The notes under the pieces were generated by a model. That model ran no database searches, had not been told where the DNA came from, and worked only from the letters and a program-made list of their open reading frames with translations. From assembly GCF_011174675.1 (NCBI RefSeq), contig NZ_JAANIG010000002.1, positions 62,001 through 126,000 on the forward strand: 64,000 bases of DNA, given 5' to 3'. The position numbers and the translations under genes are program-made. The stretch is from Perlabentimonas gracilis. GTDB lineage: Bacteria > Bacteroidota > Bacteroidia > Bacteroidales > Tenuifilaceae. Shown piece after piece: positions 1 through 64,000 of this stretch. Every line of letters starts with the position of its first letter. Position 1 is the first letter of the stretch.

Positions 1-94
1 CAAAAACTTTTTGGCATTTTTTGTGTATCTATGTGTTCTGAGCATTACAACTTTTTGCTTGTAAAAGCGTTTAAATGCACAGGGAATAGGTATT

Positions 95-712
95 ATGAGA
101 ACATTGCAGTCTATATTATTTCTTATTTTTATTTTGGTGGCTATTGCTATACCTAAAAGCCAAGCCATAGCGCAGTCGAGGCCTATTGAAAAGGATGGTT
201 ACACATTTGTTCCCATAACGGTACTCGATGGGGACACAATTCCCAATGTGCTTATTCCTCAGGTGGTAGTTTTTCCACAGCGCAAGTTTGCTTCTAAGCG
301 GGATTATAGGCAGTACCAACGCTTGGTAAGGAATATGAAGGTGGTATACCCTTATGCCCAAGTTGCCAAGTATAAGATATCTGAAATGGAGGTTCACTAC
401 CGTACCCTTAAGACCGATGCTGAACGTAAAGCATACGTAAAGCAGGTTGAAAAGGAGCTGCGTGAGGAATTCGAAGATCAGCTGGTAAAGCTAACCATTT
501 CGCAAGGAAGGCTGCTTATAAAACTTATTGATAGGGAGGTGGGCAAGACAACCTATAGCGTGATTAGGGAACTAAGGGGTGGCGTATCGGCCGTTTTTTG
601 GCAAACAATTGCTCGGATATTTGGTTCTAACCTAAAGACGGAGTTTGATAGCGTGGGAGAGGATAAGATTCTGAACGAGATTATAATTCTATATGAGCAT
701 GGGCTAATTTAA
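95..712 (+). CDS. DUF4294 family exported protein
   Basis: A 205-residue protein with a clear N-terminal signal sequence (hydrophobic residues about 7-25, ending near AIA-QS). The remainder resembles the DUF4294 family, which is confined to Bacteroidota and has no assigned function. The middle is rich in Lys, Glu and Arg and probably helical. It is probably exported to the periplasm. It stands alone, and the palindrome at 738-763 ends it. Family recognition is from overall sequence feel (the VTVLDGDTIP-like start and the YPYA segment), so the name is firmer than any role. Confidence 0.8.
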   Translation: MRTLQSILFLIFILVAIAIPKSQAIAQSRPIEKDGYTFVPITVLDGDTIPNVLIPQVVVFPQRKFASKRDYRQYQRLVRNMKVVYPYAQVAKYKISEMEVHYRTLKTDAERKAYVKQVEKELREEFEDQLVKLTISQGRLLIKLIDREVGKTTYSVIRELRGGVSAVFWQTIARIFGSNLKTEFDSVGEDKILNEIIILYEHGLI

Positions 713-737
713 GAGCTTGTGTAAAGATATATCAACG

Positions 738-763
738 AAAATGCCGCTAAAGTGCGGCATTTT
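738..763. terminator. bidirectional rho-independent terminator
   Basis: A perfect 10-bp inverted repeat (AAAATGCCGC / GCGGCATTTT) with a 6-nt loop. A runs on one side and T runs on the other let it serve the converging DUF4294 gene (+) and elbB (-). Confidence 0.85.
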
Positions 764-782
764 CTGGTGTTACGGTGTGGTA

Positions 783-1439
783 TTACATGTGCTTAACCAT
801 TTCCTTTACAATGGCGTTTGCTCCATTGGCAATATCAACAATAGTAGCCTCGAGCATATAGCATGGGGTGGTGAAGAGTAGGTTGTCTTTGTCAGTTGAA
901 ACCTCTCCGTGGTTGGTGTTTTGATGATTGGCACCCAGGGTGCTTACTGCTTTTGCCGTGCCCTCGTCTTGTCCAATGGTTAGCGTTGCGCCCTTAATTA
1001 GCTTGGCCAGCAGTACCGGTGAAATGCAAAGGGCACCAATGGGTTTCTTGGCTTTGTGTGTATCAAGTATAACCTTCTCAACTTCGGGGTTAACCTTGCA
1101 GTCTGCACCATCAAAGGCAAAGGTGCAAAGGTTCTTTGCCACACCAAATCCGCCGGGGAAGATTAGGGCATCGAAATCGTGGGGCTTAAAATCCGAAAGG
1201 GGTTTAATATTTCCCCGGGCAATGCGTGCTGCCTCAACAAGCACATTGCGCTTTTCGTTCATCTCCTCACCTGTAATATGGTTCACAACGTGATGCTGGT
1301 CGATGTTGGGAGCGAATATCTCATAGGTTCCGCCCTGCGATGCTATTGCGTATAGGGTCATGGTGGCTTCATGAATTTCGGCTCCGTCGTAAACACCGCA
1401 TCCAGCCAAAACTACAGCAAACTTCTTGTCTTTACTCAT
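783..1439 (-). CDS. elbB: isoprenoid biosynthesis glyoxalase ElbB (DJ-1/PfpI fold)
   Basis: A 218-residue member of the DJ-1/PfpI superfamily, ElbB branch. The nucleophile-elbow cysteine is Cys138 in GALCISP. The N-terminal LAGCGVYDG and the later EGTAKAVSTLGANH segment are typical of this branch. ElbB (YhbL) of E. coli has weak glyoxalase activity and was linked historically to isoprenoid synthesis; its true substrate is unsettled. Length is normal (about 217 residues). It is a single-gene unit on the minus strand, converging with the upstream DUF4294 gene across a shared terminator. Confidence 0.88.
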   Translation of the reverse strand: MSKDKKFAVVLAGCGVYDGAEIHEATMTLYAIASQGGTYEIFAPNIDQHHVVNHITGEEMNEKRNVLVEAARIARGNIKPLSDFKPHDFDALIFPGGFGVAKNLCTFAFDGADCKVNPEVEKVILDTHKAKKPIGALCISPVLLAKLIKGATLTIGQDEGTAKAVSTLGANHQNTNHGEVSTDKDNLLFTTPCYMLEATIVDIANGANAIVKEMVKHM

Positions 1440-1536
1440 AGCAATTCGTATTTTTGATTTGACCGTTAAGATAGTAATTTCTGCTTTTTTAAGCCTTGGT
1501 ATAATCTATGAGTTTCGTTAAAAAATTCAAAATAGA

Positions 1537-2097
1537 ATGAGAACCTTTGTTGGAGTTAAAATTCCGGTTGATGCTGAACAACAACTGTTGCTGGCTCAGC
1601 TTCAGCAGGAGCTAAAGTTCGAGAATATTAAATGGGTAGATCTGTCGACCCTTCATGTTACCCTATTTTTTCTGGGAGATACATCAGATGAGTTAGCCAA
1701 AGATATTTGCAAATTTTTTACCGATTGTATTTCCCAAATCCCTGTGTTCAACATATCAGTAAATGGGGTGGGAACATTTGGTTCCAAAGGTAACCCTAGG
1801 GTTATTTGGCTTGGCCTTAAACCCAGTGACGATTTAAATGATATACAGCAAATGGTTGAGCAATTTGTTGTTGCCAAGGGTTACCCTGTCGATGAAAGGG
1901 GTTTTAATCCACATATTACCATCGGTAGGATAAAGGGGGAAGGCGGTCGAAAGCAAGTGCTTAATGTGGTGTCGGAGTTTGGTCATCTCGTCCACCAGGA
2001 TGTAGTTGTTGACGAAGTAATTCTATATAAAAGTGAACTCACTCCCACAGGGGCAACCTACACAAAGCACTGTTCTCAAAAACTTTTTGTAGAATAG
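1537..2097 (+). CDS. thpR: RNA 2',3'-cyclic phosphodiesterase (ThpR/LigT family)
   Basis: A 186-residue 2H phosphoesterase. The two signature His-x-Thr motifs are visible: HVTLFFLG at about residues 41-48 and HITIGRI at about 126-132. The family hydrolyses 2',3'-cyclic phosphate RNA ends to 2'-phosphates; LigT can also ligate tRNA halves in vitro. Length is typical. It converges with lptG, leaving only 10 bp between the stop codons and no visible terminator, so the two transcripts probably overlap at their 3' ends. Confidence 0.9.
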   Translation: MRTFVGVKIPVDAEQQLLLAQLQQELKFENIKWVDLSTLHVTLFFLGDTSDELAKDICKFFTDCISQIPVFNISVNGVGTFGSKGNPRVIWLGLKPSDDLNDIQQMVEQFVVAKGYPVDERGFNPHITIGRIKGEGGRKQVLNVVSEFGHLVHQDVVVDEVILYKSELTPTGATYTKHCSQKLFVE

Positions 2098-2107
2098 GTT
2101 TGAGGAA

Positions 2108-3202
2108 CTACTTGGGTGCAAACTTGTATAGCACAAAGGCAATGATGGCGTAAAGGAAATTTGGGATCCAAACCGCAACAATGGGTGGAATATTACCGCC
2201 TTTAACCGAGAACATGGTGGAGAACTGCATGAATAGGATGTAGCTAAAGCTTAGCGCAAGGCCAAGGCCAATATGCAACCCAATGCCCCCACGTACTTTA
2301 CGCGACGATAGCGAAACCCCAATGATGGTAAGTATAAACGTTGAAAACGGATAGGCAACCCGGCTGTACTTCTCAATCAGAAAGAAATCCACATTTTCTG
2401 TCCCCTGTAATCGTTGCTCCTCAATAAAGTCATCAAGTTCAAACATATTCATAGTTTCCACTATGTTTAGCCTTTGGCTAAAATCCGAAGGGGAAAGGAA
2501 GATCGTAGTATCGATGGTTGTTCCGTGCCTTACCACTTCGCTGGTGTCTTGAAACTCCCTGATGTGGTAGTTGTGAGCCACCCACTTGTTGGATGTGGTA
2601 TCCCACTTTACGTAGTCACTTATCAGCTTCGATTTAAGCTCTCCATCCACAATGTTCTCTATGGAAAAACGCTGGCCAATGTTGCTGTGGGTGTTATACG
2701 ACTGCATGTATACATATATGCCAGGCCTTACCTGGCGGTGAATATTCCTGTCGGTATTTCTGTACTGCTTCTTTACATACGTATTCTCAAATTCAAGCCT
2801 AACCCTGTTGGCCGGTGGGATGATAAAACTTGATAGTAGGAACGAGAATACGGCAATGATGAATGCGGAAACAAAGTAAGGGAACATCATCCGTTTGAAT
2901 GACACCCCGCTGCTCAAAATGGCAATAATCTCGGTGTTGTATGCCATTTTGGAAGTGAAAAAGATAACGGCAATAAAGGTAAACAGAGAGCTGAAAAGGT
3001 TGGCAAAGTAGGGAATGAAATTAAGGTAGTATTCGAACACGATTGCCTTTAAGGGTGCACCCTTCGACACAAAATCGTCCATCTTTTCGGCCAAATCGAA
3101 AATTACGGCAATGCCCATGATGAGGACAATGGCATAGAAGTATGTCCCAATAAATTTTCGGATGATGTAGAAATCGATGATTTTGAAACCGAATCTGCTC
3201 AT
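2108..3202 (-). CDS. lptG: LptF/LptG family permease (LPS export)
   Basis: A 364-residue inner-membrane protein of the LptF/LptG (YjgP/YjgQ) family, which with LptB extracts lipopolysaccharide from the inner membrane and passes it to LptC/A. The pattern is the family's: three N-terminal membrane helices (about 12-33, 60-82, 100-125), a large periplasmic domain (about 130-280) and three C-terminal helices. The start overlaps the tgt stop codon (ATGA, 3199-3202), so it is translationally coupled to tgt. LptF and LptG cannot be told apart from this sequence alone. Confidence 0.85.
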   Translation of the reverse strand: MSRFGFKIIDFYIIRKFIGTYFYAIVLIMGIAVIFDLAEKMDDFVSKGAPLKAIVFEYYLNFIPYFANLFSSLFTFIAVIFFTSKMAYNTEIIAILSSGVSFKRMMFPYFVSAFIIAVFSFLLSSFIIPPANRVRLEFENTYVKKQYRNTDRNIHRQVRPGIYVYMQSYNTHSNIGQRFSIENIVDGELKSKLISDYVKWDTTSNKWVAHNYHIREFQDTSEVVRHGTTIDTTIFLSPSDFSQRLNIVETMNMFELDDFIEEQRLQGTENVDFFLIEKYSRVAYPFSTFILTIIGVSLSSRKVRGGIGLHIGLGLALSFSYILFMQFSTMFSVKGGNIPPIVAVWIPNFLYAIIAFVLYKFAPK

Positions 3203-4329
3203 AACCTAATCGAGAGTTTTTTTACAAGAGCCTCTTTCCAAACTTTAAACGTACCGTTCTCAATTTTCTTACGCGCTTCGCTAACCAGCCATAGGTAGAA
3301 ACCCAGGTTGTGCATACTAGCAATTTGTGGGCCAAGCATCTCGTTGGCAACAAATAAATGCCTTAGGTATGCCCTGCTGTACCTTGTGTCAACAAAAGTT
3401 AAACCACTGGGATCGATGGGGCCAAAATCGTCGGCCCACTTTTTATTCTTTATGTTGATGATTCCCTCGCTGGTAAACAACATTCCATTACGCCCGTTAC
3501 GTGTTGGCATAACGCAATCGAACATATCAACCCCACGATCGATAGCCTCAAGTATATTTTCTGGCGTACCAACACCCATAAGGTAACGGGGTTTCTCCTT
3601 GGGAAGTATTTCGTTAACCACTTCAACCATCTCATACATCACATCGGCTGGTTCGCCCACCGATAATCCGCCAATGGCATACCCATCCCTATCCTTTTTT
3701 GATATGAATTCGGCTGCCCTACGCCGAAGGTCGGGGTATACGCAACCCTGCACGATGGGGAAAAGCGTTTGTGCGTGTCCATAAAGTGGATCAGTCTCGT
3801 CAAATCGCTTAATGCACCTATCGAGCCAGTTCTCGGTAAGGTCGAGCGATTTTTTTGCATATTCGTAAGTTGCATCGCCCGGAGGACATTCATCAAAAGC
3901 CATGATGATATCGGCGCCAATAACACGTTGGATATCCATCACATTCTCGGGCGAGAAAAAATGTTTGGAACCATCGATATGAGAGCGGAAATATGCCCCT
4001 TCGTTCTTCAACTTGCGGTTTGCAGCCAGAGAGAACACTTGATATCCTCCGCTGTCGGTAAGTATGGGTCTGTCCCATGAAATGAACTTATGCAGTCCTC
4101 CTACACCTTTTAGTATGTCAAGCCCAGGCCTAAGATATAAGTGGTAAGTATTGCCCAGTATTATTTTTGCATCAATGTCGTTTTCCAGCTCGCGGTGGTT
4201 TATTCCTTTTACACTGCCCACGGTACCCACGGGCATAAAAATTGGGGTTGGAATTTGTCCGTGATCAGTAGTGATAAGCCCACTTCGCGCGTTACTATTT
4301 GGTGCAAAAGATTTTATGTCGAACTGCAT
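3199..4329 (-). CDS. tgt: tRNA-guanine(34) transglycosylase, zinc-cysteine-less variant
   Basis: A 376-residue Tgt, which exchanges G34 of GUN anticodons for a queuosine precursor. Catalytic elements are present: Asp92 in TDSGGYQVFS, GGLSVGEP, and the nucleophile Asp271 before CVMPTRNGRNG. The start is at 4329, not the longer ATG at 4359, because a TAnnTTTG promoter box covers 4357-4364 and MQFDIKSF matches the usual N-terminus. The oddity is at the C-terminal zinc site. The residues aligning with the three Cys ligands of the E. coli enzyme are Gly309, Thr311 and Asp314, while the His ligand is kept (His340). lptG follows with a 4-bp overlap. Confidence 0.95.
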   Translation of the reverse strand: MQFDIKSFAPNSNARSGLITTDHGQIPTPIFMPVGTVGSVKGINHRELENDIDAKIILGNTYHLYLRPGLDILKGVGGLHKFISWDRPILTDSGGYQVFSLAANRKLKNEGAYFRSHIDGSKHFFSPENVMDIQRVIGADIIMAFDECPPGDATYEYAKKSLDLTENWLDRCIKRFDETDPLYGHAQTLFPIVQGCVYPDLRRRAAEFISKKDRDGYAIGGLSVGEPADVMYEMVEVVNEILPKEKPRYLMGVGTPENILEAIDRGVDMFDCVMPTRNGRNGMLFTSEGIINIKNKKWADDFGPIDPSGLTFVDTRYSRAYLRHLFVANEMLGPQIASMHNLGFYLWLVSEARKKIENGTFKVWKEALVKKLSIRL

Positions 4330-4356
4330 TGCTGTAATTTGATCATTTGTAGGCCG

Positions 4357-4364
4357 CAAAGATA
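4357..4364 (-). promoter_or_regulatory. Bacteroidota -7 box of tgt-lptG
   Basis: The minus strand reads TATCTTTG, an exact TAnnTTTG match, 27 bp before the proposed tgt start. No TTG-type -33 element at the expected spacing was seen. It argues against the upstream in-frame ATG at 4359. Confidence 0.55.
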
Positions 4365-4431
4365 GTAGAAATTGTTTTAAATGTTTTTGATTTGGGTTTT
4401 ACCTTGCCTATGACAAAAATCTTTAATAAAA

Positions 4432-5604
4432 TTGCTGAATAATATAACACCCCTTGCTGTGAATGATTTTATCTATCAGCTAACGACTTACGAGTTAGCA
4501 TTTTTTTCGGTTTTACTTTTCTCAATACTTGTTCAGCTATTTTACTACTTTTTGGTATTCATTAGGGTGACTGCTCGCAGTGGTAAGGTATATAAAGGAG
4601 CAGATGCCGATCTTCCACCGGTATCGGTTGTTATATGTGCTCGCAACGAGGAGGAGAACCTTGAGGAATTTTTGCCCCTTATACTTGAACAGCAGTATCC
4701 TAACTTTGAGGTTGTAGTTGTTGACGATTGCTCCGAGGATGATACGGATATGGTGCTTAGACGATTGTCTGCTCGATACCCACATCTTAAAACTACATCA
4801 ATAAAGCCCGATTTAAAGTTTAATCATGGTAAAAAGTTAGCGCTAACGCTTGGGATTAAAGCGGCATCGCATGAGTGGCTTCTGCTAACCGATGCCGACT
4901 GCAAGCCCCATAGCGAGTTCTGGATTCGCGAAATGGCCAAGAATTTTAAATCGCCAAATCAGATGGTGCTAGGGTACGGTGGATATATGCCTGCCAAGGG
5001 TTTGCTAAACCGATTAATCCGCATTGATGCGTTTTACGTGGCAATGCAGTACCTTGGCTTTGCCAAGTTGGGTTTGCCCTATATGGGTGTTGGCCGAAAT
5101 TTGGCCTACAGAAAGGAATTGTTTTTCGAGAATAAGGGCTTTGCCAACCATAACCATATACCCTCTGGCGACGATGATCTGTTCGTTCAGCAAGTAGCCC
5201 TAAAAAGTAACACAACGGTAGAGTATGGGCAAATGGCGCATACTCGTTCAGTGGCAAACTCTTCAATAAAAGGTTGGGTTAGGCAAAAGCGTAGGCATCT
5301 CACCACATCGCCTATGTACCGTAAAGGGATAAAGGTATGGCTAGGATTGGAGCCCTTGTCGAGGTTGATGTTCTGGACCGCAGGAATAGTATTACTGGTG
5401 AACCAAAACTACCTAGAAGTTGTTGGTGCTATTATGCTTTTTAGGATGCTGTTCGTTAGTATTATTTTAAAAATTGCAATGAATCGTTTGAATGAAAGGA
5501 AAATATTTTTACTTTCGTTAGCTTATGATTTATTTTCACCCGTGTGCACGGCTTCACTTTTGTTGTTAAATAGTTTTACCAAAAAACGTAGTAAATGGAG
5601 ATAG
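4432..5604 (+). CDS. membrane-anchored family 2 glycosyltransferase
   Basis: A 390-residue GT-A-fold glycosyltransferase. An N-terminal membrane helix (about 22-46) precedes the GT2 domain, which has VSVVICARNEEEN, a VVVVDDCSEDD nucleotide-sugar site and the metal-binding LLTDADC. A RQKRRH segment stands where processive enzymes carry QxxRW. One or two helices end the protein (about 310-385). The start is TTG at 4432; no ATG lies upstream of the catalytic domain. It overlaps the sigma-factor gene by 10 bp. Sugar and acceptor cannot be inferred; a lipid or surface-polysaccharide role is likely. Confidence 0.82.
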   Translation: MLNNITPLAVNDFIYQLTTYELAFFSVLLFSILVQLFYYFLVFIRVTARSGKVYKGADADLPPVSVVICARNEEENLEEFLPLILEQQYPNFEVVVVDDCSEDDTDMVLRRLSARYPHLKTTSIKPDLKFNHGKKLALTLGIKAASHEWLLLTDADCKPHSEFWIREMAKNFKSPNQMVLGYGGYMPAKGLLNRLIRIDAFYVAMQYLGFAKLGLPYMGVGRNLAYRKELFFENKGFANHNHIPSGDDDLFVQQVALKSNTTVEYGQMAHTRSVANSSIKGWVRQKRRHLTTSPMYRKGIKVWLGLEPLSRLMFWTAGIVLLVNQNYLEVVGAIMLFRMLFVSIILKIAMNRLNERKIFLLSLAYDLFSPVCTASLLLLNSFTKKRSKWR

Positions 5605-6206
5605 GTCTTAACCTTTCCGATAAAGCTAAGTATGATTTAAGGCTTGTTGATCAGGCTATTAATGGTGATCAAAAGGCATATGCCGAGCTGTTGGAGAGGT
5701 ATCGTGATGCCATATACTTCATGCTGCTTAAGATGGTAAACAATAAAAGCGATGCCGAGGATCTTACCATCGAGGCCTTTGGTAAGGCTTTTAAAAGCAT
5801 CAATCAGTACACCCCAAACTTTGCGTTTAGCACCTGGCTCTTTAAGATTGCAACCAACAACTGCATCGATTTCATTAGAAAGCGCCGAGCCAATATCATA
5901 TCCATTGACCAGCCCACGGAGGATGTTGATGGAGTCTCCTCAATCCCTGCAACTAATTTGCAATCGGGGTCGCTCGATCCTGAGGAGAATCTTATTAAGA
6001 TTCAAAACATCCAGCTGGTTAAGGAGGTGGTCTCGAAGCTTAAGCCTCGCTACCGCAAGCTAATCGAGCTTCGTTACTTCAAGGAGTACTCCTACGAGGA
6101 GATTTCCGATGAGTTGGAGCTACCCTTAGGCACCGTTAAGGCTCAACTCTTTAGAGCCCGCGAGTTGCTTTTTAACATCCTGTCAAACAGTCCACACAAG
6201 CCATAA
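5595..6206 (+). CDS. ECF-type RNA polymerase sigma factor
   Basis: A 203-residue sigma-70 family protein with region 2 (about 22-95, containing SDAEDLTIEAFGKAF and FSTWLFKIATNNCIDFIRKRR) and region 4 (about 140-195, containing YSYEEISDELELPLGTVKAQLFR as a helix-turn-helix). No anti-sigma gene is adjacent, so the signal it answers is unknown. It begins inside the 3' end of the glycosyltransferase gene and is followed after 7 bp by rsmG. This suggests one transcript of glycosyltransferase, sigma factor and rsmG. Confidence 0.88.
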   Translation: MEIGLNLSDKAKYDLRLVDQAINGDQKAYAELLERYRDAIYFMLLKMVNNKSDAEDLTIEAFGKAFKSINQYTPNFAFSTWLFKIATNNCIDFIRKRRANIISIDQPTEDVDGVSSIPATNLQSGSLDPEENLIKIQNIQLVKEVVSKLKPRYRKLIELRYFKEYSYEEISDELELPLGTVKAQLFRARELLFNILSNSPHKP

Positions 6207-6213
6207 CACAGTA

Positions 6214-6834
6214 ATGGAAGTTATTCTGAAGTATTTCCCCGAGCTTACCACTCAGCAGCGGCAGCAATTTGGTATGCTGCAAGAGCTTTATAGCGATTGG
6301 AACGCCAAGATAAACGTGGTGTCGCGCAAAGATATCGATAAGCTGTATATCCACCATGTGCTTCATTCGCTTGCCATAGCTAGGGTAATTTCCTTTGCCA
6401 AAGGCACACGCGTGCTCGATGTGGGAACCGGGGGAGGATTTCCCGGCATTCCGTTGGCCATACTTTTCCCAGCGGTTAGCTTTACATTGGTAGATTCCAT
6501 TGGCAAAAAGATAACCGTAGTTAACGAGGTGTCGAGCAGCTTGCAGCTGGCCAATGTTGTGGCCCAAAAGGCAAGGGCCGAGGAGTTAAAAGATACTTTT
6601 GATTTTGTGGTTACCCGTGCGGTTGCCCCCATGCCAACCATTATGGGATGGGTTAGGGGTAAGGTTAAGCCCGGCGGTTTCAACCATTTGCCCAATGGTA
6701 TTATTGCACTTAAAGGTGGCGATATACGCGCCGAGCTGGCTCCCCTTGGCAAAGCTGTTCAACGCTGGAAGATTTCCGATTTGTTTGAGGAGGAGTACTT
6801 TGAGGAGAAAAAGGTGGTTTTTGTGCCTAGGTAG
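6214..6834 (+). CDS. rsmG: 16S rRNA (guanine527-N7)-methyltransferase
   Basis: A 206-residue SAM-dependent methyltransferase. The SAM motif VLDVGTGGGFPGIPLA (about 67-82) is diagnostic of RsmG (GidB), as are the N-terminal LYSDWNAKINVVSRKD and the later VTRAVAP. It makes m7G527 in the 530 loop of 16S rRNA; loss of this in other bacteria gives low-level streptomycin resistance. Length is normal. It lies 7 bp after the sigma factor gene and 32 bp before the SemiSWEET gene. Confidence 0.95.
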   Translation: MEVILKYFPELTTQQRQQFGMLQELYSDWNAKINVVSRKDIDKLYIHHVLHSLAIARVISFAKGTRVLDVGTGGGFPGIPLAILFPAVSFTLVDSIGKKITVVNEVSSSLQLANVVAQKARAEELKDTFDFVVTRAVAPMPTIMGWVRGKVKPGGFNHLPNGIIALKGGDIRAELAPLGKAVQRWKISDLFEEEYFEEKKVVFVPR

Positions 6835-6866
6835 ATATACACACAAATTTTGTTAATCTTACAAAT

Positions 6867-7136
6867 ATGGATACCATTCAGATTCTTGGATTGTTCGCTG
6901 CGGCGCTCACAACAATTTCGTTCTTTCCTCAGGCATACAAAGTGATTAAAACACGTAACACCCAAAGTATCTCTTTGTTAATGTACGTAATTCTTGTTGT
7001 TGGGGTCATTCTATGGTTATCGTATGGAATTGTTAAAAACGATTTACCTATTATTCTTGCCAACATTGTAACTTTAATACCAACGCTAGTTATCCTTTTC
7101 CTTAAAGTAGGGGAGTTGATTAAGCCAAAAATATAG
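6867..7136 (+). CDS. SemiSWEET family sugar transporter
   Basis: An 89-residue protein of three membrane helices (about 5-22, 38-57, 62-82) with the Pro-Gln motif in TISFFPQAYK. This matches SemiSWEETs, which dimerise to form a sugar uniporter. The N-terminal FAAALTTISFFPQ and the KTRNTQSISLLMY segment are family hallmarks. Substrate is unknown. It may be the last gene of the transcript that includes rsmG. Confidence 0.9.
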   Translation: MDTIQILGLFAAALTTISFFPQAYKVIKTRNTQSISLLMYVILVVGVILWLSYGIVKNDLPIILANIVTLIPTLVILFLKVGELIKPKI

Positions 7137-7185
7137 TAAGGCAATCACAATGTTATAAAAATCATGGTTTTTTTAAGTTTTCTTT

Positions 7186-7214
7186 TTTGCCTTTCAAAAT
7201 CTTTTATATCTTTG
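7186..7214 (+). promoter_or_regulatory. rpmH promoter (TTTG / TATCTTTG)
   Basis: TTTG at 7186-7189 and TATCTTTG at 7207-7214, with a 17-bp spacer. This is the only box in the window where a -33-like element also sits near the Bacteroidota spacing. The rpmH start codon is 79 bp downstream, giving a fairly long leader. Confidence 0.6.
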
Positions 7215-7272
7215 CAAGCCTAAAATGCGGGTGATTTATTGCCCTTTGATATTGGTAATCAGCTTAAAATAA

Positions 7273-7452
<180 letters not shown>

Positions 7453-7478
7453 CCCTATACTGCCTAAAGAAGATAGTT

Positions 7479-7506
7479 AAGCTGACCCCAACGGTCAGCT
7501 TTTTAT
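7479..7506 (+). terminator. rho-independent terminator of rpmH
   Basis: A 9-bp perfect stem (AAGCTGACC / GGTCAGCTT) with a 5-nt loop, followed by a T-rich tail beginning at 7501. Confidence 0.88.
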
Positions 7507-7715
7507 TTATATCGCTGTACCATTCGGGTTTTGCGGTTGGGGGTGTCTTAATGGGCTATGCCTAGCATTGCTATTCTAGTATTTTGTATTAATTAAGCCC
7601 ACTTGTAGTAGCCATTTATCGATTTAATTTTAATTTTGCCAAGGATATAAGCCAATCGCAATTTTCTCGATAGATTTTTGTTTATATAAGCAAACTAATC
7701 AAATAACGTTAAGCT

Positions 7716-8600
7716 ATGGAATGGCAGCAAAAGGTAAAAGAGTATTTCGTCAAAATTTTTTCCAACCCATTCGTTAAAACTCCGCTAATAGCGCTGGGAA
7801 TTGTGGCAGCTGCAGTAATAGTATTCTTTACATTTCTGCACATATTTTCAAGGCATGGCAAGGGTTTTCCCGTTCCCGATTTTTCGAATATAAAGATTGA
7901 AAAAGCTTACGAACTAGCAAAGCAAAGAAAGCTAAGGCTAGAGGTAACCGATTCGGTTTACATCATGACCCGCGAACCCGGTACTGTGGTGGAGCAAAAC
8001 CCATCGCCTGGAACCTATGTTAAGGCCAACCGCAGGGTGTTTATAACCACAAATGCTGTTAACCCCATGCTTGTCGAGATGCCAAATCTTGTGGGGCTTA
8101 CCCTACGCCAAGCCATCTCTACACTAAATCTACAGGGGTTTGATGTGGGGCTTTTAGCTTTTGCTCCCGATATTGCGGTGAATAACGTTTTGGAGCAACA
8201 TTACCGTGGTAATGAGGTCGATCCAGGAACGAAAATTCCCAAGGGTTCTACCATCGACTTGCTGCTTGGCCGTGGGTTAAGGAATGAAAAATCGGTTCTA
8301 CCTCGGGTTATTGGGCTATCTTTGTCTGAGGCACGCAATCTTTTGCTCGAAGCTTCGTTAAACTTAGGACGTGTGACTTTTGATGCAACCGTTATCGACA
8401 ACCTCGACTCGCTGCAGGCTAGGGTGTATAGTCAGTATCCTAATCCTAATCCCATGGGGGAGAATGCTATCAATTTCGGTGCTCAGGTCGATTTATGGCT
8501 GACCCAAAACGAATCGCGAATTCCAGTAGAGAAGAACATAAAGGAGCCAGCTACAAGCACAAACGACGCTGTAGAAATATTTGAAGAAATTATTGAATGA
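7716..8600 (+). CDS. PASTA-domain membrane protein without kinase domain
   Basis: A 294-residue protein: short cytoplasmic tail, one membrane helix (about 20-42), then three PASTA repeats (about 50-115, 120-190, 195-272) outside the inner membrane. Typical PASTA phrases are visible, such as VPDFSNIKIEKAYELAK, MPNLVGLTLRQAISTL and LPRVIGLSLSEARNLL. PASTA domains bind peptidoglycan fragments in Gram-positive Ser/Thr kinases and penicillin-binding proteins; here there is neither kinase nor transpeptidase. Its stop overlaps the next start (ATGA at 8597). The neighbours include ddl, consistent with a cell-wall link. Confidence 0.88.
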   Translation: MEWQQKVKEYFVKIFSNPFVKTPLIALGIVAAAVIVFFTFLHIFSRHGKGFPVPDFSNIKIEKAYELAKQRKLRLEVTDSVYIMTREPGTVVEQNPSPGTYVKANRRVFITTNAVNPMLVEMPNLVGLTLRQAISTLNLQGFDVGLLAFAPDIAVNNVLEQHYRGNEVDPGTKIPKGSTIDLLLGRGLRNEKSVLPRVIGLSLSEARNLLLEASLNLGRVTFDATVIDNLDSLQARVYSQYPNPNPMGENAINFGAQVDLWLTQNESRIPVEKNIKEPATSTNDAVEIFEEIIE

Positions 8601-10543
8601 TAAGATCTTTTTGCATTCTTACTCTTTTTGCCATTTTGAGCCTTGGTGGGGTTTATGCTCAATCGGGTGGTGAGGTTTTAGTCGATCTCGAATCGATTCC
8701 CCTTACCCCAAACAAGACGGTGCAGCCTAAGGCAAAGTCTACGATAGAGCTGCCCTTTTACGACGACTTTTCGCGAGGTTTAAGCTACCCCGTATCCACG
8801 CTTTGGGATGGTAGGGATGTTTTAGTAAACACTAAGTATGCTGTAAACCCTCCAAATATTGGGGTGGCCACCTTTGATGCATTAGATTATACTGGCAAAT
8901 TACACCATAATGCATCGGTTTTTCAATTCTCGGCCGACACGCTAACATCTCAGCCAATTAATCTAAATTTTCCAGGCGACACCAGCATATACATAAGCTT
9001 TCAGTTTCAGCCCAAGGGGCTTGGCAATTGGCCCGATATCAGGGACTCGTTGCTGCTCGAGTTTTACAATGCATCTGATGATACTTGGGAGGGAGTATGG
9101 GCTGCATGGGTGGACTACGAGAATAATACCCTTTTTCAGCATGAGAAGTTACGGTCGAGGCATAGCGAGATTATTTCCGATACCCTTAGCAGTTCCTTTT
9201 TTAAGGTCTACTTTCCAGTGCTCGATGAGCAGTTTCTAGTTGGCAATTTTCGTTTCCGTTTCCGCAACATTGCATCAATATCCCGAAACTCTGACGTGCC
9301 CGGCTTAAGGGGCAATTCCGATCATTGGCATATCGATATGGTGTACCTCAATAAGGCCAGAACCTATAGAGATACAATTATTAATGATATCGCATTTACC
9401 AAACCTTTGGGATCCATATTGAATAATTACGAGCAGATACCTTGGCTGCATTTTAATCAGCAGGCGCAGGATAACGAACTTGACAGCCCATTAAGCTTTG
9501 ATATTACCTACTCCAATATGGGGGTAACTCCGTGGAATATTACCAGGCTATTCCGAATCCACAATCAATCCAATGGCGATATCTATTCGTTCTCAGGTGG
9601 CGCCGAGAATATTAGTATGCTCGAAACCATTAGCTATAGCCGTTTCTTTTTATATGATTTTAAATCCTCTTGGTCCGATTCTGCTCGCTTCACCTTGGAA
9701 TCTTACTTGCTTACCGATATAAGCCCCTCTACACAGCATTTGCGCTGGAACGACACGCTGCGGTACACCCAAAACTTTAAGAACTTTTACGCGTACGATG
9801 ACGGTTCTGCCGAAAGTGGTTACGGTTTGTATGGCGAGGGGACTCAAAACGGAAGGGTAGCCTACAGGTTTAATACTTATAAAGCCGATAACTTGGTGGG
9901 GGTATACATGTACTTCAATCGTACATTTAACGATGCTAGCCAAAAGTATTTCCGTTTGGCCATTTGGGATGATAACAATGGCAGACCCGGAAATTTAATC
10001 TACGAGCAGCCGGGAGTTCGACCACTCTTTACCGATAGTCTTAACAGGTTTACCCTATTCCGGCTCGATGAGGAACTTTGGCTCGACCAAGGAACATTTT
10101 ACATTGGCTGGATACAAACCACTACCGATATGCTTAACGTGGGGTTCGACAGGAATAATAGCAGCCGTTCGAATCTTTTCTACAATATCAGTGGCAATTG
10201 GGAGAACACAAAATTTGAGGGTGCACTTATGATTAGGCCAGTGTTTGGTAAGCTAAACGAAACGCCAACCTCATCACCCAATCACCCACTCAATCAATCA
10301 CCCACCCAATCAATCAATATTTACCCCAATCCAGCTCGTGATGTGCTTAACGTTGAGTTACCCGTTGGTGTTATCAACGCTCAGGTTACTATTTATAGTA
10401 TATCGGGACAGATGGTTTACTCCGAGAGGTATGTAACAAACCCAATAGATATATCAAGATTTACCAATGGGACATACATCGTAAGGGTTGTTGCCGATGG
10501 GCGTATAGTGGGAACTCAGAAACTTGTAGTTTTAAAATGGTAG
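8597..10543 (+). CDS. T9SS type A sorting domain protein (secreted)
   Basis: A 648-residue secreted protein. It has a signal peptide at residues 1-21 (cleavage near VYA-QS), a long beta-rich region with no recognised catalytic motif, and a C-terminal type A sorting domain (about 575-648) starting INIYPNPARDVLNVE and ending in a KLVVLKW strand. The type IX machinery exports such proteins and normally removes this domain while anchoring the protein to the cell surface. A Ser/Pro/Asn/Gln linker (about 559-574) is encoded by a CAATCA-rich repeat-like DNA stretch at 10271-10319. The gene overlaps both neighbours, so it is coupled to the PASTA and pseudouridine synthase genes. Confidence 0.9.
   Translation: MIRSFCILTLFAILSLGGVYAQSGGEVLVDLESIPLTPNKTVQPKAKSTIELPFYDDFSRGLSYPVSTLWDGRDVLVNTKYAVNPPNIGVATFDALDYTGKLHHNASVFQFSADTLTSQPINLNFPGDTSIYISFQFQPKGLGNWPDIRDSLLLEFYNASDDTWEGVWAAWVDYENNTLFQHEKLRSRHSEIISDTLSSSFFKVYFPVLDEQFLVGNFRFRFRNIASISRNSDVPGLRGNSDHWHIDMVYLNKARTYRDTIINDIAFTKPLGSILNNYEQIPWLHFNQQAQDNELDSPLSFDITYSNMGVTPWNITRLFRIHNQSNGDIYSFSGGAENISMLETISYSRFFLYDFKSSWSDSARFTLESYLLTDISPSTQHLRWNDTLRYTQNFKNFYAYDDGSAESGYGLYGEGTQNGRVAYRFNTYKADNLVGVYMYFNRTFNDASQKYFRLAIWDDNNGRPGNLIYEQPGVRPLFTDSLNRFTLFRLDEELWLDQGTFYIGWIQTTTDMLNVGFDRNNSSRSNLFYNISGNWENTKFEGALMIRPVFGKLNETPTSSPNHPLNQSPTQSINIYPNPARDVLNVELPVGVINAQVTIYSISGQMVYSERYVTNPIDISRFTNGTYIVRVVADGRIVGTQKLVVLKW
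10271..10319 (+). repeat. CAATCA-rich low-complexity tract inside a coding linker
   Basis: An in-frame tract built of CAATCA and CACCCA words, encoding a Ser-Pro-Asn-Gln linker just before the T9SS sorting domain. The word composition resembles the CAATCAC heptads at 11673-11700. Confidence 0.6.
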
Positions 10544-11604
10544 ATGAAACAACACGTAACCCTTACGATGAAATTGACGATGAGGGTGGTGAGCAGCAGG
10601 AACTGTACGAGCATTTTCGTATAGATGTTGATAAGGGTCAGGGGCTAGTACGAATCGATAAGTTTATCACAAGCAAGCTCGAGAGCATTAGCCGTAGCCG
10701 AGTGCAATCGGCTGCCGATGCTGGTAACATTTTGGTGAATGGCAATGCGGTTAAATCATCATATAAGGTTAAGCCGCTCGACAGCATCTCCATTGTAATG
10801 GCCTACCCACCCCGGGAAATTGAAATCATTCCGCAGGATATCCCCATAAACATTGTGTACGAGGATGACGATGTAGTTGTGGTGAACAAGGAGGCTGGTA
10901 TGGTGGTGCACCCCGGCCACGGAAACTACACCGATACCCTAGTAAACGCTTTAATGTATCACCTTAGGGATGTGCCTCTTTTCAAGTCGGGCGATGTACG
11001 CCCTGGCTTGGTGCACAGAATCGATAAGAATACCTCTGGCATATTGGTGATAGCCAAAACGGAGTTTGCCATGAATCACTTGGCCCGCCAATTCTTCGAC
11101 AGAACCACCAAGCGACGTTACGTGGCCCTGGTTTGGGGCGATATGGAGGAGGATGAGGGAACTGTTGATGCTCACATTGGCCGAAGCCCCCGCGATAGGA
11201 TGAAGATGCACGTTTTCCCCGAGGGCGACGATGGCAAGCATGCCATTACGCACTGGAAGGTGCTCGAACGCCTTGGATATGTTACCGTGGTTGAGTGCCG
11301 ACTCGAGACCGGCCGCACCCACCAAATCCGTGTGCATATGGAGTATATTCGTCATCCCATTTTTAACGACGACCGATATGGTGGCGACTCAATTGTTAAG
11401 GGCACAACGTTTACCAAGTACAAGCAGTTTATTCAGAATTGTTTCAGTATTTGCCCTCGGCATGCACTGCATGCTAAGTCGTTAGGATTTGTTCACCCTA
11501 CAACTGGTAAGGAGATGTTCTTCGAGTCGGATATACCCAACGATATGGTTCAGGTAATAGAACGGTGGAAAACCTATACGGCAGCACGTTTCTCAGAGGA
11601 GTAG
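10537..11604 (+). CDS. RluA-family 23S rRNA pseudouridine synthase (RluD type)
   Basis: A 355-residue enzyme with an N-terminal S4 RNA-binding domain (about 27-90) and a catalytic domain containing HRIDKNTSGILV, whose Asp is the nucleophile, plus ETGRTHQIRVHM near the C-terminal half. RluD makes pseudouridines 1911, 1915 and 1917 in helix 69 of 23S rRNA; RluC, the other S4-bearing member, has different targets. RluD is favoured by domain layout and by the common Bacteroidota neighbourhood of PASTA gene and ddl. It overlaps the secreted-protein gene by 7 bp. Confidence 0.9.
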   Translation: MVDETTRNPYDEIDDEGGEQQELYEHFRIDVDKGQGLVRIDKFITSKLESISRSRVQSAADAGNILVNGNAVKSSYKVKPLDSISIVMAYPPREIEIIPQDIPINIVYEDDDVVVVNKEAGMVVHPGHGNYTDTLVNALMYHLRDVPLFKSGDVRPGLVHRIDKNTSGILVIAKTEFAMNHLARQFFDRTTKRRYVALVWGDMEEDEGTVDAHIGRSPRDRMKMHVFPEGDDGKHAITHWKVLERLGYVTVVECRLETGRTHQIRVHMEYIRHPIFNDDRYGGDSIVKGTTFTKYKQFIQNCFSICPRHALHAKSLGFVHPTTGKEMFFESDIPNDMVQVIERWKTYTAARFSEE

Positions 11605-11710
11605 TTGGGGGAGTTGAAAGTTCATAGAGTGCCTAAAGTTTAGAGTTGAAAGTTTAGAGTTGAGAGACAGACCAATCACCAATCACCAATCACCAATCAC
11701 CGATCACCGA

Positions 11711-11764
11711 TCACTGATTATCTCGTCATCGTGGCAAAAAGCGCCACTCTTACGAGACAGGCCG
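11711..11764. repeat. 54-bp hairpin repeat unit, copy 1
   Basis: Contains an interrupted inverted repeat: TCTCGT (11721-11726) pairs with ACGAGA (11752-11757), then after a 4-nt internal loop GTGGC (11731-11735) pairs with GCCAC (11743-11747) around an A-rich loop. It matches copy 2 at 53 of 54 positions. Confidence 0.85.
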
Positions 11765-11800
11765 ATTACTGATTACCGATTACTGATTACCGTTTACTGA

Positions 11801-11854
11801 TCACTGATTATCTCGTCATCGTGGCAAAAAACGCCACTCTTACGAGACAGGCCG
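11801..11854. repeat. 54-bp hairpin repeat unit, copy 2
   Basis: Identical to copy 1 except A for G at 11831, and exactly 90 bp downstream of it. The mismatch is in the loop, so the stem is unchanged. Confidence 0.85.
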
Positions 11855-11945
11855 TTTACTGATCACCGATTACCGATTACCGATTACCGATCACCGACCA
11901 CCGACAACTAGTTCCCTCGCACCCATACTAGCAAAACATTTTCAT

Positions 11946-11953
11946 TATCTTTG
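11946..11953 (+). promoter_or_regulatory. -7 box of ddl
   Basis: TATCTTTG, an exact TAnnTTTG match, 31 bp before the ddl start. No clear -33 TTG was found. Confidence 0.5.
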
Positions 11954-11984
11954 CTAATAGAAAAATCTTTCATTTTAACATCTT

Positions 11985-12974
11985 ATGATATCAAAACTCA
12001 ACATCGCCATTCTGGCGGGTGGTAACTCCTCCGAAGAGGGTATTTCGCTTAAAGGCGCTGCTCAAATTGCCAAATGGCTCGACTCCCAACGTTATAACGT
12101 ATATACCATTCTGGTTAAGGGCACTTCGTTTACATTGAAACATCCCAGCAAGGGTGATTATCCTGTTTCGTGGGACTCCTTTACCGCCAGTGTTGACAAT
12201 GCGGAAATTCATTTCGATTGCGCATTGATTGCAATTCACGGTACACCGGGCGAAAATGGATTGCTTCAGGGGTACCTCGAGATGATGGGCATACCATACA
12301 CCACAGGTGGTGTGATGAACACATCCGTAACCTTTAATAAGGAGGCTACCAAACGGATGCTTTATGATATTGATGTACATCTAGCAAAAGGTGTAAGCAT
12401 TGTTAAGGGGCAAAATGTTAATGCCGATGATGTGGTAAAGTCGCTTGGGCTCCCCGTTTTTGTTAAGCCCAACGAGAGCGGCAGTAGCTATGGAATTACC
12501 AAGGTGAAGAATGTTGATGATTTAGTTCCTGCGCTGGAAAAATCGTTCACAGAGGATCCCGTGGCTCTTATTGAGGAGTTCATTCCTGGGGTGGAGCTAA
12601 CCTGCGGCGTGGTGAAAACACAGAATAAAACGCTGGTGCTGCCGGTAACCGAAATTGTTCCCAAAAACGAATTTTTCGATTACGGTGCCAAGTACGAGAA
12701 TCAGGTGGAAGAGATTACCCCTGCCCGTATTCCCGATGAGCTAACAGACCAAATTCAAACAGTTTCGTCCGAAATTTACGATAGGCTTAGCTGCCGTGGT
12801 ATTGTCCGTATCGATTATATCTACAGCAATAAAAAGTTGTTCTTTTTAGAGGTAAATACCGTGCCAGGGATGAGCGAAACCAGCATCGTTCCCCAGCAAG
12901 TGGAGGCCTTAGGGCTTGCCATGGGCGATGTTTTCTCAATGGTGATTGAGGATGCGATTGCAAGGAAGGCCTAA
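11985..12974 (+). CDS. ddl: D-alanine--D-alanine ligase
   Basis: A 329-residue ATP-grasp enzyme that joins two D-alanines for the peptidoglycan stem. The N-terminal ILAGGNSSEEGISLKGA is the Ddl substrate-domain signature. HGTPGENGLLQGYLEMMGIPYTT, the ATP-grasp LIEEFIPGVELTCGVV, and the metal/phosphate-binding EVNTVPGMSETS complete the set. Length is normal. It carries its own -7 box and is isolated by repeat-rich gaps on both sides. Confidence 0.96.
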   Translation: MISKLNIAILAGGNSSEEGISLKGAAQIAKWLDSQRYNVYTILVKGTSFTLKHPSKGDYPVSWDSFTASVDNAEIHFDCALIAIHGTPGENGLLQGYLEMMGIPYTTGGVMNTSVTFNKEATKRMLYDIDVHLAKGVSIVKGQNVNADDVVKSLGLPVFVKPNESGSSYGITKVKNVDDLVPALEKSFTEDPVALIEEFIPGVELTCGVVKTQNKTLVLPVTEIVPKNEFFDYGAKYENQVEEITPARIPDELTDQIQTVSSEIYDRLSCRGIVRIDYIYSNKKLFFLEVNTVPGMSETSIVPQQVEALGLAMGDVFSMVIEDAIARKA

Positions 12975-12993
12975 GGGTTTATATTAGGTTGGC

Positions 12994-13055
12994 TGACCCG
13001 CCAGTGGCCTGTCTACCCTGCCTACCGGCAGGCGGCAGGTAGAGCGGGCAGGTTG
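12994..13055 (+). repeat. 62-bp interspersed GC-rich repeat, copy A
   Basis: Identical over all 62 positions to copies B (34908-34969, inverted) and C (54729-54790). It contains a near-perfect stem (CTACCCTGCC / GGCAGGTAG) and is flanked on the right by GGTTGATTGGTTGA-type tetranucleotide sequence. Confidence 0.92.
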
Positions 13056-13192
13056 GTTGATTGGTTGACCCTGCCTTTGCCGGCAGGCAGGCTGACAGGG
13101 TGCGAAGCACCTGTCGGCGTTTAAAAGGCTGATTGATTGGTGTGTTAGCAGACTCCCAGCCAGTTGACAGATAGATTGAACGTTCCCGAACC

Positions 13193-13227
13193 GACAACTG
13201 ATTACAGACAACTGACATCCGATAACA
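13193..13227 (+). repeat. five 7-bp-phased words
   Basis: GACAACT, GATTACA, GACAACT, GACATCC, GATAACA in unbroken 7-bp phase. They are similar to the end of the tract before ddl, which also closes with GACAACT. Confidence 0.55.
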
Positions 13228-13314
13228 AGATTATATGATTGTTTCTCTTTGCGTACTTGTAAAATTCCTCGGTTGATTAATGATTTTAAACCTCTGCTAA
13301 ATAATACACTAACT

Positions 13315-13704
13315 ATGCTAACGTTAACCACCCCTGCACTGCTATTTTCGGCCATATCGTTGCTGCTGTTGGCCTATACCAACCGGTTTTTGGCATTAGC
13401 ACAGCTAATACGCAATTTGCATGCCCAGTACAAGCAGAATGCCGATAGCGTGTTGCTTGGACAGATTAATAATCTACGCATTAGGGTTCATATCATAAGG
13501 TATATGCAAATTCTGGGTATTACCAGCCTTTTGCTTTGCGTCCTCAGCATGTTTCTTATTTACATTGGCGAAACCGTTTGGGCCGAGGTAATATTTGGGG
13601 TTGCACTACTACTGCTAATTGCTTCGCTAGCTCTTTCGGTATGGGAGATCCAGATTTCTGTAAAGGCACTCGATATTCATTTAAGGGATATTGAGAATAA
13701 GTGA
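13315..13704 (+). CDS. DUF2721 family membrane protein
   Basis: A 129-residue protein with three predicted membrane helices (about 5-25, 66-87, 93-114). The opening TTPALLFSAISLLLLAYTNRFLALA is the DUF2721 hallmark, followed by a basic cytoplasmic-type loop with several Arg and Gln residues. Function is unknown. The start is the ATG at 13315; the longer reading frame adds 22 residues with no family resemblance. It is ended by the strong hairpin at 13796-13829. Confidence 0.85.
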   Translation: MLTLTTPALLFSAISLLLLAYTNRFLALAQLIRNLHAQYKQNADSVLLGQINNLRIRVHIIRYMQILGITSLLLCVLSMFLIYIGETVWAEVIFGVALLLLIASLALSVWEIQISVKALDIHLRDIENK

Positions 13705-13795
13705 TACCTGTATCGCCTAAAGTCAATTCTATACTTCTCATAGTAAGTCAACTTCTTTGCTGCATTACTATTGCTGTTGGTCTTTGGTCAAAGCA

Positions 13796-13829
13796 AAAGA
13801 AGGCTGCCTTAAAAAGCAGCCTTCTTTTG
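13796..13829. terminator. bidirectional terminator between DUF2721 gene and gcvP
   Basis: A 13-bp inverted repeat (AAAAGAAGGCTGC / GCAGCCTTCTTTT) around an 8-nt loop. A and T runs on both sides suit the two converging genes. Confidence 0.92.
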
Positions 13830-13848
13830 CAAATATGCTATTTGTAAA

Positions 13849-16716
13849 TTACAAATATTCCTCAATGGGAGCGCAAGAGCAAACCAGGTTGCGGTCGCCG
13901 TAGCCCGAGTCAATTTTACCCACTGTGGGCCAGTACTTGTTAGCTGCCAGCCAGCTTAATGGGTAGGCTGCCTTTTGTCGGCTGTAGCTGTGGTTCCACT
14001 CATCGGCAGTTACCTCAATCACAGTATGTGGGGCATTCTTCACCACGTTATCCTCCTTGTCGGCCTTACCATCCTTAATCTCATCGAGTTCTTTCTTGAT
14101 TTCTATCATTGCCTCGATAAACCTATCCAGCTCCTGCAACGATTCGCTCTCGGTGGGTTCTACCATAAGCGTTTCATGCACAGGAAACGATAGGGTGGGG
14201 GCATGGAATCCGTAGTCCATCAATCGACGGGCAATATCGCCAGTCTCAACTCCGTAAGCTTGCTTAAAGTGGCGGCAATCCAAAATCATCTCATGGGCAA
14301 CACGGCCAGTCTTGCCAGTGTAAAGAACCTCAAATTGTCCCTTTAGCTTAGCGGCCAAATAATTTGCATTAAGAATAGCGAGCTCGGTTGACTTCTTCAG
14401 ACCTTCTGCACCAAGCATTAAGATGTAGCCATAGGTGATTGATATAACCATTGCGCTTCCCCAAGGAGCAGCGGCAATCGCTGGTATTCCCTTTTCGCCA
14501 CCAGTTTTCACTACTGGGTGGGATGGTAGGAATGGGGTTAAATGCTTGGCTACGCCAATTGGGCCAACGCCAGGCCCTCCACCGCCATGAGGTATGGCAA
14601 AAGTTTTATGCAGATTTAAGTGACACACATCGGCATGCACAATGCCTGGGCTGGTTAAGCCAACCTGTGCGTTCATATTGGCACCATCCATGTATACCTG
14701 TCCACCGTTATCGTGGATAATCTTTATCATCTCCTTAATCTCGGGCTCAAAAACTCCGTGAGTAGACGGGTAGGTAACCATAAATGACGACAGGTTATCC
14801 TTGTGCTTCTCGGCTTTAGCTCTCAGGTCATCAATAGATATGTTTCCATCATCATCGCAGGCAACAACTACAACTTCCATACCTGCCATGGCAGCGCTAG
14901 CGGGGTTGGTTCCGTGTGCCGATGATGGGATTAACACCACATTTCGGTGGTTGTCGCCACGGCTTTTGTGGTACTCGCGGATAACCATTAGCCCGGCGTA
15001 CTCGCCCGCCGCGCCTGAGTTAGGTTGCAGCGAAACGGCGTCGAAGCCAGTGATTTCGGCAAGCAGCTGCTCCAGCTCACAAATCAGGCTCATGTAACCC
15101 TGGGCCTGGTCGGTGGGAACGAATGGGTGGATATTGCCAAACTCAATCCAGCTAAGGGGTAGCATTTCGGTGGCAGCGTTCAGCTTCATGGTGCAGCTAC
15201 CCAATGAAATCATGCTGTGGTTAAGGGCAATGTCCTTGCGCTCAAGGCGCTTGATGTAGCGCATCATCTCGGTCTCGGAGTGGAATAGGTTAAAAACCTT
15301 ATCGGTTAGATACTCCGACTTACGCTTCAAGTTTTCAGGTATTGCGATACTGCTGTCAATAGTGTTAACCTTAGCAGAAGGCTTACCTGCAACCTCAGCA
15401 AAAATCTCAATGATATTGTTGATATCGGTAATTGATGTTACCTCATCGGTGCTAATGCCAATGGTTCCGTTTTTCTTGTAGTTAAGGTTTATCTCCTTGT
15501 CAATGGCCTTACGCCTAATCATATCGGCCTTAACGCCCGAAGGTAGTTCAACCTCAAGGGTATCGAAGATATTCTTTACATTCTGCTTGTAACCAAGTTT
15601 TTCCAGCTCGTTGGCAATAGTAACTGCTGCTGTGTGTGCATTGGATGCAATACGCCTTATCCCCTCAGGGCCATGGTATACAGCGTACATACCAGCCATA
15701 GTGGCAAGCAGAGCTTGAGCAGTACAGATATTTGAAGTTGCCCGTTCGCGCTTAATGTGTTGCTCGCGGGTTTGGAGCGCCATGCGCAGCGCCTTATTGC
15801 CATGCTTATCAATTGAAACACCAATAATTCTACCGGGTAGGTTCCGCTTGTACTCCTCCTTAGTAGCAAAGTAGGCTGCGTGTGGGCCACCAAATCCCAT
15901 GGGAATTCCAAAGCGTTGGGTTGAGCCAACAACAATATCGGCACCCCACTCACCTGGAGGAGTAATAAGTGCAAGGGCCAGAATGTCGGCAATTACCGAA
16001 ACGAATGCGCCATTCTCCTTAGCCTTAGTGGCAAACGCAGCATAATCGCGAACGTTACCTTTTGCCGACGGGTATTGTACAATAACGCCAAACTCCTTGC
16101 CTGTAAACTCATACTCGCTGTAGCATCCGGTTACCACCTCAATGCCCAGTGGATTGGCGCGTGTTTCAATTACCTCAAGGTTTTGAGGGAATACATCGCT
16201 ATCAACAAAAATAACGTTATGCCCCTCTTTAACAGCTTGGCGTGGGCGTAGGCTGTGCATCATGAGCATGGCCTCGGCGGCGGCAGTCGATTCGTCGAGT
16301 AGCGACGCGTTGGCAATTTCCATCTTGGTTAAATCCATAACCATGGTTTGAAAGTTAAGCAGCGCCTCAAGTCGACCTTGGCTAATTTCTGCTTGGTATG
16401 GAGTGTATGAGGTGTACCAGCCTGGGTTTTCGAAGATATTCCGTAGGATTACCGACGGGGTATGCGTTCCGTAGTACCCCATTCCAATGAATGTACGAAA
16501 TAGCTTATTCTTTGATGCTATCGATTTGATTTTGCCAAGGTACTCGCTCTCCGACAGTGGTTCGGGCAAGTTTAGGGGCTTCTCCATTCTAATTCCCTTG
16601 GGAACCGTTTGGTCAATAAGTTCATCTATCGATTTAACCCCAACAGCTTTTAACATTTCGTCAATTTCGCTATCGCGGGGGCCAATGTGGCGGGAAACAA
16701 AGCGTTCGGTTGACAT
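13849..16716 (-). CDS. gcvP: glycine dehydrogenase (decarboxylating), P protein
   Basis: A 955-residue single-chain P protein of the glycine cleavage system. It decarboxylates glycine with pyridoxal phosphate and passes aminomethyl to the lipoyl H protein. N-terminal FVSRHIGPRDSEIDEML and the PLP-lysine site HLNLHKTFAIPHGGGGPG are clear. Length matches the homodimeric form (about 950-970), not the split gcvPA/gcvPB form. No gcvT or gcvH is adjacent. No glycine riboswitch was recognised in the 179 bp upstream. Confidence 0.97.
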   Translation of the reverse strand: MSTERFVSRHIGPRDSEIDEMLKAVGVKSIDELIDQTVPKGIRMEKPLNLPEPLSESEYLGKIKSIASKNKLFRTFIGMGYYGTHTPSVILRNIFENPGWYTSYTPYQAEISQGRLEALLNFQTMVMDLTKMEIANASLLDESTAAAEAMLMMHSLRPRQAVKEGHNVIFVDSDVFPQNLEVIETRANPLGIEVVTGCYSEYEFTGKEFGVIVQYPSAKGNVRDYAAFATKAKENGAFVSVIADILALALITPPGEWGADIVVGSTQRFGIPMGFGGPHAAYFATKEEYKRNLPGRIIGVSIDKHGNKALRMALQTREQHIKRERATSNICTAQALLATMAGMYAVYHGPEGIRRIASNAHTAAVTIANELEKLGYKQNVKNIFDTLEVELPSGVKADMIRRKAIDKEINLNYKKNGTIGISTDEVTSITDINNIIEIFAEVAGKPSAKVNTIDSSIAIPENLKRKSEYLTDKVFNLFHSETEMMRYIKRLERKDIALNHSMISLGSCTMKLNAATEMLPLSWIEFGNIHPFVPTDQAQGYMSLICELEQLLAEITGFDAVSLQPNSGAAGEYAGLMVIREYHKSRGDNHRNVVLIPSSAHGTNPASAAMAGMEVVVVACDDDGNISIDDLRAKAEKHKDNLSSFMVTYPSTHGVFEPEIKEMIKIIHDNGGQVYMDGANMNAQVGLTSPGIVHADVCHLNLHKTFAIPHGGGGPGVGPIGVAKHLTPFLPSHPVVKTGGEKGIPAIAAAPWGSAMVISITYGYILMLGAEGLKKSTELAILNANYLAAKLKGQFEVLYTGKTGRVAHEMILDCRHFKQAYGVETGDIARRLMDYGFHAPTLSFPVHETLMVEPTESESLQELDRFIEAMIEIKKELDEIKDGKADKEDNVVKNAPHTVIEVTADEWNHSYSRQKAAYPLSWLAANKYWPTVGKIDSGYGDRNLVCSCAPIEEYL

Positions 16717-16895
16717 ATATACAATTTTTTACTTGGTTATTACTATTAAGATGTTAGTTGTTCCTATCTAAAACGATTGCGACGATATCAAATTTTTTGT
16801 AAAAGTAGAAAATTGCTTACACATTTTCATGTACTCGATACTGATTTTTTAAAACAGAAAGTAAAAGTGGCTTCAGATATTAAAATTAGGCACGA

Positions 16896-17534
16896 TTAGG
16901 TTAGGAATGGGTTGTTCTCTTTCTCCCAGCTAATGGTGGTTGGTTCGCCGTGACCAGGGTAAACCCTAGTTTCTGGAGCCAGTGGTAGCAATTTATCTTT
17001 TATGCTTTCAATTATCTCTTCGTAGTTTCCCCCAGGCAGATCGGTTCGCCCTATGGAACCTCTAAATAGCGTATCGCCTGATAGGAGGTAGTTCTCCTCC
17101 GAGTTATGCAAACATATACAGCCTTTGGAGTGCCCAGGGGTTTGTATTACACTCAACTTGGTGTTGCCAAATGCAACCACATCCCCCTCGTTAAGGTTAA
17201 TGCTAATTGATGGTACATCATCAATGGTCATGCCATACATCATAGCTTGCGTGGTAGCCATTTGCAAAAGTGGCAGATCCTCCGGGTTACCAGCTATATC
17301 AAGCTTGTATTGTTTCTGTATGTACGCGACGCCCATAACATGATCAACATGCCCGTGGGTTATCACTGCCAGCTTAGGCTGCAACCCGTTTTCCTCAATA
17401 AAGTTGCTGAGTTCTTGCTGCTCTTCCTGGCTATGGCACCCAGTGTCTACTATAATACACTCCTTAGTCTCGTCGAATAGTAGGTATGTGTTTTCTTGGA
17501 AGGGGTTGAACACAAAAGTTTTAATAGTTGTCAT
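16896..17534 (-). CDS. MBL-fold metallo-hydrolase (glyoxalase II-like)
   Basis: A 212-residue metallo-beta-lactamase-fold hydrolase. Metal ligands are visible in THGHVDHVMG (HxHxDH), TPGHSKG, SGDTLF and PGHGEPT. The family includes short glyoxalase-II-like thioesterases common in Bacteroidota; the substrate is not fixed by sequence. It lies 22 bp downstream of pcm and is probably co-transcribed with it. Confidence 0.87.
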   Translation of the reverse strand: MTTIKTFVFNPFQENTYLLFDETKECIIVDTGCHSQEEQQELSNFIEENGLQPKLAVITHGHVDHVMGVAYIQKQYKLDIAGNPEDLPLLQMATTQAMMYGMTIDDVPSISINLNEGDVVAFGNTKLSVIQTPGHSKGCICLHNSEENYLLSGDTLFRGSIGRTDLPGGNYEEIIESIKDKLLPLAPETRVYPGHGEPTTISWEKENNPFLT

Positions 17535-17556
17535 TTTGATATGATTTGGAATTCTA

Positions 17557-18201
17557 CTACTTGCTGGTGCCTTTTAGCATAGGAACAAATGCAAAGCGCC
17601 CATGGTTCGAAATTCGGGTTTCAGTTTCTGATATTTTTTCCACCATCATCATCTTTTGCCCTGTGCTATCGCCAACGGGTATAACCATTTTACCCCCAAC
17701 CATAAGCTGCTTAATTAGGTCTGCGGGGATTTCGGGAGCACCGGCTGTAACTAATATTTTATGGTAAGGGCCATATGTGGGTTTGCCTTTGTACCCATCG
17801 CCGTAAAAGAAATGCGGGGTGTAGTTTAGCTTTTCGAGCAACGTTTTCGATCTCACGTACAGCTCATGCTGCCTTTCGATGGTATATACTTTTGCGCCCA
17901 TCTCTAAAAGCACTGCGGTTTGGTAGCCCGATCCTGTGCCAATTTCTAAAACCTTTTCCAGAGGTTTAATATCAAGTAGTTCGGTTTGGAATGCTACGGT
18001 GTATGGTTGAGAAATGGTTTGCCCCGCTCCAATGGGGAAAGCAGAATCCTTGTACGAAAAGTTGAGAAAACCACTCTCCATGAATAGGTGTCTAGGCACA
18101 GTATTAATGGCAGCAAGCACTCTCTCGCATTTTATTCCTTTGCTACGGATTTCGTCAACCAGTTTCTTTCGCAATCCTTTGTGCCTAAATGAGTCCTCCA
18201 T
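17557..18201 (-). CDS. pcm: protein-L-isoaspartate O-methyltransferase
   Basis: A 214-residue SAM-dependent repair enzyme that methylates isoaspartyl residues in aged proteins. The conserved AFPIGAGQTISQPY and SAM-binding VLEIGTGSGYQTAVL are both present. Length is normal. A TAnnTTTG box lies 48 bp before the start on the minus strand. The metallo-hydrolase gene follows after 22 bp. Confidence 0.95.
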   Translation of the reverse strand: MEDSFRHKGLRKKLVDEIRSKGIKCERVLAAINTVPRHLFMESGFLNFSYKDSAFPIGAGQTISQPYTVAFQTELLDIKPLEKVLEIGTGSGYQTAVLLEMGAKVYTIERQHELYVRSKTLLEKLNYTPHFFYGDGYKGKPTYGPYHKILVTAGAPEIPADLIKQLMVGGKMVIPVGDSTGQKMMMVEKISETETRISNHGRFAFVPMLKGTSK

Positions 18202-18249
18202 AGTTAGGTGTTGAATTAAGTCGATTATTTGTTAATGCAATTCTTTCCG

Positions 18250-18257
18250 CAAAGATA
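18250..18257 (-). promoter_or_regulatory. -7 box of pcm
   Basis: The minus strand reads TATCTTTG, an exact TAnnTTTG match, 48 bp from the pcm start codon. No -33 partner was seen. Confidence 0.5.
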
Positions 18258-18413
18258 GTGCTTAAACCGTTGTGAAAAAAGCTAACAGCAGGAGTTTCGG
18301 TACACCTACATACTAACATCCCATTTTTGCTTTTTTGCATACATTTTTTGCTGGCCACTAGTATAATCTGGCATAATTAACTATTTTCGGAGCAACGAAA
18401 CCCACTCCCAATA

Positions 18414-19829
18414 GTGAATAAAAGAATTCAAGTTATTAAGTATGTTGCATTCGACCTTATCGGGTCGTTTGTGGCTTGGCTGCTATTTCATCGCTACCGA
18501 AAAATGGTTGTTGAGCCCCAGCTGTTTGGCTACGATGTGGATTTTTATTTAGATGTAAATGTGATTATTGGCCTTGTAGCCCTTCCTTTGTTTTGGGTGT
18601 TTTTGTTCTTTGTTTCCGGTTTTTACCGCGATGTTCTCCGGCGCTCTAGGCTAAAGGAGTTGGGGCTTTCACTGGGGATAACCCTTCTGGGGTCAGTTAT
18701 AATCTTCTTTCTCCTACTCCTCGATGATTTTGTTGCGTCCTACAAAAGCTACTATCATCTCTTTTTCACCCTTTTGATTTTGCAGTTTGCCTGCACCTAT
18801 TTCCCCCGATTAATACTAACATCACTTACAACTCGCCGAATACGAACCCGAAGGTTAGTGTTTCCAACCCTTATTGTGGGCGATGGTGATAACGCATACA
18901 AGGTGCACCGGGAAATTTTAGAAGAGAAGATCCCTCTTGGGAACAAGGTGGTAGGCTATGTTGGACTTGGTAAAAAAGAGAATGAGAGCTTGGCGCGTGA
19001 GTTGCCTAATTTCGGCAATTGCTCCAACATTCGCAACGTTATTCATCAGCATAGTATTGATGAGCTGATCTTGGCTTTGGACCATAAGGACAACAAGCAA
19101 CTTAGTGCCATTGTAAATGAGTTGTTAATGCTCAATGTTTCAGTTAAGGCCACCCCAAGTATGTACGACTTCTTAACCGGTAGGGTGAAAATGTCGCAAA
19201 TATTTGGAACTCCTCTAATACATATATCTTTTGCCCTCATGCCTATCTGGCAGCAAAAGATCAAGCAGCTAATCGATCTTTTTGCATCACTCACCGCACT
19301 ACTAATCCTTTTGCCGGTAATTATTGTTATTGCAGCGGCAATAAAAATTACCTCAAGAGGGCCAATCCTGTTTTCGCAGGAGCGGGTTGGCCAGTACGGC
19401 AGGCCTTTTAACATATACAAGTTCAGGTCTATGTATATCGATGCCGAGGCCAATGGCCCCGCATTATCTACCAAAAACGACAAACGAATTACTCCGCTGG
19501 GGCGTTTCCTCCGCAAAACCCGTTTCGATGAAATTCCCAACTTTTGGAATGTGCTTAAAGGCGATATGTCGCTTGTTGGCCCAAGACCCGAACGACAGTT
19601 TTACATCGATCAGATTGTAAAGGAGGCTCCTCATTATATCCACTTGCAAAAGGTGAAACCCGGAATAACCTCGTGGGGTCAGGTTAAGTATGGGTATGCC
19701 GAGAATGTTGAGGAGATGATTGAAAGGCTTAAGTATGACCTGCTGTATATTGAGAACATGTCGCTTTTTGTCGATTTTAAAATAATGATTTACACCCTAA
19801 TCACGGTTTTTAAGGGCAGAGGTGTGTAG
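18414..19829 (+). CDS. polyprenyl-phosphate sugar-1-phosphate transferase (WbaP/EpsE type)
   Basis: A 471-residue initiating glycosyl-phosphotransferase for surface polysaccharide. It has four N-terminal membrane helices (about 8-125), a Rossmann-like middle domain (about 145-265), a fifth helix (about 283-308) and the catalytic bacterial sugar transferase domain. That domain contains GPILFSQERVGQYGRPFNIYKFRSM, RFDEIPNFWNVLKGDMSLVGPRPE and GITSWGQV. The start is GTG at 18414. The gene stands alone, without the capsule cluster usually found beside such enzymes, so it may be a general-purpose or exopolysaccharide initiator. Confidence 0.92.
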   Translation: MNKRIQVIKYVAFDLIGSFVAWLLFHRYRKMVVEPQLFGYDVDFYLDVNVIIGLVALPLFWVFLFFVSGFYRDVLRRSRLKELGLSLGITLLGSVIIFFLLLLDDFVASYKSYYHLFFTLLILQFACTYFPRLILTSLTTRRIRTRRLVFPTLIVGDGDNAYKVHREILEEKIPLGNKVVGYVGLGKKENESLARELPNFGNCSNIRNVIHQHSIDELILALDHKDNKQLSAIVNELLMLNVSVKATPSMYDFLTGRVKMSQIFGTPLIHISFALMPIWQQKIKQLIDLFASLTALLILLPVIIVIAAAIKITSRGPILFSQERVGQYGRPFNIYKFRSMYIDAEANGPALSTKNDKRITPLGRFLRKTRFDEIPNFWNVLKGDMSLVGPRPERQFYIDQIVKEAPHYIHLQKVKPGITSWGQVKYGYAENVEEMIERLKYDLLYIENMSLFVDFKIMIYTLITVFKGRGV

Positions 19830-19959
19830 CCATTTTGGCAATGATACGATTGCTTACCCCTAATAAAACCCAATGGGTTCAATGCTCCTGATAATCAGCT
19901 TTATGTAAATTTGTTGATAACCCTTTCCCAAAATTTTATAGATTCCTATACATCTTACC

Positions 19960-19967
19960 TATTTTTG
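19960..19967 (+). promoter_or_regulatory. -7 box of dnaB
   Basis: TATTTTTG matches TAnnTTTG, 19 bp before the dnaB start. No -33 partner at normal spacing. Confidence 0.4.
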
Positions 19968-19986
19968 TAAATAAAAAATTGTTTCA

Positions 19987-21525
19987 ATGGCCGAAAAGCG
20001 AGCGTATAATAAGAAGACGAACTCTACTAATTTGGTGGGGCTTGATATGGGTAAGGTGCCACCACAAGCACTCGATATTGAGGAAGCAGTGCTAGGAGCA
20101 CTAATGGTGGAAAAAGATGCTGTGATAACCGTACTCGATGTTATCAAACCCGAAAGCTTTTATAAGGAGAATCACCAGAAAATATTTAGCGCAATTGTCG
20201 AATTATCTACCAAGCTCGAACCCATCGACCTTTATACAGTAACCGAAGAGCTACGCAAAAAGGAGGAGCTAGACGAGGTAGGTGGAGCCGTGTACTTGGC
20301 CCAGCTTACATCTAGGGTTGGTTCTGCAGCGCACGTCGAGTATCACTCCAAGATTATTGCCCAAAAGTACATTCAGCGTGAGCTTATTAGGGTATCAAGC
20401 GATATACAGGCTAAGGCCTTTGACGACACGGTTGATGTAGATGATTTGCTCGACTACTCGGAGATGGAGCTTTTTAAGGTTGCCGAGGGTAACATTAAGC
20501 GCGAAACGGCTCCAATTAGCATGCTGGTTAACGAAGCCCTTAAAAACCTTGAGGAGGCAGGCAAACGTGAGGACGGGCTTAGCGGTGTGCCCTGTGGTTT
20601 TTCTGAACTCGACCGTATGACCTCGGGTTGGCAACCATCCGATTTGGTTATTGTGGCCGCTCGCCCATCGATGGGTAAAACGGCTTTCGTTCTCTCAATG
20701 GCTCGTAATATGGCTGTGGACCATGATGTGTCCGTTGCATTTTTTTCGCTTGAGATGTCGAGCATTCAGCTCGTGAATAGGCTTATAGTTAGTGAGTCTG
20801 GTATCTCGCATGAAAAAATTCGAAACGGTAAGCTAACACCCCAGGAGTGGACTCAGCTAACAGTGAAGATTGGTGATTTGCAAAACTCAAGGATTCTGAT
20901 CGACGATACTCCTGCACTATCAATTTTCGAGCTCAGGGCGAAGTGTCGTAGGCTCAAATCGCAGCACGATATTGGTATAATAATTATCGATTACCTTCAG
21001 CTAATGACTGGGCCCACCGATACCCGAGGAAACAGGGAGCAGGAGGTGAGTACAATATCTCGCTCGTTAAAAGCCATAGCTAAGGAGCTCAACGTTCCCA
21101 TTCTGGCACTATCACAGCTTAACCGATCGGTGGAAACTCGAGGAGGAAATAAACGACCCCAGCTATCGGATCTTCGTGAATCTGGTGCCATTGAGCAGGA
21201 TGCCGATATGGTTCTGTTCATCCATAGGCCCGAGTACTACGGTTTTAATGAGGATGAGGAGGGCAACTCGCTGATTGGGTTGGCCGAGATTATCGTGGCT
21301 AAGCATCGTAACGGTGCTGTGGGCGATATTCGTCTAAGGTTCCGTAAGGAGCAGGCCAAGTTCTCCGATCTTGATGATATGGAGTATGCTCCGTATGCTG
21401 CACCTGCTGCCTCTCAGGCAGTTACCTTTGGATCGAAAATGAATGAGGATCCATTGCCAGCATCGGCCAATTCCGATTTCGATTTTCTAACTGGCCCCAT
21501 ATCCGACGACGAGATACCTTACTAA
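19987..21525 (+). CDS. dnaB: replicative DNA helicase DnaB
   Basis: A 512-residue hexameric 5'-3' fork helicase. The N-terminal primase-interacting domain begins PPQALDIEEAVLGALM (about 20-35). The RecA-like motor has the Walker A AARPSMGKTAFVL, a Walker-B-like IIIIDYLQLM and the DnaB-specific LSQLNRSVETRGGNKRPQLSDLRESGAIEQDAD segment, given here in parts: LSQLNRSVE, RPQLSDLRESG and EQDADMV. No intein interrupts it. The acidic tail after about residue 455 is typical for Bacteroidota. Confidence 0.97.
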   Translation: MAEKRAYNKKTNSTNLVGLDMGKVPPQALDIEEAVLGALMVEKDAVITVLDVIKPESFYKENHQKIFSAIVELSTKLEPIDLYTVTEELRKKEELDEVGGAVYLAQLTSRVGSAAHVEYHSKIIAQKYIQRELIRVSSDIQAKAFDDTVDVDDLLDYSEMELFKVAEGNIKRETAPISMLVNEALKNLEEAGKREDGLSGVPCGFSELDRMTSGWQPSDLVIVAARPSMGKTAFVLSMARNMAVDHDVSVAFFSLEMSSIQLVNRLIVSESGISHEKIRNGKLTPQEWTQLTVKIGDLQNSRILIDDTPALSIFELRAKCRRLKSQHDIGIIIIDYLQLMTGPTDTRGNREQEVSTISRSLKAIAKELNVPILALSQLNRSVETRGGNKRPQLSDLRESGAIEQDADMVLFIHRPEYYGFNEDEEGNSLIGLAEIIVAKHRNGAVGDIRLRFRKEQAKFSDLDDMEYAPYAAPAASQAVTFGSKMNEDPLPASANSDFDFLTGPISDDEIPY

Positions 21526-21570
21526 AAAGCGATGCTTATTGGCTTTGAGTTTGTCCTTTTTCTGTGTTGC

Positions 21571-22266
21571 CTACAAAATTTTTTTCAGGTCTAAAAGGTT
21601 ATCTATTTCATGTGTAGGTTTCTCGTTGTGAGGAGTCCCACTGGGATTGAAGTAAACTTGGTTTATGCCAAACCTTTGTGCACCAATTATATCTGCCTCA
21701 ATATCATCTCCAATCATAATGCTTTCCTGCTTTTTTGCATTGGCTGAGGCTAGGGTGTAGCCAAATGCTTCGGAGCGTGGTTTGTGATAACCCGATATCT
21801 CTGAGGTTACTACCTTATCGAAGTATTTTTCAATTCCGCATAGCTTAAGCTTGGTGAATTGCACCTCGTTAAAACCATTAGTTATTATGTGTAGCTTGTA
21901 CTTGCTGTGGAGATAATCGAGTATCTCAATGGAGTGGGGGATTAGGGCCGTTTTCTTTGGGCTCTCGTTGATGTACTCATCGCCAATAACCTCGGCTAGA
22001 ACCTTGTCTCTTATACCATAATCCTTAAGCGTAACCTCAAAACGTTTAAAACGAAGCACCTCCTTTTTCATCGCACCACGTTGGTAGCTAGCCCATAGCT
22101 TGTTGTTATGTTCCACAAAAGTGTCAATAAAGTGGTCGGGCGATGGAATTGCTTTTTTTAGATTGTGGTTTTCGAAAATATCCTTAAGCGTAATCCGCAT
22201 ATTTTGCTCAAAGTCCCAAAGTGTACGGTCTAGATCCCAGAATATGTGCTTGTAGGTTTGCTTCAT
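21571..22266 (-). CDS. YjjG-family HAD nucleotidase
   Basis: A 231-residue HAD phosphatase. The catalytic DxD is Asp11/Asp13 in FWDLDRTLWDF; ITNGFNEVQ (motif II) and MIGDDIEADIIGAQ (motif IV) follow. The YjjG group cleans noncanonical pyrimidine nucleotides. The start is the ATG at 22266. The reading frame runs 38 codons further up, but a TATCTTTG promoter box at 22291-22298 lies inside that extension and the extra residues are unlike HAD proteins. It converges with dnaB. Confidence 0.88.
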   Translation of the reverse strand: MKQTYKHIFWDLDRTLWDFEQNMRITLKDIFENHNLKKAIPSPDHFIDTFVEHNNKLWASYQRGAMKKEVLRFKRFEVTLKDYGIRDKVLAEVIGDEYINESPKKTALIPHSIEILDYLHSKYKLHIITNGFNEVQFTKLKLCGIEKYFDKVVTSEISGYHKPRSEAFGYTLASANAKKQESIMIGDDIEADIIGAQRFGINQVYFNPSGTPHNEKPTHEIDNLLDLKKIL

Positions 22267-22290
22267 TAGAAAGAGGTTAAAATAGCGCAA

Positions 22291-22298
22291 CAAAGATA
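22291..22298 (-). promoter_or_regulatory. -7 box of the YjjG-family gene
   Basis: The minus strand reads TATCTTTG, 24 bp before the proposed start. It sets the start choice for the gene. Confidence 0.5.
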
Positions 22299-22398
22299 GT
22301 GACTTTAAATTTAAATTATTACTGCAAACCTCTTCACTCGATTTCTGCTGATTATCAATATAATGATTGCAACTGCTCAATGTCGTTTTATTTTTAGC

Positions 22399-22406
22399 TA
22401 CATTTG
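22399..22406 (+). promoter_or_regulatory. -7 box of the DEAD-box helicase gene
   Basis: TACATTTG matches TAnnTTTG, 82 bp before the TTG start. This implies a 5' leader of about 75 nt. Confidence 0.4.
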
Positions 22407-22488
22407 CACCGTAAAATATTTTAGAGTTGATTCAAAAAGAAATTACTCCTACTATTACTACAATCTTTTTTACTTATTGATCACTTAA

Positions 22489-23634
22489 TTGTCTGAACAT
22501 TTGAAATTTAACGAATTTGGTTTTCATACTGCCATAATGGATGGCATTAACGCAATGGGGTTTAACACTCCCACGCCCGTACAGCAACAGTCCATCCCCC
22601 CAATTATGGAGGGGAAGGATGTAATTTCTTGTGCTCAAACAGGAACAGGGAAAACAGCAGCCTTTATACTGCCCATTATGAATAAGTTGTCGTCGTTACC
22701 CATGCGGCTAAACTATACCAACACGTTGGTTATTGTGCCCACTAGGGAGCTGGCAATGCAAATCGATCAGCAGCTCGAAGGTTTTGGATATTATGCTCCC
22801 GTTAGCTCTGTAGCGGTATATGGCGGAAACGATAGCCTTACCTGGGAACAGCAACGCATAGCAATTCAGAACGGAGCCGATTTTATTATAGCAACTCCCG
22901 GTAGGCTAATTCAGCATATCCGCATGGGGTATGTTTCCCTCGACAGGGTTGAACACCTTGTGCTCGACGAGGCTGATAGGATGCTCGATATGGGATTTTA
23001 CGAAGATATTATGGAGATAGTGAAGCTACTCCCCGTGAAGCGCCAAACACTACTTTTTTCGGCCACTATGCCCACCAACATTAGGGGGATGGCTAAAAAA
23101 ATTATGAGTAACCCCATCGAAATCAATATAGCCATATCTAAGCCAGCCGAGAACGTGCTGCAGGCGGCATACATTATTGAAGATTCCAAAAAGATAGGTT
23201 TGCTATCGCATCTGCTTAAGGGAAAAGAGCATGTGAAAAGTGCCATTGTATTCGCATCCACCAAAATTAAGGTGCGGAGTATCGAAAAATCCTTGAAAAA
23301 TGAATCGATGAGTGTGCTTGCCATCCACTCCGACCTAGAGCAGAAAGAGCGCGAGGATGTGCTGCGCAAGTTTCGTAATCGCAAGTTTCAAATTCTTGTT
23401 GCAACCGATATCATTGCTCGGGGAATTGATATTGAGGATATCGATTTGATTGTCAATTACGATGTGCCCCACGATCCTGAGGATTACGTTCACCGGATTG
23501 GTCGAACAGCTCGAGCCTCATCCGATGGAGTGGCCCTTACCTTTGTGAACAAAATGGATCAAAAACTTTTTAAGCAAATTGAACAGTTTTTGCAAGCCAA
23601 AATCTTCAGAATTCCCACTCCCGAGAATCTGTAG
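22489..23634 (+). CDS. DEAD-box RNA helicase (RhlE-like, minimal)
   Basis: A 381-residue ATP-dependent RNA helicase holding all core motifs: Q motif (FNEFGFHTAIM and PTPVQQQSIP), AQTGTGKTAAF, PTRELA, ATPGRL, DEAD, SAT, RGIDI and HRIGRTAR. It ends soon after the core, without the basic or RNA-binding tail of DbpA/CsdA types. The start is TTG at 22489; the next Met falls inside the Q motif. Specific RNA targets cannot be inferred. Confidence 0.93.
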   Translation: MSEHLKFNEFGFHTAIMDGINAMGFNTPTPVQQQSIPPIMEGKDVISCAQTGTGKTAAFILPIMNKLSSLPMRLNYTNTLVIVPTRELAMQIDQQLEGFGYYAPVSSVAVYGGNDSLTWEQQRIAIQNGADFIIATPGRLIQHIRMGYVSLDRVEHLVLDEADRMLDMGFYEDIMEIVKLLPVKRQTLLFSATMPTNIRGMAKKIMSNPIEINIAISKPAENVLQAAYIIEDSKKIGLLSHLLKGKEHVKSAIVFASTKIKVRSIEKSLKNESMSVLAIHSDLEQKEREDVLRKFRNRKFQILVATDIIARGIDIEDIDLIVNYDVPHDPEDYVHRIGRTARASSDGVALTFVNKMDQKLFKQIEQFLQAKIFRIPTPENL

Positions 23635-23878
23635 TGCAAAACAAATATACCCTAACATCTTTGTAAACAAAGAAGTACAGTTGTTTTCGGTGAAAACAGA
23701 ATTTTTCTTTACGCCCTTTGCACAACTGTTTGAAATACAGTATGGGTAACACTTTTTTTGTCAAAAAGCTAGGCTACTATGAGTCATTTTTAAGAATGAT
23801 TTACTAATGTTGTGGCGTATTTCGCCAGTATTTTTTATTGGGTTGGCAACCTAAAATATTAACCAATAAAGGAATATT

Positions 23879-25423
23879 ATGCCTTTAAAAAGAAAAATCT
23901 TAGAGCTTCAAAAGCGAAAGGAGGAGATCCTTCAGGGTGGCGGCGAAAAGGCAATTGCCAAGCAGCAGGCCATGGGCAAGCTTACCGCTCGCGAGCGTGT
24001 TATTGCCCTTCTCGATGAGGATTCATTCAACGAGTACGATCTCTTTGTTGAGCATGAAGCACGCGACTTTGGAATGGAATCCAAAGTATTACACGGCGAT
24101 GGGGTTATCATTGGTACTGGTACAATTTACGGTGCGCCCGTTGCTATTTTTGCACAGGATTTTACTGTTGCTGGGGGATCGCTCGGGTTGATGCACGCCC
24201 GAAAGATTACAAAAATTATGGATTATGCGCTTAAGATGCGCATACCACTTATTGGTATTAACGACTCTGGTGGAGCACGTATTCAGGAGGGGGTTAACTC
24301 CCTTGCCGGTTACGGCGAAATTTTCTTCCGCAATACGCTGGCCAGTGGTGTTATACCTCAAATTTCAGTTATTTTGGGCCCTTGCGCTGGTGGTGCGGTG
24401 TATTCGCCTGCTCTAACTGATTTTGTATTCACTGTGGATAACATCTCCAAAATGTTTATCACTGGTCCAGAGGTTATAAAAACTGTGCTGGGCGAGGAGA
24501 TATCTATGGAGGAGCTGGGTGGTGCTCGGGTTCACTCCGAGATTACTGGTAATGCACACTTTTTTGCCGAAAGCGAGATGGAATGCTTTGACCAGATTAA
24601 AAAGCTTATCACCTATATCCCCTGGAACAACACGCGTAAGGCGCGCAAGTTCGAGCCCAAGGATCCTAAGCCCGAGTTCAATATCGATGAGATTGTACCA
24701 GGTGATCCAAAGCAACCCTACGACGTGCGCGACGTAATCCGTTCTGTTGCTGATGACTCCGATTTCTTTGAGGTGCAGGAGTACTGGGCAGCAAACATTG
24801 TGGTAGGATTTGGCCGTATCAATGGCGACACCGTTGGCTTTGTGGCAAACCAGCCCTTGATGCTAGCAGGTGTGTTGGATGTAGACTCGTCCGACAAGGC
24901 CGCACGTTTTATCCGTTACTGCAACGCCTTCAGCATCCCACTAATCACTCTAGTTGACCTGCCTGGTTATTTGCCCGGTGTCGATCAGGAGCATGCCGGT
25001 GTAATCCGTCACGGAGCCAAAATGCTATACGCATACAGTGAGGCCACCGTACCCAAAATCACCGTAATCCTTCGTAAAGCTTATGGTGGAGGTTACATCG
25101 CTATGAGCTCGCGTCACCTACGTGCCGACTTTGTATTTGCTTGGCCCGGTGCCGAGATTGCCGTTATGGGGCCAGAGGGTGCAGCTAACATTATATTCCG
25201 TAAGGAGATTACTGAGGCTGAAGATCCCGATAAAATGCGTCGTCTCAAGGTGAAGGAGTACAAAGAGAAGTTTGCAAACCCATATGTGGCCGCAGCCAAG
25301 GGCTATATCGATACGGTAATTGAACCCTCCGAAACTCGTAAGCTACTTATTCATGCCCTCGATGTTTCGGTAAGTAAAGTGGTTGATAAACCTTGGAAGA
25401 AGCATGGAATTCCTCCATTCTAA
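23879..25423 (+). CDS. acyl-CoA carboxylase/decarboxylase carboxyltransferase subunit (MmdA/PccB type)
   Basis: A 514-residue carboxyltransferase of the propionyl-CoA carboxylase beta / methylmalonyl-CoA decarboxylase alpha family. Crotonase-fold glycine-rich oxyanion loops are present (GINDSGGARIQEGV in the N half, LVDLPGYLPGVDQEH in the C half). Length and sequence suit MmdA/PccB rather than AccD. It moves CO2 between methylmalonyl-CoA and biotin. The biotin-carrier gene follows after 12 bp. No OadG or OadB membrane subunits and no biotin carboxylase are adjacent, so direction (decarboxylase or carboxylase) is undecided. Confidence 0.92.
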   Translation: MPLKRKILELQKRKEEILQGGGEKAIAKQQAMGKLTARERVIALLDEDSFNEYDLFVEHEARDFGMESKVLHGDGVIIGTGTIYGAPVAIFAQDFTVAGGSLGLMHARKITKIMDYALKMRIPLIGINDSGGARIQEGVNSLAGYGEIFFRNTLASGVIPQISVILGPCAGGAVYSPALTDFVFTVDNISKMFITGPEVIKTVLGEEISMEELGGARVHSEITGNAHFFAESEMECFDQIKKLITYIPWNNTRKARKFEPKDPKPEFNIDEIVPGDPKQPYDVRDVIRSVADDSDFFEVQEYWAANIVVGFGRINGDTVGFVANQPLMLAGVLDVDSSDKAARFIRYCNAFSIPLITLVDLPGYLPGVDQEHAGVIRHGAKMLYAYSEATVPKITVILRKAYGGGYIAMSSRHLRADFVFAWPGAEIAVMGPEGAANIIFRKEITEAEDPDKMRRLKVKEYKEKFANPYVAAAKGYIDTVIEPSETRKLLIHALDVSVSKVVDKPWKKHGIPPF

Positions 25424-25435
25424 AAATCTGAAGCC

Positions 25436-25801
25436 ATGGTAAAAGATAATAAAACCAAGAAAAAAACTTCAGTAAAGCCTAAAATTGCAGATCATCCAGA
25501 CTTTAAGATGATGGTGGTTGAGGGGACCAAGTACAGAACCCTCACCTCGCGTAAGAACGAGATGCGCGTTAAATGGGAAGCCCCTAAGCTCAAGGAGCTT
25601 AAGTCGTTTATCCCGGGTACCATTATAAGCATTGCTGTAAACGAAGGTGATAAGGTACAGCCAGGAGATCTTTTGATGATTTTTGAGGCAATGAAGATGC
25701 AGAACAAGGTGCTATGTCCCTTTCCGGGAGTAATCAAAACCATAAACGTAAAGGAGGGAGAGCGAATCCCCAAAGGTTTTGTGATAGCAGTGTACGAATA
25801 G
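25436..25801 (+). CDS. biotin carboxyl carrier protein of an acyl-CoA carboxylase/decarboxylase
   Basis: A 121-residue protein ending in a biotinyl domain (about 50-121). The biotin-accepting lysine is in FEAMKMQN. The first 50 residues are Lys-rich and then resemble a short docking segment, unlike the Pro/Ala linker of classical decarboxylase carriers. It is the second gene of a two-gene unit with the carboxyltransferase and is followed at once by a strong terminator. Confidence 0.93.
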   Translation: MVKDNKTKKKTSVKPKIADHPDFKMMVVEGTKYRTLTSRKNEMRVKWEAPKLKELKSFIPGTIISIAVNEGDKVQPGDLLMIFEAMKMQNKVLCPFPGVIKTINVKEGERIPKGFVIAVYE

Positions 25802-25812
25802 ATTGATTTGAG

Positions 25813-25841
25813 TCGGGGGTGTGAGCCCCCGATTTTTTTTT
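25813..25841 (+). terminator. rho-independent terminator after the biotin carrier gene
   Basis: A 7-bp GC-rich stem (TCGGGGG / CCCCCGA), 6-nt loop and a run of nine T residues. Confidence 0.93.
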
Positions 25842-26004
25842 AACAGGATGTTAACAGCGCGCAATTTGTCATTCTAATCCTTGCCTTTGTGCTATGATAG
25901 CTAGTGTTGTAGCCATTGGTTTATGGAAAGGGTTAGCGGCTGTACTTTAGCTTCGCTAAGCCCAAAAACATTTAAAACTTTTAAATAGTATCATATATTG
26001 TTAG

Positions 26005-26012
26005 TATTTTTG
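26005..26012 (+). promoter_or_regulatory. -7 box of purL
   Basis: TATTTTTG matches TAnnTTTG, 30 bp before the purL start. Confidence 0.4.
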
Positions 26013-26042
26013 GCTCGGAATTTAATACTTTAAAAATATACC

Positions 26043-28265
26043 ATGGAAGTTACTGTTGATACCGCTAGAGAGTTAGGCCTCCTGCCTGAAGAGTTTGAGA
26101 TGATTAAGCAAATTCTTGGACGCGAACCAAACTTCACAGAGCTTAGCATATTTGCCGTGATGTGGAGCGAGCACGCCTCCTACAAGAATTCAATCAAGTG
26201 GATTAAAACCCTTCCACGCAAGGGCGAGGCAATCTTGGCTGAAGCCGGTGCAGAGAATGCCGGTTTGGTTGATTTGGGCGACGGATTGGCATGTGCTTTT
26301 AAGATCGAATCGCATAACCACCCATGTGCCGTAGAACCATACCAGGGTGCTGCAACAGGTGTAGGGGGGATTAACCGTGACATATTCACCATGGGGGCTC
26401 GCCCAATTGCCCAGCTCAACTCGTTACGTTTTGGTGATATTTCGCTCGATAGGACCAAGTGGCACATCAAAGGCGTGGTTAAAGGTATAGGCGATTACGG
26501 AAATGCTTTCGGTGTTCCTGTTGTAGGAGGCGAAGTGTTCTTTGACGAGTCGTATAACACCAATCCATTGGTTAATGCCATGTCGGTCGGTATTGTTGAT
26601 AAAGATATGGTGGTTTCGGCCATATCCAAGGGAGTAGGCAATCCAGTGTTTATTGTGGGGTCTTCAACTGGTAAGGACGGTATTCATGGCAGTACATTTG
26701 CTTCAGCCGACATTACAGAGGACTCTGCCGATGATATACCTTCTATTCAGGTTGGCGACCCATTTATGGAGAAGCTACTGCTGGAGGCAAGCCTTGAGGT
26801 CATCAAAACAGGAGCTATTGTGGGTATGCAAGATATGGGCGCTGCAGGTATTATTTGCTCCACCTCCGAGATGTCGGAGAAAGGTGGATGTGGGATGAAG
26901 GTAGACTTGAGCAAGGTTCCGCTACGTCAGCAAAATATTGAGGCGTGGGAGATATTGCTATCCGAATCGCAGGAGCGAATGCTTATTGTGGTGGAGAAGG
27001 GGCGCGAGGCCGATGTAGAGGCCGTATACAAGAAATGGGATTTAAATTGTGTTCAAATAGGCGAAGTAACAGAAGGGGATAGGTTAGAGTTTTTCTGGCA
27101 AGGCGAAAAGGTTGCCGATGTTCCCGCCGAATCGCTCGTGCTTGGCGGAGGTGCTCCTGTTTACGAAAGGGAGTTTCGCGAGCCTGCTTACTACCAAGAG
27201 TATAAAAAGTTCGATATTAACGCCGTTTCAGAACCTCAAGATCTTCAGGAAGTGGCACGTATGCTGTTGAGCCATCCAAATATAGCCTCAAAACGTTGGG
27301 TTTACGAGCAGTACGATAGCATGGTGGGAACCCGAAATATGACCACCAACTTTCCCTCATCGGCTGCAGTTGTGAATGTTAAAGGAACAAATAAAGCGCT
27401 TGTGCTTACTGTTGACTGTAACTCACGCTATGTAAAGGCCGACCCTGAGGTTGGTGCAATGATAGCTGTTGCTGAGGCTTCACGCAACATTGTTTGTACA
27501 GGCGGTAAGCCACTGGCTATAACCAACTGCTTGAACTTTGGTAATCCATATAAACCTGAGATTTACTGGCAGTTTGTAAATGCAATAAAGGGTATGGGCA
27601 AAGCCTGCGAGAAATTTGGTACCCCTGTAACAGGTGGGAATGTAAGTTTCTACAACCAATCTACCATTGGGGGTAGGGATGAGGCTGTGTTTCCAACGCC
27701 AACCATTGGTATGCTTGGATTGCTCGAGAATAAGAATCATCACACAACGCTAGCCTTTAAGGATAAGGGGCATATGATCTACCTTATTGGCCGATCATTT
27801 AACGACATTGCATCGTCTGAGTATCTGAATTCGTACCATGGGGTGAAAGCTTCGCCAGCACCCTACTTCAACTTGGAAGAGGAATACCAAGTTCAGGAAG
27901 TTGTTAGCCAACTTATCCGAAGGAACCTGGTACAGTCAGCAAATGATGTTTCCGATGGTGGCCTATTTGTAGCCCTATTCGAGTGCGCTGCTCCTCGCAA
28001 CCTTGGTTTCGATATCACAACTGACGCAGAGATCCGACCCGATGCATTTCTGTTTGGAGAGGCGCAGGGACGCGTGGTTGTTACCGTATCTCCCTCTCGC
28101 GAAACGCAGTTCATCGATCATATGATGGAGAGCGGTGTGCCTTTCACCACCCTTGGCCACGTTACCAAATCCGAGGTGAGGGTTGATGATATTTCATTTG
28201 GATTCATCTCCGACATGAAGCAGGAGTATAACAATAGGCTGGGTGAACTTATTACTGGCAAGTAG
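26043..28265 (+). CDS. purL: phosphoribosylformylglycinamidine synthase, small PurL
   Basis: A 740-residue PurL of the small (Bacillus-type) form, which catalyses ATP-dependent conversion of FGAR to FGAM in purine synthesis. MWSEHASYKNSIKWIKTLP, FKIESHNHPCAVEPYQGAATGVGGI (seen in parts FKIESHNHP and GAATGVGGI) and NPVTGGNVSFYN-like GTPVTGGNVSFYNQ are characteristic. This form needs PurS and PurQ (glutaminase), neither of which is in the window. ubiE follows after 18 bp. Confidence 0.96.
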   Translation: MEVTVDTARELGLLPEEFEMIKQILGREPNFTELSIFAVMWSEHASYKNSIKWIKTLPRKGEAILAEAGAENAGLVDLGDGLACAFKIESHNHPCAVEPYQGAATGVGGINRDIFTMGARPIAQLNSLRFGDISLDRTKWHIKGVVKGIGDYGNAFGVPVVGGEVFFDESYNTNPLVNAMSVGIVDKDMVVSAISKGVGNPVFIVGSSTGKDGIHGSTFASADITEDSADDIPSIQVGDPFMEKLLLEASLEVIKTGAIVGMQDMGAAGIICSTSEMSEKGGCGMKVDLSKVPLRQQNIEAWEILLSESQERMLIVVEKGREADVEAVYKKWDLNCVQIGEVTEGDRLEFFWQGEKVADVPAESLVLGGGAPVYEREFREPAYYQEYKKFDINAVSEPQDLQEVARMLLSHPNIASKRWVYEQYDSMVGTRNMTTNFPSSAAVVNVKGTNKALVLTVDCNSRYVKADPEVGAMIAVAEASRNIVCTGGKPLAITNCLNFGNPYKPEIYWQFVNAIKGMGKACEKFGTPVTGGNVSFYNQSTIGGRDEAVFPTPTIGMLGLLENKNHHTTLAFKDKGHMIYLIGRSFNDIASSEYLNSYHGVKASPAPYFNLEEEYQVQEVVSQLIRRNLVQSANDVSDGGLFVALFECAAPRNLGFDITTDAEIRPDAFLFGEAQGRVVVTVSPSRETQFIDHMMESGVPFTTLGHVTKSEVRVDDISFGFISDMKQEYNNRLGELITGK

Positions 28266-28283
28266 CAAATTATCAAGAATACC

Positions 28284-28994
28284 GTGAGCAATTTCACCGT
28301 TCAGGAACAGCAGGTTGAGGCCATGTTCAATGGCATTGCCCCCAAGTACGACTTTTTGAACCACCTACTAAGCTTTGGCATTGATAAGCTCTGGAGAAAA
28401 AGGTTGGTTAAGAGTATTGCTAAGCAAAACGCTAAGCATGTGCTTGATGTGGCCACTGGCACTGCCGATCTTTCCATTGCATTGGCCAAAAGATTACCCG
28501 AAGTGCAGATAGTTGGTGTTGATATTGCCGATGAGATGCTTGAGTTTGGTCGAAGAAAGTTGAAAAAACTAAAGCTCGATCAGCGGATCACGATGCAAAA
28601 GGCAACTTCCTTAGATCTCCCCTTCTCTAATGGTTTGTTCGATGCCGCTATGGTTGCCTTTGGGGTACGTAACTTTGAAGATCCCATTAAGGGACTGTCG
28701 GAAATGCAACGAGTTTTAAAGTCAGGTGGAACCATTAGTGTGCTTGAGTTTACCACTCCAAAGTACGCCGTAATTGGATGGCTCTATAAATTCTACTTCA
28801 GTAGGGTGCTTCCGTGGGTGGGAAAGTTGGTGTCTGGACATAAAACAGCATATACTTACCTTCCAATGTCGGTACAGGCATTTAACGAAAGAGAAAGTTT
28901 TAATGAACTGTTAGAGCAGTCAGGTTTTAAAAATGCACAATATGTTCAGCAAAGTTTTGGTATAGCGGCAATTTATACTGCAACCAAGCCATAG
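28284..28994 (+). CDS. ubiE: demethylmenaquinone methyltransferase (UbiE/MenG)
   Basis: A 236-residue SAM methyltransferase for the last step of menaquinone synthesis. Diagnostic segments are MFNGIAPKYDFLNHLLSFGID at the N-terminus, VLDVATGTADLSIAL (SAM site) and VAFGVRNFEDPIKGL. The start is GTG at 28284. The rest of the men genes lie at 59280-64000, about 30 kb away. A porT homologue follows after 85 bp. Confidence 0.95.
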   Translation: MSNFTVQEQQVEAMFNGIAPKYDFLNHLLSFGIDKLWRKRLVKSIAKQNAKHVLDVATGTADLSIALAKRLPEVQIVGVDIADEMLEFGRRKLKKLKLDQRITMQKATSLDLPFSNGLFDAAMVAFGVRNFEDPIKGLSEMQRVLKSGGTISVLEFTTPKYAVIGWLYKFYFSRVLPWVGKLVSGHKTAYTYLPMSVQAFNERESFNELLEQSGFKNAQYVQQSFGIAAIYTATKP

Positions 28995-29079
28995 CGTGGA
29001 TACTTTATATGTATAGGTTTTAGTCAAATCAATAATAATTAGCCTGTTCAATCGTTATTGTTGTGCATTCTACTTTTTT

Positions 29080-29814
29080 ATGAGAAAATCCAGTGTTTTC
29101 ATATTCTTTCTAATGCTATTCTTTGGTGTAGGAATGGTTGGATATTCCCAACTCAAGCCCCAGCCAATCCTCAACGATCCCGACTATGATTTTGAGAAAC
29201 GATTGCGCTTCGGGTTTTCCTTAGGGGTAAACTTCATGGATTTTCAGATTATGAGTAGCGTTAATCAGTTCGATTCAATTTTTGTTGACAACAGTACGCT
29301 GTATCCCGGCTTTAACGTGAATGTTGTTAGCGACTTTAGGATTATACCCACTCTACATCTTCGATTCCTCCCCGGCTTGGCATTCGGACAACGTGACCTG
29401 TACTTCTACGACAAAGATCCAAAGGTTGAGCCCACAGTGATGCAACTTGAGTCATCCTACATTGAAATGCCTCTGCTGATTAAGTATGCCGCAGTGCGAA
29501 AGTGGAACACAAGGCCATACCTGATAGCTGGCACCAACTTTAGGATTGATATGGCTGCCTACAAGAAGCTAAATATCGAGGAGGGTGTTTACATAAGGTT
29601 GATAAAAGGCGATATATACTATGAGGTTGGATTTGGTCTTGATTTTTTCCTCACCTTCTTCAAATTTTCCACCGAGCTTAAGTTCTCATCTGGCTATCGA
29701 AACGCAATTGCCCCGCCCAACTATCAGCAGCTTACTGATCAGGAGATTAAGTACACCGAAGCCATTCACAGGCTAAAATCACAGGTAATAACCCTTTCGT
29801 TTCATTTCGAATAG
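29080..29814 (+). CDS. porT: PorT-family protein of the type IX secretion system
   Basis: A 244-residue protein with a signal peptide (about 1-23, before QLKPQP) and an outer-membrane beta-barrel-like pattern of alternating strands ending in an aromatic residue (HFE), suited to BAM insertion. Conserved features include FGFSLGVNFMDF, IPTLHLRFLPGLAFGQRDL and SSYIEMPLLIKYAAVR. PorT/SprT is required for type IX secretion and gliding in studied Bacteroidota. The cargo protein at 8597 fits a working T9SS. Confidence 0.88.
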   Translation: MRKSSVFIFFLMLFFGVGMVGYSQLKPQPILNDPDYDFEKRLRFGFSLGVNFMDFQIMSSVNQFDSIFVDNSTLYPGFNVNVVSDFRIIPTLHLRFLPGLAFGQRDLYFYDKDPKVEPTVMQLESSYIEMPLLIKYAAVRKWNTRPYLIAGTNFRIDMAAYKKLNIEEGVYIRLIKGDIYYEVGFGLDFFLTFFKFSTELKFSSGYRNAIAPPNYQQLTDQEIKYTEAIHRLKSQVITLSFHFE

Positions 29815-29824
29815 CTCTCTTGAA

Positions 29825-31387
29825 ATGCCCATTGAGTTAACTTTTGACCTTAGTCCACAGCAGGCGTCATCGGCTGAGAGTATTTTGCAGCAGGTAAGCC
29901 GTAAGCTGGGCAAGCACCCCTCGGCAATAGGCGATGTGCACGTCGTGCGTAAGTCAATCGATGCCCGGAGGGGCAAAGTTAGGGTGAATGTTGGCGTTCA
30001 GGTATACGCCAAGGGGGAGTCTGTAACCGATACCATCCACAAGTATTTATATCAGGATGTAAGGAGTAAGCCCGAGGTGGTGATTGTGGGAGCAGGCCCA
30101 GCTGGCCTTTTTGCTGCACTTAGGCTTATTGAATTAGGGCTAAAACCAATAATTGTTGAGCGTGGGAAGGATGTGTCGAGCCGTAAGCGTGATGTTGCTT
30201 TGCTAAACAGAAATACAACTTTTGATCCTGAATCGAACTATGCCTTTGGTGAGGGAGGCGCTGGAACCTTCTCGGATGGAAAACTCTATACCCGTTCAAG
30301 GAAAAGGGGCGATATTAATCGTATTCTGTCAATACTACATCAGCATGGAGCGCAAGATGAGATACTGTATGAGGCGCATCCTCATATAGGAACAAATGTG
30401 CTCCCCCGAGTTATATCGGCTATCCGAAAAACCATTGAACAGTTCGGTGGAAACTTCTTATTTAGCAGTAGGGTCGACGAGGTCTTAACCGATAGCAAAG
30501 GAGTTAGGGGTATTAGATTGAATAATGGCACTAGCGTCTTAGCCAAAGCCGTTATATTGGCAACTGGGCATTCGGCTCGTGATGTTTACCAGATGCTTTG
30601 GAAAAATAAGGTGCTGCTCGAGGCAAAGCCTTTTGCCATGGGCGTAAGGGTTGAGCATCCACAGGCATTAATCGATTCCATTCAATACCATGGGCTATCA
30701 AGGGGCGAACTACTGCCTGCTGCAAGTTATAAGCTGGTTCAGCAGGTTGAGGGTAGAGGGGTGTACTCCTTCTGTATGTGTCCCGGAGGGTTCATAGTGC
30801 CAGCCGTGTCATCGTCAAACGAAATTGTGGTAAATGGAATGTCGCCCTCCCTTCGCAATTCGCCTTGGGCTAACTCGGGTATAGTGGTGGAGGTAAGGCT
30901 CGATGACCTAAAGGGCTACGAGAAGTTTGGACCATTGGCGGGTATGCAGTTCCAATCCTATCTTGAGCAGCTAGCTTATAACCATAGCCTTGGCAAAGGA
31001 GTAATTGCTCCTGCCCAAAGGCTAAGCGATTTTGTTGATGGCAAGGTGTCGACTACATTGCCAAGCTGCTCTTACCATCCTGGGCTAACATCTTCGCCCA
31101 TTAACGAGTGGTTGCCTAGCTGGATATCAAGTAGGTTGCAAGAAGGTTTCAGACAATTCGATAGAAAGATGAAGGGGTTTGTGACCAGCGAGGCTACGAT
31201 TGTTGCCCTAGAGTCAAGAACATCTTCACCTATCCGTATTCCCCGTAATGAGGAAACGCTCGAACACGTTCAGGTGCGTGGTTTGTTTCCCTCGGGCGAG
31301 GGGGCAGGCTATGCTGGAGGAATTGTATCGTCAGCAGTTGATGGGGAACGTTCTGCCGAAGCAGTTGCCCGATTCATGAGCGTTTAA
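29825..31387 (+). CDS. uncharacterised FAD-dependent dehydrogenase (conserved NAD(P)/FAD protein)
   Basis: A 520-residue flavoprotein. An N-terminal 80-residue segment precedes the FAD-binding VVIVGAGPAGLFAALRL (about 82-98), then GEGGAGTFSDGKLYTR, a second glycine-rich stretch and a C-terminal FAD motif ending GYAGGIVSSAVDGER. This is the widespread uncharacterised dehydrogenase family with a BFD-like or HI0933-like fold. Substrate is unknown. Its last 14 bp overlap the 3' end of the converging TrmH-type gene. Confidence 0.85.
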   Translation: MPIELTFDLSPQQASSAESILQQVSRKLGKHPSAIGDVHVVRKSIDARRGKVRVNVGVQVYAKGESVTDTIHKYLYQDVRSKPEVVIVGAGPAGLFAALRLIELGLKPIIVERGKDVSSRKRDVALLNRNTTFDPESNYAFGEGGAGTFSDGKLYTRSRKRGDINRILSILHQHGAQDEILYEAHPHIGTNVLPRVISAIRKTIEQFGGNFLFSSRVDEVLTDSKGVRGIRLNNGTSVLAKAVILATGHSARDVYQMLWKNKVLLEAKPFAMGVRVEHPQALIDSIQYHGLSRGELLPAASYKLVQQVEGRGVYSFCMCPGGFIVPAVSSSNEIVVNGMSPSLRNSPWANSGIVVEVRLDDLKGYEKFGPLAGMQFQSYLEQLAYNHSLGKGVIAPAQRLSDFVDGKVSTTLPSCSYHPGLTSSPINEWLPSWISSRLQEGFRQFDRKMKGFVTSEATIVALESRTSSPIRIPRNEETLEHVQVRGLFPSGEGAGYAGGIVSSAVDGERSAEAVARFMSV

Positions 31388-32141
31388 TGGATCTGCTTCG
31401 GAACTCCGAGCAGACAATGGCAGTGGCCATTGCAACGTTGAGCGATTCACTAGTGTTCTCATCGTCACAAAAGTGGGGAATGGTAATTCTAGAGTTCACC
31501 AATTTCTCAACCTCATTCGAAATTCCATTACCTTCGTTCCCTAGCACAATAATTCCAGCAGAGTTTAAATGTTGCGTATAAATGTTTTCGCCATCTAAAA
31601 AGGTTCCATAAATGGTTATGCCAGCGTCTTTTGCTGCCTCAAGGTACTGGGCCAGGTTAGTGTATAATATGCTAACCCGGGCAATGGCTCCCATGGTAGA
31701 TTGGACAACCTTAGGTGCAAATGCGTCGGCAGTATTGTGGCTGCAGATAATATGTTTAATGCCAAACCAATCGGCTAGTCGAATTATTGTGCCCATATTA
31801 CCGGGATCCTGAATATTATCGAGGGCAAGCGCAAGAGTGCCATCCAGGTGCTTGATTTCGATTTGATGCGCGGGTATGTGGACAATGGCCAAAACTGGGG
31901 TGGGAGTACTTAGCCCACTAATCCTACTCATATCCTTTGGGCTAATCTCAATAAACCGATTGTCCGAGCTGCAGCGGTCAGGCTGCCAGTTATTTGTGTG
32001 GTATATGGTCTCTAGCCTTAATGGCGATGTAAGTAAATCGCATACCAGTCGATGCCCCTCGGCAACGAATAGCCCCGATAATTTGCGATGTTTCTTTTGC
32101 TGTAATGCACGAATGGTTTTAATTGTATTTGCAGTAAGCAT
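31374..32141 (-). CDS. TrmH/SpoU-family RNA 2'-O-methyltransferase
   Basis: A 255-residue SPOUT methyltransferase. An N-terminal substrate-binding domain (about 8-90) is followed by the three knot motifs LALDNIQDPGNMGTIIRLAD, IIVLGNEGNGISNEV and SLNVAMATAIV. It methylates a 2'-hydroxyl in rRNA or tRNA; the exact site is not predictable. The start is the ATG at 32141, giving LTANTIKTIRALQQKKHR as in relatives. It converges with, and overlaps by 14 bp, the FAD-dependent dehydrogenase gene. Confidence 0.9.
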   Translation of the reverse strand: MLTANTIKTIRALQQKKHRKLSGLFVAEGHRLVCDLLTSPLRLETIYHTNNWQPDRCSSDNRFIEISPKDMSRISGLSTPTPVLAIVHIPAHQIEIKHLDGTLALALDNIQDPGNMGTIIRLADWFGIKHIICSHNTADAFAPKVVQSTMGAIARVSILYTNLAQYLEAAKDAGITIYGTFLDGENIYTQHLNSAGIIVLGNEGNGISNEVEKLVNSRITIPHFCDDENTSESLNVAMATAIVCSEFRSRSIKRS

Positions 32142-32316
32142 ACCCAAAAATTTTAGCAAACCTACCATTTTTTTTGATGAATTAACACTTTTTGTAGCCT
32201 TATGGCTTGTTTTGTGTAGTAGGTTTTCATCGTATTATAATCGAGTTATCAAAGCGAATTATTATCTTTCACACACAATTTGAATTGTGATTTTTGCTGT
32301 AATCTACCGCAATTTG

Positions 32317-34728
32317 ATGCCAAATAATAAGTCTTCAATTTTCTTTTCTAGCCAAGCGATTCCGCTTGGGACTACAATAGTACTATTAATTGGGCTTTTG
32401 GCCTCCTCTTGTAGCGTCACCAAAAACATCCCCGAAGGCCAGTATCTTCTCGATAAGGCTGATATTGTTGTCCAAGAGGAGAGCCGTAAAAGGGAGGTTA
32501 GAGAGGGCGAACTAACCCGCTACGTTAGGCAAAAGCCCAATAAGCGTGTGCTTGGGTTTAGGCTGCATTTACGACTTTTTAATATGGCCAACCCCGAAAA
32601 GGAGAAGGGCATTAGTGGTATGCTTCGAAAGATTGGCGAGGAGCCTGTGATTCTCGACACATTTCAAACTCAACAAACTGCACTTAACTTGGCTCGATAC
32701 CTTGAGAGCAAAGGCTTCTACAGCGCCAATGTTAGCGATACAACTCGGCTGGGTAGGCGAAGAGCTCAAGTGCAGTACAATGTTAAGCCTGGAGCACCCC
32801 ATAGAATTAGAAATATCCACTATGCTATTGAGGATAGCCTAATAAGAGATGTGGTGTTAAGCGATACCTCAAATCGGTTGATAAAGCGTGGTGATAGGTT
32901 CGATATTGATATACTAAGGGAGGAGCGAAGGCGTATTGAGAGTAAGCTAAGGGAACAGGGATACTTCTTCTTCTCGCGTGATTTTGTAACTTTTACTGCC
33001 GACACGAGTGTGAGTAGCAAGTCGGTTGATGTCGATCTTGTGATTAGAAAACGCTTTACTCGTAATGAGTTTGGAGAACGCATAACCCAGCCATACAGAA
33101 AGTATCAGATAAGTAATGTTTTCGTTTACACAAATTACGATCCCGTAGAGTTTTTCTATCTTCAGGAAGGCAACTTTCTAGATACCATTCATTTCGACAA
33201 TCAGCAATTTGTCTATTCCCTTTCCACTGGAGTGAAGCTCAGTACTGTTAGTAATGCCAATCTAATCCGACCGGGGCAGGTATATTCCGAGAGCATTGTG
33301 CAAAAAACTAGGGATAACCTTAACTCCTTGAGGTTGTTCAGGGCTGTAAATGTATTTTTTAGGGAGGACTCTACCCCTGAAGTTAGGCAAAGCTCGGACT
33401 TTCTGACTTTTGGAGATGATATGGTTGACGATTCGTTAAACTTTGGCAAGCTAAATTGTTACATACAGCTAACTCCACATACGCTGCAAAGCTATCAGGT
33501 CGATTTGTTAGGCACCAACACCGCATCGGATGTGGGTGTTGAAGGAAACCTTAGCTATCAGCATAAGAACCTTTTTCAAGGAGCCGAAATATTTGATACT
33601 CGACTCCGCGGGATGGTGCAGTTCTTGTCGGGCGACCAGGTTACTACTGGCTCGTATGAGCTGGGAGGTTCGGTGGGTTTGAATTTTCCAAGGTTCTTAA
33701 GCCCCTTCCAAATCGATGAGTATCAAAATAGATATGCCCCCAGGACACAAATCACGGCATCGTATAACTTTCAGTACAGGCCTGAGTACACACGAACAGT
33801 TGCTGGTGCAAACTACAGCTACACCTGGCGTTCCGAGAGCCGATTCACCCACACGTTCACTCCGCTGGAGGTTAACGTGATAAACTTGCTTGCAATATCT
33901 GACGATTTTTGGGATAAGATTAAGGATCGCTATGAAGCAAATAGCTACCGAAACCAGGTAGTAACCCTTACGGGGTATAATTTTATTTACTCTAACCAGT
34001 CGTCGGCCCGGAGAAATTACTCTGTTCTTCGATACAACTTTGAGGTATCGGGCAATATCCTTAATGCTCTATTTGATGCAATGGAAGTTGAAAAGGTAGA
34101 TGGAGCCTATCAGATTTTTAATACAAACTTTTCTCAGTTCGTAAGAACCGATGTAAACTACGTGTTTAATCAATCCCTCGATGAGAATAATACCTTCGTT
34201 TACAGGGTTTATGCAGGTGCTGGATTGCCCTATGGCAACTCAGCTGCTTTGCCATTTGAGAAAAAGTATTTTTCGGGGGGATCTACCGGGGTCCGAGCAT
34301 GGAGTGCGCGCGGTTTAGGCCCCGGTTCCTACATCGAAGATCAGCTTCTGTTCCCCAATCAAACTGCCGATATTAAGCTAGAGGCTAACTTTGAGTATCG
34401 TTTTAACCTTGTATGGCTGTTGGAGGGTGCGCTATTCTTAGATGCAGGTAATATATGGTCAATATCCAAGAACGACGAAAGGCCTGGCGCTGTTTTTAGT
34501 CCCGACAGGTTTTACAAAGAGATTGCCTTGGGAACAGGCACAGGTATAAGGTTAAACCTTGGCTTTTTCACCATCAGGTTCGATGTGGGCATAAAGCTAT
34601 ACGATCCCGGTATTATTTCTATTGATAACGGAGAGCTTGTGTACAACAATGAGCATTGGATACCCATTGATAGGAAGTACAACAGGAACGATTTTAAGTT
34701 TCATTTTGGGATAGGGTATCCATTCTAG
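32317..34728 (+). CDS. tamL: TamL, lipoprotein BamA/TamA-family outer-membrane protein
   Basis: An 803-residue outer-membrane assembly protein. It has a lipoprotein signal with lipobox LLASSC (Cys32), POTRA-like segments (about 35-400) and a C-terminal 16-stranded BamA-type barrel ending GIGYPF. The YFSGGSTGVRAWSARGLGPGSY stretch (seen as YFSGGSTGVRAW) is the Omp85 signature region. In Bacteroidota the TamA counterpart is a lipoprotein, TamL, paired with TamB. No tamB is adjacent here. The ATG at 32317 gives a compact signal peptide; GTG at 32287 is possible. Confidence 0.9.
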   Translation: MPNNKSSIFFSSQAIPLGTTIVLLIGLLASSCSVTKNIPEGQYLLDKADIVVQEESRKREVREGELTRYVRQKPNKRVLGFRLHLRLFNMANPEKEKGISGMLRKIGEEPVILDTFQTQQTALNLARYLESKGFYSANVSDTTRLGRRRAQVQYNVKPGAPHRIRNIHYAIEDSLIRDVVLSDTSNRLIKRGDRFDIDILREERRRIESKLREQGYFFFSRDFVTFTADTSVSSKSVDVDLVIRKRFTRNEFGERITQPYRKYQISNVFVYTNYDPVEFFYLQEGNFLDTIHFDNQQFVYSLSTGVKLSTVSNANLIRPGQVYSESIVQKTRDNLNSLRLFRAVNVFFREDSTPEVRQSSDFLTFGDDMVDDSLNFGKLNCYIQLTPHTLQSYQVDLLGTNTASDVGVEGNLSYQHKNLFQGAEIFDTRLRGMVQFLSGDQVTTGSYELGGSVGLNFPRFLSPFQIDEYQNRYAPRTQITASYNFQYRPEYTRTVAGANYSYTWRSESRFTHTFTPLEVNVINLLAISDDFWDKIKDRYEANSYRNQVVTLTGYNFIYSNQSSARRNYSVLRYNFEVSGNILNALFDAMEVEKVDGAYQIFNTNFSQFVRTDVNYVFNQSLDENNTFVYRVYAGAGLPYGNSAALPFEKKYFSGGSTGVRAWSARGLGPGSYIEDQLLFPNQTADIKLEANFEYRFNLVWLLEGALFLDAGNIWSISKNDERPGAVFSPDRFYKEIALGTGTGIRLNLGFFTIRFDVGIKLYDPGIISIDNGELVYNNEHWIPIDRKYNRNDFKFHFGIGYPF

Positions 34729-34821
34729 CCAATCATTCAATCATTGACGCTGCCAGTTTATCTGCCTCTGGTAGGCTTGCCTGCCCTTGGCAGGAACCTT
34801 CGGACGATGGCAGCCTGCCTG

Positions 34822-34875
34822 CCTGCCCGACTACTATGGTCAGGCGGGCCTGCCCAACTACTGCGGTCAGGCGGG
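34822..34875. repeat. two tandem 27-bp GC-rich units
   Basis: Units 34822-34848 and 34849-34875 differ at three positions. Each starts CCTGCCC and ends GGTCAGGCGGG. Confidence 0.8.
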
Positions 34876-34907
34876 CCTGCAAAGGCAGGGTCATTCAACC
34901 AACCAAC

Positions 34908-34969
34908 CAACCTGCCCGCTCTACCTGCCGCCTGCCGGTAGGCAGGGTAGACAGGCCACTGGCGGGTCA
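34908..34969 (-). repeat. 62-bp interspersed GC-rich repeat, copy B (inverted)
   Basis: The reverse complement is identical to copies A and C. In its own orientation it is followed, as in copy A, by GGTTGGTTG-type sequence and then TGACCCTGCCTTTGC. Confidence 0.92.
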
Positions 34970-35101
34970 ACCAATCATTCTACCCTATCCCCATTAATCC
35001 TTTTGTTTGCCAATCGTCTAATAATGCTGTGATTCTATTTGGCTTTGCCAACATTTTTTTGCAAATTGGCGTGATTTTTTCAGTAAAATTAACCTAACAG
35101 T

Positions 35102-36466
35102 ATGCCTACTAACCCTACCCCTCGTGATAACTTTGGAAGTAAGTTTGGAATTATTGCCGCTGCCGCCGGATCGGCTGTTGGCCTTGGTAATATTTGGAAG
35201 TTCCCCTATGTAGCAGGCGAGAACGGAGGTGGAGCATTCCTTCTTATTTACCTGTTTTTTGTTCTGCTCATCGGAGTTCCAGTAATGATGTCGGAATTTG
35301 CCATTGGCCGGAAAGGGCAGAAGAATGCTTACGGATCGTTTTCGCTAATAGCTCCAGGTACCCGATGGAACCTGATTGGTTTCATGGGCGTGGTTGCAGC
35401 CTTCTTTATTTTGGCATTTTACAGCTCTGTTGCTGGGTGGACCTTAGAGTACATTATAAGCTCTGTATCACATAGGTTTGCTGGTCAGTCGCCAGCCGAT
35501 TTGGAGCGAAACTTTATTGGTTTCATATCAAGCCCACTTAAGCCCATTGCTTGGCAGCTAGTGTTTATGGTTTTAACTGCCCTTATTGTTTTAGCTGGTG
35601 TGAAAAAAGGGATTGAGAAATACACCAAGCTGCTAATGCCGGTACTTCTATTTCTGATCATCCTACTCTGTATTCGATCCGTTACGCTCGAAGGGGGCAA
35701 GGATGGCTTGGCATTTCTGTTTAAACCCGACTTCAGTAAGGTAACAGGCAAAACCATTCTGTTCGCATTGGGACAGGCATTCTTCTCGTTGAGCTTGGGG
35801 ATGGGCGCACTTATTACCTACTCATCGTATTTTAGTAAGAAGGAGAATCTTGCCTCAACAGCCGTTGAGGTAGCTATATCCGATAGCGTGATAGCCATAC
35901 TGGCAGGGGTTATGATTTTTCCCGCCGTATTTGCCTTTGGCATTGAACCAGGATCAGGGCCAAGCCTTGTGTTCATTACCTTGCCAGGGATTTTTCAGCA
36001 GATGCCCGGCGGCGATTTCTTTGGTGCTGTTTTCTTTATACTGCTGGCTGTTGCTGCCCTAACCTCCACCATATCGCTGCTCGAGGTGGTGGTGGCTTTC
36101 TTCTCCGAGGAGCTAAAAATTTCTCGCAGAAAGGCTACTTTTATTGCCACTGCATCTATTTCTGTTTTAGGCGTATTTGCTTCTCTTTCGTTTGGCCCCC
36201 TTGATAAGTTCACGATTTTTGGTAAAAGTATTTTCGATTTGCTCGATTACACTGCATCAAATGTTCTACTTCCGTTAGGAGGCCTTCTCATAGTGCTGTT
36301 TGTTGGTTGGTTTGCGGGCAAAAAGATTATTAAGCAAGAGCTAACTAACGAGGGCGAACTCAGGGCTAAGTATTTTCTAGCATTTGTAAATATTGTGAAA
36401 TTTGTTGCGCCTGTTGCCATTGCAGCCATACTTATCTACAGCATTTTTTGGGGTGGCCTTGGGTAA
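35102..36466 (+). CDS. sodium-dependent neurotransmitter:sodium symporter family transporter
   Basis: A 454-residue NSS-family (LeuT-like) transporter with 11-12 membrane helices. GSAVGLGNIWKFPYVAGENG at residues 20-40 (helix 1 substrate and sodium site, seen as GLGNIWKFPY) is diagnostic. It carries amino acids or related solutes into the cell with sodium. The gene is followed after 12 bp by a small membrane protein and then by a second sodium-coupled amino-acid symporter. Confidence 0.95.
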   Translation: MPTNPTPRDNFGSKFGIIAAAAGSAVGLGNIWKFPYVAGENGGGAFLLIYLFFVLLIGVPVMMSEFAIGRKGQKNAYGSFSLIAPGTRWNLIGFMGVVAAFFILAFYSSVAGWTLEYIISSVSHRFAGQSPADLERNFIGFISSPLKPIAWQLVFMVLTALIVLAGVKKGIEKYTKLLMPVLLFLIILLCIRSVTLEGGKDGLAFLFKPDFSKVTGKTILFALGQAFFSLSLGMGALITYSSYFSKKENLASTAVEVAISDSVIAILAGVMIFPAVFAFGIEPGSGPSLVFITLPGIFQQMPGGDFFGAVFFILLAVAALTSTISLLEVVVAFFSEELKISRRKATFIATASISVLGVFASLSFGPLDKFTIFGKSIFDLLDYTASNVLLPLGGLLIVLFVGWFAGKKIIKQELTNEGELRAKYFLAFVNIVKFVAPVAIAAILIYSIFWGGLG

Positions 36467-36478
36467 ATTTTAGTAGCT

Positions 36479-36934
36479 ATGGAACGGATATACCTATACA
36501 AGATTTTTAAGAACAGATTTGCAAAGTATTTCTATGTACTTGGGTTATTGATGTTTGTTTACGGAATCGTGTTCCTTATTCGATTGTTTGTACTTGAACT
36601 TCAGTTCGATGCATTTGGTTCAAGAGCAAGTCTTACCTTCATCGCCTTCCAAGGTCTAGTTGTGATTTTACAGTATGCTATTGCATTACGAAATACTAGG
36701 TACTTCATCGAATTTGGAGGCAATTGCATTAGCTACCTTCTTCCAAAGCAGTGTTCACCCGAGTCGATTCAATTACAAGACGTAAACAAGATTGTGATTA
36801 AGCTAAATGAGGTAGATATCCATTTGCCTGAAGGCAAAAAGTCATTACGTTTCAATAATGTTGAATACAAGGAGCTGAAACAGATAAAACAACGGTTTGA
36901 GGAGTTATCGGTTGCTGTCGGTAAGCAATTGTGA
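36479..36934 (+). CDS. unknown small membrane protein between two sodium symporters
   Basis: A 151-residue protein I do not recognise. Two membrane helices (about 18-40 and 49-69) sit near the N-terminus. The rest is a soluble, charged domain with an HLPEGKKSLRF strand-like segment and a helical end, topology resembling small PH-like membrane proteins. It starts 12 bp after the NSS transporter gene and ends 29 bp before the alanine symporter gene, so a shared transcript is likely. No role beyond that context is proposed. Confidence 0.7.
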   Translation: MERIYLYKIFKNRFAKYFYVLGLLMFVYGIVFLIRLFVLELQFDAFGSRASLTFIAFQGLVVILQYAIALRNTRYFIEFGGNCISYLLPKQCSPESIQLQDVNKIVIKLNEVDIHLPEGKKSLRFNNVEYKELKQIKQRFEELSVAVGKQL

Positions 36935-36963
36935 GCTACATCCAAACATAAACCTAATGATTG

Positions 36964-38436
36964 ATGAAAGGTATTGATCAACGAATCAATGAGATGTTTC
37001 AACCCGTAGTTGATGCACTTTCGCAAATCTTGTTTTGGGATCCCATAAAAGCATTAGGAATTGATATAGGCGCTGCTGCGCCTATTGTTGTTTTATGGTT
37101 AATAGTTGGTGGCCTGTTTTTTACCATAAGGATGAAGTTCATAAATATTCGTGCTTTTGGGCATGGCGTTGCGCTTGCATCGGGTCGTTACAGGTCCAAA
37201 CAAAGCCAAGGGGAGGTTAGCCCTTTTCAGGCCCTTACCACAGCGCTTTCGGCCACGGTGGGGCTGGGGAATATTGCGGGTGTTGCTATAGCCATAAGCT
37301 TGGGAGGCCCAGGCGCAACCATTTGGATGATAATGGCCGGTTTTCTTGGAATGTCGCTTAAGTTTACCGAATGTACCCTTGGTGTTAAATACAGAGTAAT
37401 TGATGAGAAAGGAAAAGTTTCGGGTGGCCCAATGTATTATTTGCGAAAAGGATTGGAGGGTAAGGGGCGGAAACAGCTGGGCATTTTCCTTGCCATTCTA
37501 TTTGCTATTCTGGTAATAGGCGCTTCTTTCGGTGGTGGAAATATGCTTCAGGTGAATCAGGCTTTTGCCCAGCTGCAGTATGTAGTTCCACAGATGGAGG
37601 GGTACGGAGCCGTTTTTGGTTTAGTGGTTGCTTTCCTGGTTGGGCTTGTTGTTGTTGGCGGAATTAAGGGCATAGCGCGAGTAACCAGCAAGCTTGTACC
37701 CATTATGGCCATCATCTATATAGTAACCTCAATGTATATCATTGGCGTTCATTTTAGCGAGCTGGGAGCAATATTTAAGCTAATTTTCAGAAGTGCTTTT
37801 GGCCTCGAGGCCATTGGTGGAGGATTCTTTGGGGCACTATTCGTTGGGTTTCAGCGGGGAGCATTCTCCAATGAGGCAGGAATTGGTTCATCGCCCATTG
37901 CACACGCAGCGGCACAAACTACAGAGCCTGTGAGCGAAGGGATGGTTGCCCTGCTCGAACCGTTTGTCGATACCATGGTGGTGTGTACCATGACCGCTTT
38001 GGGGATTGTATCAACTGGTTTGTACGTGAACCCCGATGGGCTGGAGGGAGCGCAGCTCACTGCCGCAGCATTTGGCAGCATACTACCTTGGTTCCCTTAC
38101 ATTCTGGTGCTTTGCATTTTCCTTTTTGCCTTCTCCACCATGATATCATGGTCCTACTATGGCCTTAAGGGGTTTAATTTCCTTTTTGCAAAGCCATTAA
38201 CAAGATTAACTGGAAAAAGTAGAATGTCCGATTTGGTTTACTACTTCTTTTTCCTTGCCAGCATCGTGGTGGGTGCATCCAGCAGCCTTACAGCTGTTAT
38301 CGATTTTTCTGATATGATGATTCTAGGGATGGCCTTCCCCAACATTATTGGGTTAATGTATCTTGCTCCCGAGGTTTCGCTTGATATGAAGCAATATCTC
38401 CACAAACTCAAGTTGCAACAAAGCTCTCAACAATAA
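36964..38436 (+). CDS. alanine or glycine:cation symporter (AGCS family)
   Basis: A 490-residue AGCS transporter with about 10-11 membrane helices. ALSATVGLGNIAGVAIAISLGGPGA (in part, TVGLGNIAGVA), GGPMYYLRKGL and FVGFQRGAFSNEAGIGSSPIAHAAA (in part, GAFSNEAGIGS) are family signatures. It imports alanine or glycine with sodium. The start is the ATG at 36964; a TTG codon directly upstream is not needed. It is probably transcribed with the two genes before it. Confidence 0.95.
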   Translation: MKGIDQRINEMFQPVVDALSQILFWDPIKALGIDIGAAAPIVVLWLIVGGLFFTIRMKFINIRAFGHGVALASGRYRSKQSQGEVSPFQALTTALSATVGLGNIAGVAIAISLGGPGATIWMIMAGFLGMSLKFTECTLGVKYRVIDEKGKVSGGPMYYLRKGLEGKGRKQLGIFLAILFAILVIGASFGGGNMLQVNQAFAQLQYVVPQMEGYGAVFGLVVAFLVGLVVVGGIKGIARVTSKLVPIMAIIYIVTSMYIIGVHFSELGAIFKLIFRSAFGLEAIGGGFFGALFVGFQRGAFSNEAGIGSSPIAHAAAQTTEPVSEGMVALLEPFVDTMVVCTMTALGIVSTGLYVNPDGLEGAQLTAAAFGSILPWFPYILVLCIFLFAFSTMISWSYYGLKGFNFLFAKPLTRLTGKSRMSDLVYYFFFLASIVVGASSSLTAVIDFSDMMILGMAFPNIIGLMYLAPEVSLDMKQYLHKLKLQQSSQQ

Positions 38437-38442
38437 ATTTCT

Positions 38443-38450
38443 TATCTTTG
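38443..38450 (+). promoter_or_regulatory. -7 box of the transaldolase-like gene
   Basis: TATCTTTG, an exact TAnnTTTG match, 31 bp before the start codon. It lies 6 bp after the symporter stop, so the next gene has its own promoter. Confidence 0.5.
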
Positions 38451-38481
38451 CGCCCTAACCATCAACTAAATATTTATTGTT

Positions 38482-39138
38482 ATGAGATTCTTTATCGATA
38501 CAGCAAACCTCGATCAAATTCGCGAAGCCAACGACCTTGGCGTGCTCGACGGAGTAACTACCAACCCATCGCTAATGGCCAAGGAGGGCATTAAGGGCGA
38601 GGCCAACATAAAGCAGCACTACGTAGATATTTGCAACATTGTTAAGGGCGATATCTCGGCAGAGGTTATTGCCACCGATTTTGAGGGGATGATTCGTGAG
38701 GGTAAGGAGCTGGCAGCACTGCATGAGCAGATCGTTGTTAAGGTGCCTTGCACCAAGGAGGGCATAAAGGCCATCAAGTATTTTACCGATAATGGCATTC
38801 GTACCAACTGTACCCTAGTCTTTTCCGTTGGGCAGGCTCTTTTGGCTGCAAAAGCTGGGGCCACCTACGTTTCGCCTTTCATTGGCAGGCTCGATGATGT
38901 TTCAACCGATGGCGTGGAGCTTATCCGCCAAATAGTTGATGTTTATAACTACTACGAGTATGGTACACAGGTGTTGGCAGCTTCTATCCGCCACACTATG
39001 CACATTGTTCAGTGCCTCGAGGCTGGTGCCGATGTGGCAACCTGCCCTTTGGATGCCATTCTGGGATTACTGAAGCACCCCCTAACCGACATTGGTTTGG
39101 CCAAGTTTTTAGAAGATTACAAGAAGGTTAACGGCTAG
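38482..39138 (+). CDS. fructose-6-phosphate aldolase / small transaldolase
   Basis: A 218-residue class I aldolase of the TalC/FSA family. The N-terminal MRFFIDTANLDQIREA and GVTTNPSLMAKEG are hallmarks, and the Schiff-base lysine is Lys87 in VVKVPCT. The small subfamily includes fructose-6-phosphate aldolases and true transaldolases; which one this is cannot be settled here. It has its own -7 box and terminator, so it is monocistronic. Confidence 0.92.
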   Translation: MRFFIDTANLDQIREANDLGVLDGVTTNPSLMAKEGIKGEANIKQHYVDICNIVKGDISAEVIATDFEGMIREGKELAALHEQIVVKVPCTKEGIKAIKYFTDNGIRTNCTLVFSVGQALLAAKAGATYVSPFIGRLDDVSTDGVELIRQIVDVYNYYEYGTQVLAASIRHTMHIVQCLEAGADVATCPLDAILGLLKHPLTDIGLAKFLEDYKKVNG

Positions 39139-39160
39139 TAAACTTTTTTACCATATCTTT

Positions 39161-39202
39161 AGGCACACTTTTTACGCTACGTAAGGGTGTGCCATTTTTT
39201 TA
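39161..39202 (+). terminator. terminator after the transaldolase-like gene
   Basis: GGCACAC (39162-39168) pairs with GTGTGCC (39187-39193), with an inner TACG/CGTA pairing, followed by a T run. Confidence 0.82.
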
Positions 39203-39214
39203 ACTTTTTTGGCT

Positions 39215-39826
39215 ATGCTAATAAAAATTTACCCCGAGAACCCTAATCCAAGAGATTTAGATCAGGTTGTTGATGTTCTACAAAACGGAGGTGTGATAAT
39301 CTATCCAACCGATACCGTTTACGGCATTGGCTGCGATATCTCCAAACCAAAGGCCGTGGAGCGCATTATAAAGATTAAGGAGATGAAACCTAAGGAAGCC
39401 CGCTTTTCGTTTATCTGTAGCGACCTTAGCCACATTGCCGATTACGCACGTATTGACAATAGCACATTCAAATTGCTAAAACGTAACCTGCCTGGCCCTT
39501 TCACTTTTATTCTACCGGGCCTAAACAGGGTTCCCGATTATTTTATCAGCAAGCGCAAAACTGTTGGGATTCGAATTCCTGATAACTCCATTATTCTGGA
39601 GTTGGTAAAGCTGCTAGGCAATCCAATTCTCACCACATCGCTGAAAGATGATGATGAAGTTATTGAGTACACCACCGACCCTGAACTAATTTACGAGAAG
39701 TATCAAGATTTGGTGGATGTGGTAATTGACGGTGGGTATGGCGGAAACATACCCTCAACCATAGTTGATTGTACCGAGGCTGAGCCAACCCTTGTAAGGG
39801 AGGGTAAAGGAGAGGTTATATGGTAA
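39215..39826 (+). CDS. YciO-like Sua5/YrdC family protein
   Basis: A 203-residue member of the Sua5/YciO/YrdC fold. VIIYPTDTVYGIGCD is shared by the whole family. The middle and end (FSFICSDLSHIADYA, PGPFTFILPG, KTVGIRIPDN, PILTTSLK and GGYGGNIPSTIVDC) match YciO rather than TsaC/YrdC. True threonylcarbamoyl-AMP synthases carry a TSAN-type motif where this has TTSL. YciO of E. coli has only weak activity of this kind, so the cellular role is open. The start is the ATG at 39215. Confidence 0.85.
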   Translation: MLIKIYPENPNPRDLDQVVDVLQNGGVIIYPTDTVYGIGCDISKPKAVERIIKIKEMKPKEARFSFICSDLSHIADYARIDNSTFKLLKRNLPGPFTFILPGLNRVPDYFISKRKTVGIRIPDNSIILELVKLLGNPILTTSLKDDDEVIEYTTDPELIYEKYQDLVDVVIDGGYGGNIPSTIVDCTEAEPTLVREGKGEVIW

Positions 39827-39853
39827 ACCTTTGGTAACCAATTATGGTTAGCG

Positions 39854-40405
39854 CTATGCCAGCTTAACCTTGTACGATGCGCTGAACTTACCCTTGGTTA
39901 TAGCATTGAGCTTACTCTTTAGCAGCTGCTTTCGAATTGTCGAAACCTTGTCCGTAAAAAGAATTCCATCCAGATGGTCGTACTCATGCTGTATTATGCG
40001 GGCAGCAACGCCATCGTATCGCTCCTCATGGGGAGTGAAATTCTCATCAACATACCTAATGACAATTGACTCGGGGCGCTCAACATCCTCCCTAATGTTT
40101 GGAATGCTTAGGCAACCCTCGTTGTATAGTGTTTCGTGCTCATCTTTCTCAACAATATGTGCATTGATGAAAACCTTCTTAAATCCTTCCAATTCGGGAT
40201 TATCCTCTGCAAGCGGATTCCCATCCATCACGAAAAGCCTAATGGAGAGCCCAACCTGTGGTGCGGCAAGCCCAATGCCATCGGAGTGGTACATAGTTTC
40301 GAACATATCGTCAATAAGCTCCTTTAGCTTGGGGTAATCGGGGGTAATATCCTGTGCAACCCTTCTTAATACGGGCGATCCGTAAACGTAAACTGGTTTT
40401 ATCAT
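39854..40405 (-). CDS. def: peptide deformylase
   Basis: A 183-residue metallopeptidase removing the N-formyl group from new proteins. All three motifs are present: [17 protein letters not shown] (metal Cys) and QHEYDHLDG (metal His pair and catalytic Glu). Length is normal. It starts 2 bp after the ruvX stop and is co-transcribed with it. Confidence 0.96.
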
Positions 40406-40407
40406 TA

Positions 40408-40836
40408 TTATTTCTGTTTGTCAAAATCTAAACTTTCGAGATACGATTGCAAAATAATGGTTGCGCTAATGGTATCAACCATTGCCTTGTCGCGTCTGTC
40501 CATCTTTTTTACTCCTCCGTCAAGCATGGTTTGAAACGCTATTTTTGAGGTGAAGCGCTCATCAACTAGCTTGATGGGTATTTGGGGGTGTAGCTTTTTA
40601 AATCTATTTATAACTGGTTCGATGTATTTAACAGCTTCCGATGGCTCATTGTTCATTTGTTTTGGCATACCAATAACCACGAGCTCAACAGGGTTTTCTT
40701 GAATGTAGCTTGCAAAGAAATCGAACAAATGAGCAGTAGCAACCGTAGCAATCCCATTGGCAATAATTTGTAGCGGATCAGTTGCGGCAATTCCCGTTCT
40801 TTTCCGTCCAATATCAAGTGCAACTATTCTACCCAA
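40408..40836 (-). CDS. ruvX: RuvX/YqgF family pre-16S rRNA nuclease
   Basis: A 142-residue RNase H-fold protein. [19 protein letters not shown] at the start carries the first catalytic Asp (seen as [11 protein letters not shown]), and VDERFTS and the C-terminal KAMVDTISA hold the others. YqgF was named a Holliday junction resolvase; in E. coli it matures the 16S rRNA 5' end. It lies 11 bp after the LytTR regulator gene and 2 bp before def. Confidence 0.93.
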
Positions 40837-40847
40837 AGTTTTGAATG

Positions 40848-41615
40848 TTAGACGTTTTTACCCGCTTGAACTATCTTCTCGAGATGTGAAATGATTTTTT
40901 CACGGTTGGTAGGGCTTAAAGCAACATGGTAATCTCCTTCAAGGATAATGGTTCCGTCGCCTTTCTTATCGATCTTTTCAACCTTGTTCAGGTTCACTAG
41001 CACTCCTTTTTCTGTTGATATAAACCCTTTCTTCAGCAAATTGTTTTCCACATCAAGATTCCCAGTTGAACAAGTAAAGGTAGTGCCACCAACCATTGTA
41101 AATGTATATTGATTTTTGTGGGTTTCGAGTTTTAAAACAGCGTTAAGATCTACGTACTTGTAATTACCCTCATTTGGGACAACCAATTTTTGAGGTAGAA
41201 TTTGTTCAATATTCTGAAATAGCGCCTTGTATCTTTCACGGGGGCTAATTTTTGTTTTGCGAATTTCGGTTACTTTCTCAACAGCCTTAACCAGTTCCTC
41301 AATATCAATGGGCTTAAGTATGTAGTCAATGGCGCTGTACTTAAAGGCCTTAACAGCAAACTGATTGTAAGCGGTTATAAAGATCACCTCAAAGTCTAGA
41401 TCGGGCAGCTGTTCTAGCAGCTCAAAGCCATTGGCCTGAGGCATTTCGATATCAAGAAAAACGATGTCGGGGTTGTGCTTGTTCACCAGTTCAAGCCCTT
41501 CGGCAACCGAATGGCCTTTAGCAACCACGCTCACATTGGGACAGTATGAATTTAATAAGAGCTCTAGGGTTCGTAGGGCTGCTTGTTCATCGTCGATGAT
41601 TATGGCGCTTAGCAT
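40848..41615 (-). CDS. LytTR-family response regulator
   Basis: A 255-residue regulator with an N-terminal receiver domain (about 1-120; acidic pocket DDE at 8-10, phosphorylation Asp55 in VFLDIEMP, and a conserved Lys in YILKP) and a C-terminal LytTR DNA-binding domain (about 155-250). The start is the ATG at 41615. The propeller sensor kinase gene is just upstream (60 bp), and the two almost surely form a signalling pair. ruvX and def follow closely and may be read through from this transcript. Confidence 0.93.
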   Translation of the reverse strand: MLSAIIIDDEQAALRTLELLLNSYCPNVSVVAKGHSVAEGLELVNKHNPDIVFLDIEMPQANGFELLEQLPDLDFEVIFITAYNQFAVKAFKYSAIDYILKPIDIEELVKAVEKVTEIRKTKISPRERYKALFQNIEQILPQKLVVPNEGNYKYVDLNAVLKLETHKNQYTFTMVGGTTFTCSTGNLDVENNLLKKGFISTEKGVLVNLNKVEKIDKKGDGTIILEGDYHVALSPTNREKIISHLEKIVQAGKNV

Positions 41616-41635
41616 AGGCACTGATTATTACGGTG

Positions 41636-41643
41636 CAAAACTA
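41636..41643 (-). promoter_or_regulatory. possible internal -7 box before the LytTR regulator
   Basis: The minus strand reads TAGTTTTG, a TAnnTTTG match, 20 bp before the ATG at 41615. It would allow transcription of the regulator, ruvX and def independent of the kinase gene. Confidence 0.35.
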
Positions 41644-41675
41644 CAAAAAATCTATCACTAGTTTGTTATCGTGGC

Positions 41676-44600
41676 TCAATCAAAACCATTTTCTTCCAGC
41701 ACATCCTGAGGTATTCTGATTACCACTTTGGTGCCTGTGCTACCATCGGGATTATTGATATCGAAATACTTAATATCAAACCGCTCTTTGTATAGAGAGT
41801 TCAGTAGATCGATACGCTGTGCAGTTATTTTAAATCCTAGCGATTTTCTTTCGGGATCCTGCTTTGCTCTAATTTCCTGAGCCAGTTTTCGGCCCACACC
41901 ATTATCTTCTATTGTACATATTAAAACGTTGCTTACACCTGCTATGTGAACCTTAACCCAACCCTCTTGCTTGGTTTTAAGCATAATGCCATGCCAAATG
42001 GAGTTTTCCACAAAGGGTTGTATCAAGAGCGTGGGAACCCGCAGCTCGAGCAGCTTGTCGTTCTCCACCTCAATATAGTATTCGAACTTGCCTGATAGCC
42101 TTAGGGATTCCAGCTCAAGGTATAGCCTTAAAGCTTCTAGCTCATCCTTTAGTGGGATGGATGAAACCTGTGAGTTGTCGAGAATCAATCGCATTAGCTT
42201 GGCAAACTTGGTGAGGTACTTATGAGAGCTGATATGATCCTTTTCAAGAATGTAAAGTTGAATTGAGTTTAGCGTATTGAAAATAAAATGGGGATTCATT
42301 TGCTGCCTCAACGATTTTTGTTTATACACATTGAGGTTGTTTACTAGGTTGTTACGCTTTTTGATTGATGCTATGCGAAGGCGATAGATCAGGTAGATAA
42401 ACAGAGTGAAGACAAGAGTTGATATGATTATAAACCAGTAGGTTTGCCATATGGCTGGCCTAATAGTAAACTGAATTTCGGCTGTTTGGCCCCATATCCC
42501 ATCGGAGTTTTGTGCCTGAACCTGAAAGAAGTAATTGCCCGGTGATAGCTGGCTAAAGGTTGAAGTTGGGGTAGTGGTATATACCCACTTGGCTTCAGGC
42601 CCATCAAAGCGGTAACGGTACTGGATTCGGCCAAAGTTTTTAAATGCGAAACCAACGTAGTCAATTTCAATGGTATTGTTTCCGTAGTCAACTTCAATAG
42701 GTTGTTCTTTTAACCCGTAACTTTGCCCATTGAGAATGAAATCAGTTATTAAGCATTTTGTGCTAACCTCGTTAGGTTTGAAATTATTGATATTTATTAC
42801 TGATAACCCTTTGGTGGTTGAAACATAAGCTAGGCTACCTCTAACAAAAATGTCGGTAGTTTCATTGGTTGGTAGCCCATGTGATGTGTTGATGTTGGTC
42901 ACATTAAAATTGCCAGCTAAATCGCCCGTAATAAGGCTAACACCTCTGTTTGTGGCAAGCCAAATGCCCGAAGGGGCAACAAAAATTTTGTTGATGTAGT
43001 TACTTGCAATGCCGTTGCTCTGGGTAATCTGCCAAAGGTTAATTCCATCAAATACCAAAAGTCCAATTCCCTTTGTTGATACGAGTAACTTCTTGTCGAA
43101 CGTACAGGTTATGTAACTTGCCGATTGGGCAAAAAGGGAGTGTTTTTCACCCATATATTCGTAGATGTTGGAATGATACTTCCACACACCATTGTTGGTA
43201 GCCATCCACACAGCGCGAGTGGAGTCCTCGTAAACAGAGTTAACTATTCCGCTGAACTCATGCTCTAACCGTGAGGTGTAAACAAACGATTCTCCGTCAA
43301 ACTTACTAATACCCCAGCTACTCGCAATCCAGTAGCCACCGTCACTAGAATGAATCATATCTCTGGGGTGACTACCCATTGTTTGCGATGAAAAGTAGTC
43401 TTTTACATTATTGTTCTTATCCATTGAGTGGAGATATGCGCTGGTGCCAATCCATATGTGGGAAGATGTTGAGTCAATGCCAATGAACCTAATTGGTAGA
43501 ACCCCTAAAGAGTCTGTTCTAAGGGTGTAGTTGGTTATGCTTTGATTTTGGATATGGCTAATTGTGCCCTGCTCACTACCAGCATATACGCCGGCTCTAT
43601 TGGCAAATACAGTGTTTACTCTCTCGCTGGGAAGTCCCGATTCTTCGTTGTAAGTTAGGATATTGATGTTGGGGATGTAAAATATCCCGTTGGCAAGGCT
43701 TGTAAACCAGTAACCATTCTCGTGATCCCTTTCTACAGATGAGATTTGGTACTTCTCCAGAATAAAGAGGTTATTGGGATGATTGAAATGGCCATTATGC
43801 AGCCTGTGTACACCACCTTCAATGGGAGCTACCCATAAATTATTGTTGTATTCTAGGCTAGTCCAAATTACTTCATAACCAAAATCATGATAGGATATAA
43901 TGTTTCTATTCTCAACTTTCATTACCCTTCCCCCATTACTTAGAATCAACTTATTGTGAGATTCTTCAATTATAATGAAATGGAACGGTGAGCGAACATT
44001 TGTATTTTGAATGTTGAAGGTGTCATTAGGAAGCCTAAATGAGAAGAGAAACCTCTTTTTAAACTCTTCCAGATCATTGTATTGACTCCCATAAATCGAT
44101 TTGTTTGATACTAGCAGTGGCCCATCTGGATGTTTTTCAACAATAATGCTTACGTCTTGAATTTCATGGGGTTCAGTTACAATACCTTCTGCTGAAATAA
44201 CAATGCGTCCAATACCTCTAAACGAGATGTTCACATTGTCAAGCGTATCAACATAAAACGATTTTTTAATAGTTCCACGCGACTGGGCAATGTAGTCGTT
44301 AAGCCGATGGTTGTACGCAAATGGTTTAATTTCATCGTCCTCAAAATAGGCCAATCGGCCTGAGCTCGATATGAACCAAATTCTACCTTTGTAATCGATA
44401 AATATTTCATGGATGGTGCTTTCCACCAGACCTTCATTCACTCCAAAATTCTTAAAAGAATAACCGTCGAATCGGCTAACACCGTTGGCAGTGGCAATCC
44501 AAAGATAACCAATGGAGTCTTGGACAATATGGTATGTTTCGTTGGAGGGTAATCCATCATCTACGCTAAATTGCCTATGGATTGGTTTGGGGCCTGTTGC

Positions 44601-44681
44601 TAAATTTTGTGCTTGTGGAAAGCTAGAAGCCATTAAAAATAGCAGAGTTGTTAACAGAAATCTTATCACAGGATTGTTCAA
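41676..44681 (-). CDS. two-component propeller sensor histidine kinase (LytS-type, non-hybrid)
   Basis: A 1001-residue sensor. It has a signal sequence (about 1-24), a long periplasmic region of two-component propeller repeats (about 40-660, for example GLPSNETYHIVQDSIGYLWIA seen as DSIGYLWIATANG and DYKGRIWFISS), a Y_Y_Y domain (about 675-740), one membrane helix (about 744-768), then a LytS-type kinase core. The core has MNPHFIFN (His798) and an ATPase domain (PFVENSIWHG, EDNGVGRK). Unlike hybrid HTCS sensors it carries no receiver or AraC domain. The LytTR regulator follows. The ligand is unknown; this sensor class often detects oligosaccharides, but no polysaccharide-utilisation genes lie nearby. 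Confidence 0.93.
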   Translation of the reverse strand: MNNPVIRFLLTTLLFLMASSFPQAQNLATGPKPIHRQFSVDDGLPSNETYHIVQDSIGYLWIATANGVSRFDGYSFKNFGVNEGLVESTIHEIFIDYKGRIWFISSSGRLAYFEDDEIKPFAYNHRLNDYIAQSRGTIKKSFYVDTLDNVNISFRGIGRIVISAEGIVTEPHEIQDVSIIVEKHPDGPLLVSNKSIYGSQYNDLEEFKKRFLFSFRLPNDTFNIQNTNVRSPFHFIIIEESHNKLILSNGGRVMKVENRNIISYHDFGYEVIWTSLEYNNNLWVAPIEGGVHRLHNGHFNHPNNLFILEKYQISSVERDHENGYWFTSLANGIFYIPNINILTYNEESGLPSERVNTVFANRAGVYAGSEQGTISHIQNQSITNYTLRTDSLGVLPIRFIGIDSTSSHIWIGTSAYLHSMDKNNNVKDYFSSQTMGSHPRDMIHSSDGGYWIASSWGISKFDGESFVYTSRLEHEFSGIVNSVYEDSTRAVWMATNNGVWKYHSNIYEYMGEKHSLFAQSASYITCTFDKKLLVSTKGIGLLVFDGINLWQITQSNGIASNYINKIFVAPSGIWLATNRGVSLITGDLAGNFNVTNINTSHGLPTNETTDIFVRGSLAYVSTTKGLSVININNFKPNEVSTKCLITDFILNGQSYGLKEQPIEVDYGNNTIEIDYVGFAFKNFGRIQYRYRFDGPEAKWVYTTTPTSTFSQLSPGNYFFQVQAQNSDGIWGQTAEIQFTIRPAIWQTYWFIIISTLVFTLFIYLIYRLRIASIKKRNNLVNNLNVYKQKSLRQQMNPHFIFNTLNSIQLYILEKDHISSHKYLTKFAKLMRLILDNSQVSSIPLKDELEALRLYLELESLRLSGKFEYYIEVENDKLLELRVPTLLIQPFVENSIWHGIMLKTKQEGWVKVHIAGVSNVLICTIEDNGVGRKLAQEIRAKQDPERKSLGFKITAQRIDLLNSLYKERFDIKYFDINNPDGSTGTKVVIRIPQDVLEENGFD

Positions 44682-44763
44682 TTGGTTGATGACTAGTTTA
44701 AGGTGCTATTCAGTCTGGGGGCAGCCTTAGTGCAATTTACAAATCTTTTGGTTTAGATAAAAA

Positions 44764-44789
44764 AAAAGGTGCCATTAAGGCACCTTTTC
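44764..44789 (-). terminator. terminator of nifJ
   Basis: A 10-bp perfect inverted repeat (AAAAGGTGCC / GGCACCTTTT) with a small loop, between the nifJ stop and the sensor kinase start on the same strand. Its A tract on the plus strand gives the U tail. Confidence 0.88.
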
Positions 44790-44805
44790 TTATGCGAAGT
44801 AGGAA

Positions 44806-47800
44806 TTATTTACCGTATTCCATTGCTGCAAGACGCTTGTATGAGTTGTACCTCCAACGAGCATTCTCTTCGGCTGCTTTAAACAGCTCCATAGCCTCCT
44901 CGGGGAACGATTTCTGAAGCGTAGTATAGCGAACCTCGCTCTTAAGGAATTCTTGGAATTTACTCCAGTCTGGCTCTTTAGAGTCGAATTGGAATGGGTT
45001 CTTACCTTCGGCCTCAAGCCTTGGGTCGAACCTGTAGGTTTGCCAGTATCCAGCTTCAACAGCAAGCTTGGTCTGGTTTTGGGTTGCACCCATACCATTC
45101 CTTAGCCCGTGGTTGATACATGGAGAGTAGGCAATGATTAGGCTTGGTCCAGGATACTCCTCAGCCTCGCGTAGGGCCTTAAAGTACTGGTTGTGGTTAG
45201 CGCCCATAGCAACCTGTGCTACGTACACGTATCCATACGACATAGCCATCATACCTAGATCCTTCTTGCGGATTCGCTTACCCGCTGCGGCAAACTTAGC
45301 AACAGCAGCAACAGGAGTTGATTTTGACGATTGTCCACCAGTGTTGGAGTATACCTCAGTGTCAAGTACAAGCAGGTTGATATCTTCACCTGATGCAATT
45401 ACATGGTCAACACCACCATATCCAATGTCGTAAGCCCAGCCGTCGCCACCAAATACCCAAACCGACTTCTTAATGAAGTACTGCTTAAGGGCAAGTAGCT
45501 CCTTGGCCAAGTCGTCATTTTCTTTCTCAAGGGCAACAATCAGTTTGGCTGATGCTTCTTTCGAACCTTCGGCGTTTTCCTTGTTCTCTAGCCAAAGCTT
45601 CATGGCTTCTTTGGTTTCCTCTTTATAGCCGTTGGCTAGCCCTTTGTTAATTCTGTCGGCAATGCGATCGCGTAGCTTGTTTATACCAGTAGCCATACCA
45701 AAACCATACTCGGCGTTATCCTCGAATAGAGAGTTTGCCCAAGCAACACCATGTCCATCCTTGTTGGCACGGTAGGGGGTTGATGGTGCAGAACCACCGT
45801 AGATGGATGAGCAACCAGTAGCGTTGGCTACAATCATACGGTCGCCGTAGAGTTGGGTGATGGTTTTAATATATGGAGTTTCTCCACAACCGGCACATGC
45901 ACCGCTAAACTCGAATAATGGCTGAGCAAACTGGCTATTCTTAACGCTCTTGCTCTTGTCAAGTACTGTTTCCTTATAGCCCACTTTCTTGTCCATGTAT
46001 TCAAAGCGCTCAACTTCGGCAAGTTGAGACTCGAGGGTCTTCATCTCAAGAGCCTTGGTTTTGGCAGGACAAATATCGGCACAGTTACCACAACCGGTAC
46101 AATCGAGAGCACTTACTTGTATGCGGAAGTTGAACTCCTTGGTTGCTCCGTTACCTTTTACGGTGGTGGTTCCCTCAGGTGCGTTCGCTAGCTCCTCGTC
46201 GGTTAGTAGGAAAGGACGGATGGCTGCGTGAGGACAAACATATGCACACTGGTTACACTGAATACAGTTGTCGGGTATCCACTCGGGTACGTGTACGGCA
46301 ATACCGCGCTTTTCGTACTCGGTTGTACCTGCTGGGAATGTACCATCCTCGCGACCAATGAATGCGCTTACAGGAAGATCATCGCCATTAAGGTTGTTGA
46401 TTGGAGTAACTACATTGTTTACAAAGTCGGGTGCGTTGGGGTTTGAGTGAGGTTTTTCTGCCTCAAGCTTAGCCCACTCAGCAGGAACCTCAACTTTAGT
46501 AACATCACCACCTTTATCAATTGCAGCGTAGTTCATCTTTACTATATCCTCACCTTTACGACCAAAGCTCTTGTCAACAGCTTCCTTCATAGCGCTTACG
46601 GCTAGGTCGTATGGTATTACCTCAGAGATTTTAAAGAATGCGCTTTGCATAATGGTGTTGGTGCGGTTGCCCAAACCAATCTCTTCGGCAATTTCGGTAG
46701 CGTTTATAATGAAGAAGTTCACTTCCTTCTCTGCTAATACTTTTTTAACTGAGTTAGGTAGTTTCGCTTTTGTCTCTTCAGTATCCCAAATGCTATTTAG
46801 CAGAAAAGTTCCACCCTTACGAATACCCCTTAGCATATCGTATTTGCCTAGGTATGCTGGTACGTGGCAAGCAACAAAGTCGGGAGTATTAACAAGATAA
46901 GGTGAACGGATGGGCTTGTCGCCAAAACGCAGGTGCGAAGTGGTTACACCACCCGATTTTTTTGAGTCGTACGAGAAGTAGGCCTGGCAGTACTTGTCGG
47001 TATTCTCACCAATAATCTTAATGGAGTTCTTGTTTGCTCCTACAGTACCATCCGATCCTAAACCGTAGAATTTACCTTGGAAAGTTCCCTTGTCGGCAAG
47101 GTTAACTTCCTCCTTAAGTGGTAGAGATTTAAAGGTCACATCATCAACAATACCTACCGTGAATTGATTTTTTGGCTCGTTCATCTTTAGGTTGTCGAAA
47201 ACCGATATGATTTGAGAAGGAGTGGTATCCTTAGAACTCAAACCGTAGCGTCCGCCAACAATAATGGGGGCGTTCTCTTTTCCGTAGAATAGATCCTTCA
47301 CGTCAAGGTACAATGGGTCGCCATTGGCGCCAGTTTCCTTGGTGCGGTCTAGCACAGCAATACGCTTGGCGCTCTTGGGGAATGCCCTAAAGAAGTGCTT
47401 AGCCGAGAATGGACGGTATAGGTGAACAGCAATTAGACCTACCTTTTCGCCATTTGCGGTAAGGTGATCAACAACCTCCTTAATGGTGTCGGTTATAGAA
47501 CCCATTGCAACGATGATGTTCTCTGCATTAGGATCACCATAGTAATCAAATAGGTCGTACTTACGTCCAGTTATCTCCGAAAGCTTTTTCATGTAGTCTT
47601 CCACAATCTCAGGAAGCACATCGTAGTACTTGTTGGCTGCTTCGCGCGACTGGAAGTAGATGTCGGGGTTTTGAGCAGTACCACGGGTTACAGGGTGCTC
47701 GGGGTTAAGGGCACGGTCGCGGAATGCCTGAAGGGCATCACGGTCAACTAGGTCGGCAAGTTCCTCGGTTTCGAGAACCTCAATTTTTTGAATCTCATGT

Positions 47801-48336
47801 GAAGTACGGAATCCATCGAAGAAGTGAAGGAAAGGAACCCTTGACTTGATGGATGCAAGGTGCGCAACCGCTGCAAGATCCATTACCTCCTGAACGCCAC
47901 CAGTTGCAAGCATTGCAAAACCTGTTTGGCGAGTGCTCATCACATCGCTGTGGTCTCCAAAGATAGATAGAGCCTGTGCTGCTAAGCTACGAGCCGATAC
48001 GTGGAAAACACCGGGGAGAAGTTCCCCAGCAATTTTATACATATTGGGGATCATAAGTAGTAGCCCCTGCGATGCAGTGTAAGTAGTGGTAAGTGCACCA
48101 GACTGGAGTGATCCGTGAACAGCACCAGCCGCACCCGCTTCCGATTGCATCTCGGTTACTTTTACCGTTTCTCCAAAAATATTCTTTCTGCCAAAAGCAG
48201 CCCACTCATCAATGTACTCGGCCATTGTTGACGAAGGAGTGATTGGGTAAATTGCTGCAACCTCGCTAAACATGTAGGCAATGTGCGATGCCGCATAGTT
48301 ACCGTCACAGGTGATAAACTTCTTGTTTTTTCCCAT
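44806..48336 (-). CDS. nifJ: pyruvate:ferredoxin (flavodoxin) oxidoreductase
   Basis: An 1176-residue fused enzyme oxidising pyruvate to acetyl-CoA and CO2 while reducing ferredoxin or flavodoxin. Domain order is standard: pyruvate-binding N-terminal domain (YPITPSSTMAEY), gamma domain, two [4Fe-4S] motifs (CIQCNQCAYVCPHAAIRP and CTGCGNCADICPAK) and a C-terminal thiamine-diphosphate domain (GDGWAYDIGYGGVDH, TEVYSNTGGQSSKSTP), with a further CGxxPY-type cluster ligand. Oxygen-sensitive, it marks anaerobic pyruvate metabolism. It has its own promoter box and terminator. Confidence 0.98.
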   Translation of the reverse strand: MGKNKKFITCDGNYAASHIAYMFSEVAAIYPITPSSTMAEYIDEWAAFGRKNIFGETVKVTEMQSEAGAAGAVHGSLQSGALTTTYTASQGLLLMIPNMYKIAGELLPGVFHVSARSLAAQALSIFGDHSDVMSTRQTGFAMLATGGVQEVMDLAAVAHLASIKSRVPFLHFFDGFRTSHEIQKIEVLETEELADLVDRDALQAFRDRALNPEHPVTRGTAQNPDIYFQSREAANKYYDVLPEIVEDYMKKLSEITGRKYDLFDYYGDPNAENIIVAMGSITDTIKEVVDHLTANGEKVGLIAVHLYRPFSAKHFFRAFPKSAKRIAVLDRTKETGANGDPLYLDVKDLFYGKENAPIIVGGRYGLSSKDTTPSQIISVFDNLKMNEPKNQFTVGIVDDVTFKSLPLKEEVNLADKGTFQGKFYGLGSDGTVGANKNSIKIIGENTDKYCQAYFSYDSKKSGGVTTSHLRFGDKPIRSPYLVNTPDFVACHVPAYLGKYDMLRGIRKGGTFLLNSIWDTEETKAKLPNSVKKVLAEKEVNFFIINATEIAEEIGLGNRTNTIMQSAFFKISEVIPYDLAVSAMKEAVDKSFGRKGEDIVKMNYAAIDKGGDVTKVEVPAEWAKLEAEKPHSNPNAPDFVNNVVTPINNLNGDDLPVSAFIGREDGTFPAGTTEYEKRGIAVHVPEWIPDNCIQCNQCAYVCPHAAIRPFLLTDEELANAPEGTTTVKGNGATKEFNFRIQVSALDCTGCGNCADICPAKTKALEMKTLESQLAEVERFEYMDKKVGYKETVLDKSKSVKNSQFAQPLFEFSGACAGCGETPYIKTITQLYGDRMIVANATGCSSIYGGSAPSTPYRANKDGHGVAWANSLFEDNAEYGFGMATGINKLRDRIADRINKGLANGYKEETKEAMKLWLENKENAEGSKEASAKLIVALEKENDDLAKELLALKQYFIKKSVWVFGGDGWAYDIGYGGVDHVIASGEDINLLVLDTEVYSNTGGQSSKSTPVAAVAKFAAAGKRIRKKDLGMMAMSYGYVYVAQVAMGANHNQYFKALREAEEYPGPSLIIAYSPCINHGLRNGMGATQNQTKLAVEAGYWQTYRFDPRLEAEGKNPFQFDSKEPDWSKFQEFLKSEVRYTTLQKSFPEEAMELFKAAEENARWRYNSYKRLAAMEYGK

Positions 48337-48659
48337 TGTTTAAGTGTATTTCGTTGATAAATAGATGCTTGAAAGTTTAATGTCAGCCTAGCAAAGGTAA
48401 GCATTATTCATGAATTATGAAATGTTGTTAAGCATTTAACAGTTAGGCTATTTACTTAAACGTTTGCGAACAAATTACCACCTAGTGCTAAATATTATTT
48501 TGGTAATGAATTGGTTGAGGTTTAGGGTTGTTGTAAACCTTTGGTAAAATCAATGCTGAGATGTTATTCCTATTCATTAGGTGTAAGGCATCAACATTTC
48601 TTATTCTGCTTATATTTACTAACTTCGCAGGAGTGTGATACCTGAAATTTATAATTAAT
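48337..48659. promoter_or_regulatory. divergent promoter region nifJ / LYS1-like gene
   Basis: A 323-bp AT-rich gap between divergent genes; no gene seen. It has the nifJ -7 box (48392-48399) and a spaced 7-bp dyad ATTACCA (48474-48480) / TGGTAAT (48501-48507). A weak TAACTTCG (48620-48627) is the best -7 candidate for the plus-strand gene. Confidence 0.5.
48392..48399 (-). promoter_or_regulatory. -7 box of nifJ
   Basis: The minus strand reads TACCTTTG, matching TAnnTTTG, 55 bp before the nifJ start. Confidence 0.45.
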
Positions 48660-49880
48660 ATGGATAAGACTTTTAAAATTGGGTTGCTTCGGGAAACCAA
48701 AACTCCTCCCGATAAAAGGGTGGCCATTCCACCAGCACAAGCTAAAGAGCTTAAAGAAATGTTTCCGGAGGTAGAGGTTGTTGCTCAACCTAGCCAATTG
48801 CGTTGTTACGCCGACTCGGAGTACATTGATGCAGGCATTGCTCTGCAGGAAGATGTGAGCGATTGTGACCTATTAATTGGGGTGAAAGAGGTTAAGATAG
48901 AGGCTTTACTGCCCGGTAAGTCCTATCTGTTTTTTGCACATGTTGCCAAAAAACAACCCCATAATCGTAAGTTGATACAAGCAATGGCCGATAGAGGAAT
49001 AACCCTTTTAGATCATGAGTATTTAACTAACCCAAAGGGCGAACGATTGGTGGCTTTTGGACATTGGGCAGGGGTTGTTGGGGCTTACAATGGCTTGATT
49101 GCCTACGGAAAGCGGACCGGACAATTTGAATTGCCTCGTGCTAAGGATTGCCATGACTACCAAGAGGTGGTTAGCTTGCTGAGAAAGATTAAGCTGCAAT
49201 CTGCTAGAATATTAATTACTGGTGGTGGGCGAGTGGCTAGTGGTGCCCTAGAGATTTTCAGAACGCTAGGCGTAAGAGAGGTGGAGCCAGAAGAGTACCT
49301 TACACAGCAATTCAATGAGCCTGTAATGTGTCGTCTCGATCCTTGGCACTACGCACAGCGAAAAGACGGCAGACCATTTGACTGGCAGCACTGGCTTACT
49401 AATCCTATGGATCACTTGTCAACTTTTATCCCCTATACCAAGGTTACCGATTTGTTCGTAGCATGCCATTTCTGGGACTTCAGATCACCCATCTTCTTTA
49501 GAAAGGAAGATATGGCCGATCCGAATTTCAGCATCAAAGTAATTGCAGATGTTAGCTGCGATATTCCTGGGCCCATCCCTTCAACGCTTAGGGCTACCAC
49601 CATTGCCGATCCGTTTTACGACTACAGCATTGAGCAGGATAATGAGGTGCCAGCTTTTTCTGGAGAGAAAAATGTTACCATGATGACCATCGATAACCTG
49701 CCGGGAGAGCTGCCTCGCGATGCCAGCGAGTTTTTCGGTAAGATTATGGTAAATACCGTTGTTCCCCATTTCCTAGGCAACGATGAGGAAGGGGTGATGG
49801 AAAGGGCTACCATTCTAAAGGATGGTAAACTAACCGAACTGTATAGTTACCTTCAGAATTACCTTGAGGGGAAAGAGTAA
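48660..49880 (+). CDS. LYS1/alanine dehydrogenase-like NAD(P)-dependent oxidoreductase
   Basis: A 406-residue protein of the alanine dehydrogenase / saccharopine dehydrogenase (lysine-forming) superfamily. The N-terminal IGLLRETKTPPDKRVAIPP and FFAHVAKKQPHNRKLI match this fold, and ILITGGGRVASGALEIFRTLGV is the Rossmann nucleotide-binding loop. The C-terminal half (DVSCDIPGPIPSTLRATTI) resembles fungal LYS1-type enzymes more than bacterial Ald. Substrate is not proven. No lysine or alanine genes are adjacent. It ends at a good terminator. Confidence 0.8.
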   Translation: MDKTFKIGLLRETKTPPDKRVAIPPAQAKELKEMFPEVEVVAQPSQLRCYADSEYIDAGIALQEDVSDCDLLIGVKEVKIEALLPGKSYLFFAHVAKKQPHNRKLIQAMADRGITLLDHEYLTNPKGERLVAFGHWAGVVGAYNGLIAYGKRTGQFELPRAKDCHDYQEVVSLLRKIKLQSARILITGGGRVASGALEIFRTLGVREVEPEEYLTQQFNEPVMCRLDPWHYAQRKDGRPFDWQHWLTNPMDHLSTFIPYTKVTDLFVACHFWDFRSPIFFRKEDMADPNFSIKVIADVSCDIPGPIPSTLRATTIADPFYDYSIEQDNEVPAFSGEKNVTMMTIDNLPGELPRDASEFFGKIMVNTVVPHFLGNDEEGVMERATILKDGKLTELYSYLQNYLEGKE

Positions 49881-49905
49881 TGTCTGTATACAGGTTTTTT
49901 GGATT

Positions 49906-49937
49906 TAGAGCGTTATATTTTAGCGCTCTATTTTTTT
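49906..49937 (+). terminator. rho-independent terminator after the LYS1-like gene
   Basis: TAGAGCG (49906-49912) pairs with CGCTCTA (49924-49930), followed by seven T residues. Confidence 0.88.
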
Positions 49938-50043
49938 AAAGTTTCTTCGTGATTCTCAATTATTTTTAAATCAAATTTAATTTGGGTGTTTCATTAAAGT
50001 CTTCTCTTTGTATATTTACATCGTAAACATAAATTGCCATTGT

Positions 50044-50577
50044 ATGAACATTCGGTTCACGCTACTTTTCGCCATACTGCTCCTGCTGCTTGCTTGGGCA
50101 TGTAAGAAAACTGAGGTTGACGAGGAGTTCGAAGTTGATCGTAGCGTGATAGGCGAGTGGTACTCATCACGCGGCAATCTTTCTGAAATTATGAAGGAGG
50201 TTGATGGGGTAGATTCTGTCTTTTTGGTGTTTCGCACTGACTCCACATACTACATCGAAACCTTTGGTGAACTATATACTACCAACCGATTGGTGATTAA
50301 AACCTACCAGGGAAAATATCGCTACTTTGCTTCTGATTTTGGCGATATTCATACAATCTCGCTCGACCAGTCAAAACCTAGCGTGCTGGCGTTGGAGGGG
50401 ATTTTTGAGGTTACAACCACATCGCCGCCCTACACTATGCACTTCGAAGTGCTTCAGGTGGAGCCTTTCGTTAATCTATATCCACCTACCCCCGAAGGAG
50501 GTTTTGGTAGCTCCGATGGTGGTTCATTCCAGAATAGGAATATTCAAAAGTATGTGAAGATAAAGAACCTAGAATAG
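50044..50577 (+). CDS. lipocalin-like hypothetical lipoprotein
   Basis: A 177-residue exported lipoprotein with lipobox LAWAC (Cys20). After it comes an acidic stretch and then VIGEWYSSRG, a start often seen in lipocalin-like domains of Bacteroidota (GxW near the first strand). The rest is beta-strand-rich. No function is assigned. The start is the ATG at 50044; 12 further codons upstream give no signal peptide improvement. It converges with the small gene at 50585. Confidence 0.75.
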   Translation: MNIRFTLLFAILLLLLAWACKKTEVDEEFEVDRSVIGEWYSSRGNLSEIMKEVDGVDSVFLVFRTDSTYYIETFGELYTTNRLVIKTYQGKYRYFASDFGDIHTISLDQSKPSVLALEGIFEVTTTSPPYTMHFEVLQVEPFVNLYPPTPEGGFGSSDGGSFQNRNIQKYVKIKNLE

Positions 50578-50584
50578 GTTCGTG

Positions 50585-50800
50585 TTAGCTGAAACGCCTT
50601 TTACGCTTCATAAAAACTCTTTCTCGCTGGTTGAAAATGGAGCCGTTTTTAGTAAGCCAGTAAATAATTGGGCCCAATATAGGTGGTATAAAAGCCAGTA
50701 ACACCCTTAACCCTCCATTTCTATTCCTTAAGTACCTCAGCGCATCGTATATGGTGAAGATATGAAGGGCTATCACCAGTATGTAGGATAAGTTTTCCAT
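50585..50800 (-). CDS. small two-helix membrane protein (PLDc_N-like)
   Basis: A 71-residue protein with two membrane helices (about 4-20 and 32-49) and a strongly basic tail (ending FMKRKRRFS). The pattern, with PPILGPIIYWLTK in helix 2, resembles the PLDc_N-type short domain found at the N-terminus of cardiolipin synthases and as stand-alone proteins. Function is unknown. It is short but has good membrane-protein composition. Confidence 0.6.
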   Translation of the reverse strand: MENLSYILVIALHIFTIYDALRYLRNRNGGLRVLLAFIPPILGPIIYWLTKNGSIFNQRERVFMKRKRRFS

Positions 50801-51114
50801 AATTCTTCTCTAAGCTTATTGTTTCTTCTTGTTAGTTTTCATCGCATATGTTGATGATAAAAGTAGAAAAAGTATTGTGTCTTCGCAAGATTTTATCCTT
50901 CTATTCATATTATTAGCTATGAATAATAAATCATATCCCATATGCAGTACCTCATTGGTATTGTTGATAGTTGCTGTTTATTAGGGTTTGTTATGTGAGT
51001 GAAAATTTTTCACCCCTTTGAACCGTGAATCCATTAACATTTTAAAACTTCTATTGTTATCATATTCTGATAATCAATAATAGTTTGCCAATACTGCATA
51101 AGCATTTTAAAGAT
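50801..51114. promoter_or_regulatory. regulatory gap upstream of the leucine/mevalonate block
   Basis: A 314-bp AT-rich gap with no gene seen. Two dyads stand out: GTGAAAA-T-TTTTCAC (50999-51013, perfect) and TATTATT-N7-AATAATA (50908-50928). No clear TAnnTTTG box was found, so the promoter is not located. Confidence 0.4.
50999..51013. promoter_or_regulatory. 15-bp perfect dyad, candidate operator
   Basis: A 7-bp inverted repeat GTGAAAA/TTTTCAC around a single T, about 100 bp before the carboxyltransferase start. Its size suits a dimeric repressor site; there is no T-tail context of a terminator for the opposite gene. Confidence 0.35.
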
Positions 51115-52707
51115 ATGAGCGATAGCGGCACGGTAATACCGTCAAAAGTTGATACTTCATCAAAGCAATATGCCAAAAACCTCAACGATACTTCGCAAAT
51201 TATCGAAGATTTCAGGGCTCGGCTTATGGCTACGTTAAATCGAACAACCGATCCTTATGTGCTTAAGCACAAGGAGAAGGGTAAGCTGACCGTTGGTGAG
51301 CGTATAAACACCCTTGTCGATGAGGGTACGCCCTTCTTCGAGCTGTCGGCCTTAGCCGCCAATGGGATGTACGAGAACAAGTTTCATTCGGCCGGAATTG
51401 TAACTGGAATCGGAATTATTCAAGGGGTTGAAACCATGATAATTGCCAACGACCCCACGGTTAAAGGCGGAACCTATGTTAAGGAAACCATTAAAAAGCA
51501 TCTAAGAGCCCAAGAGATAGCGCTCGATAATCACTTACCCTGTGTTTATGTGGTTGAGTCGGGAGGAATATTTTTGCCCGAACAGGCCAATGTTTTTGCC
51601 GATCACGATCACTTTGGTAAAATCTTTTATAATCAGGCTCGACTGTCGGCTGCAGGTATTCCTCAGGTTGCAATGGTAATGGGCTCCTGCACAGCTGGGG
51701 GGGCTTATATTCCAGCAATGAGCGACGAGACCATCATTGTCGATAAGCAGGGAACCATTTTTCTGGCTGGCCCACCTTTGGTTAAGTCTGCCATTGGCGA
51801 GGAGGTTTCTGCCGAGGAGCTGGGGGGCGCATATGCTCATACACATATATCTGGAGTGGCCGATCACTTAGCCCGTTCCGAGGAGGAGGCCATACAGATT
51901 TGTCGAAATATCTTCGAGCATCTTCCCAAACCCCAAAAATCTTTCGTTGGCAATGGGCAGTACGAAAATCCGCTTTATCCTTCTGAGGAATTGTACGGAA
52001 TTATTCACGATCAAAGTTCGCGATGGATTGACCCTTACGAGATTATTGCTAGGCTGGTTGATGGTAGCCAATTCCAGGAGTTTAAGCCAACCTATGGCAC
52101 AACGCTGGTTACCGGGTATGCCAAAATAATGGGCCAAACGGTGGGTATTCTTGCCAACAATGGTATTCTATTCTCCGAGTCGTCACTTAAGGGAACCCAT
52201 TTTATTCAGATGTGCAGTATTCGCAAAATACCACTTCTCTTCTTACATAATATCACCGGATTTATGGTGGGTAAGGATGCCGAGCACGGTGGCATTGCCA
52301 AGGATGGTGCAAAAATGGTTCACGCTGTGGCCAATGCTAATGTCCCTAAAATCACCATAATATTTGGGCGCTCCCACGGTGCAGGTAATTACGCTATGGC
52401 TGGCAGGGCCTATAAACCCAACCTGCTGCTTACTTGGCCCAACTCCAAAATCTCCGTAATGGGCGGTACTCAGGCAGCCGAGGTGTTAGGCACCGTTAAA
52501 CAAAGGGATTCGGTTGATATTGAAAGTTTTAAAAAGGAGATTTACCAGCGTTACGAGGATGAGGCCTCGGCCTATTTTGCCACGGCTCGCCTGTGGGACG
52601 ATGGAATTATCGACCCCGTTGACACCCGCAGCTGGATTGCCATGGGGCTTTCCATTGCAGTTAACAAGCCCACTCCCGACTATAAACCTGGTGTTTACCG
52701 AATGTAA
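51115..52707 (+). CDS. 3-methylcrotonyl-CoA carboxylase beta-type carboxyltransferase
   Basis: A 530-residue carboxyltransferase. GSCTAGGAYIPAMSDE and GTIFLAGPPLVKSAIGEEVSAEELGG (seen as FLAGPPLVK and EEVSAEELGG) are typical of the methylcrotonyl/geranyl-CoA carboxylase beta subunit (LiuB/AtuC), and differ from the MmdA-type enzyme at 23879. The reaction carboxylates 3-methylcrotonyl-CoA to 3-methylglutaconyl-CoA in leucine breakdown. The biotin-carboxylase alpha subunit is not adjacent. The LiuC-like hydratase starts 6 bp downstream. The start is the ATG at 51115; a TTG start at 51085 is less likely. Confidence 0.87.
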   Translation: MSDSGTVIPSKVDTSSKQYAKNLNDTSQIIEDFRARLMATLNRTTDPYVLKHKEKGKLTVGERINTLVDEGTPFFELSALAANGMYENKFHSAGIVTGIGIIQGVETMIIANDPTVKGGTYVKETIKKHLRAQEIALDNHLPCVYVVESGGIFLPEQANVFADHDHFGKIFYNQARLSAAGIPQVAMVMGSCTAGGAYIPAMSDETIIVDKQGTIFLAGPPLVKSAIGEEVSAEELGGAYAHTHISGVADHLARSEEEAIQICRNIFEHLPKPQKSFVGNGQYENPLYPSEELYGIIHDQSSRWIDPYEIIARLVDGSQFQEFKPTYGTTLVTGYAKIMGQTVGILANNGILFSESSLKGTHFIQMCSIRKIPLLFLHNITGFMVGKDAEHGGIAKDGAKMVHAVANANVPKITIIFGRSHGAGNYAMAGRAYKPNLLLTWPNSKISVMGGTQAAEVLGTVKQRDSVDIESFKKEIYQRYEDEASAYFATARLWDDGIIDPVDTRSWIAMGLSIAVNKPTPDYKPGVYRM

Positions 52708-52713
52708 ATCGAT

Positions 52714-53499
52714 ATGAATACCTATAGTAATATTCAACTTGATATTAGCGAGGGAGTGGCCACAATTTGGCTTAACCGACCCGATGTGCACAATGCCATA
52801 AGCATCCAAATGCTTGAGGAGATAAACCATTGCTTTACCGAATTGGACAAGAATGGCAGCATTCGAGCTATTGTGTTACGCGGCAAGGGGAAATCGTTTA
52901 GCGCTGGAGCCGATTTAAAGCTTATGCTCCAGGCCAGCAAGATGGGGTACGATGAGAATTTGGAGGATGGTCTGAAGTGGGCAAATTGCTTAGCTACAAT
53001 ATACGGCAGTTCAAAACCCGTTGTTGGTATAGCAACGGGTAATGTTTACGGTGGAGGTAACGGCTTACTCGCTGCTTGCGATATGGTTATTGCTGAGGAT
53101 AATGTAGTGTTCTCCTTCGCCGAGGTTAAGCTGGGTATCGCGCCATCAACAATTCTTCCCTATATTTTAAAGAGGCTAAAACTATCAACAGCAAAGTATT
53201 TGATGTTTACAGGTAAACGGTTTTCTGCACAGGAGGCTTTTGATTATGGTTTTGTTGATTTTGCAGTTTCTGCTCAGCAAGTGGAGCCTTTACTTGACTC
53301 GATAGTTAGTGATGTTCTAAAAGCATCTCCACAGGGTATTAAGGAGATTAAGGTGCTAATTAAAAAATTGAACTCAACATCAACACCTGAAGAGATTATG
53401 GAGATTACTGCATCATCCATTGCAAGATTAAAAACATCTGATGAGGCCATTGAGGGAATATCAGCTTTTTTAGAAAAACGAAAACCAAACTGGGGTTAG
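52714..53499 (+). CDS. LiuC-like 3-methylglutaconyl-CoA hydratase
   Basis: A 261-residue crotonase. The oxyanion region is AGADLKLM and GNVYGGGNGLLAACD. At the first classical catalytic Glu position stands Gly117, while the second is kept (Glu137 in FAEVKLGIAPSTILPYI). The AEVKLGI-P---I-PY stretch recalls bacterial LiuC enzymes, which hydrate 3-methylglutaconyl-CoA to HMG-CoA, and which also lack that first Glu as I recall them. It lies 6 bp after the MCC-beta gene. Substrate is inferred from this context. Confidence 0.82.
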   Translation: MNTYSNIQLDISEGVATIWLNRPDVHNAISIQMLEEINHCFTELDKNGSIRAIVLRGKGKSFSAGADLKLMLQASKMGYDENLEDGLKWANCLATIYGSSKPVVGIATGNVYGGGNGLLAACDMVIAEDNVVFSFAEVKLGIAPSTILPYILKRLKLSTAKYLMFTGKRFSAQEAFDYGFVDFAVSAQQVEPLLDSIVSDVLKASPQGIKEIKVLIKKLNSTSTPEEIMEITASSIARLKTSDEAIEGISAFLEKRKPNWG

Positions 53500-53560
53500 G
53501 ATTGTTAATTGTAGTAAGGTGAAAAGTTGAACAAGAGAATTGTATAAATTTTAATAAAAT

Positions 53561-54703
53561 ATGAACCATCCACTAATAAATGATTTTCACAACAAGCTCC
53601 GTGAGCAAGTTCGTGATTTTGCTGAGAAAGAGATAAAACCATTGGCTCAAGAGCTCGATGACCGAGGCGAATTTTCAGCCGAACTAACCCGCAAGATGGG
53701 TAAGTTAGGCTTATTCGGAATGACCCTTCCCGAGGAATATGGCGGACGCAATCTCGATACACTATCGTATATAATTGCTGTTGAGGAGTTAGCTCGGGTC
53801 GATAGTTCGCAGGCTGCCACCATGGCCGCGCATAACTCGTTGGGCATCGCACCAATTTACAAGTACGGCTCTGCTGAGCAGAAGATTAGGTTGTTGCCTA
53901 AGCTTGTAACTGGCGAAAATATCTGGGCATTTGGCCTAACCGAGCCCAATGCAGGTTCCGATGCCCGTGCTGTTGAAACATCGGCAGTGCATAACGGCAA
54001 CCAATGGGTTATAAATGGGCAAAAGGTATTTATTACTAACTCAGCCTCGGAGTTGTCGATGGGTATTACCCTTTTGGCAAATACAGGTCAGGATTCAAAC
54101 AACAAGGAGTTTTCTACAATTCTGGTCGAAAGGGAGCAGTCGGAGTACCTAGCCGAACCCATAACCAACAAAATGGTTTGGCGTGCTGCCGATACCGGCC
54201 GACTTACCTTCCGCAATACCTTAGCGCCAAAGGAGAACCTGTTGGGTGAACAGGGTAAGGGAATGCGGTATATGCTCGAAACCCTCGATTCTGGTAGGCT
54301 TTCAATTGCAGCTGTGGGATTAGGTTTGGCTCAAGGTGCGTACGAAATGGCCAAAGCCTATGCCGGTGTTCGCAAACAGTTTGGCAAAACGCTATTGCAC
54401 ATTCCAGCCATTTCCGATAAGCTGGCCGATATGGATATTAAGTTGGAGTTGGCAAGGAACTACCTTTACTATAGTTGCTGGCTTAAGGATAATAATTTAC
54501 CCTTTAAAAAACAGGCTGCTATAGTGAAGCTGTACACCTCGGAAATTGCCAAGCAGATATCCGACGAGGCAGTTCAGGTTTTTGGTGCTTACGGCCTATT
54601 TAAGGATAACGATGTGGAGCGATTTTTCCGCGATCAGCGTATCCTGGGCATTGGCGAGGGTACATCAGAAATACTAAAGCTGGTTATTGGTAGGAGTTTG
54701 TAG
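53561..54703 (+). CDS. acyl-CoA dehydrogenase (short/branched-chain type)
   Basis: A 380-residue FAD-dependent acyl-CoA dehydrogenase. LTEPNAGSDA and WVINGQKVFITN are the FAD-domain signatures, RKQFGKTL and RDQRILGIGEGTSEIL the C-terminal ones. The catalytic Glu is at the canonical short-chain position (Glu366 in GEGTSE). Isovaleryl-CoA dehydrogenases usually have Ala or Gly there and take the base from elsewhere. Context (MCC-beta, LiuC) points to isovaleryl-CoA, but this residue favours a butyryl-, isobutyryl- or 2-methylbutyryl-type enzyme. Confidence 0.9.
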   Translation: MNHPLINDFHNKLREQVRDFAEKEIKPLAQELDDRGEFSAELTRKMGKLGLFGMTLPEEYGGRNLDTLSYIIAVEELARVDSSQAATMAAHNSLGIAPIYKYGSAEQKIRLLPKLVTGENIWAFGLTEPNAGSDARAVETSAVHNGNQWVINGQKVFITNSASELSMGITLLANTGQDSNNKEFSTILVEREQSEYLAEPITNKMVWRAADTGRLTFRNTLAPKENLLGEQGKGMRYMLETLDSGRLSIAAVGLGLAQGAYEMAKAYAGVRKQFGKTLLHIPAISDKLADMDIKLELARNYLYYSCWLKDNNLPFKKQAAIVKLYTSEIAKQISDEAVQVFGAYGLFKDNDVERFFRDQRILGIGEGTSEILKLVIGRSL

Positions 54704-54728
54704 ATGCTATTCAATTATAGTGATTGAT

Positions 54729-54790
54729 TGACCCGCCAGTGGCCTGTCTACCCTGCCTACCGGCAGGCGGCAGGTAGAGCGGGCAGGTTG
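54729..54790 (+). repeat. 62-bp interspersed GC-rich repeat, copy C
   Basis: Identical to copies A and B. Flanked on both sides by GATTGATT sequence (54721-54728 and after 54790). It sits in the 168-bp gap between the acyl-CoA dehydrogenase and HMG-CoA reductase genes. Confidence 0.92.
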
Positions 54791-54871
54791 ATTGATTTTG
54801 CTTTGACAACTGCTACGTGCTTATTGCCAACTTTATAATGATTGTGTGAATGTCTTTGCCAACTAAAAACA

Positions 54872-56179
54872 ATGGAAAAATCAAACTACATAAATGGCTA
54901 TTCAAAGCTAACCAACGAAGCGAAGGTTGATTCGATGGCCCATTTTCTGGGAAAAACTGTGGATGATTTCTCGATTTTAAATCATTTTAAACTTCCTGAT
55001 TCTAACCTTCAGGCTAGGCTTGAGGAGATTAGCGAGAATGTGCTGTCGAACTATATGCTACCCTACAGCATTGCGCCAAATTTTCTGGTCAACGGAAAGC
55101 ACTATCTCGTTCCAATGGTTATTGAGGAGAGTTCGGTAGTAGCCGCTGCATCGGCAGCTGCCAAGTTTTGGTTTAGTAGGGGTGGGTTTACATCAAAAGT
55201 TGTTGGCACAACAAAGGTGGGACAGGTGCACTTTAAGTGGCTCGGTAATGGCTCGGTATTAAACCAACATTTTCCCAAAATCAAAGATATTTTGATAAAC
55301 GATTCGGAGTATCTACTTGCCAATATGAAGAAGCGTAATGGTGGCATAACGGGAATCGAACTACTAGATTTTACTCACCAACTACCCAATTACTATCAAA
55401 TCAGGGTGAGTTTCGAAACCGCCGATGCTATGGGCGCCAACATAATAAACTCGGTACTCGAGGAGATGGCGCAATCGTTAAAACAATATTTTGCAGATAA
55501 TTTCGAAGGTGCTGAGGCCGATTGCGAAATTGTGATGGCAATCCTCTCGAACCATACACCCGAAAGCCTTGTGGAGTGTTACGTGGAATGTGATATTGAG
55601 GGACTAGCCGAGGTGTCGGGTAGTCTATTGCCAGCCGATTACGCCCTAAAGTTTAAAACAGCTGTTGATATTGCCAATATAGATATCTACAGGGCAACCA
55701 CCCACAATAAGGGGATTTACAACGGTATCGATGCCGTAGCGCTTGCCACAGGCAACGATTTTAGGGCGGTTGAGGCTTGCGGCCATTCCTACGCATCGCG
55801 CGATGGACATTACAAAAGTTTAACCACAGTTGATATCGATAATGGTAAGTTCCGGTATACCCTGCGAATTCCAATGGCCTTAGGCACTGTAGGAGGATTA
55901 ACCACAATGCATCCGCTGGCCAAGCTATCGCTCGAAATTCTGGGAAATCCTTCGGCTCGTGAATTAATGGAAATCACTGCCGCCGCCGGATTAGCCAACA
56001 CGTTTTCGGCTGTGCGTGCGCTAACCACTTCAGGAATTCAGAAGGGGCATATGCGGTTCCATCTTAATAATAGTTTAAACACTCTTGGTGCAACCGAGCA
56101 GCAAAAGCTACAGGCTACTAAATTTTTTAAAGATAAAAAGGTATCGCACAAGGCTGTGCAGGATTTTTTAGGAAAATAA
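54872..56179 (+). CDS. mvaA: hydroxymethylglutaryl-CoA reductase, class II
   Basis: A 435-residue HMG-CoA reductase of the bacterial class II form. VIEESSVVAAASAAAKFW (catalytic Glu), DAMGANIINSV, THNKGIYNGIDAVALATGNDFRA (seen as NKGIYNGIDAV and ATGND) and GHMRFH (catalytic His) are present. The enzyme converts HMG-CoA and NAD(P)H to mevalonate, or the reverse. The start is the ATG at 54872. The GYDIA-type kinase follows after 9 bp. Class II enzymes serve in both catabolic and biosynthetic roles; the downstream kinases argue for synthesis here. Confidence 0.95.
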   Translation: MEKSNYINGYSKLTNEAKVDSMAHFLGKTVDDFSILNHFKLPDSNLQARLEEISENVLSNYMLPYSIAPNFLVNGKHYLVPMVIEESSVVAAASAAAKFWFSRGGFTSKVVGTTKVGQVHFKWLGNGSVLNQHFPKIKDILINDSEYLLANMKKRNGGITGIELLDFTHQLPNYYQIRVSFETADAMGANIINSVLEEMAQSLKQYFADNFEGAEADCEIVMAILSNHTPESLVECYVECDIEGLAEVSGSLLPADYALKFKTAVDIANIDIYRATTHNKGIYNGIDAVALATGNDFRAVEACGHSYASRDGHYKSLTTVDIDNGKFRYTLRIPMALGTVGGLTTMHPLAKLSLEILGNPSARELMEITAAAGLANTFSAVRALTTSGIQKGHMRFHLNNSLNTLGATEQQKLQATKFFKDKKVSHKAVQDFLGK

Positions 56180-56188
56180 AGTTTATCA

Positions 56189-57103
56189 ATGCCCAATCAA
56201 TTTTATTCCCACGGCAAGTTGCTAATCACCGGCGAGTACTTTGTCCTCATCGGTGCAACGGCTTTTGCCATTCCCCTAAAACTTGGTCAAGGAATGGATA
56301 TGGAATTAGTTGATGATGGGAAAAATTTGATTTACTGGTCAACTGCTGTAATAGGAAAGCTTTGGTTCACTGCAATTTTTTCAAAGGCCGATATAAGTAC
56401 TGTTGAAACAAACAACCGCAAATCGTCGGAGTTTATCAAGAAACTTCTAAGGTTTTTGAAAGATAAAAGTGCAGCATTAAACGGTTCACAATCGGTTAGT
56501 ATTTCGGCAAATGTTGAGTTCCCAATGGAATGGGGTTTTGGCAGTAGCTCCACGCTAATTGCCAACTTGGCCCAGTGGGCCAAAATTAATCCCTACGAGT
56601 TGCTGTTTGCCACTACCAATGGTTCGGGATACGATGTGGCTTGCGCTATGTCTGATAGTCCTATTCTCTACAGAAACTCCCCAAAGCCAGAGGTTGTTAG
56701 GGTTGATTTTAATCCAAACTTCCTCAATAAAATCTACTTTATCTACCTTGGCCAAAAGCAGAACTCGTCAGCGAGTGTCGAAAAGCTTGGGCAAAAAGTT
56801 AAAGGGCGAAACGTTGAGGCCGATAGAATTTCGGACATATCAAAAAGAATTGTCAAATCTGCTTCGCTCCGCGAGTTTGAGGCTTTGGTTGATAAGCACG
56901 AGCAGATTGTGGCCGAAACGTTGGGTTTGGAACCAGTAAAACGGAAAATGTTTCCCGATTTCGATGGCTCAGTAAAGTCGCTGGGAGCATGGGGTGGCGA
57001 TTTTATTATGGCAACCCACAGCGGCGAGGCCAGCTATGTTTACAGCTATTTTAAAGCAAAGGGTTTGGATGTAATCTTACCCTATTACGATATTGCGCTA
57101 TGA
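56189..57103 (+). CDS. GYDIA-family GHMP kinase, probable phosphomevalonate kinase
   Basis: A 304-residue GHMP kinase of the GYDIA type. Motif 1 is GKLLITGEYFVL (9-20), the ATP loop is GFGSSSTLIA (116-125), then GSGYDVACAM (145-154), and motif 3 is GAWGGDF (266-272). The motif 1 GEY form and the Asp closing motif 3 (GGD) resemble phosphomevalonate kinases (GAGGGDC), whereas mevalonate kinases have GAGGGG. It overlaps the diphosphomevalonate decarboxylase start (ATGA-type, 57100-57103). The assignment is an inference from motif and operon; the family is often left unnamed in annotation. Confidence 0.8.
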   Translation: MPNQFYSHGKLLITGEYFVLIGATAFAIPLKLGQGMDMELVDDGKNLIYWSTAVIGKLWFTAIFSKADISTVETNNRKSSEFIKKLLRFLKDKSAALNGSQSVSISANVEFPMEWGFGSSSTLIANLAQWAKINPYELLFATTNGSGYDVACAMSDSPILYRNSPKPEVVRVDFNPNFLNKIYFIYLGQKQNSSASVEKLGQKVKGRNVEADRISDISKRIVKSASLREFEALVDKHEQIVAETLGLEPVKRKMFPDFDGSVKSLGAWGGDFIMATHSGEASYVYSYFKAKGLDVILPYYDIAL

Positions 57104-58206
57104 ATGAGAATAAGTTTACCAGAAAATACTTGCAAGATGCAAAGCATCTTATCGACCTAAATTCGCCTTACAGTGGTAGGGTTAGTTGGGAAAGCCCATC
57201 GAATATTGCGTTGGTAAAGTACTGGGGCAAGTACGGCGACCAGCTACCGCAAAACCCTTCGCTTAGCTTTACGCTAAAACATTCCAAAACCAAAACTAGT
57301 ATTGATTATCAACATAGAGATGGTAACCAGTCGAATGTAGATTTTTACTTTGAGGGGAAACGAAACGAAAAGTTCGAGGCAAAGATTTCTCGGTATATCG
57401 AGAAAATATCGGCATATATGCCTTTTCTTAGCCAGTTGCAGCTCAAAATCGATAGTGCAAATACGTTCCCACATTCCGCTGGAATTGCCTCATCGGCCTC
57501 GTCGTTTAGCGCCTTGGCGCTATGTCTGTGCAGTATGGAAAAGAAATATTTTGGAACCCTACAATCCGATGATGAGTTTTACCAGAAAGCTTCGTTTCTG
57601 GCGCGCTTGGGTTCGGGCAGCGCTTGCCGTTCAACCTACGGAAAACTTGCCCTGTGGGGCAAAACCGATGCTATCTCTAATTCATCGAACGAGGTAGCCA
57701 TTCCTGTTGATAATGGCATAAACCCTGTGTTCAAATCCTACCACGATGCTATTTTAATTATCGATTCGGGACAAAAGGAGCTATCGAGTACTGGTGGTCA
57801 TGCGTTAATGGAAAATCATAAGTATGCTTACACCCGATACAATCAGGCGCAGGAGAATCTAAAATCGATTTTAGCCCATTTGCAAAGTGGCAATGAGGCT
57901 GGTTTTGCTCAGGTGGTGGAGAATGAGGCCATGTCGTTGCACGCTCTGATGATGTCATCAATCCCCTCGGTAGTTCTCTTAAAACCCAATACGCTTGTGG
58001 CAATTGAGCGACTAAAAGAATTTCGGCTAAAGGAAAATATCAACTTTACTTTTACGCTTGATGCTGGTCCCAATATTCATATACTGTATCCCCAATCAGT
58101 GTGCGAGCAGATGGTTCGTTTTATCGAAAGTAACCTTTTAAACCTTTGCGAAAATGGCCGGTGGATTGACGATGAGATTTCCGTTGGCCCAACGCAAATT
58201 GAATAG
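57100..58206 (+). CDS. mvaD: diphosphomevalonate decarboxylase
   Basis: A 368-residue GHMP-fold decarboxylase turning mevalonate 5-diphosphate into isopentenyl diphosphate. NIALVKYWGKYGDQLPQNPSLS (seen as IALVKYWGK and NPSLS), the ATP loop SAGIASSASSFSALA, GSACRSTYGKLALW and the catalytic Asp321 in FTLDAGPN agree with the family. A 28-residue N-terminal lead before the core is slightly longer than usual. It overlaps the gene before and ends 2 bp before mevalonate kinase. Confidence 0.94.
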   Translation: MNENKFTRKYLQDAKHLIDLNSPYSGRVSWESPSNIALVKYWGKYGDQLPQNPSLSFTLKHSKTKTSIDYQHRDGNQSNVDFYFEGKRNEKFEAKISRYIEKISAYMPFLSQLQLKIDSANTFPHSAGIASSASSFSALALCLCSMEKKYFGTLQSDDEFYQKASFLARLGSGSACRSTYGKLALWGKTDAISNSSNEVAIPVDNGINPVFKSYHDAILIIDSGQKELSSTGGHALMENHKYAYTRYNQAQENLKSILAHLQSGNEAGFAQVVENEAMSLHALMMSSIPSVVLLKPNTLVAIERLKEFRLKENINFTFTLDAGPNIHILYPQSVCEQMVRFIESNLLNLCENGRWIDDEISVGPTQIE

Positions 58207-58208
58207 CA

Positions 58209-59093
58209 ATGAGGTTTAGCTCCAAAATATTACTGTTTGGCGAGTACTCCGTACTGCAAGGTTCGGATGCTTTGCTTATACCATTCCCTGAATACTCGGG
58301 TTTCTTCGATTTTTACAGCGATTATAGTAACCCCAACAGCGATGAGGTTAAATCGAACCAGATTCTAATGGGATTTATGGATTATATCCAAAAATATGAA
58401 GTAAAAGGCAATATTGATGTTGAGCGATTTAGCCGCGATTTATCCAGCGGGCTTTACTTTAAATCAAATATTCCTTTGGGTTACGGGGTTGGTAGTTCTG
58501 GCGCGCTGGTTGCCGCGTTTTACCACCAATATTTTCAGCCTAATGAAGATGACCTCTTAGTGACCAAACAAAACCTGGCCACTTTAGAGTCCTATTTTCA
58601 CGGGAGCAGTTCGGGTCTTGATCCTTTGGTTAGCTATATTAACAAACCAATTTTACAAACAAATGGTAGAGTTAATGCTCTCGATTTTAAAAACTTCGGA
58701 ATTAAACCCTTTCTTATTGATACCGGGATTAGTCGTTCAACAGCCGATTTTGTGAGTGTCTTTAACCATAAAGTTAGTGACCTTGAATTTAAGATACTGA
58801 TAAAAAATGATTTGGTTAGATTGAGTAACCTCGCGTTAAATCTGTTTTTGAGTGGCCAAAAGTCTGAGTTTTTTGCTGTTTTAAAGGAACTTTCTCAATT
58901 TCAGCTAACCCATCTAAATGAAATGATACTGCCCGAGTATCAGTCGATATGGAAGGATGGAATTGAATCCGAAGACTATCATCTGAAATTGTGTGGGGCT
59001 GGGGGAGGTGGATTTTTGCTTGGCTTTGCCAGGAATGAGAATGCTGTTGATTATTTAAAGAAGAAATATCAACTTAGAATTTCATCTGTTTAA
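58209..59093 (+). CDS. mvk: mevalonate kinase
   Basis: A 294-residue GHMP kinase. Motif 1 KILLFGEYSVLQG, the ATP loop PLGYGVGSSGALVAA (89-103), HGSSSGLDPLVS (131-142, with the catalytic Asp138) and CGAGGGGFLLGF near the C-terminus are mevalonate-kinase-like; Gly follows the motif 3 glycines, unlike the proposed phosphomevalonate kinase. It phosphorylates mevalonate at C5 using ATP. It is the last of the HMGR-PMK-MVD-MK run; a 186-bp gap follows before menI. Confidence 0.88.
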   Translation: MRFSSKILLFGEYSVLQGSDALLIPFPEYSGFFDFYSDYSNPNSDEVKSNQILMGFMDYIQKYEVKGNIDVERFSRDLSSGLYFKSNIPLGYGVGSSGALVAAFYHQYFQPNEDDLLVTKQNLATLESYFHGSSSGLDPLVSYINKPILQTNGRVNALDFKNFGIKPFLIDTGISRSTADFVSVFNHKVSDLEFKILIKNDLVRLSNLALNLFLSGQKSEFFAVLKELSQFQLTHLNEMILPEYQSIWKDGIESEDYHLKLCGAGGGGFLLGFARNENAVDYLKKKYQLRISSV

Positions 59094-59279
59094 GCATTGG
59101 GGAACTTTTCGGAATGTATGTGAGCTGTAGTTGTCTGGAAAGTCAATTTTTACGATAAAAAATTAAAATCGTAACCTGTTTAAAACCACCTTACATTTCT
59201 ATTGTTACTATCAAACTTGAGGTTTTACTAAAAGAATTGCAGTAAAAAATCTAAATTTGTCTGAATAATAGTTTTTATA

Positions 59280-59687
59280 ATGATAACAGTTAGTGAACTT
59301 AATAGCCTTTGTGCTAATACTTTGATTGAGCATTTGGGAATTGAATTTACCGAGATAGGCGAAAACGGGCTAAAAGCACGTATGCCAGTGGATAAGCGTA
59401 CTCTGCAGCCAATGGGTATTCTGCACGGTGGTGCCAGTTTGGCTTTCGCCGAGACTATTGCTGGTGCTGGATCGCTTGCATTGGTTGATGTTAGTAAATT
59501 CAATATTGTTGGTTTTCAGGTTAGCGCAAATCATATTGGCACAATTTCCGAAGGGTATGTAAACGCTCACGCCACCCTAACTCATAATGGCACACGAACC
59601 CACATTTGGGATGTTGTAATATCGGCCGATGATGGTCGCAAAATCTCTATATGCAGGGTATCTAATATGCTAGTCGAGAAGAAATAG
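59280..59687 (+). CDS. menI: hotdog-fold thioesterase, probable 1,4-dihydroxy-2-naphthoyl-CoA hydrolase
   Basis: A 135-residue 4HBT-type hotdog thioesterase. QPMGILHGGASLAFAETIAGAGS carries the usual active-site turn (seen as GILHGGASLAFAET, with the catalytic Glu). Related proteins include MenI, which frees 1,4-dihydroxy-2-naphthoate from its CoA ester, and YbdB/PaaI types. The position directly upstream of menF, menD and menB makes MenI the best fit. It opens the men gene run and lies 30 bp before menF. Confidence 0.82.
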   Translation: MITVSELNSLCANTLIEHLGIEFTEIGENGLKARMPVDKRTLQPMGILHGGASLAFAETIAGAGSLALVDVSKFNIVGFQVSANHIGTISEGYVNAHATLTHNGTRTHIWDVVISADDGRKISICRVSNMLVEKK

Positions 59688-59717
59688 CAAAAATTACCCG
59701 AAACACAGTAATTGGAA

Positions 59718-60827
59718 ATGATGAATTTTCACCAGTTTGCGCTTGAAAATAGAATTGCCTTTGTAACATATAAACTTCCCGATCTGGAGGAGGTAACCAC
59801 ATTGGTTCAATGGAAAACTGAGCCCATTGCGCTAGCTAATCTAATGGAGTTGGAGGGCAAATCGGGTTTTGTCTTTGCGCCCTTCAACATAGAATCGCAC
59901 CATCCCATCAGGCTCATTGAGCCTGATTTGGTTATTAAGGGCAATAACATTGATGAATCTTTGTTCACAATTTTCAATGATGATCTAGTTAAAGTAAAGC
60001 CCAGCACAACCAATGTTGTTTGCAGCCCAAGTGAAACTTCTCGTGAATTGTACCTTGCTAAGGTCGATGAGTTTCGCAATAAAATAAATCCTGGAAGGTT
60101 AGATAAGCTGGTGCTATCGCGAATTAGCATTGAATCTAAACCCACAAGTTTTAACCCTAGCTTACTCTTACAAGAGCTCCAACGTAGCTATCCCGATGCT
60201 TTTGTGTTTATGATTCACATTGCCGACGCTGGATTATGGATAGGTGCAAGTCCCGAACCATTACTTCAGATTAAGGATGATGTGGTATCAACCGTTTCGC
60301 TTGCCGGAACAAGGCTATATAATGGTAAAAGCATTGATATAGAGTGGGGTGCAAAGGAGTTGGAGGAGCAGGAGATTGTAACAAGATATATCGATAGAAT
60401 CCTCGAAAGTTTTCAAATTAAGCAGTATTCGAGGCAAGGCCCGCAAACAAAGCTGGCTGGAGCCGTGGAGCATCTTTTAACCCGTTTCACTTTTAGTTTA
60501 GATGCTTTGCAGGGTAAAATAGTGGAACTAATTGATGCCATTCACCCAACTCCCTCGGTGTGTGGATTACCCAAGGATGAGGCTTTAGAGATTATTCTTA
60601 AATCTGAGGAGCACGATAGGGAGTACTATACAGGTTTTTTGGGTACCTTTAACATTGAAAAGCAGTATGCTCTTTTTGTAAACCTTAGGTGTATGAGGGT
60701 CGGAGTTGATCAACTTATCTATTTCCTTGGTGCAGGAATCACTGCTGGTTCGGATCCCGAAAAGGAGTGGGAGGAGACCAATAGCAAGAAAAGAACTTTA
60801 ATGAGTATTGTTGAAACGCTAAACTAG
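59718..60827 (+). CDS. menF: isochorismate synthase
   Basis: A 369-residue chorismate-utilising enzyme that isomerises chorismate to isochorismate, the first committed step of menaquinone synthesis. IGASPEPLLQI, VSLAGTRLYNG, ELIDAIHPTPSVCGLPK and DREYYTGFLG are the conserved blocks, the last two carrying Mg-binding and active-site residues. It is shorter than E. coli MenF (431), as is common in Bacteroidota, because the N-terminal region is reduced. The start is the ATG at 59718; 59721 is an alternative. menD begins 8 bp later. Confidence 0.94.
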   Translation: MMNFHQFALENRIAFVTYKLPDLEEVTTLVQWKTEPIALANLMELEGKSGFVFAPFNIESHHPIRLIEPDLVIKGNNIDESLFTIFNDDLVKVKPSTTNVVCSPSETSRELYLAKVDEFRNKINPGRLDKLVLSRISIESKPTSFNPSLLLQELQRSYPDAFVFMIHIADAGLWIGASPEPLLQIKDDVVSTVSLAGTRLYNGKSIDIEWGAKELEEQEIVTRYIDRILESFQIKQYSRQGPQTKLAGAVEHLLTRFTFSLDALQGKIVELIDAIHPTPSVCGLPKDEALEIILKSEEHDREYYTGFLGTFNIEKQYALFVNLRCMRVGVDQLIYFLGAGITAGSDPEKEWEETNSKKRTLMSIVETLN

Positions 60828-60835
60828 AATTCATT

Positions 60836-62518
60836 ATGCCATCGGCTCTACAAGGAATTAGCGAAATATCCCATATTTGCTTGGAACATGGCATAATGCA
60901 TGCGGTCATATCATCGGGTTCGCGAAACGCACCGCTTATTCTTGCCTTTGCATCAAATGCCAATTTTAAATGCTTTAGCATTGTTGATGAACGAAGTGCA
61001 GGATATTTCGCATTGGGAATGGCTCAACAGCTTCAGAAACCTGTGGTGCTGGTCTGCACCTCGGGAACTGCAGTGGCTAACTATGCACCTGCGCTGGCCG
61101 AAGCATTTTACCTAAAGGTTCCATTGGTGGTTCTAACAGCCGACCGCCCACCCGAATGGATTGACCAAAACGATGGGCAAACTATTCGGCAGTTCGATAT
61201 TTTTAGAAATTATGTTAAGAAATCGTTTCAGATGCCTGCGAGCACCAAGGAGCAGAGCGATTTGTGGTACTTCAGACGATCACTTAACGAAGCCATTGGC
61301 TTAAGTACAATAGGCTCTCCTGGCCCAGTGCACATTAATATTCCCATTAAAGAGCCCCTTTACGATCCGCTTCCGGCAGTCGACTTGCCAATTAAACCAA
61401 TCCACACCATTTCTGGCGAAATGGAAATTGATACAGACAGTTGGCAGCAAATTTCGACTCGATGGAGGGAGGCAAAAAAAAGGTTGGTTATTTGCGGATT
61501 TTCCAATAGCAACCCTAAGTTGCAAAGCGTACTTAACCAAATGTCAAGTAACCACGAAGTGGTTGTTTTTGCCGAGAACTTATCCAATTTAGTTGGTGAT
61601 GATTTTATCTATTCACCCGATCGGTTCATGGCCTCACTCAGCACCGAGCACCTTGAGGATTTTCGCCCCGATCTGGTTGTTACCCTTGGTGGTTCCATAA
61701 TATCCAAAAGGCTTAAAAAATATCTACGTCAGTATTCCCCACAGGAACATTGGCATATCGATGAGAATGATCTGTTTATCGACACATTCCAATCGCTTAG
61801 CCTGAATATTAGAGTAAAACCCGAGAAATTTTTCAGCGAGGTTTCAAAGGCTGGCTCTCCAAATATCGAGTATTCGCAATTTGCTCAGAATGTTAAGAAG
61901 CAGAGCGAGATTCGCCATAACGAGTACCTGCAATTGGCTGGTTTTACCGATTTAACTGCTTGGGCAAGTGTTATTGATCGATTACCCTCAAATATCAATC
62001 TACATTTGGCAAACAGCACGCCAGTTCGTTACGCCCAACTTTTTAGCTCTCGACCCGATATTTCTTACTTTTCCAATCGAGGAACATCGGGAATCGATGG
62101 TTGCATCTCTACAGCAGCTGGCGCTGCAGCAGTAACAGACAAACTGAACATTCTGCTAATTGGCGATTTAGCCTTTCTTTACGATTCAAATGGGTTGTGG
62201 AACAATAATCTCCCCAAAAATCTCTGCATTATTGTAATGGATAATGGAGGCGGAAATATCTTTCGGGTTATCGATTCGGGGTCAGAGGTAGAGAAAATTC
62301 GACCTTTTGTCGAAGCACCGCATCAATTAAAAATTAAAGATCTATGCGCATCATATGGTGTTAGCTATCTGAATGCAAATAATCTTGAAACGTTAAGCGA
62401 TGCGTTAGACCAATCGTTGAAACCAAATAGCAGCGCTGTTGTTATTCATATTGAAACATCGGGCAGCACATCGGCAGAAACATACAAACAATACTTTAAA
62501 TATCTTAACCACAAGTAG
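60836..62518 (+). CDS. menD: SEPHCHC synthase MenD
   Basis: A 560-residue thiamine-diphosphate enzyme joining 2-oxoglutarate and isochorismate. [14 protein letters not shown] (N-terminal substrate domain), [25 protein letters not shown], and the C-terminal [17 protein letters not shown] and [15 protein letters not shown] are MenD signatures. Length is normal. menB starts 1 bp after the stop codon. Confidence 0.97.
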
Positions 62519-62519
62519 T

Positions 62520-63338
62520 ATGAAAAGGAACTGGACAACCCTAAAAGAGTACAGCGAGATAAAATTTGAAATCTTCGAGGGCATTGCCAAAATCACCATA
62601 AACCGTCCTAGGTATTATAATGCGTTTACTCCCGATACCGTTCAGGAGATGAAGGATGCCATGGTGATTTGCAGGGAGAACGATGATATTTTTACGGTAA
62701 TTATAACCGGAGAGGGCGATAAGGCTTTTTGTAGTGGTGGTGATCAGAATGTGAAAAGTATTGGCGGATACATTGGGAAAGATGGCGTTCCTCGCTTGAA
62801 CGTGCTCGATTTGCAACGTCAAATACGTTCGTTGCCCAAACCGGTAGTTGCAATGGTTAATGGGTATGCCATTGGTGGCGGCCACGTTCTGCATGTGGTT
62901 TGCGATTTAACCATAGCATCCGATAATGCTATTTTTGGGCAAACTGGGCCTAAGGTTGGTAGCTTCGATGCAGGTTTTGGATCATCGTACCTAGCGCGAC
63001 ACGTAGGGCAGAAGAAAGCGCGTGAGATTTGGTTCCTGTGCGACCAGTACACCGCCGAGGAGGCTCGTGAGATGGGAATGGTGAATAAGGTGGTTCCACT
63101 CGATCAGCTGGAAGATACAACTGTAGAGTGGTGCAAAAAGATGATGAAGCGTAGTCCCTTGGCACTTCGAATGATTAAGATGGGGCTTAATGCCGAGCTC
63201 GATGGTCAGGCGGGTATACAGGAGTTGGCCGGAAATGCAACCCTACTGTACTACCTTACCGAGGAGGCTCAGGAGGGCAAGCACGCCTTTCTCGAGAAGC
63301 GCGATCCCGATTTTAAAAAATATCCTAGGTTTCCATAA
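62520..63338 (+). CDS. menB: 1,4-dihydroxy-2-naphthoyl-CoA synthase
   Basis: A 272-residue crotonase-fold MenB, which closes the second ring from o-succinylbenzoyl-CoA. [51 protein letters not shown] (seen as [10 protein letters not shown]) and [17 protein letters not shown] are MenB-specific. The start is the ATG at 62520, overlapping none of menD; the longer frame begins inside menD and is rejected. Note that menC and menE, needed for its substrate, are not in the window. Confidence 0.97.
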
Positions 63339-63350
63339 CCTGTTGTAACA

Positions 63351-64000
63351 ATGAGCAAAGTTAAAGCATGGGTTGAAGCGGCGCGACTAAAAACACTGCC
63401 TTTGGCAGTGTCGAGTCCGCTTATGGGAAGTTTCCTTGCTTGGGCAGATGGAAACTTCCTGTGGAGCGTATTTATCCTTGCCACAATCACAACCCTTCTA
63501 CTGCAAGTGCTATCCAATTTTGCCAACGACTATGGCGACTTTAAAAGCGGAGCTGATAACCATAATCGAATTGGCCCACGGCGGATGGTGCAAAGCGGTG
63601 AGATATCTCCCAAACAAATGAAAAAAGGGTTGCTTATAAATATTGCTTTGGCTTTTATTTCTGGTGTGTTGCTTATTTACTTTGGAACCAAAGGAAAAGA
63701 TATTGGAGTTGTACTCTTTTTCCTTGTGTTAGGAATTATTGCCATTGTTGCCGCCATTAAATATACGGTTGGCAAAAATCCATATGGCTATAGGGGACTG
63801 GGCGATTTATTTGTGTTCCTATTCTTTGGGCTCATTGGGGTTATGGGAACCCATTTTTTGCACACAGGAACATTTAACCCTTGGCACATTATGCCAGCAG
63901 CAGCCATTGGTTTGCTTAGCACGGGGGTACTCAATTTGAATAATCTTCGCGATTACGAGAGCGATAAGGCTGCAAGCAAAAGGACAATGGTGGTGTTGCT
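63351..64000 (+). CDS. menA: 1,4-dihydroxy-2-naphthoate polyprenyltransferase, 3' part cut by window edge
   Basis: The first 216 codons of a UbiA-family integral membrane enzyme; no stop occurs before the window ends. VEAARLKTLPLAVSSPLMGS begins helix 1, and the two Asp-rich prenyl-diphosphate sites are visible: NDYGDFKSGAD and NLNNLRDYESD. MenA attaches the polyprenyl side chain to 1,4-dihydroxy-2-naphthoate. It starts 12 bp after menB in the men run. Confidence 0.94.
   Translation, partial: MSKVKAWVEAARLKTLPLAVSSPLMGSFLAWADGNFLWSVFILATITTLLLQVLSNFANDYGDFKSGADNHNRIGPRRMVQSGEISPKQMKKGLLINIALAFISGVLLIYFGTKGKDIGVVLFFLVLGIIAIVAAIKYTVGKNPYGYRGLGDLFVFLFFGLIGVMGTHFLHTGTFNPWHIMPAAAIGLLSTGVLNLNNLRDYESDKAASKRTMVVL

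Follow-up and report, generated by a model that had tools for sequence, protein, structure and literature searches.

Does the position of leucine-catabolism genes directly before a run of mevalonate-pathway genes mean that a bacterium uses HMG-CoA derived from leucine for isoprenoid synthesis? The locus that raises this question lies in a 64,000-nucleotide stretch (the window) of the Perlabentimonas gracilis genome (G000; assembly 99.93% complete), where seven genes follow each other on one strand at 51115-59093. We suggest that these genes are probably a shortened version of an operon which is conserved across part of the order and would make IPP from isovaleryl-CoA. Gene identities, gene order, its recurrence and the profile-level absences are established, whereas the direction, substrates and flux of the route are predicted from sequence.

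Genes of the locus

An earlier note on this DNA had described MCC-beta, a LiuC-like hydratase and an acyl-CoA dehydrogenase ahead of HMGR, a GYDIA kinase, MvaD and MvaK on the same strand, and both the coordinates and the family assignments are borne out. The features are as follows.

51115..52707, + strand: 3-methylcrotonyl-CoA carboxylase carboxyltransferase (beta) subunit, LiuB-like (MCC-beta); PF01039, 476 bits
52714..53499, + strand: LiuC-like 3-methylglutaconyl-CoA hydratase of the enoyl-CoA hydratase family, substrate assigned by context; PF00378
53561..54703, + strand: acyl-CoA dehydrogenase (ACAD), probable isovaleryl-CoA dehydrogenase; PF00441, PF02770, PF02771
54704..54871, no strand: 168-bp gap with a repeat copy at 54721-54797; Idi2 (type 2 IPP isomerase) stands here in G138 and most linked loci
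54872..56179, + strand: HMG-CoA reductase (HMGR), class II; TIGR00532, 270.4 bits (cut-off 259.95)
56189..57103, + strand: GYDIA family GHMP kinase, probable phosphomevalonate kinase; NF040656, 335 bits (cut-off 225)
57100..58206, + strand: diphosphomevalonate decarboxylase (MvaD); PF22700, PF18376; TIGR01240, 161 bits, just below its cut-off of 171
58209..59093, + strand: mevalonate kinase-like GHMP kinase (MvaK); PF00288; TIGR00549, 72 bits, well below its cut-off of 163

MCC-beta scores 601 and 590 bits against PDB chains titled MCC-beta (8j4z and 3u9r, respectively) as compared to at most 270 bits against most chains titled PCC-beta, and its best-scoring chains also include 9tps (titled PCC-beta, 610 bits) and 4q0g (acetyl-/propionyl-CoA carboxylase, 602 bits). 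It is 57-62% identical to MCC-beta from eight other linked loci and 74% identical to that of G138. For the LiuC-like hydratase every NCBIfam match is under its cut-off; its relatives adjoin MCC-beta in leucine clusters both linked and unlinked to HMGR. HMGR matches PDB 7n7s with 447 bits, and residues E85/E86, K280, D296 and H393, which we take to be catalytic, are invariant in alignment A3. The predicted structure of GYDIA (pLDDT 93.6) adopts the GHMP kinase fold. Mevalonate kinases rank first for this model in Foldseek, with phosphomevalonate kinase 3gon 12th, while in VIA 3gon is first (Z 26.1, rmsd 3.2, 277 aligned) with the next row tied at 25.6; a sequence search of the PDB with GYDIA gave no match.

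The repeat copy that had been noticed in the 168-bp gap is present and has two further copies within the window. A scan of 50500-59400 restricted to E. coli-type promoters found 27 sites where 19.1 (sd 3.8) were expected by chance, with no + strand site within the gap. All seven reading frames are intact. Between G000 and G138, third codon positions of the seven genes show differences of 0.56-0.67 as compared to 0.11-0.29 at second positions, and this concentration of the divergence at third positions is the pattern seen under purifying selection.

Linkage across the order, HMG-CoA synthase and HMG-CoA lyase

The order (probably Bacteroidales) was sampled with 247 genomes, 74 of which carry HMGR and 66 a class II HMGR. 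When genomes are taken as linked if MCC-beta or MCC-alpha lies no more than 10 kb from class II HMGR, the juxtaposition recurs in 20 of the 66, spread over 14 families. The usual order in the linked loci is MCC-beta, LiuC, MCC-alpha, ACAD, Idi2, HMGR, GYDIA, MvaD and MvaK with some losses; L039, L043 and L063 are among the loci that have the full gene set from isovaleryl-CoA to IPP. G228, which seems linked across a contig break (L234/L235), is unlinked in the main count and linked in the HMGR tree and the pair test; the named locus L080 is identical to L232 over the probe used and therefore is no independent case. In two Ancylomarina genomes ACAD, Idi2, HMGR, GYDIA, MvaD and MvaK lie together.

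MCC-beta is found in 61/66 class II HMGR genomes as compared to 38/181 others, counting full-length matches of at least 758 bits and a truncated match in G233. This rule leaves out full-length matches of 611-654 bits (G062, G104, G084, G053, G225, G204 and G161) as well as the truncated matches in G102 and G118; with the truncated matches added the counts are 61/66 versus 40/181, and with all of them 64/66 versus 44/181. An independent origin of linkage in the window's family was first hinted at by identities, the window HMGR being closer to unlinked HMGRs than to several linked ones, but was dropped since linkage needs just 4 changes on the HMGR tree (57 rows) and 2 on the ACAD tree (42 rows).

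The absence of HMG-CoA synthase and lyase, noted earlier for the window, extends to the whole G000 genome, where PF08540, PF01154 and A4, a profile built from divergent Bacteroidota HMG-CoA synthases, detected no synthase and NF004283 (E 1e-10) no lyase. An mvaS-based pathway in close relatives, which the earlier note had regarded as evidence against its reading, was sought in the order sample and not found: PF08540 is above cut-off in none of the 247 genomes, with two sub-threshold matches (one of them partial, 19.9 bits, in the linked genome G197), and A4 at E 0.001 finds no synthase in the 74 HMGR-bearing ones. Among 295 genomes from the rest of the class, PF08540 is above cut-off in 13, all within the 80 that carry HMGR; the other 67 of these 80 likewise give no PF08540 match, A4 having been used on the order's 74 and two class genomes. 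Absence of the synthase is shown at the sensitivity of these profiles.

It is conceivable that an unrecognised synthase makes HMG-CoA from acetyl-CoA and that the leucine genes are linked just for co-regulation. The absence does rest on sequence profiles, and the weak PF08540 scores of Bacteroidota synthases (42-102 bits for the main matches) indicate real divergence in the group. However, A4 finds none in the order's 74 HMGR-bearing genomes at E 0.001, whereas it reaches 762-793 bits on two genomes of the class (no independent control, as both had supplied A4 rows), and an overlooked synthase leaves the absence of lyase from all the linked genomes unexplained, which makes this explanation unlikely.

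Lyase homologues (at least 100 bits; G156 holds an 88-bit fragment) are present in 0/20 linked and 33/46 unlinked class II HMGR genomes. On the HMGR tree, linked genomes and those without lyase group together, which leaves 3-5 independent pairs and a sign test short of significance. The counts are 0/21 and 33/45 with G228 as linked, and 0/20 and 31/44 without G075 and G117, which have HMGR fragments only. In five unlinked clusters the lyase gene directly follows ACAD, where linked loci place Idi2 or HMGR. The lyase-like genes of these unlinked genomes, many of which have two paralogues, would suit a reversed lyase flux yielding HMG-CoA from acetoacetate and acetyl-CoA. Such a source would concern the unlinked genomes only, as no lyase was detected in G000, in any linked genome or in G101 and G201, and cleavage is the favoured direction of the enzyme; we consider it very improbable.

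The predicted route and the MEP pathway

In the proposed route, isovaleryl-CoA derived from leucine, or from isovalerate taken up, would be converted by ACAD to 3-methylcrotonyl-CoA, carboxylated by MCC to 3-methylglutaconyl-CoA and hydrated by LiuC to HMG-CoA. HMGR would then form mevalonate, which MvaK and GYDIA would phosphorylate twice and MvaD would decarboxylate to IPP. Since the carboxyl added by MCC is the one removed by MvaD, the five carbons of isovaleryl-CoA would reach IPP unbroken. HMG-CoA synthase would be dispensable and the lyase, the usual drain on HMG-CoA, is likewise not found. The suggestion that HMG-CoA from leucine or isovalerate may feed isoprenoids appears well supported by the lack of synthase in the 74 genomes, the lack of lyase in the 20 linked ones and the recurring gene order.

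The earlier note had also considered flow in the opposite direction, from HMG-CoA to isovaleryl-CoA for iso-branched fatty acids, as with related steps in myxobacteria. The myxobacterial alternative route to isovaleryl-CoA has the same intermediates in reverse and needs HMG-CoA synthase. HMGR does fit TIGR00532, a model named 'degradative'. However, the required synthase was not detected in G000 or in the order sample, so that no known source of HMG-CoA is available to start from, and the loci also hold kinases, a decarboxylase and mostly an IPP isomerase, all serving IPP synthesis. Reverse flow is therefore disfavoured and seems very improbable.

Observations on two steps of the leucine half count against the isovaleryl-CoA-to-IPP route. 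Fused MCC-alpha (LiuD), which 18 of the 20 linked genomes carry, is absent from the window locus and was not found genome-wide in G000 nor in G138. The sole biotin carboxylase match in G000 (contig C11, E 1e-60) adjoins a propionyl/methylmalonyl-type beta subunit, and we infer that another biotin carboxylase would replace the missing subunit. ACAD scores 310 bits against short-chain-type dehydrogenases (SCAD) as compared to 214-228 bits against chains titled isovaleryl-CoA dehydrogenase, and carries the SCAD-type GEGTSE motif at its active site. Its relatives (59-65% identical) sit in leucine clusters bearing lyase-like genes, and by this context only, with sequence and motif SCAD-like, it is probably an isovaleryl-CoA dehydrogenase.

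A search of the genome for two MEP genes, a check also proposed earlier, identified DXR (C22:29415) and IspG (C22:41399) in G000, where the route would accordingly be additional and operate alongside the MEP pathway. As both markers are present in G000 and most HMGR-bearing genomes, the mevalonate route is not essential there. It may be that in the family of G000 the MEP pathway makes the isoprenoids and the leucine genes are vestigial or act on another acyl-CoA, which is compatible with the isovaleryl-CoA-to-IPP route in other families. The missing MCC-alpha in G000 and G138, the repeat-bearing gap in place of Idi2 and the presence of DXR and IspG all point this way. In contrast, the intact frames and the codon-position divergence are as under purifying selection, and MCC-beta (74%) and ACAD (76%) are the most alike of the seven genes between G000 and G138. 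We regard this reading as a minor but real possibility.

DXR and IspG are both undetected in G101 and G201 (family f101), G046 and G156 (family f46) and G163, all HMGR-bearing and with no HMG-CoA synthase detected. G101 and G201 have MCC-beta and MCC-alpha and no detected lyase; MvaD and MvaK lie about 6 kb from HMGR in G201 and were not found on the sequence stretches examined in G101. Family f46 (G046) retains a lyase-like gene. In families f101 and f46, where neither MEP marker nor the synthase was detected, the isovaleryl-CoA route may be the only isoprenoid source. We lean slightly towards the combined proposal that part of the order (20/66 by linkage) has a dedicated pathway that turns isovaleryl-CoA into IPP, with the carboxyl introduced by MCC being taken off again by MvaD, that HMGR-bearing members generally run the mevalonate pathway without the synthase, and that in at least two families (f101 and f46) the isovaleryl-CoA pathway is the sole isoprenoid source, hence a dependence on leucine or isovalerate for the cell-wall lipid carrier and quinones.

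If true, bacterial isoprenoid carbon would originate in a branched-chain amino acid or a branched fatty acid, and not in acetyl-CoA or in pyruvate plus glyceraldehyde phosphate, and some anaerobes would be predicted to depend on leucine or isovalerate. The usual entry enzyme would be bypassed, explaining a mevalonate pathway that seems broken yet is easily overlooked; according to the available part of one survey, the pathway was scored as present once two out of four genes had been identified (PMC10663253). The enzymes of the locus would also be natural candidates for building a C5 route that conserves the carbon skeleton.

Comparison with known systems

The linked loci share MCC-beta, LiuC, MCC-alpha and ACAD in matching order with Liu leucine degradation, but are without HMG-CoA lyase, and ACAD is followed in them by Idi2 or HMGR and then by the lower part of the mevalonate pathway; of the Liu components, G000 has MCC-beta as the only MCC subunit and no detected lyase. 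The classical acetyl-CoA-fed mevalonate pathway is represented in G000 by HMGR, mevalonate kinase and MvaD, without a detected HMG-CoA synthase. Synthase-containing mevalonate pathways of Bacteroidia have an HMGR of the same class, which falls in a common tree, and in many named loci GYDIA adjoins HMGR, but the synthase is detected in 13 class genomes, and named loci titled Flavobacteria give no leucine-type ACAD match within 10 kb of HMGR.

Leucine reportedly enters isoprenoid lipid in haloarchaea with the involvement of isovaleryl-CoA dehydrogenase. Leucine is also cited as a partial input to haloarchaeal isoprenoid lipid in the accessible text of another paper (PMC6155224); this route differs in being archaeal, and the control Haloferax volcanii gives an HMG-CoA synthase match. 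The accessible part of a Staphylococcus aureus mvaS-mutant paper has no mention of leucine (PMC6052127). In trypanosomatids, as far as the available text goes, isovaleryl-CoA dehydrogenase, MCC and hydratase similarly yield HMG-CoA for HMGR, and deletion of isovaleryl-CoA dehydrogenase in T. brucei abolished leucine incorporation into sterols, although this organism also has an HMG-CoA synthase and thiolase bridge (PMC5993337). The present case differs in being bacterial, in its single gene run and in that neither synthase nor lyase was detected. Literature searches, which led to studies of trypanosomatids, to the title on haloarchaea and to papers of a general kind, gave no report of a fused, synthase-free bacterial form, while the chemistry itself is already known from trypanosomatids and haloarchaea.

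A run of leucine and mevalonate genes

Leucine-catabolism genes had been placed directly 5' of mevalonate genes in the earlier note, and our analysis confirmed this run as seven genes lying head to tail. All seven reading frames are intact, and divergence from the same-family genome G138 falls mainly at third codon positions.

Features of the window
51115-59093, + strand: MCC-beta, LiuC-like hydratase, acyl-CoA dehydrogenase (ACAD), class II HMG-CoA reductase (HMGR), GYDIA kinase, MvaD, MvaK, in this order
54721-54797: repeat copy in the gap between ACAD and HMGR
12979-13062 and 34901-34977: two other repeat copies
59280-63998, + strand: thioesterase, chorismate-binding enzyme, menD, menB, menA (incomplete at the window end)

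In a PDB sequence search MCC-beta scored 601 bits (8j4z) and 590 bits (3u9r) with chains of that name, 410 bits with a geranyl-CoA carboxylase chain and at most 270 bits with most chains named PCC-beta; two top matches carry other titles (9tps, PCC-beta, 610 bits; 4q0g, acetyl-/propionyl-CoA carboxylase, 602 bits). HMGR exceeds the TIGR00532 cut-off. With a predicted model of the GYDIA kinase (pLDDT 93.6), Foldseek ranked mevalonate kinases at the top, whereas the top hit by VIA-align, level with the row below it, was 3gon, the phosphomevalonate kinase of S. pneumoniae (277 residues aligned, Z 26.1, rmsd 3.2). The modelled fold is thus compatible with phosphomevalonate kinase, the sole step otherwise without a gene, a shared fold not being the same as a shared function. 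The genes menD, menB and menA, which all exceed their NCBIfam cut-offs, come after MvaK, the thioesterase and the chorismate-binding enzyme, and therefore a likely isoprenoid consumer, menaquinone synthesis, is encoded close by.

The host genome and the source of HMG-CoA

The window (G000:C26:62001-126000) is part of a 193.6 kb contig of the host assembly G000 (4.37 Mb, 100 contigs, 99.93% complete, 2.76% contaminated). HMG-CoA synthase (profiles PF08540, PF01154 and our Bacteroidota profile A4) and HMG-CoA lyase (E 1e-10), both reported missing from the window, were not found in the whole of G000 either. The genome search proposed with that report also returned no fused MCC-alpha (liuD) in G000, nor was one found in G138; this absence is the main weak point of a leucine-fed reading. 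The single biotin carboxylase match in G000 at E 1e-60, a 519-aa frame on contig C11, adjoins a carrier-like stretch and a carboxyltransferase whose best match is methylmalonyl-CoA decarboxylase alpha (TIGR01117; 771 bits against a cut-off of 999). We infer that this biotin carboxylase may stand in for MCC-alpha by shared use.

Both DXR and IspG were found, so that the alternative isoprenoid (MEP) pathway is probably present in G000. With that pathway in place, its IspH enzyme would supply both IPP and DMAPP, and Idi2 could therefore be dispensable here. The 168-base gap that had been taken to split the run does contain an approximately 80-base repeat with a palindromic core, 93 and 96% identical to its two other copies. 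Since G138 carries Idi2 in this place, the gap appears to mark the loss of an isomerase gene and not an ancestral boundary of two operons.

Synthase, linkage and lyase across the order

Among 247 evenly sampled genomes of the order, 74 carry HMGR; completeness is 90% or more and contamination 5% or less in 64 of these. No genome of the 247 has a PF08540 match above cut-off; weak partial matches occur in two order genomes, one being G197, which has leucine genes near HMGR. Elsewhere in the class, 13 of 295 genomes exceed the cut-off, with main matches of 42-102 bits, and all 13 fall within the 80 with HMGR; the other 67 have no match to PF08540, the synthase profile applied to them. Because PF08540 detects divergent Bacteroidia synthases weakly, A4 was built from five of them; three of these were scanned, and their best fit was TIGR01835 (HMG-CoA synthase), at scores under its cut-off. 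At E 0.001, A4 matched 0/74 HMGR-bearing order genomes; two positive genomes gave 3.0e-229 and 5.4e-239, a control that is not independent as both contributed rows to A4. The divergent Bacteroidia synthases (L153-L165) may be overlooked by automatic surveys.

Of the 247 genomes, 66 have class II HMGR, two of them as fragments. Gene order in relatives was compared, as had been suggested for checking: in 20 of the 66, spread over 14 families, class II HMGR has an MCC gene no more than 10 kb away (MCC-beta in 18, MCC-alpha alone in G014 and G149). These linked loci and two named loci follow the order MCCb-LiuC-MCCa-ACAD-Idi2-HMGR-GYDIA-MvaD-MvaK with some losses.

Departures from the common gene order
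Window locus: without MCCa and Idi2
L033 (G138): without MCCa; Idi2 scores 197 bits with TIGR02151, under the cut-off of 281
L045: without Idi2
L232, L080: start at MCCa, without Idi2; sequences identical over the probe used
L233: begins within MCCa at a contig end
L227, L230: no MvaK seen in the stretch read

Among named HMGR loci (best 80 of 585), four have a close ACAD (61-66% identity) 5' of HMGR: two Ancylomarina genomes (A. euxina is in Marinilabiliales per NCBI), one Prolixibacteraceae and the Bacteroidales locus L080. One linked MCC-beta (G131:C72:5216-6811) contains an in-frame TAG. Some genomes hold a long second HMGR type (L054, L055 and others; frames of 745-802 aa); L054 joins an HMGR domain to a phosphotransferase domain of APH-like type. 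HMGR loci resembling those of Bacteroidota also occur under the labels Bacteriovoracaceae, Chlorobiota and Thermoanaerobaculia (L085, L091, L096, L108, L079, L134), which may reflect gene transfer or mislabelled bins.

MCC-beta is present in 61/66 class II HMGR genomes versus 38/181 others, kinship ignored. Lyase homologues (at least 100 bits; the curated cut-off of 246 is reached by 0/74 HMGR-bearing genomes) occur in none of the 20 linked genomes versus 33 of the 46 unlinked (Fisher p 2.8e-8, kinship ignored). Both contrasts are little altered under other counting rules. On the HMGR tree linkage requires 4-5 changes, with 3-5 independent pairs, and an ancestry-aware sign test of lyase against linkage was not significant. 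In 19 hand-picked unlinked MCC-beta stretches, 11 contain a lyase-like gene, in five of them directly 3' of ACAD (L203, L204, L209, L236, L241), where linked loci hold Idi2 or HMGR. At several leucine clusters the ordinary lyase-like gene is accompanied by a second paralogue of 336 aa (e.g. L170:1501-2511).

IspG was not found in 15/247 order genomes, nine of them HMGR-bearing, and DXR not in 6/80 searched; neither marker was found in G101 and G201 (family f101), G046 and G156 (f46; completeness of G156 is 76%) or G163. Rated 99% complete in about 20 contigs each, G101 and G201 gave neither synthase (A4) nor lyase and carry MCC-beta, MCC-alpha, HMGR and GYDIA, with MvaD and MvaK in G201; judged from gene content, the leucine side is their only visible HMG-CoA source. 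G046 keeps a lyase-like gene.

Proposed chemistry and known systems

Two directions of flux had been considered for the leucine genes. Flow from leucine to isoprenoids is favoured by these sequence comparisons and was strengthened, and the reverse flow is disfavoured. The gamma-methyl of 3-methylcrotonyl-CoA is where MCC adds a carboxyl group; once the product has been hydrated, HMGR turns the thioester carbon, derived from isovaleryl-CoA, into the CH2OH of mevalonate, and the bicarbonate-derived carboxyl group is the one removed by MvaD. Therefore, the branched five-carbon skeleton of isovaleryl-CoA would arrive in IPP whole, a transfer sharply testable by label. The ACAD counts against a simple leucine-fed story, scoring 310 bits with short-chain-type dehydrogenases against 214-228 bits with isovaleryl-CoA dehydrogenases and carrying the GEGTSE glutamate. 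However, that glutamate is also present in the ACADs of those leucine clusters read that hold a lyase-like gene, and the enzyme may therefore be the order's own isovaleryl-CoA dehydrogenase type.

Our searches of the open-licence literature turned up no description of a bacterial mevalonate pathway that is fed by leucine and lacks the synthase, and a 2026 review on the diversity of bacterial isoprenoid pathways contains neither 'bacteroid...' words nor 'leucine' in its main text (PMC13001223). Co-occurrence of MEP and mevalonate genes is described for Lentimicrobiaceae strains in a 2024 paper (PMC11129491). Work on leucine and isoprenoids in Halobacterium is cited in PMC6155224, and direct flux from leucine through HMG-CoA to sterol has been shown in T. 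brucei (PMC5993337).
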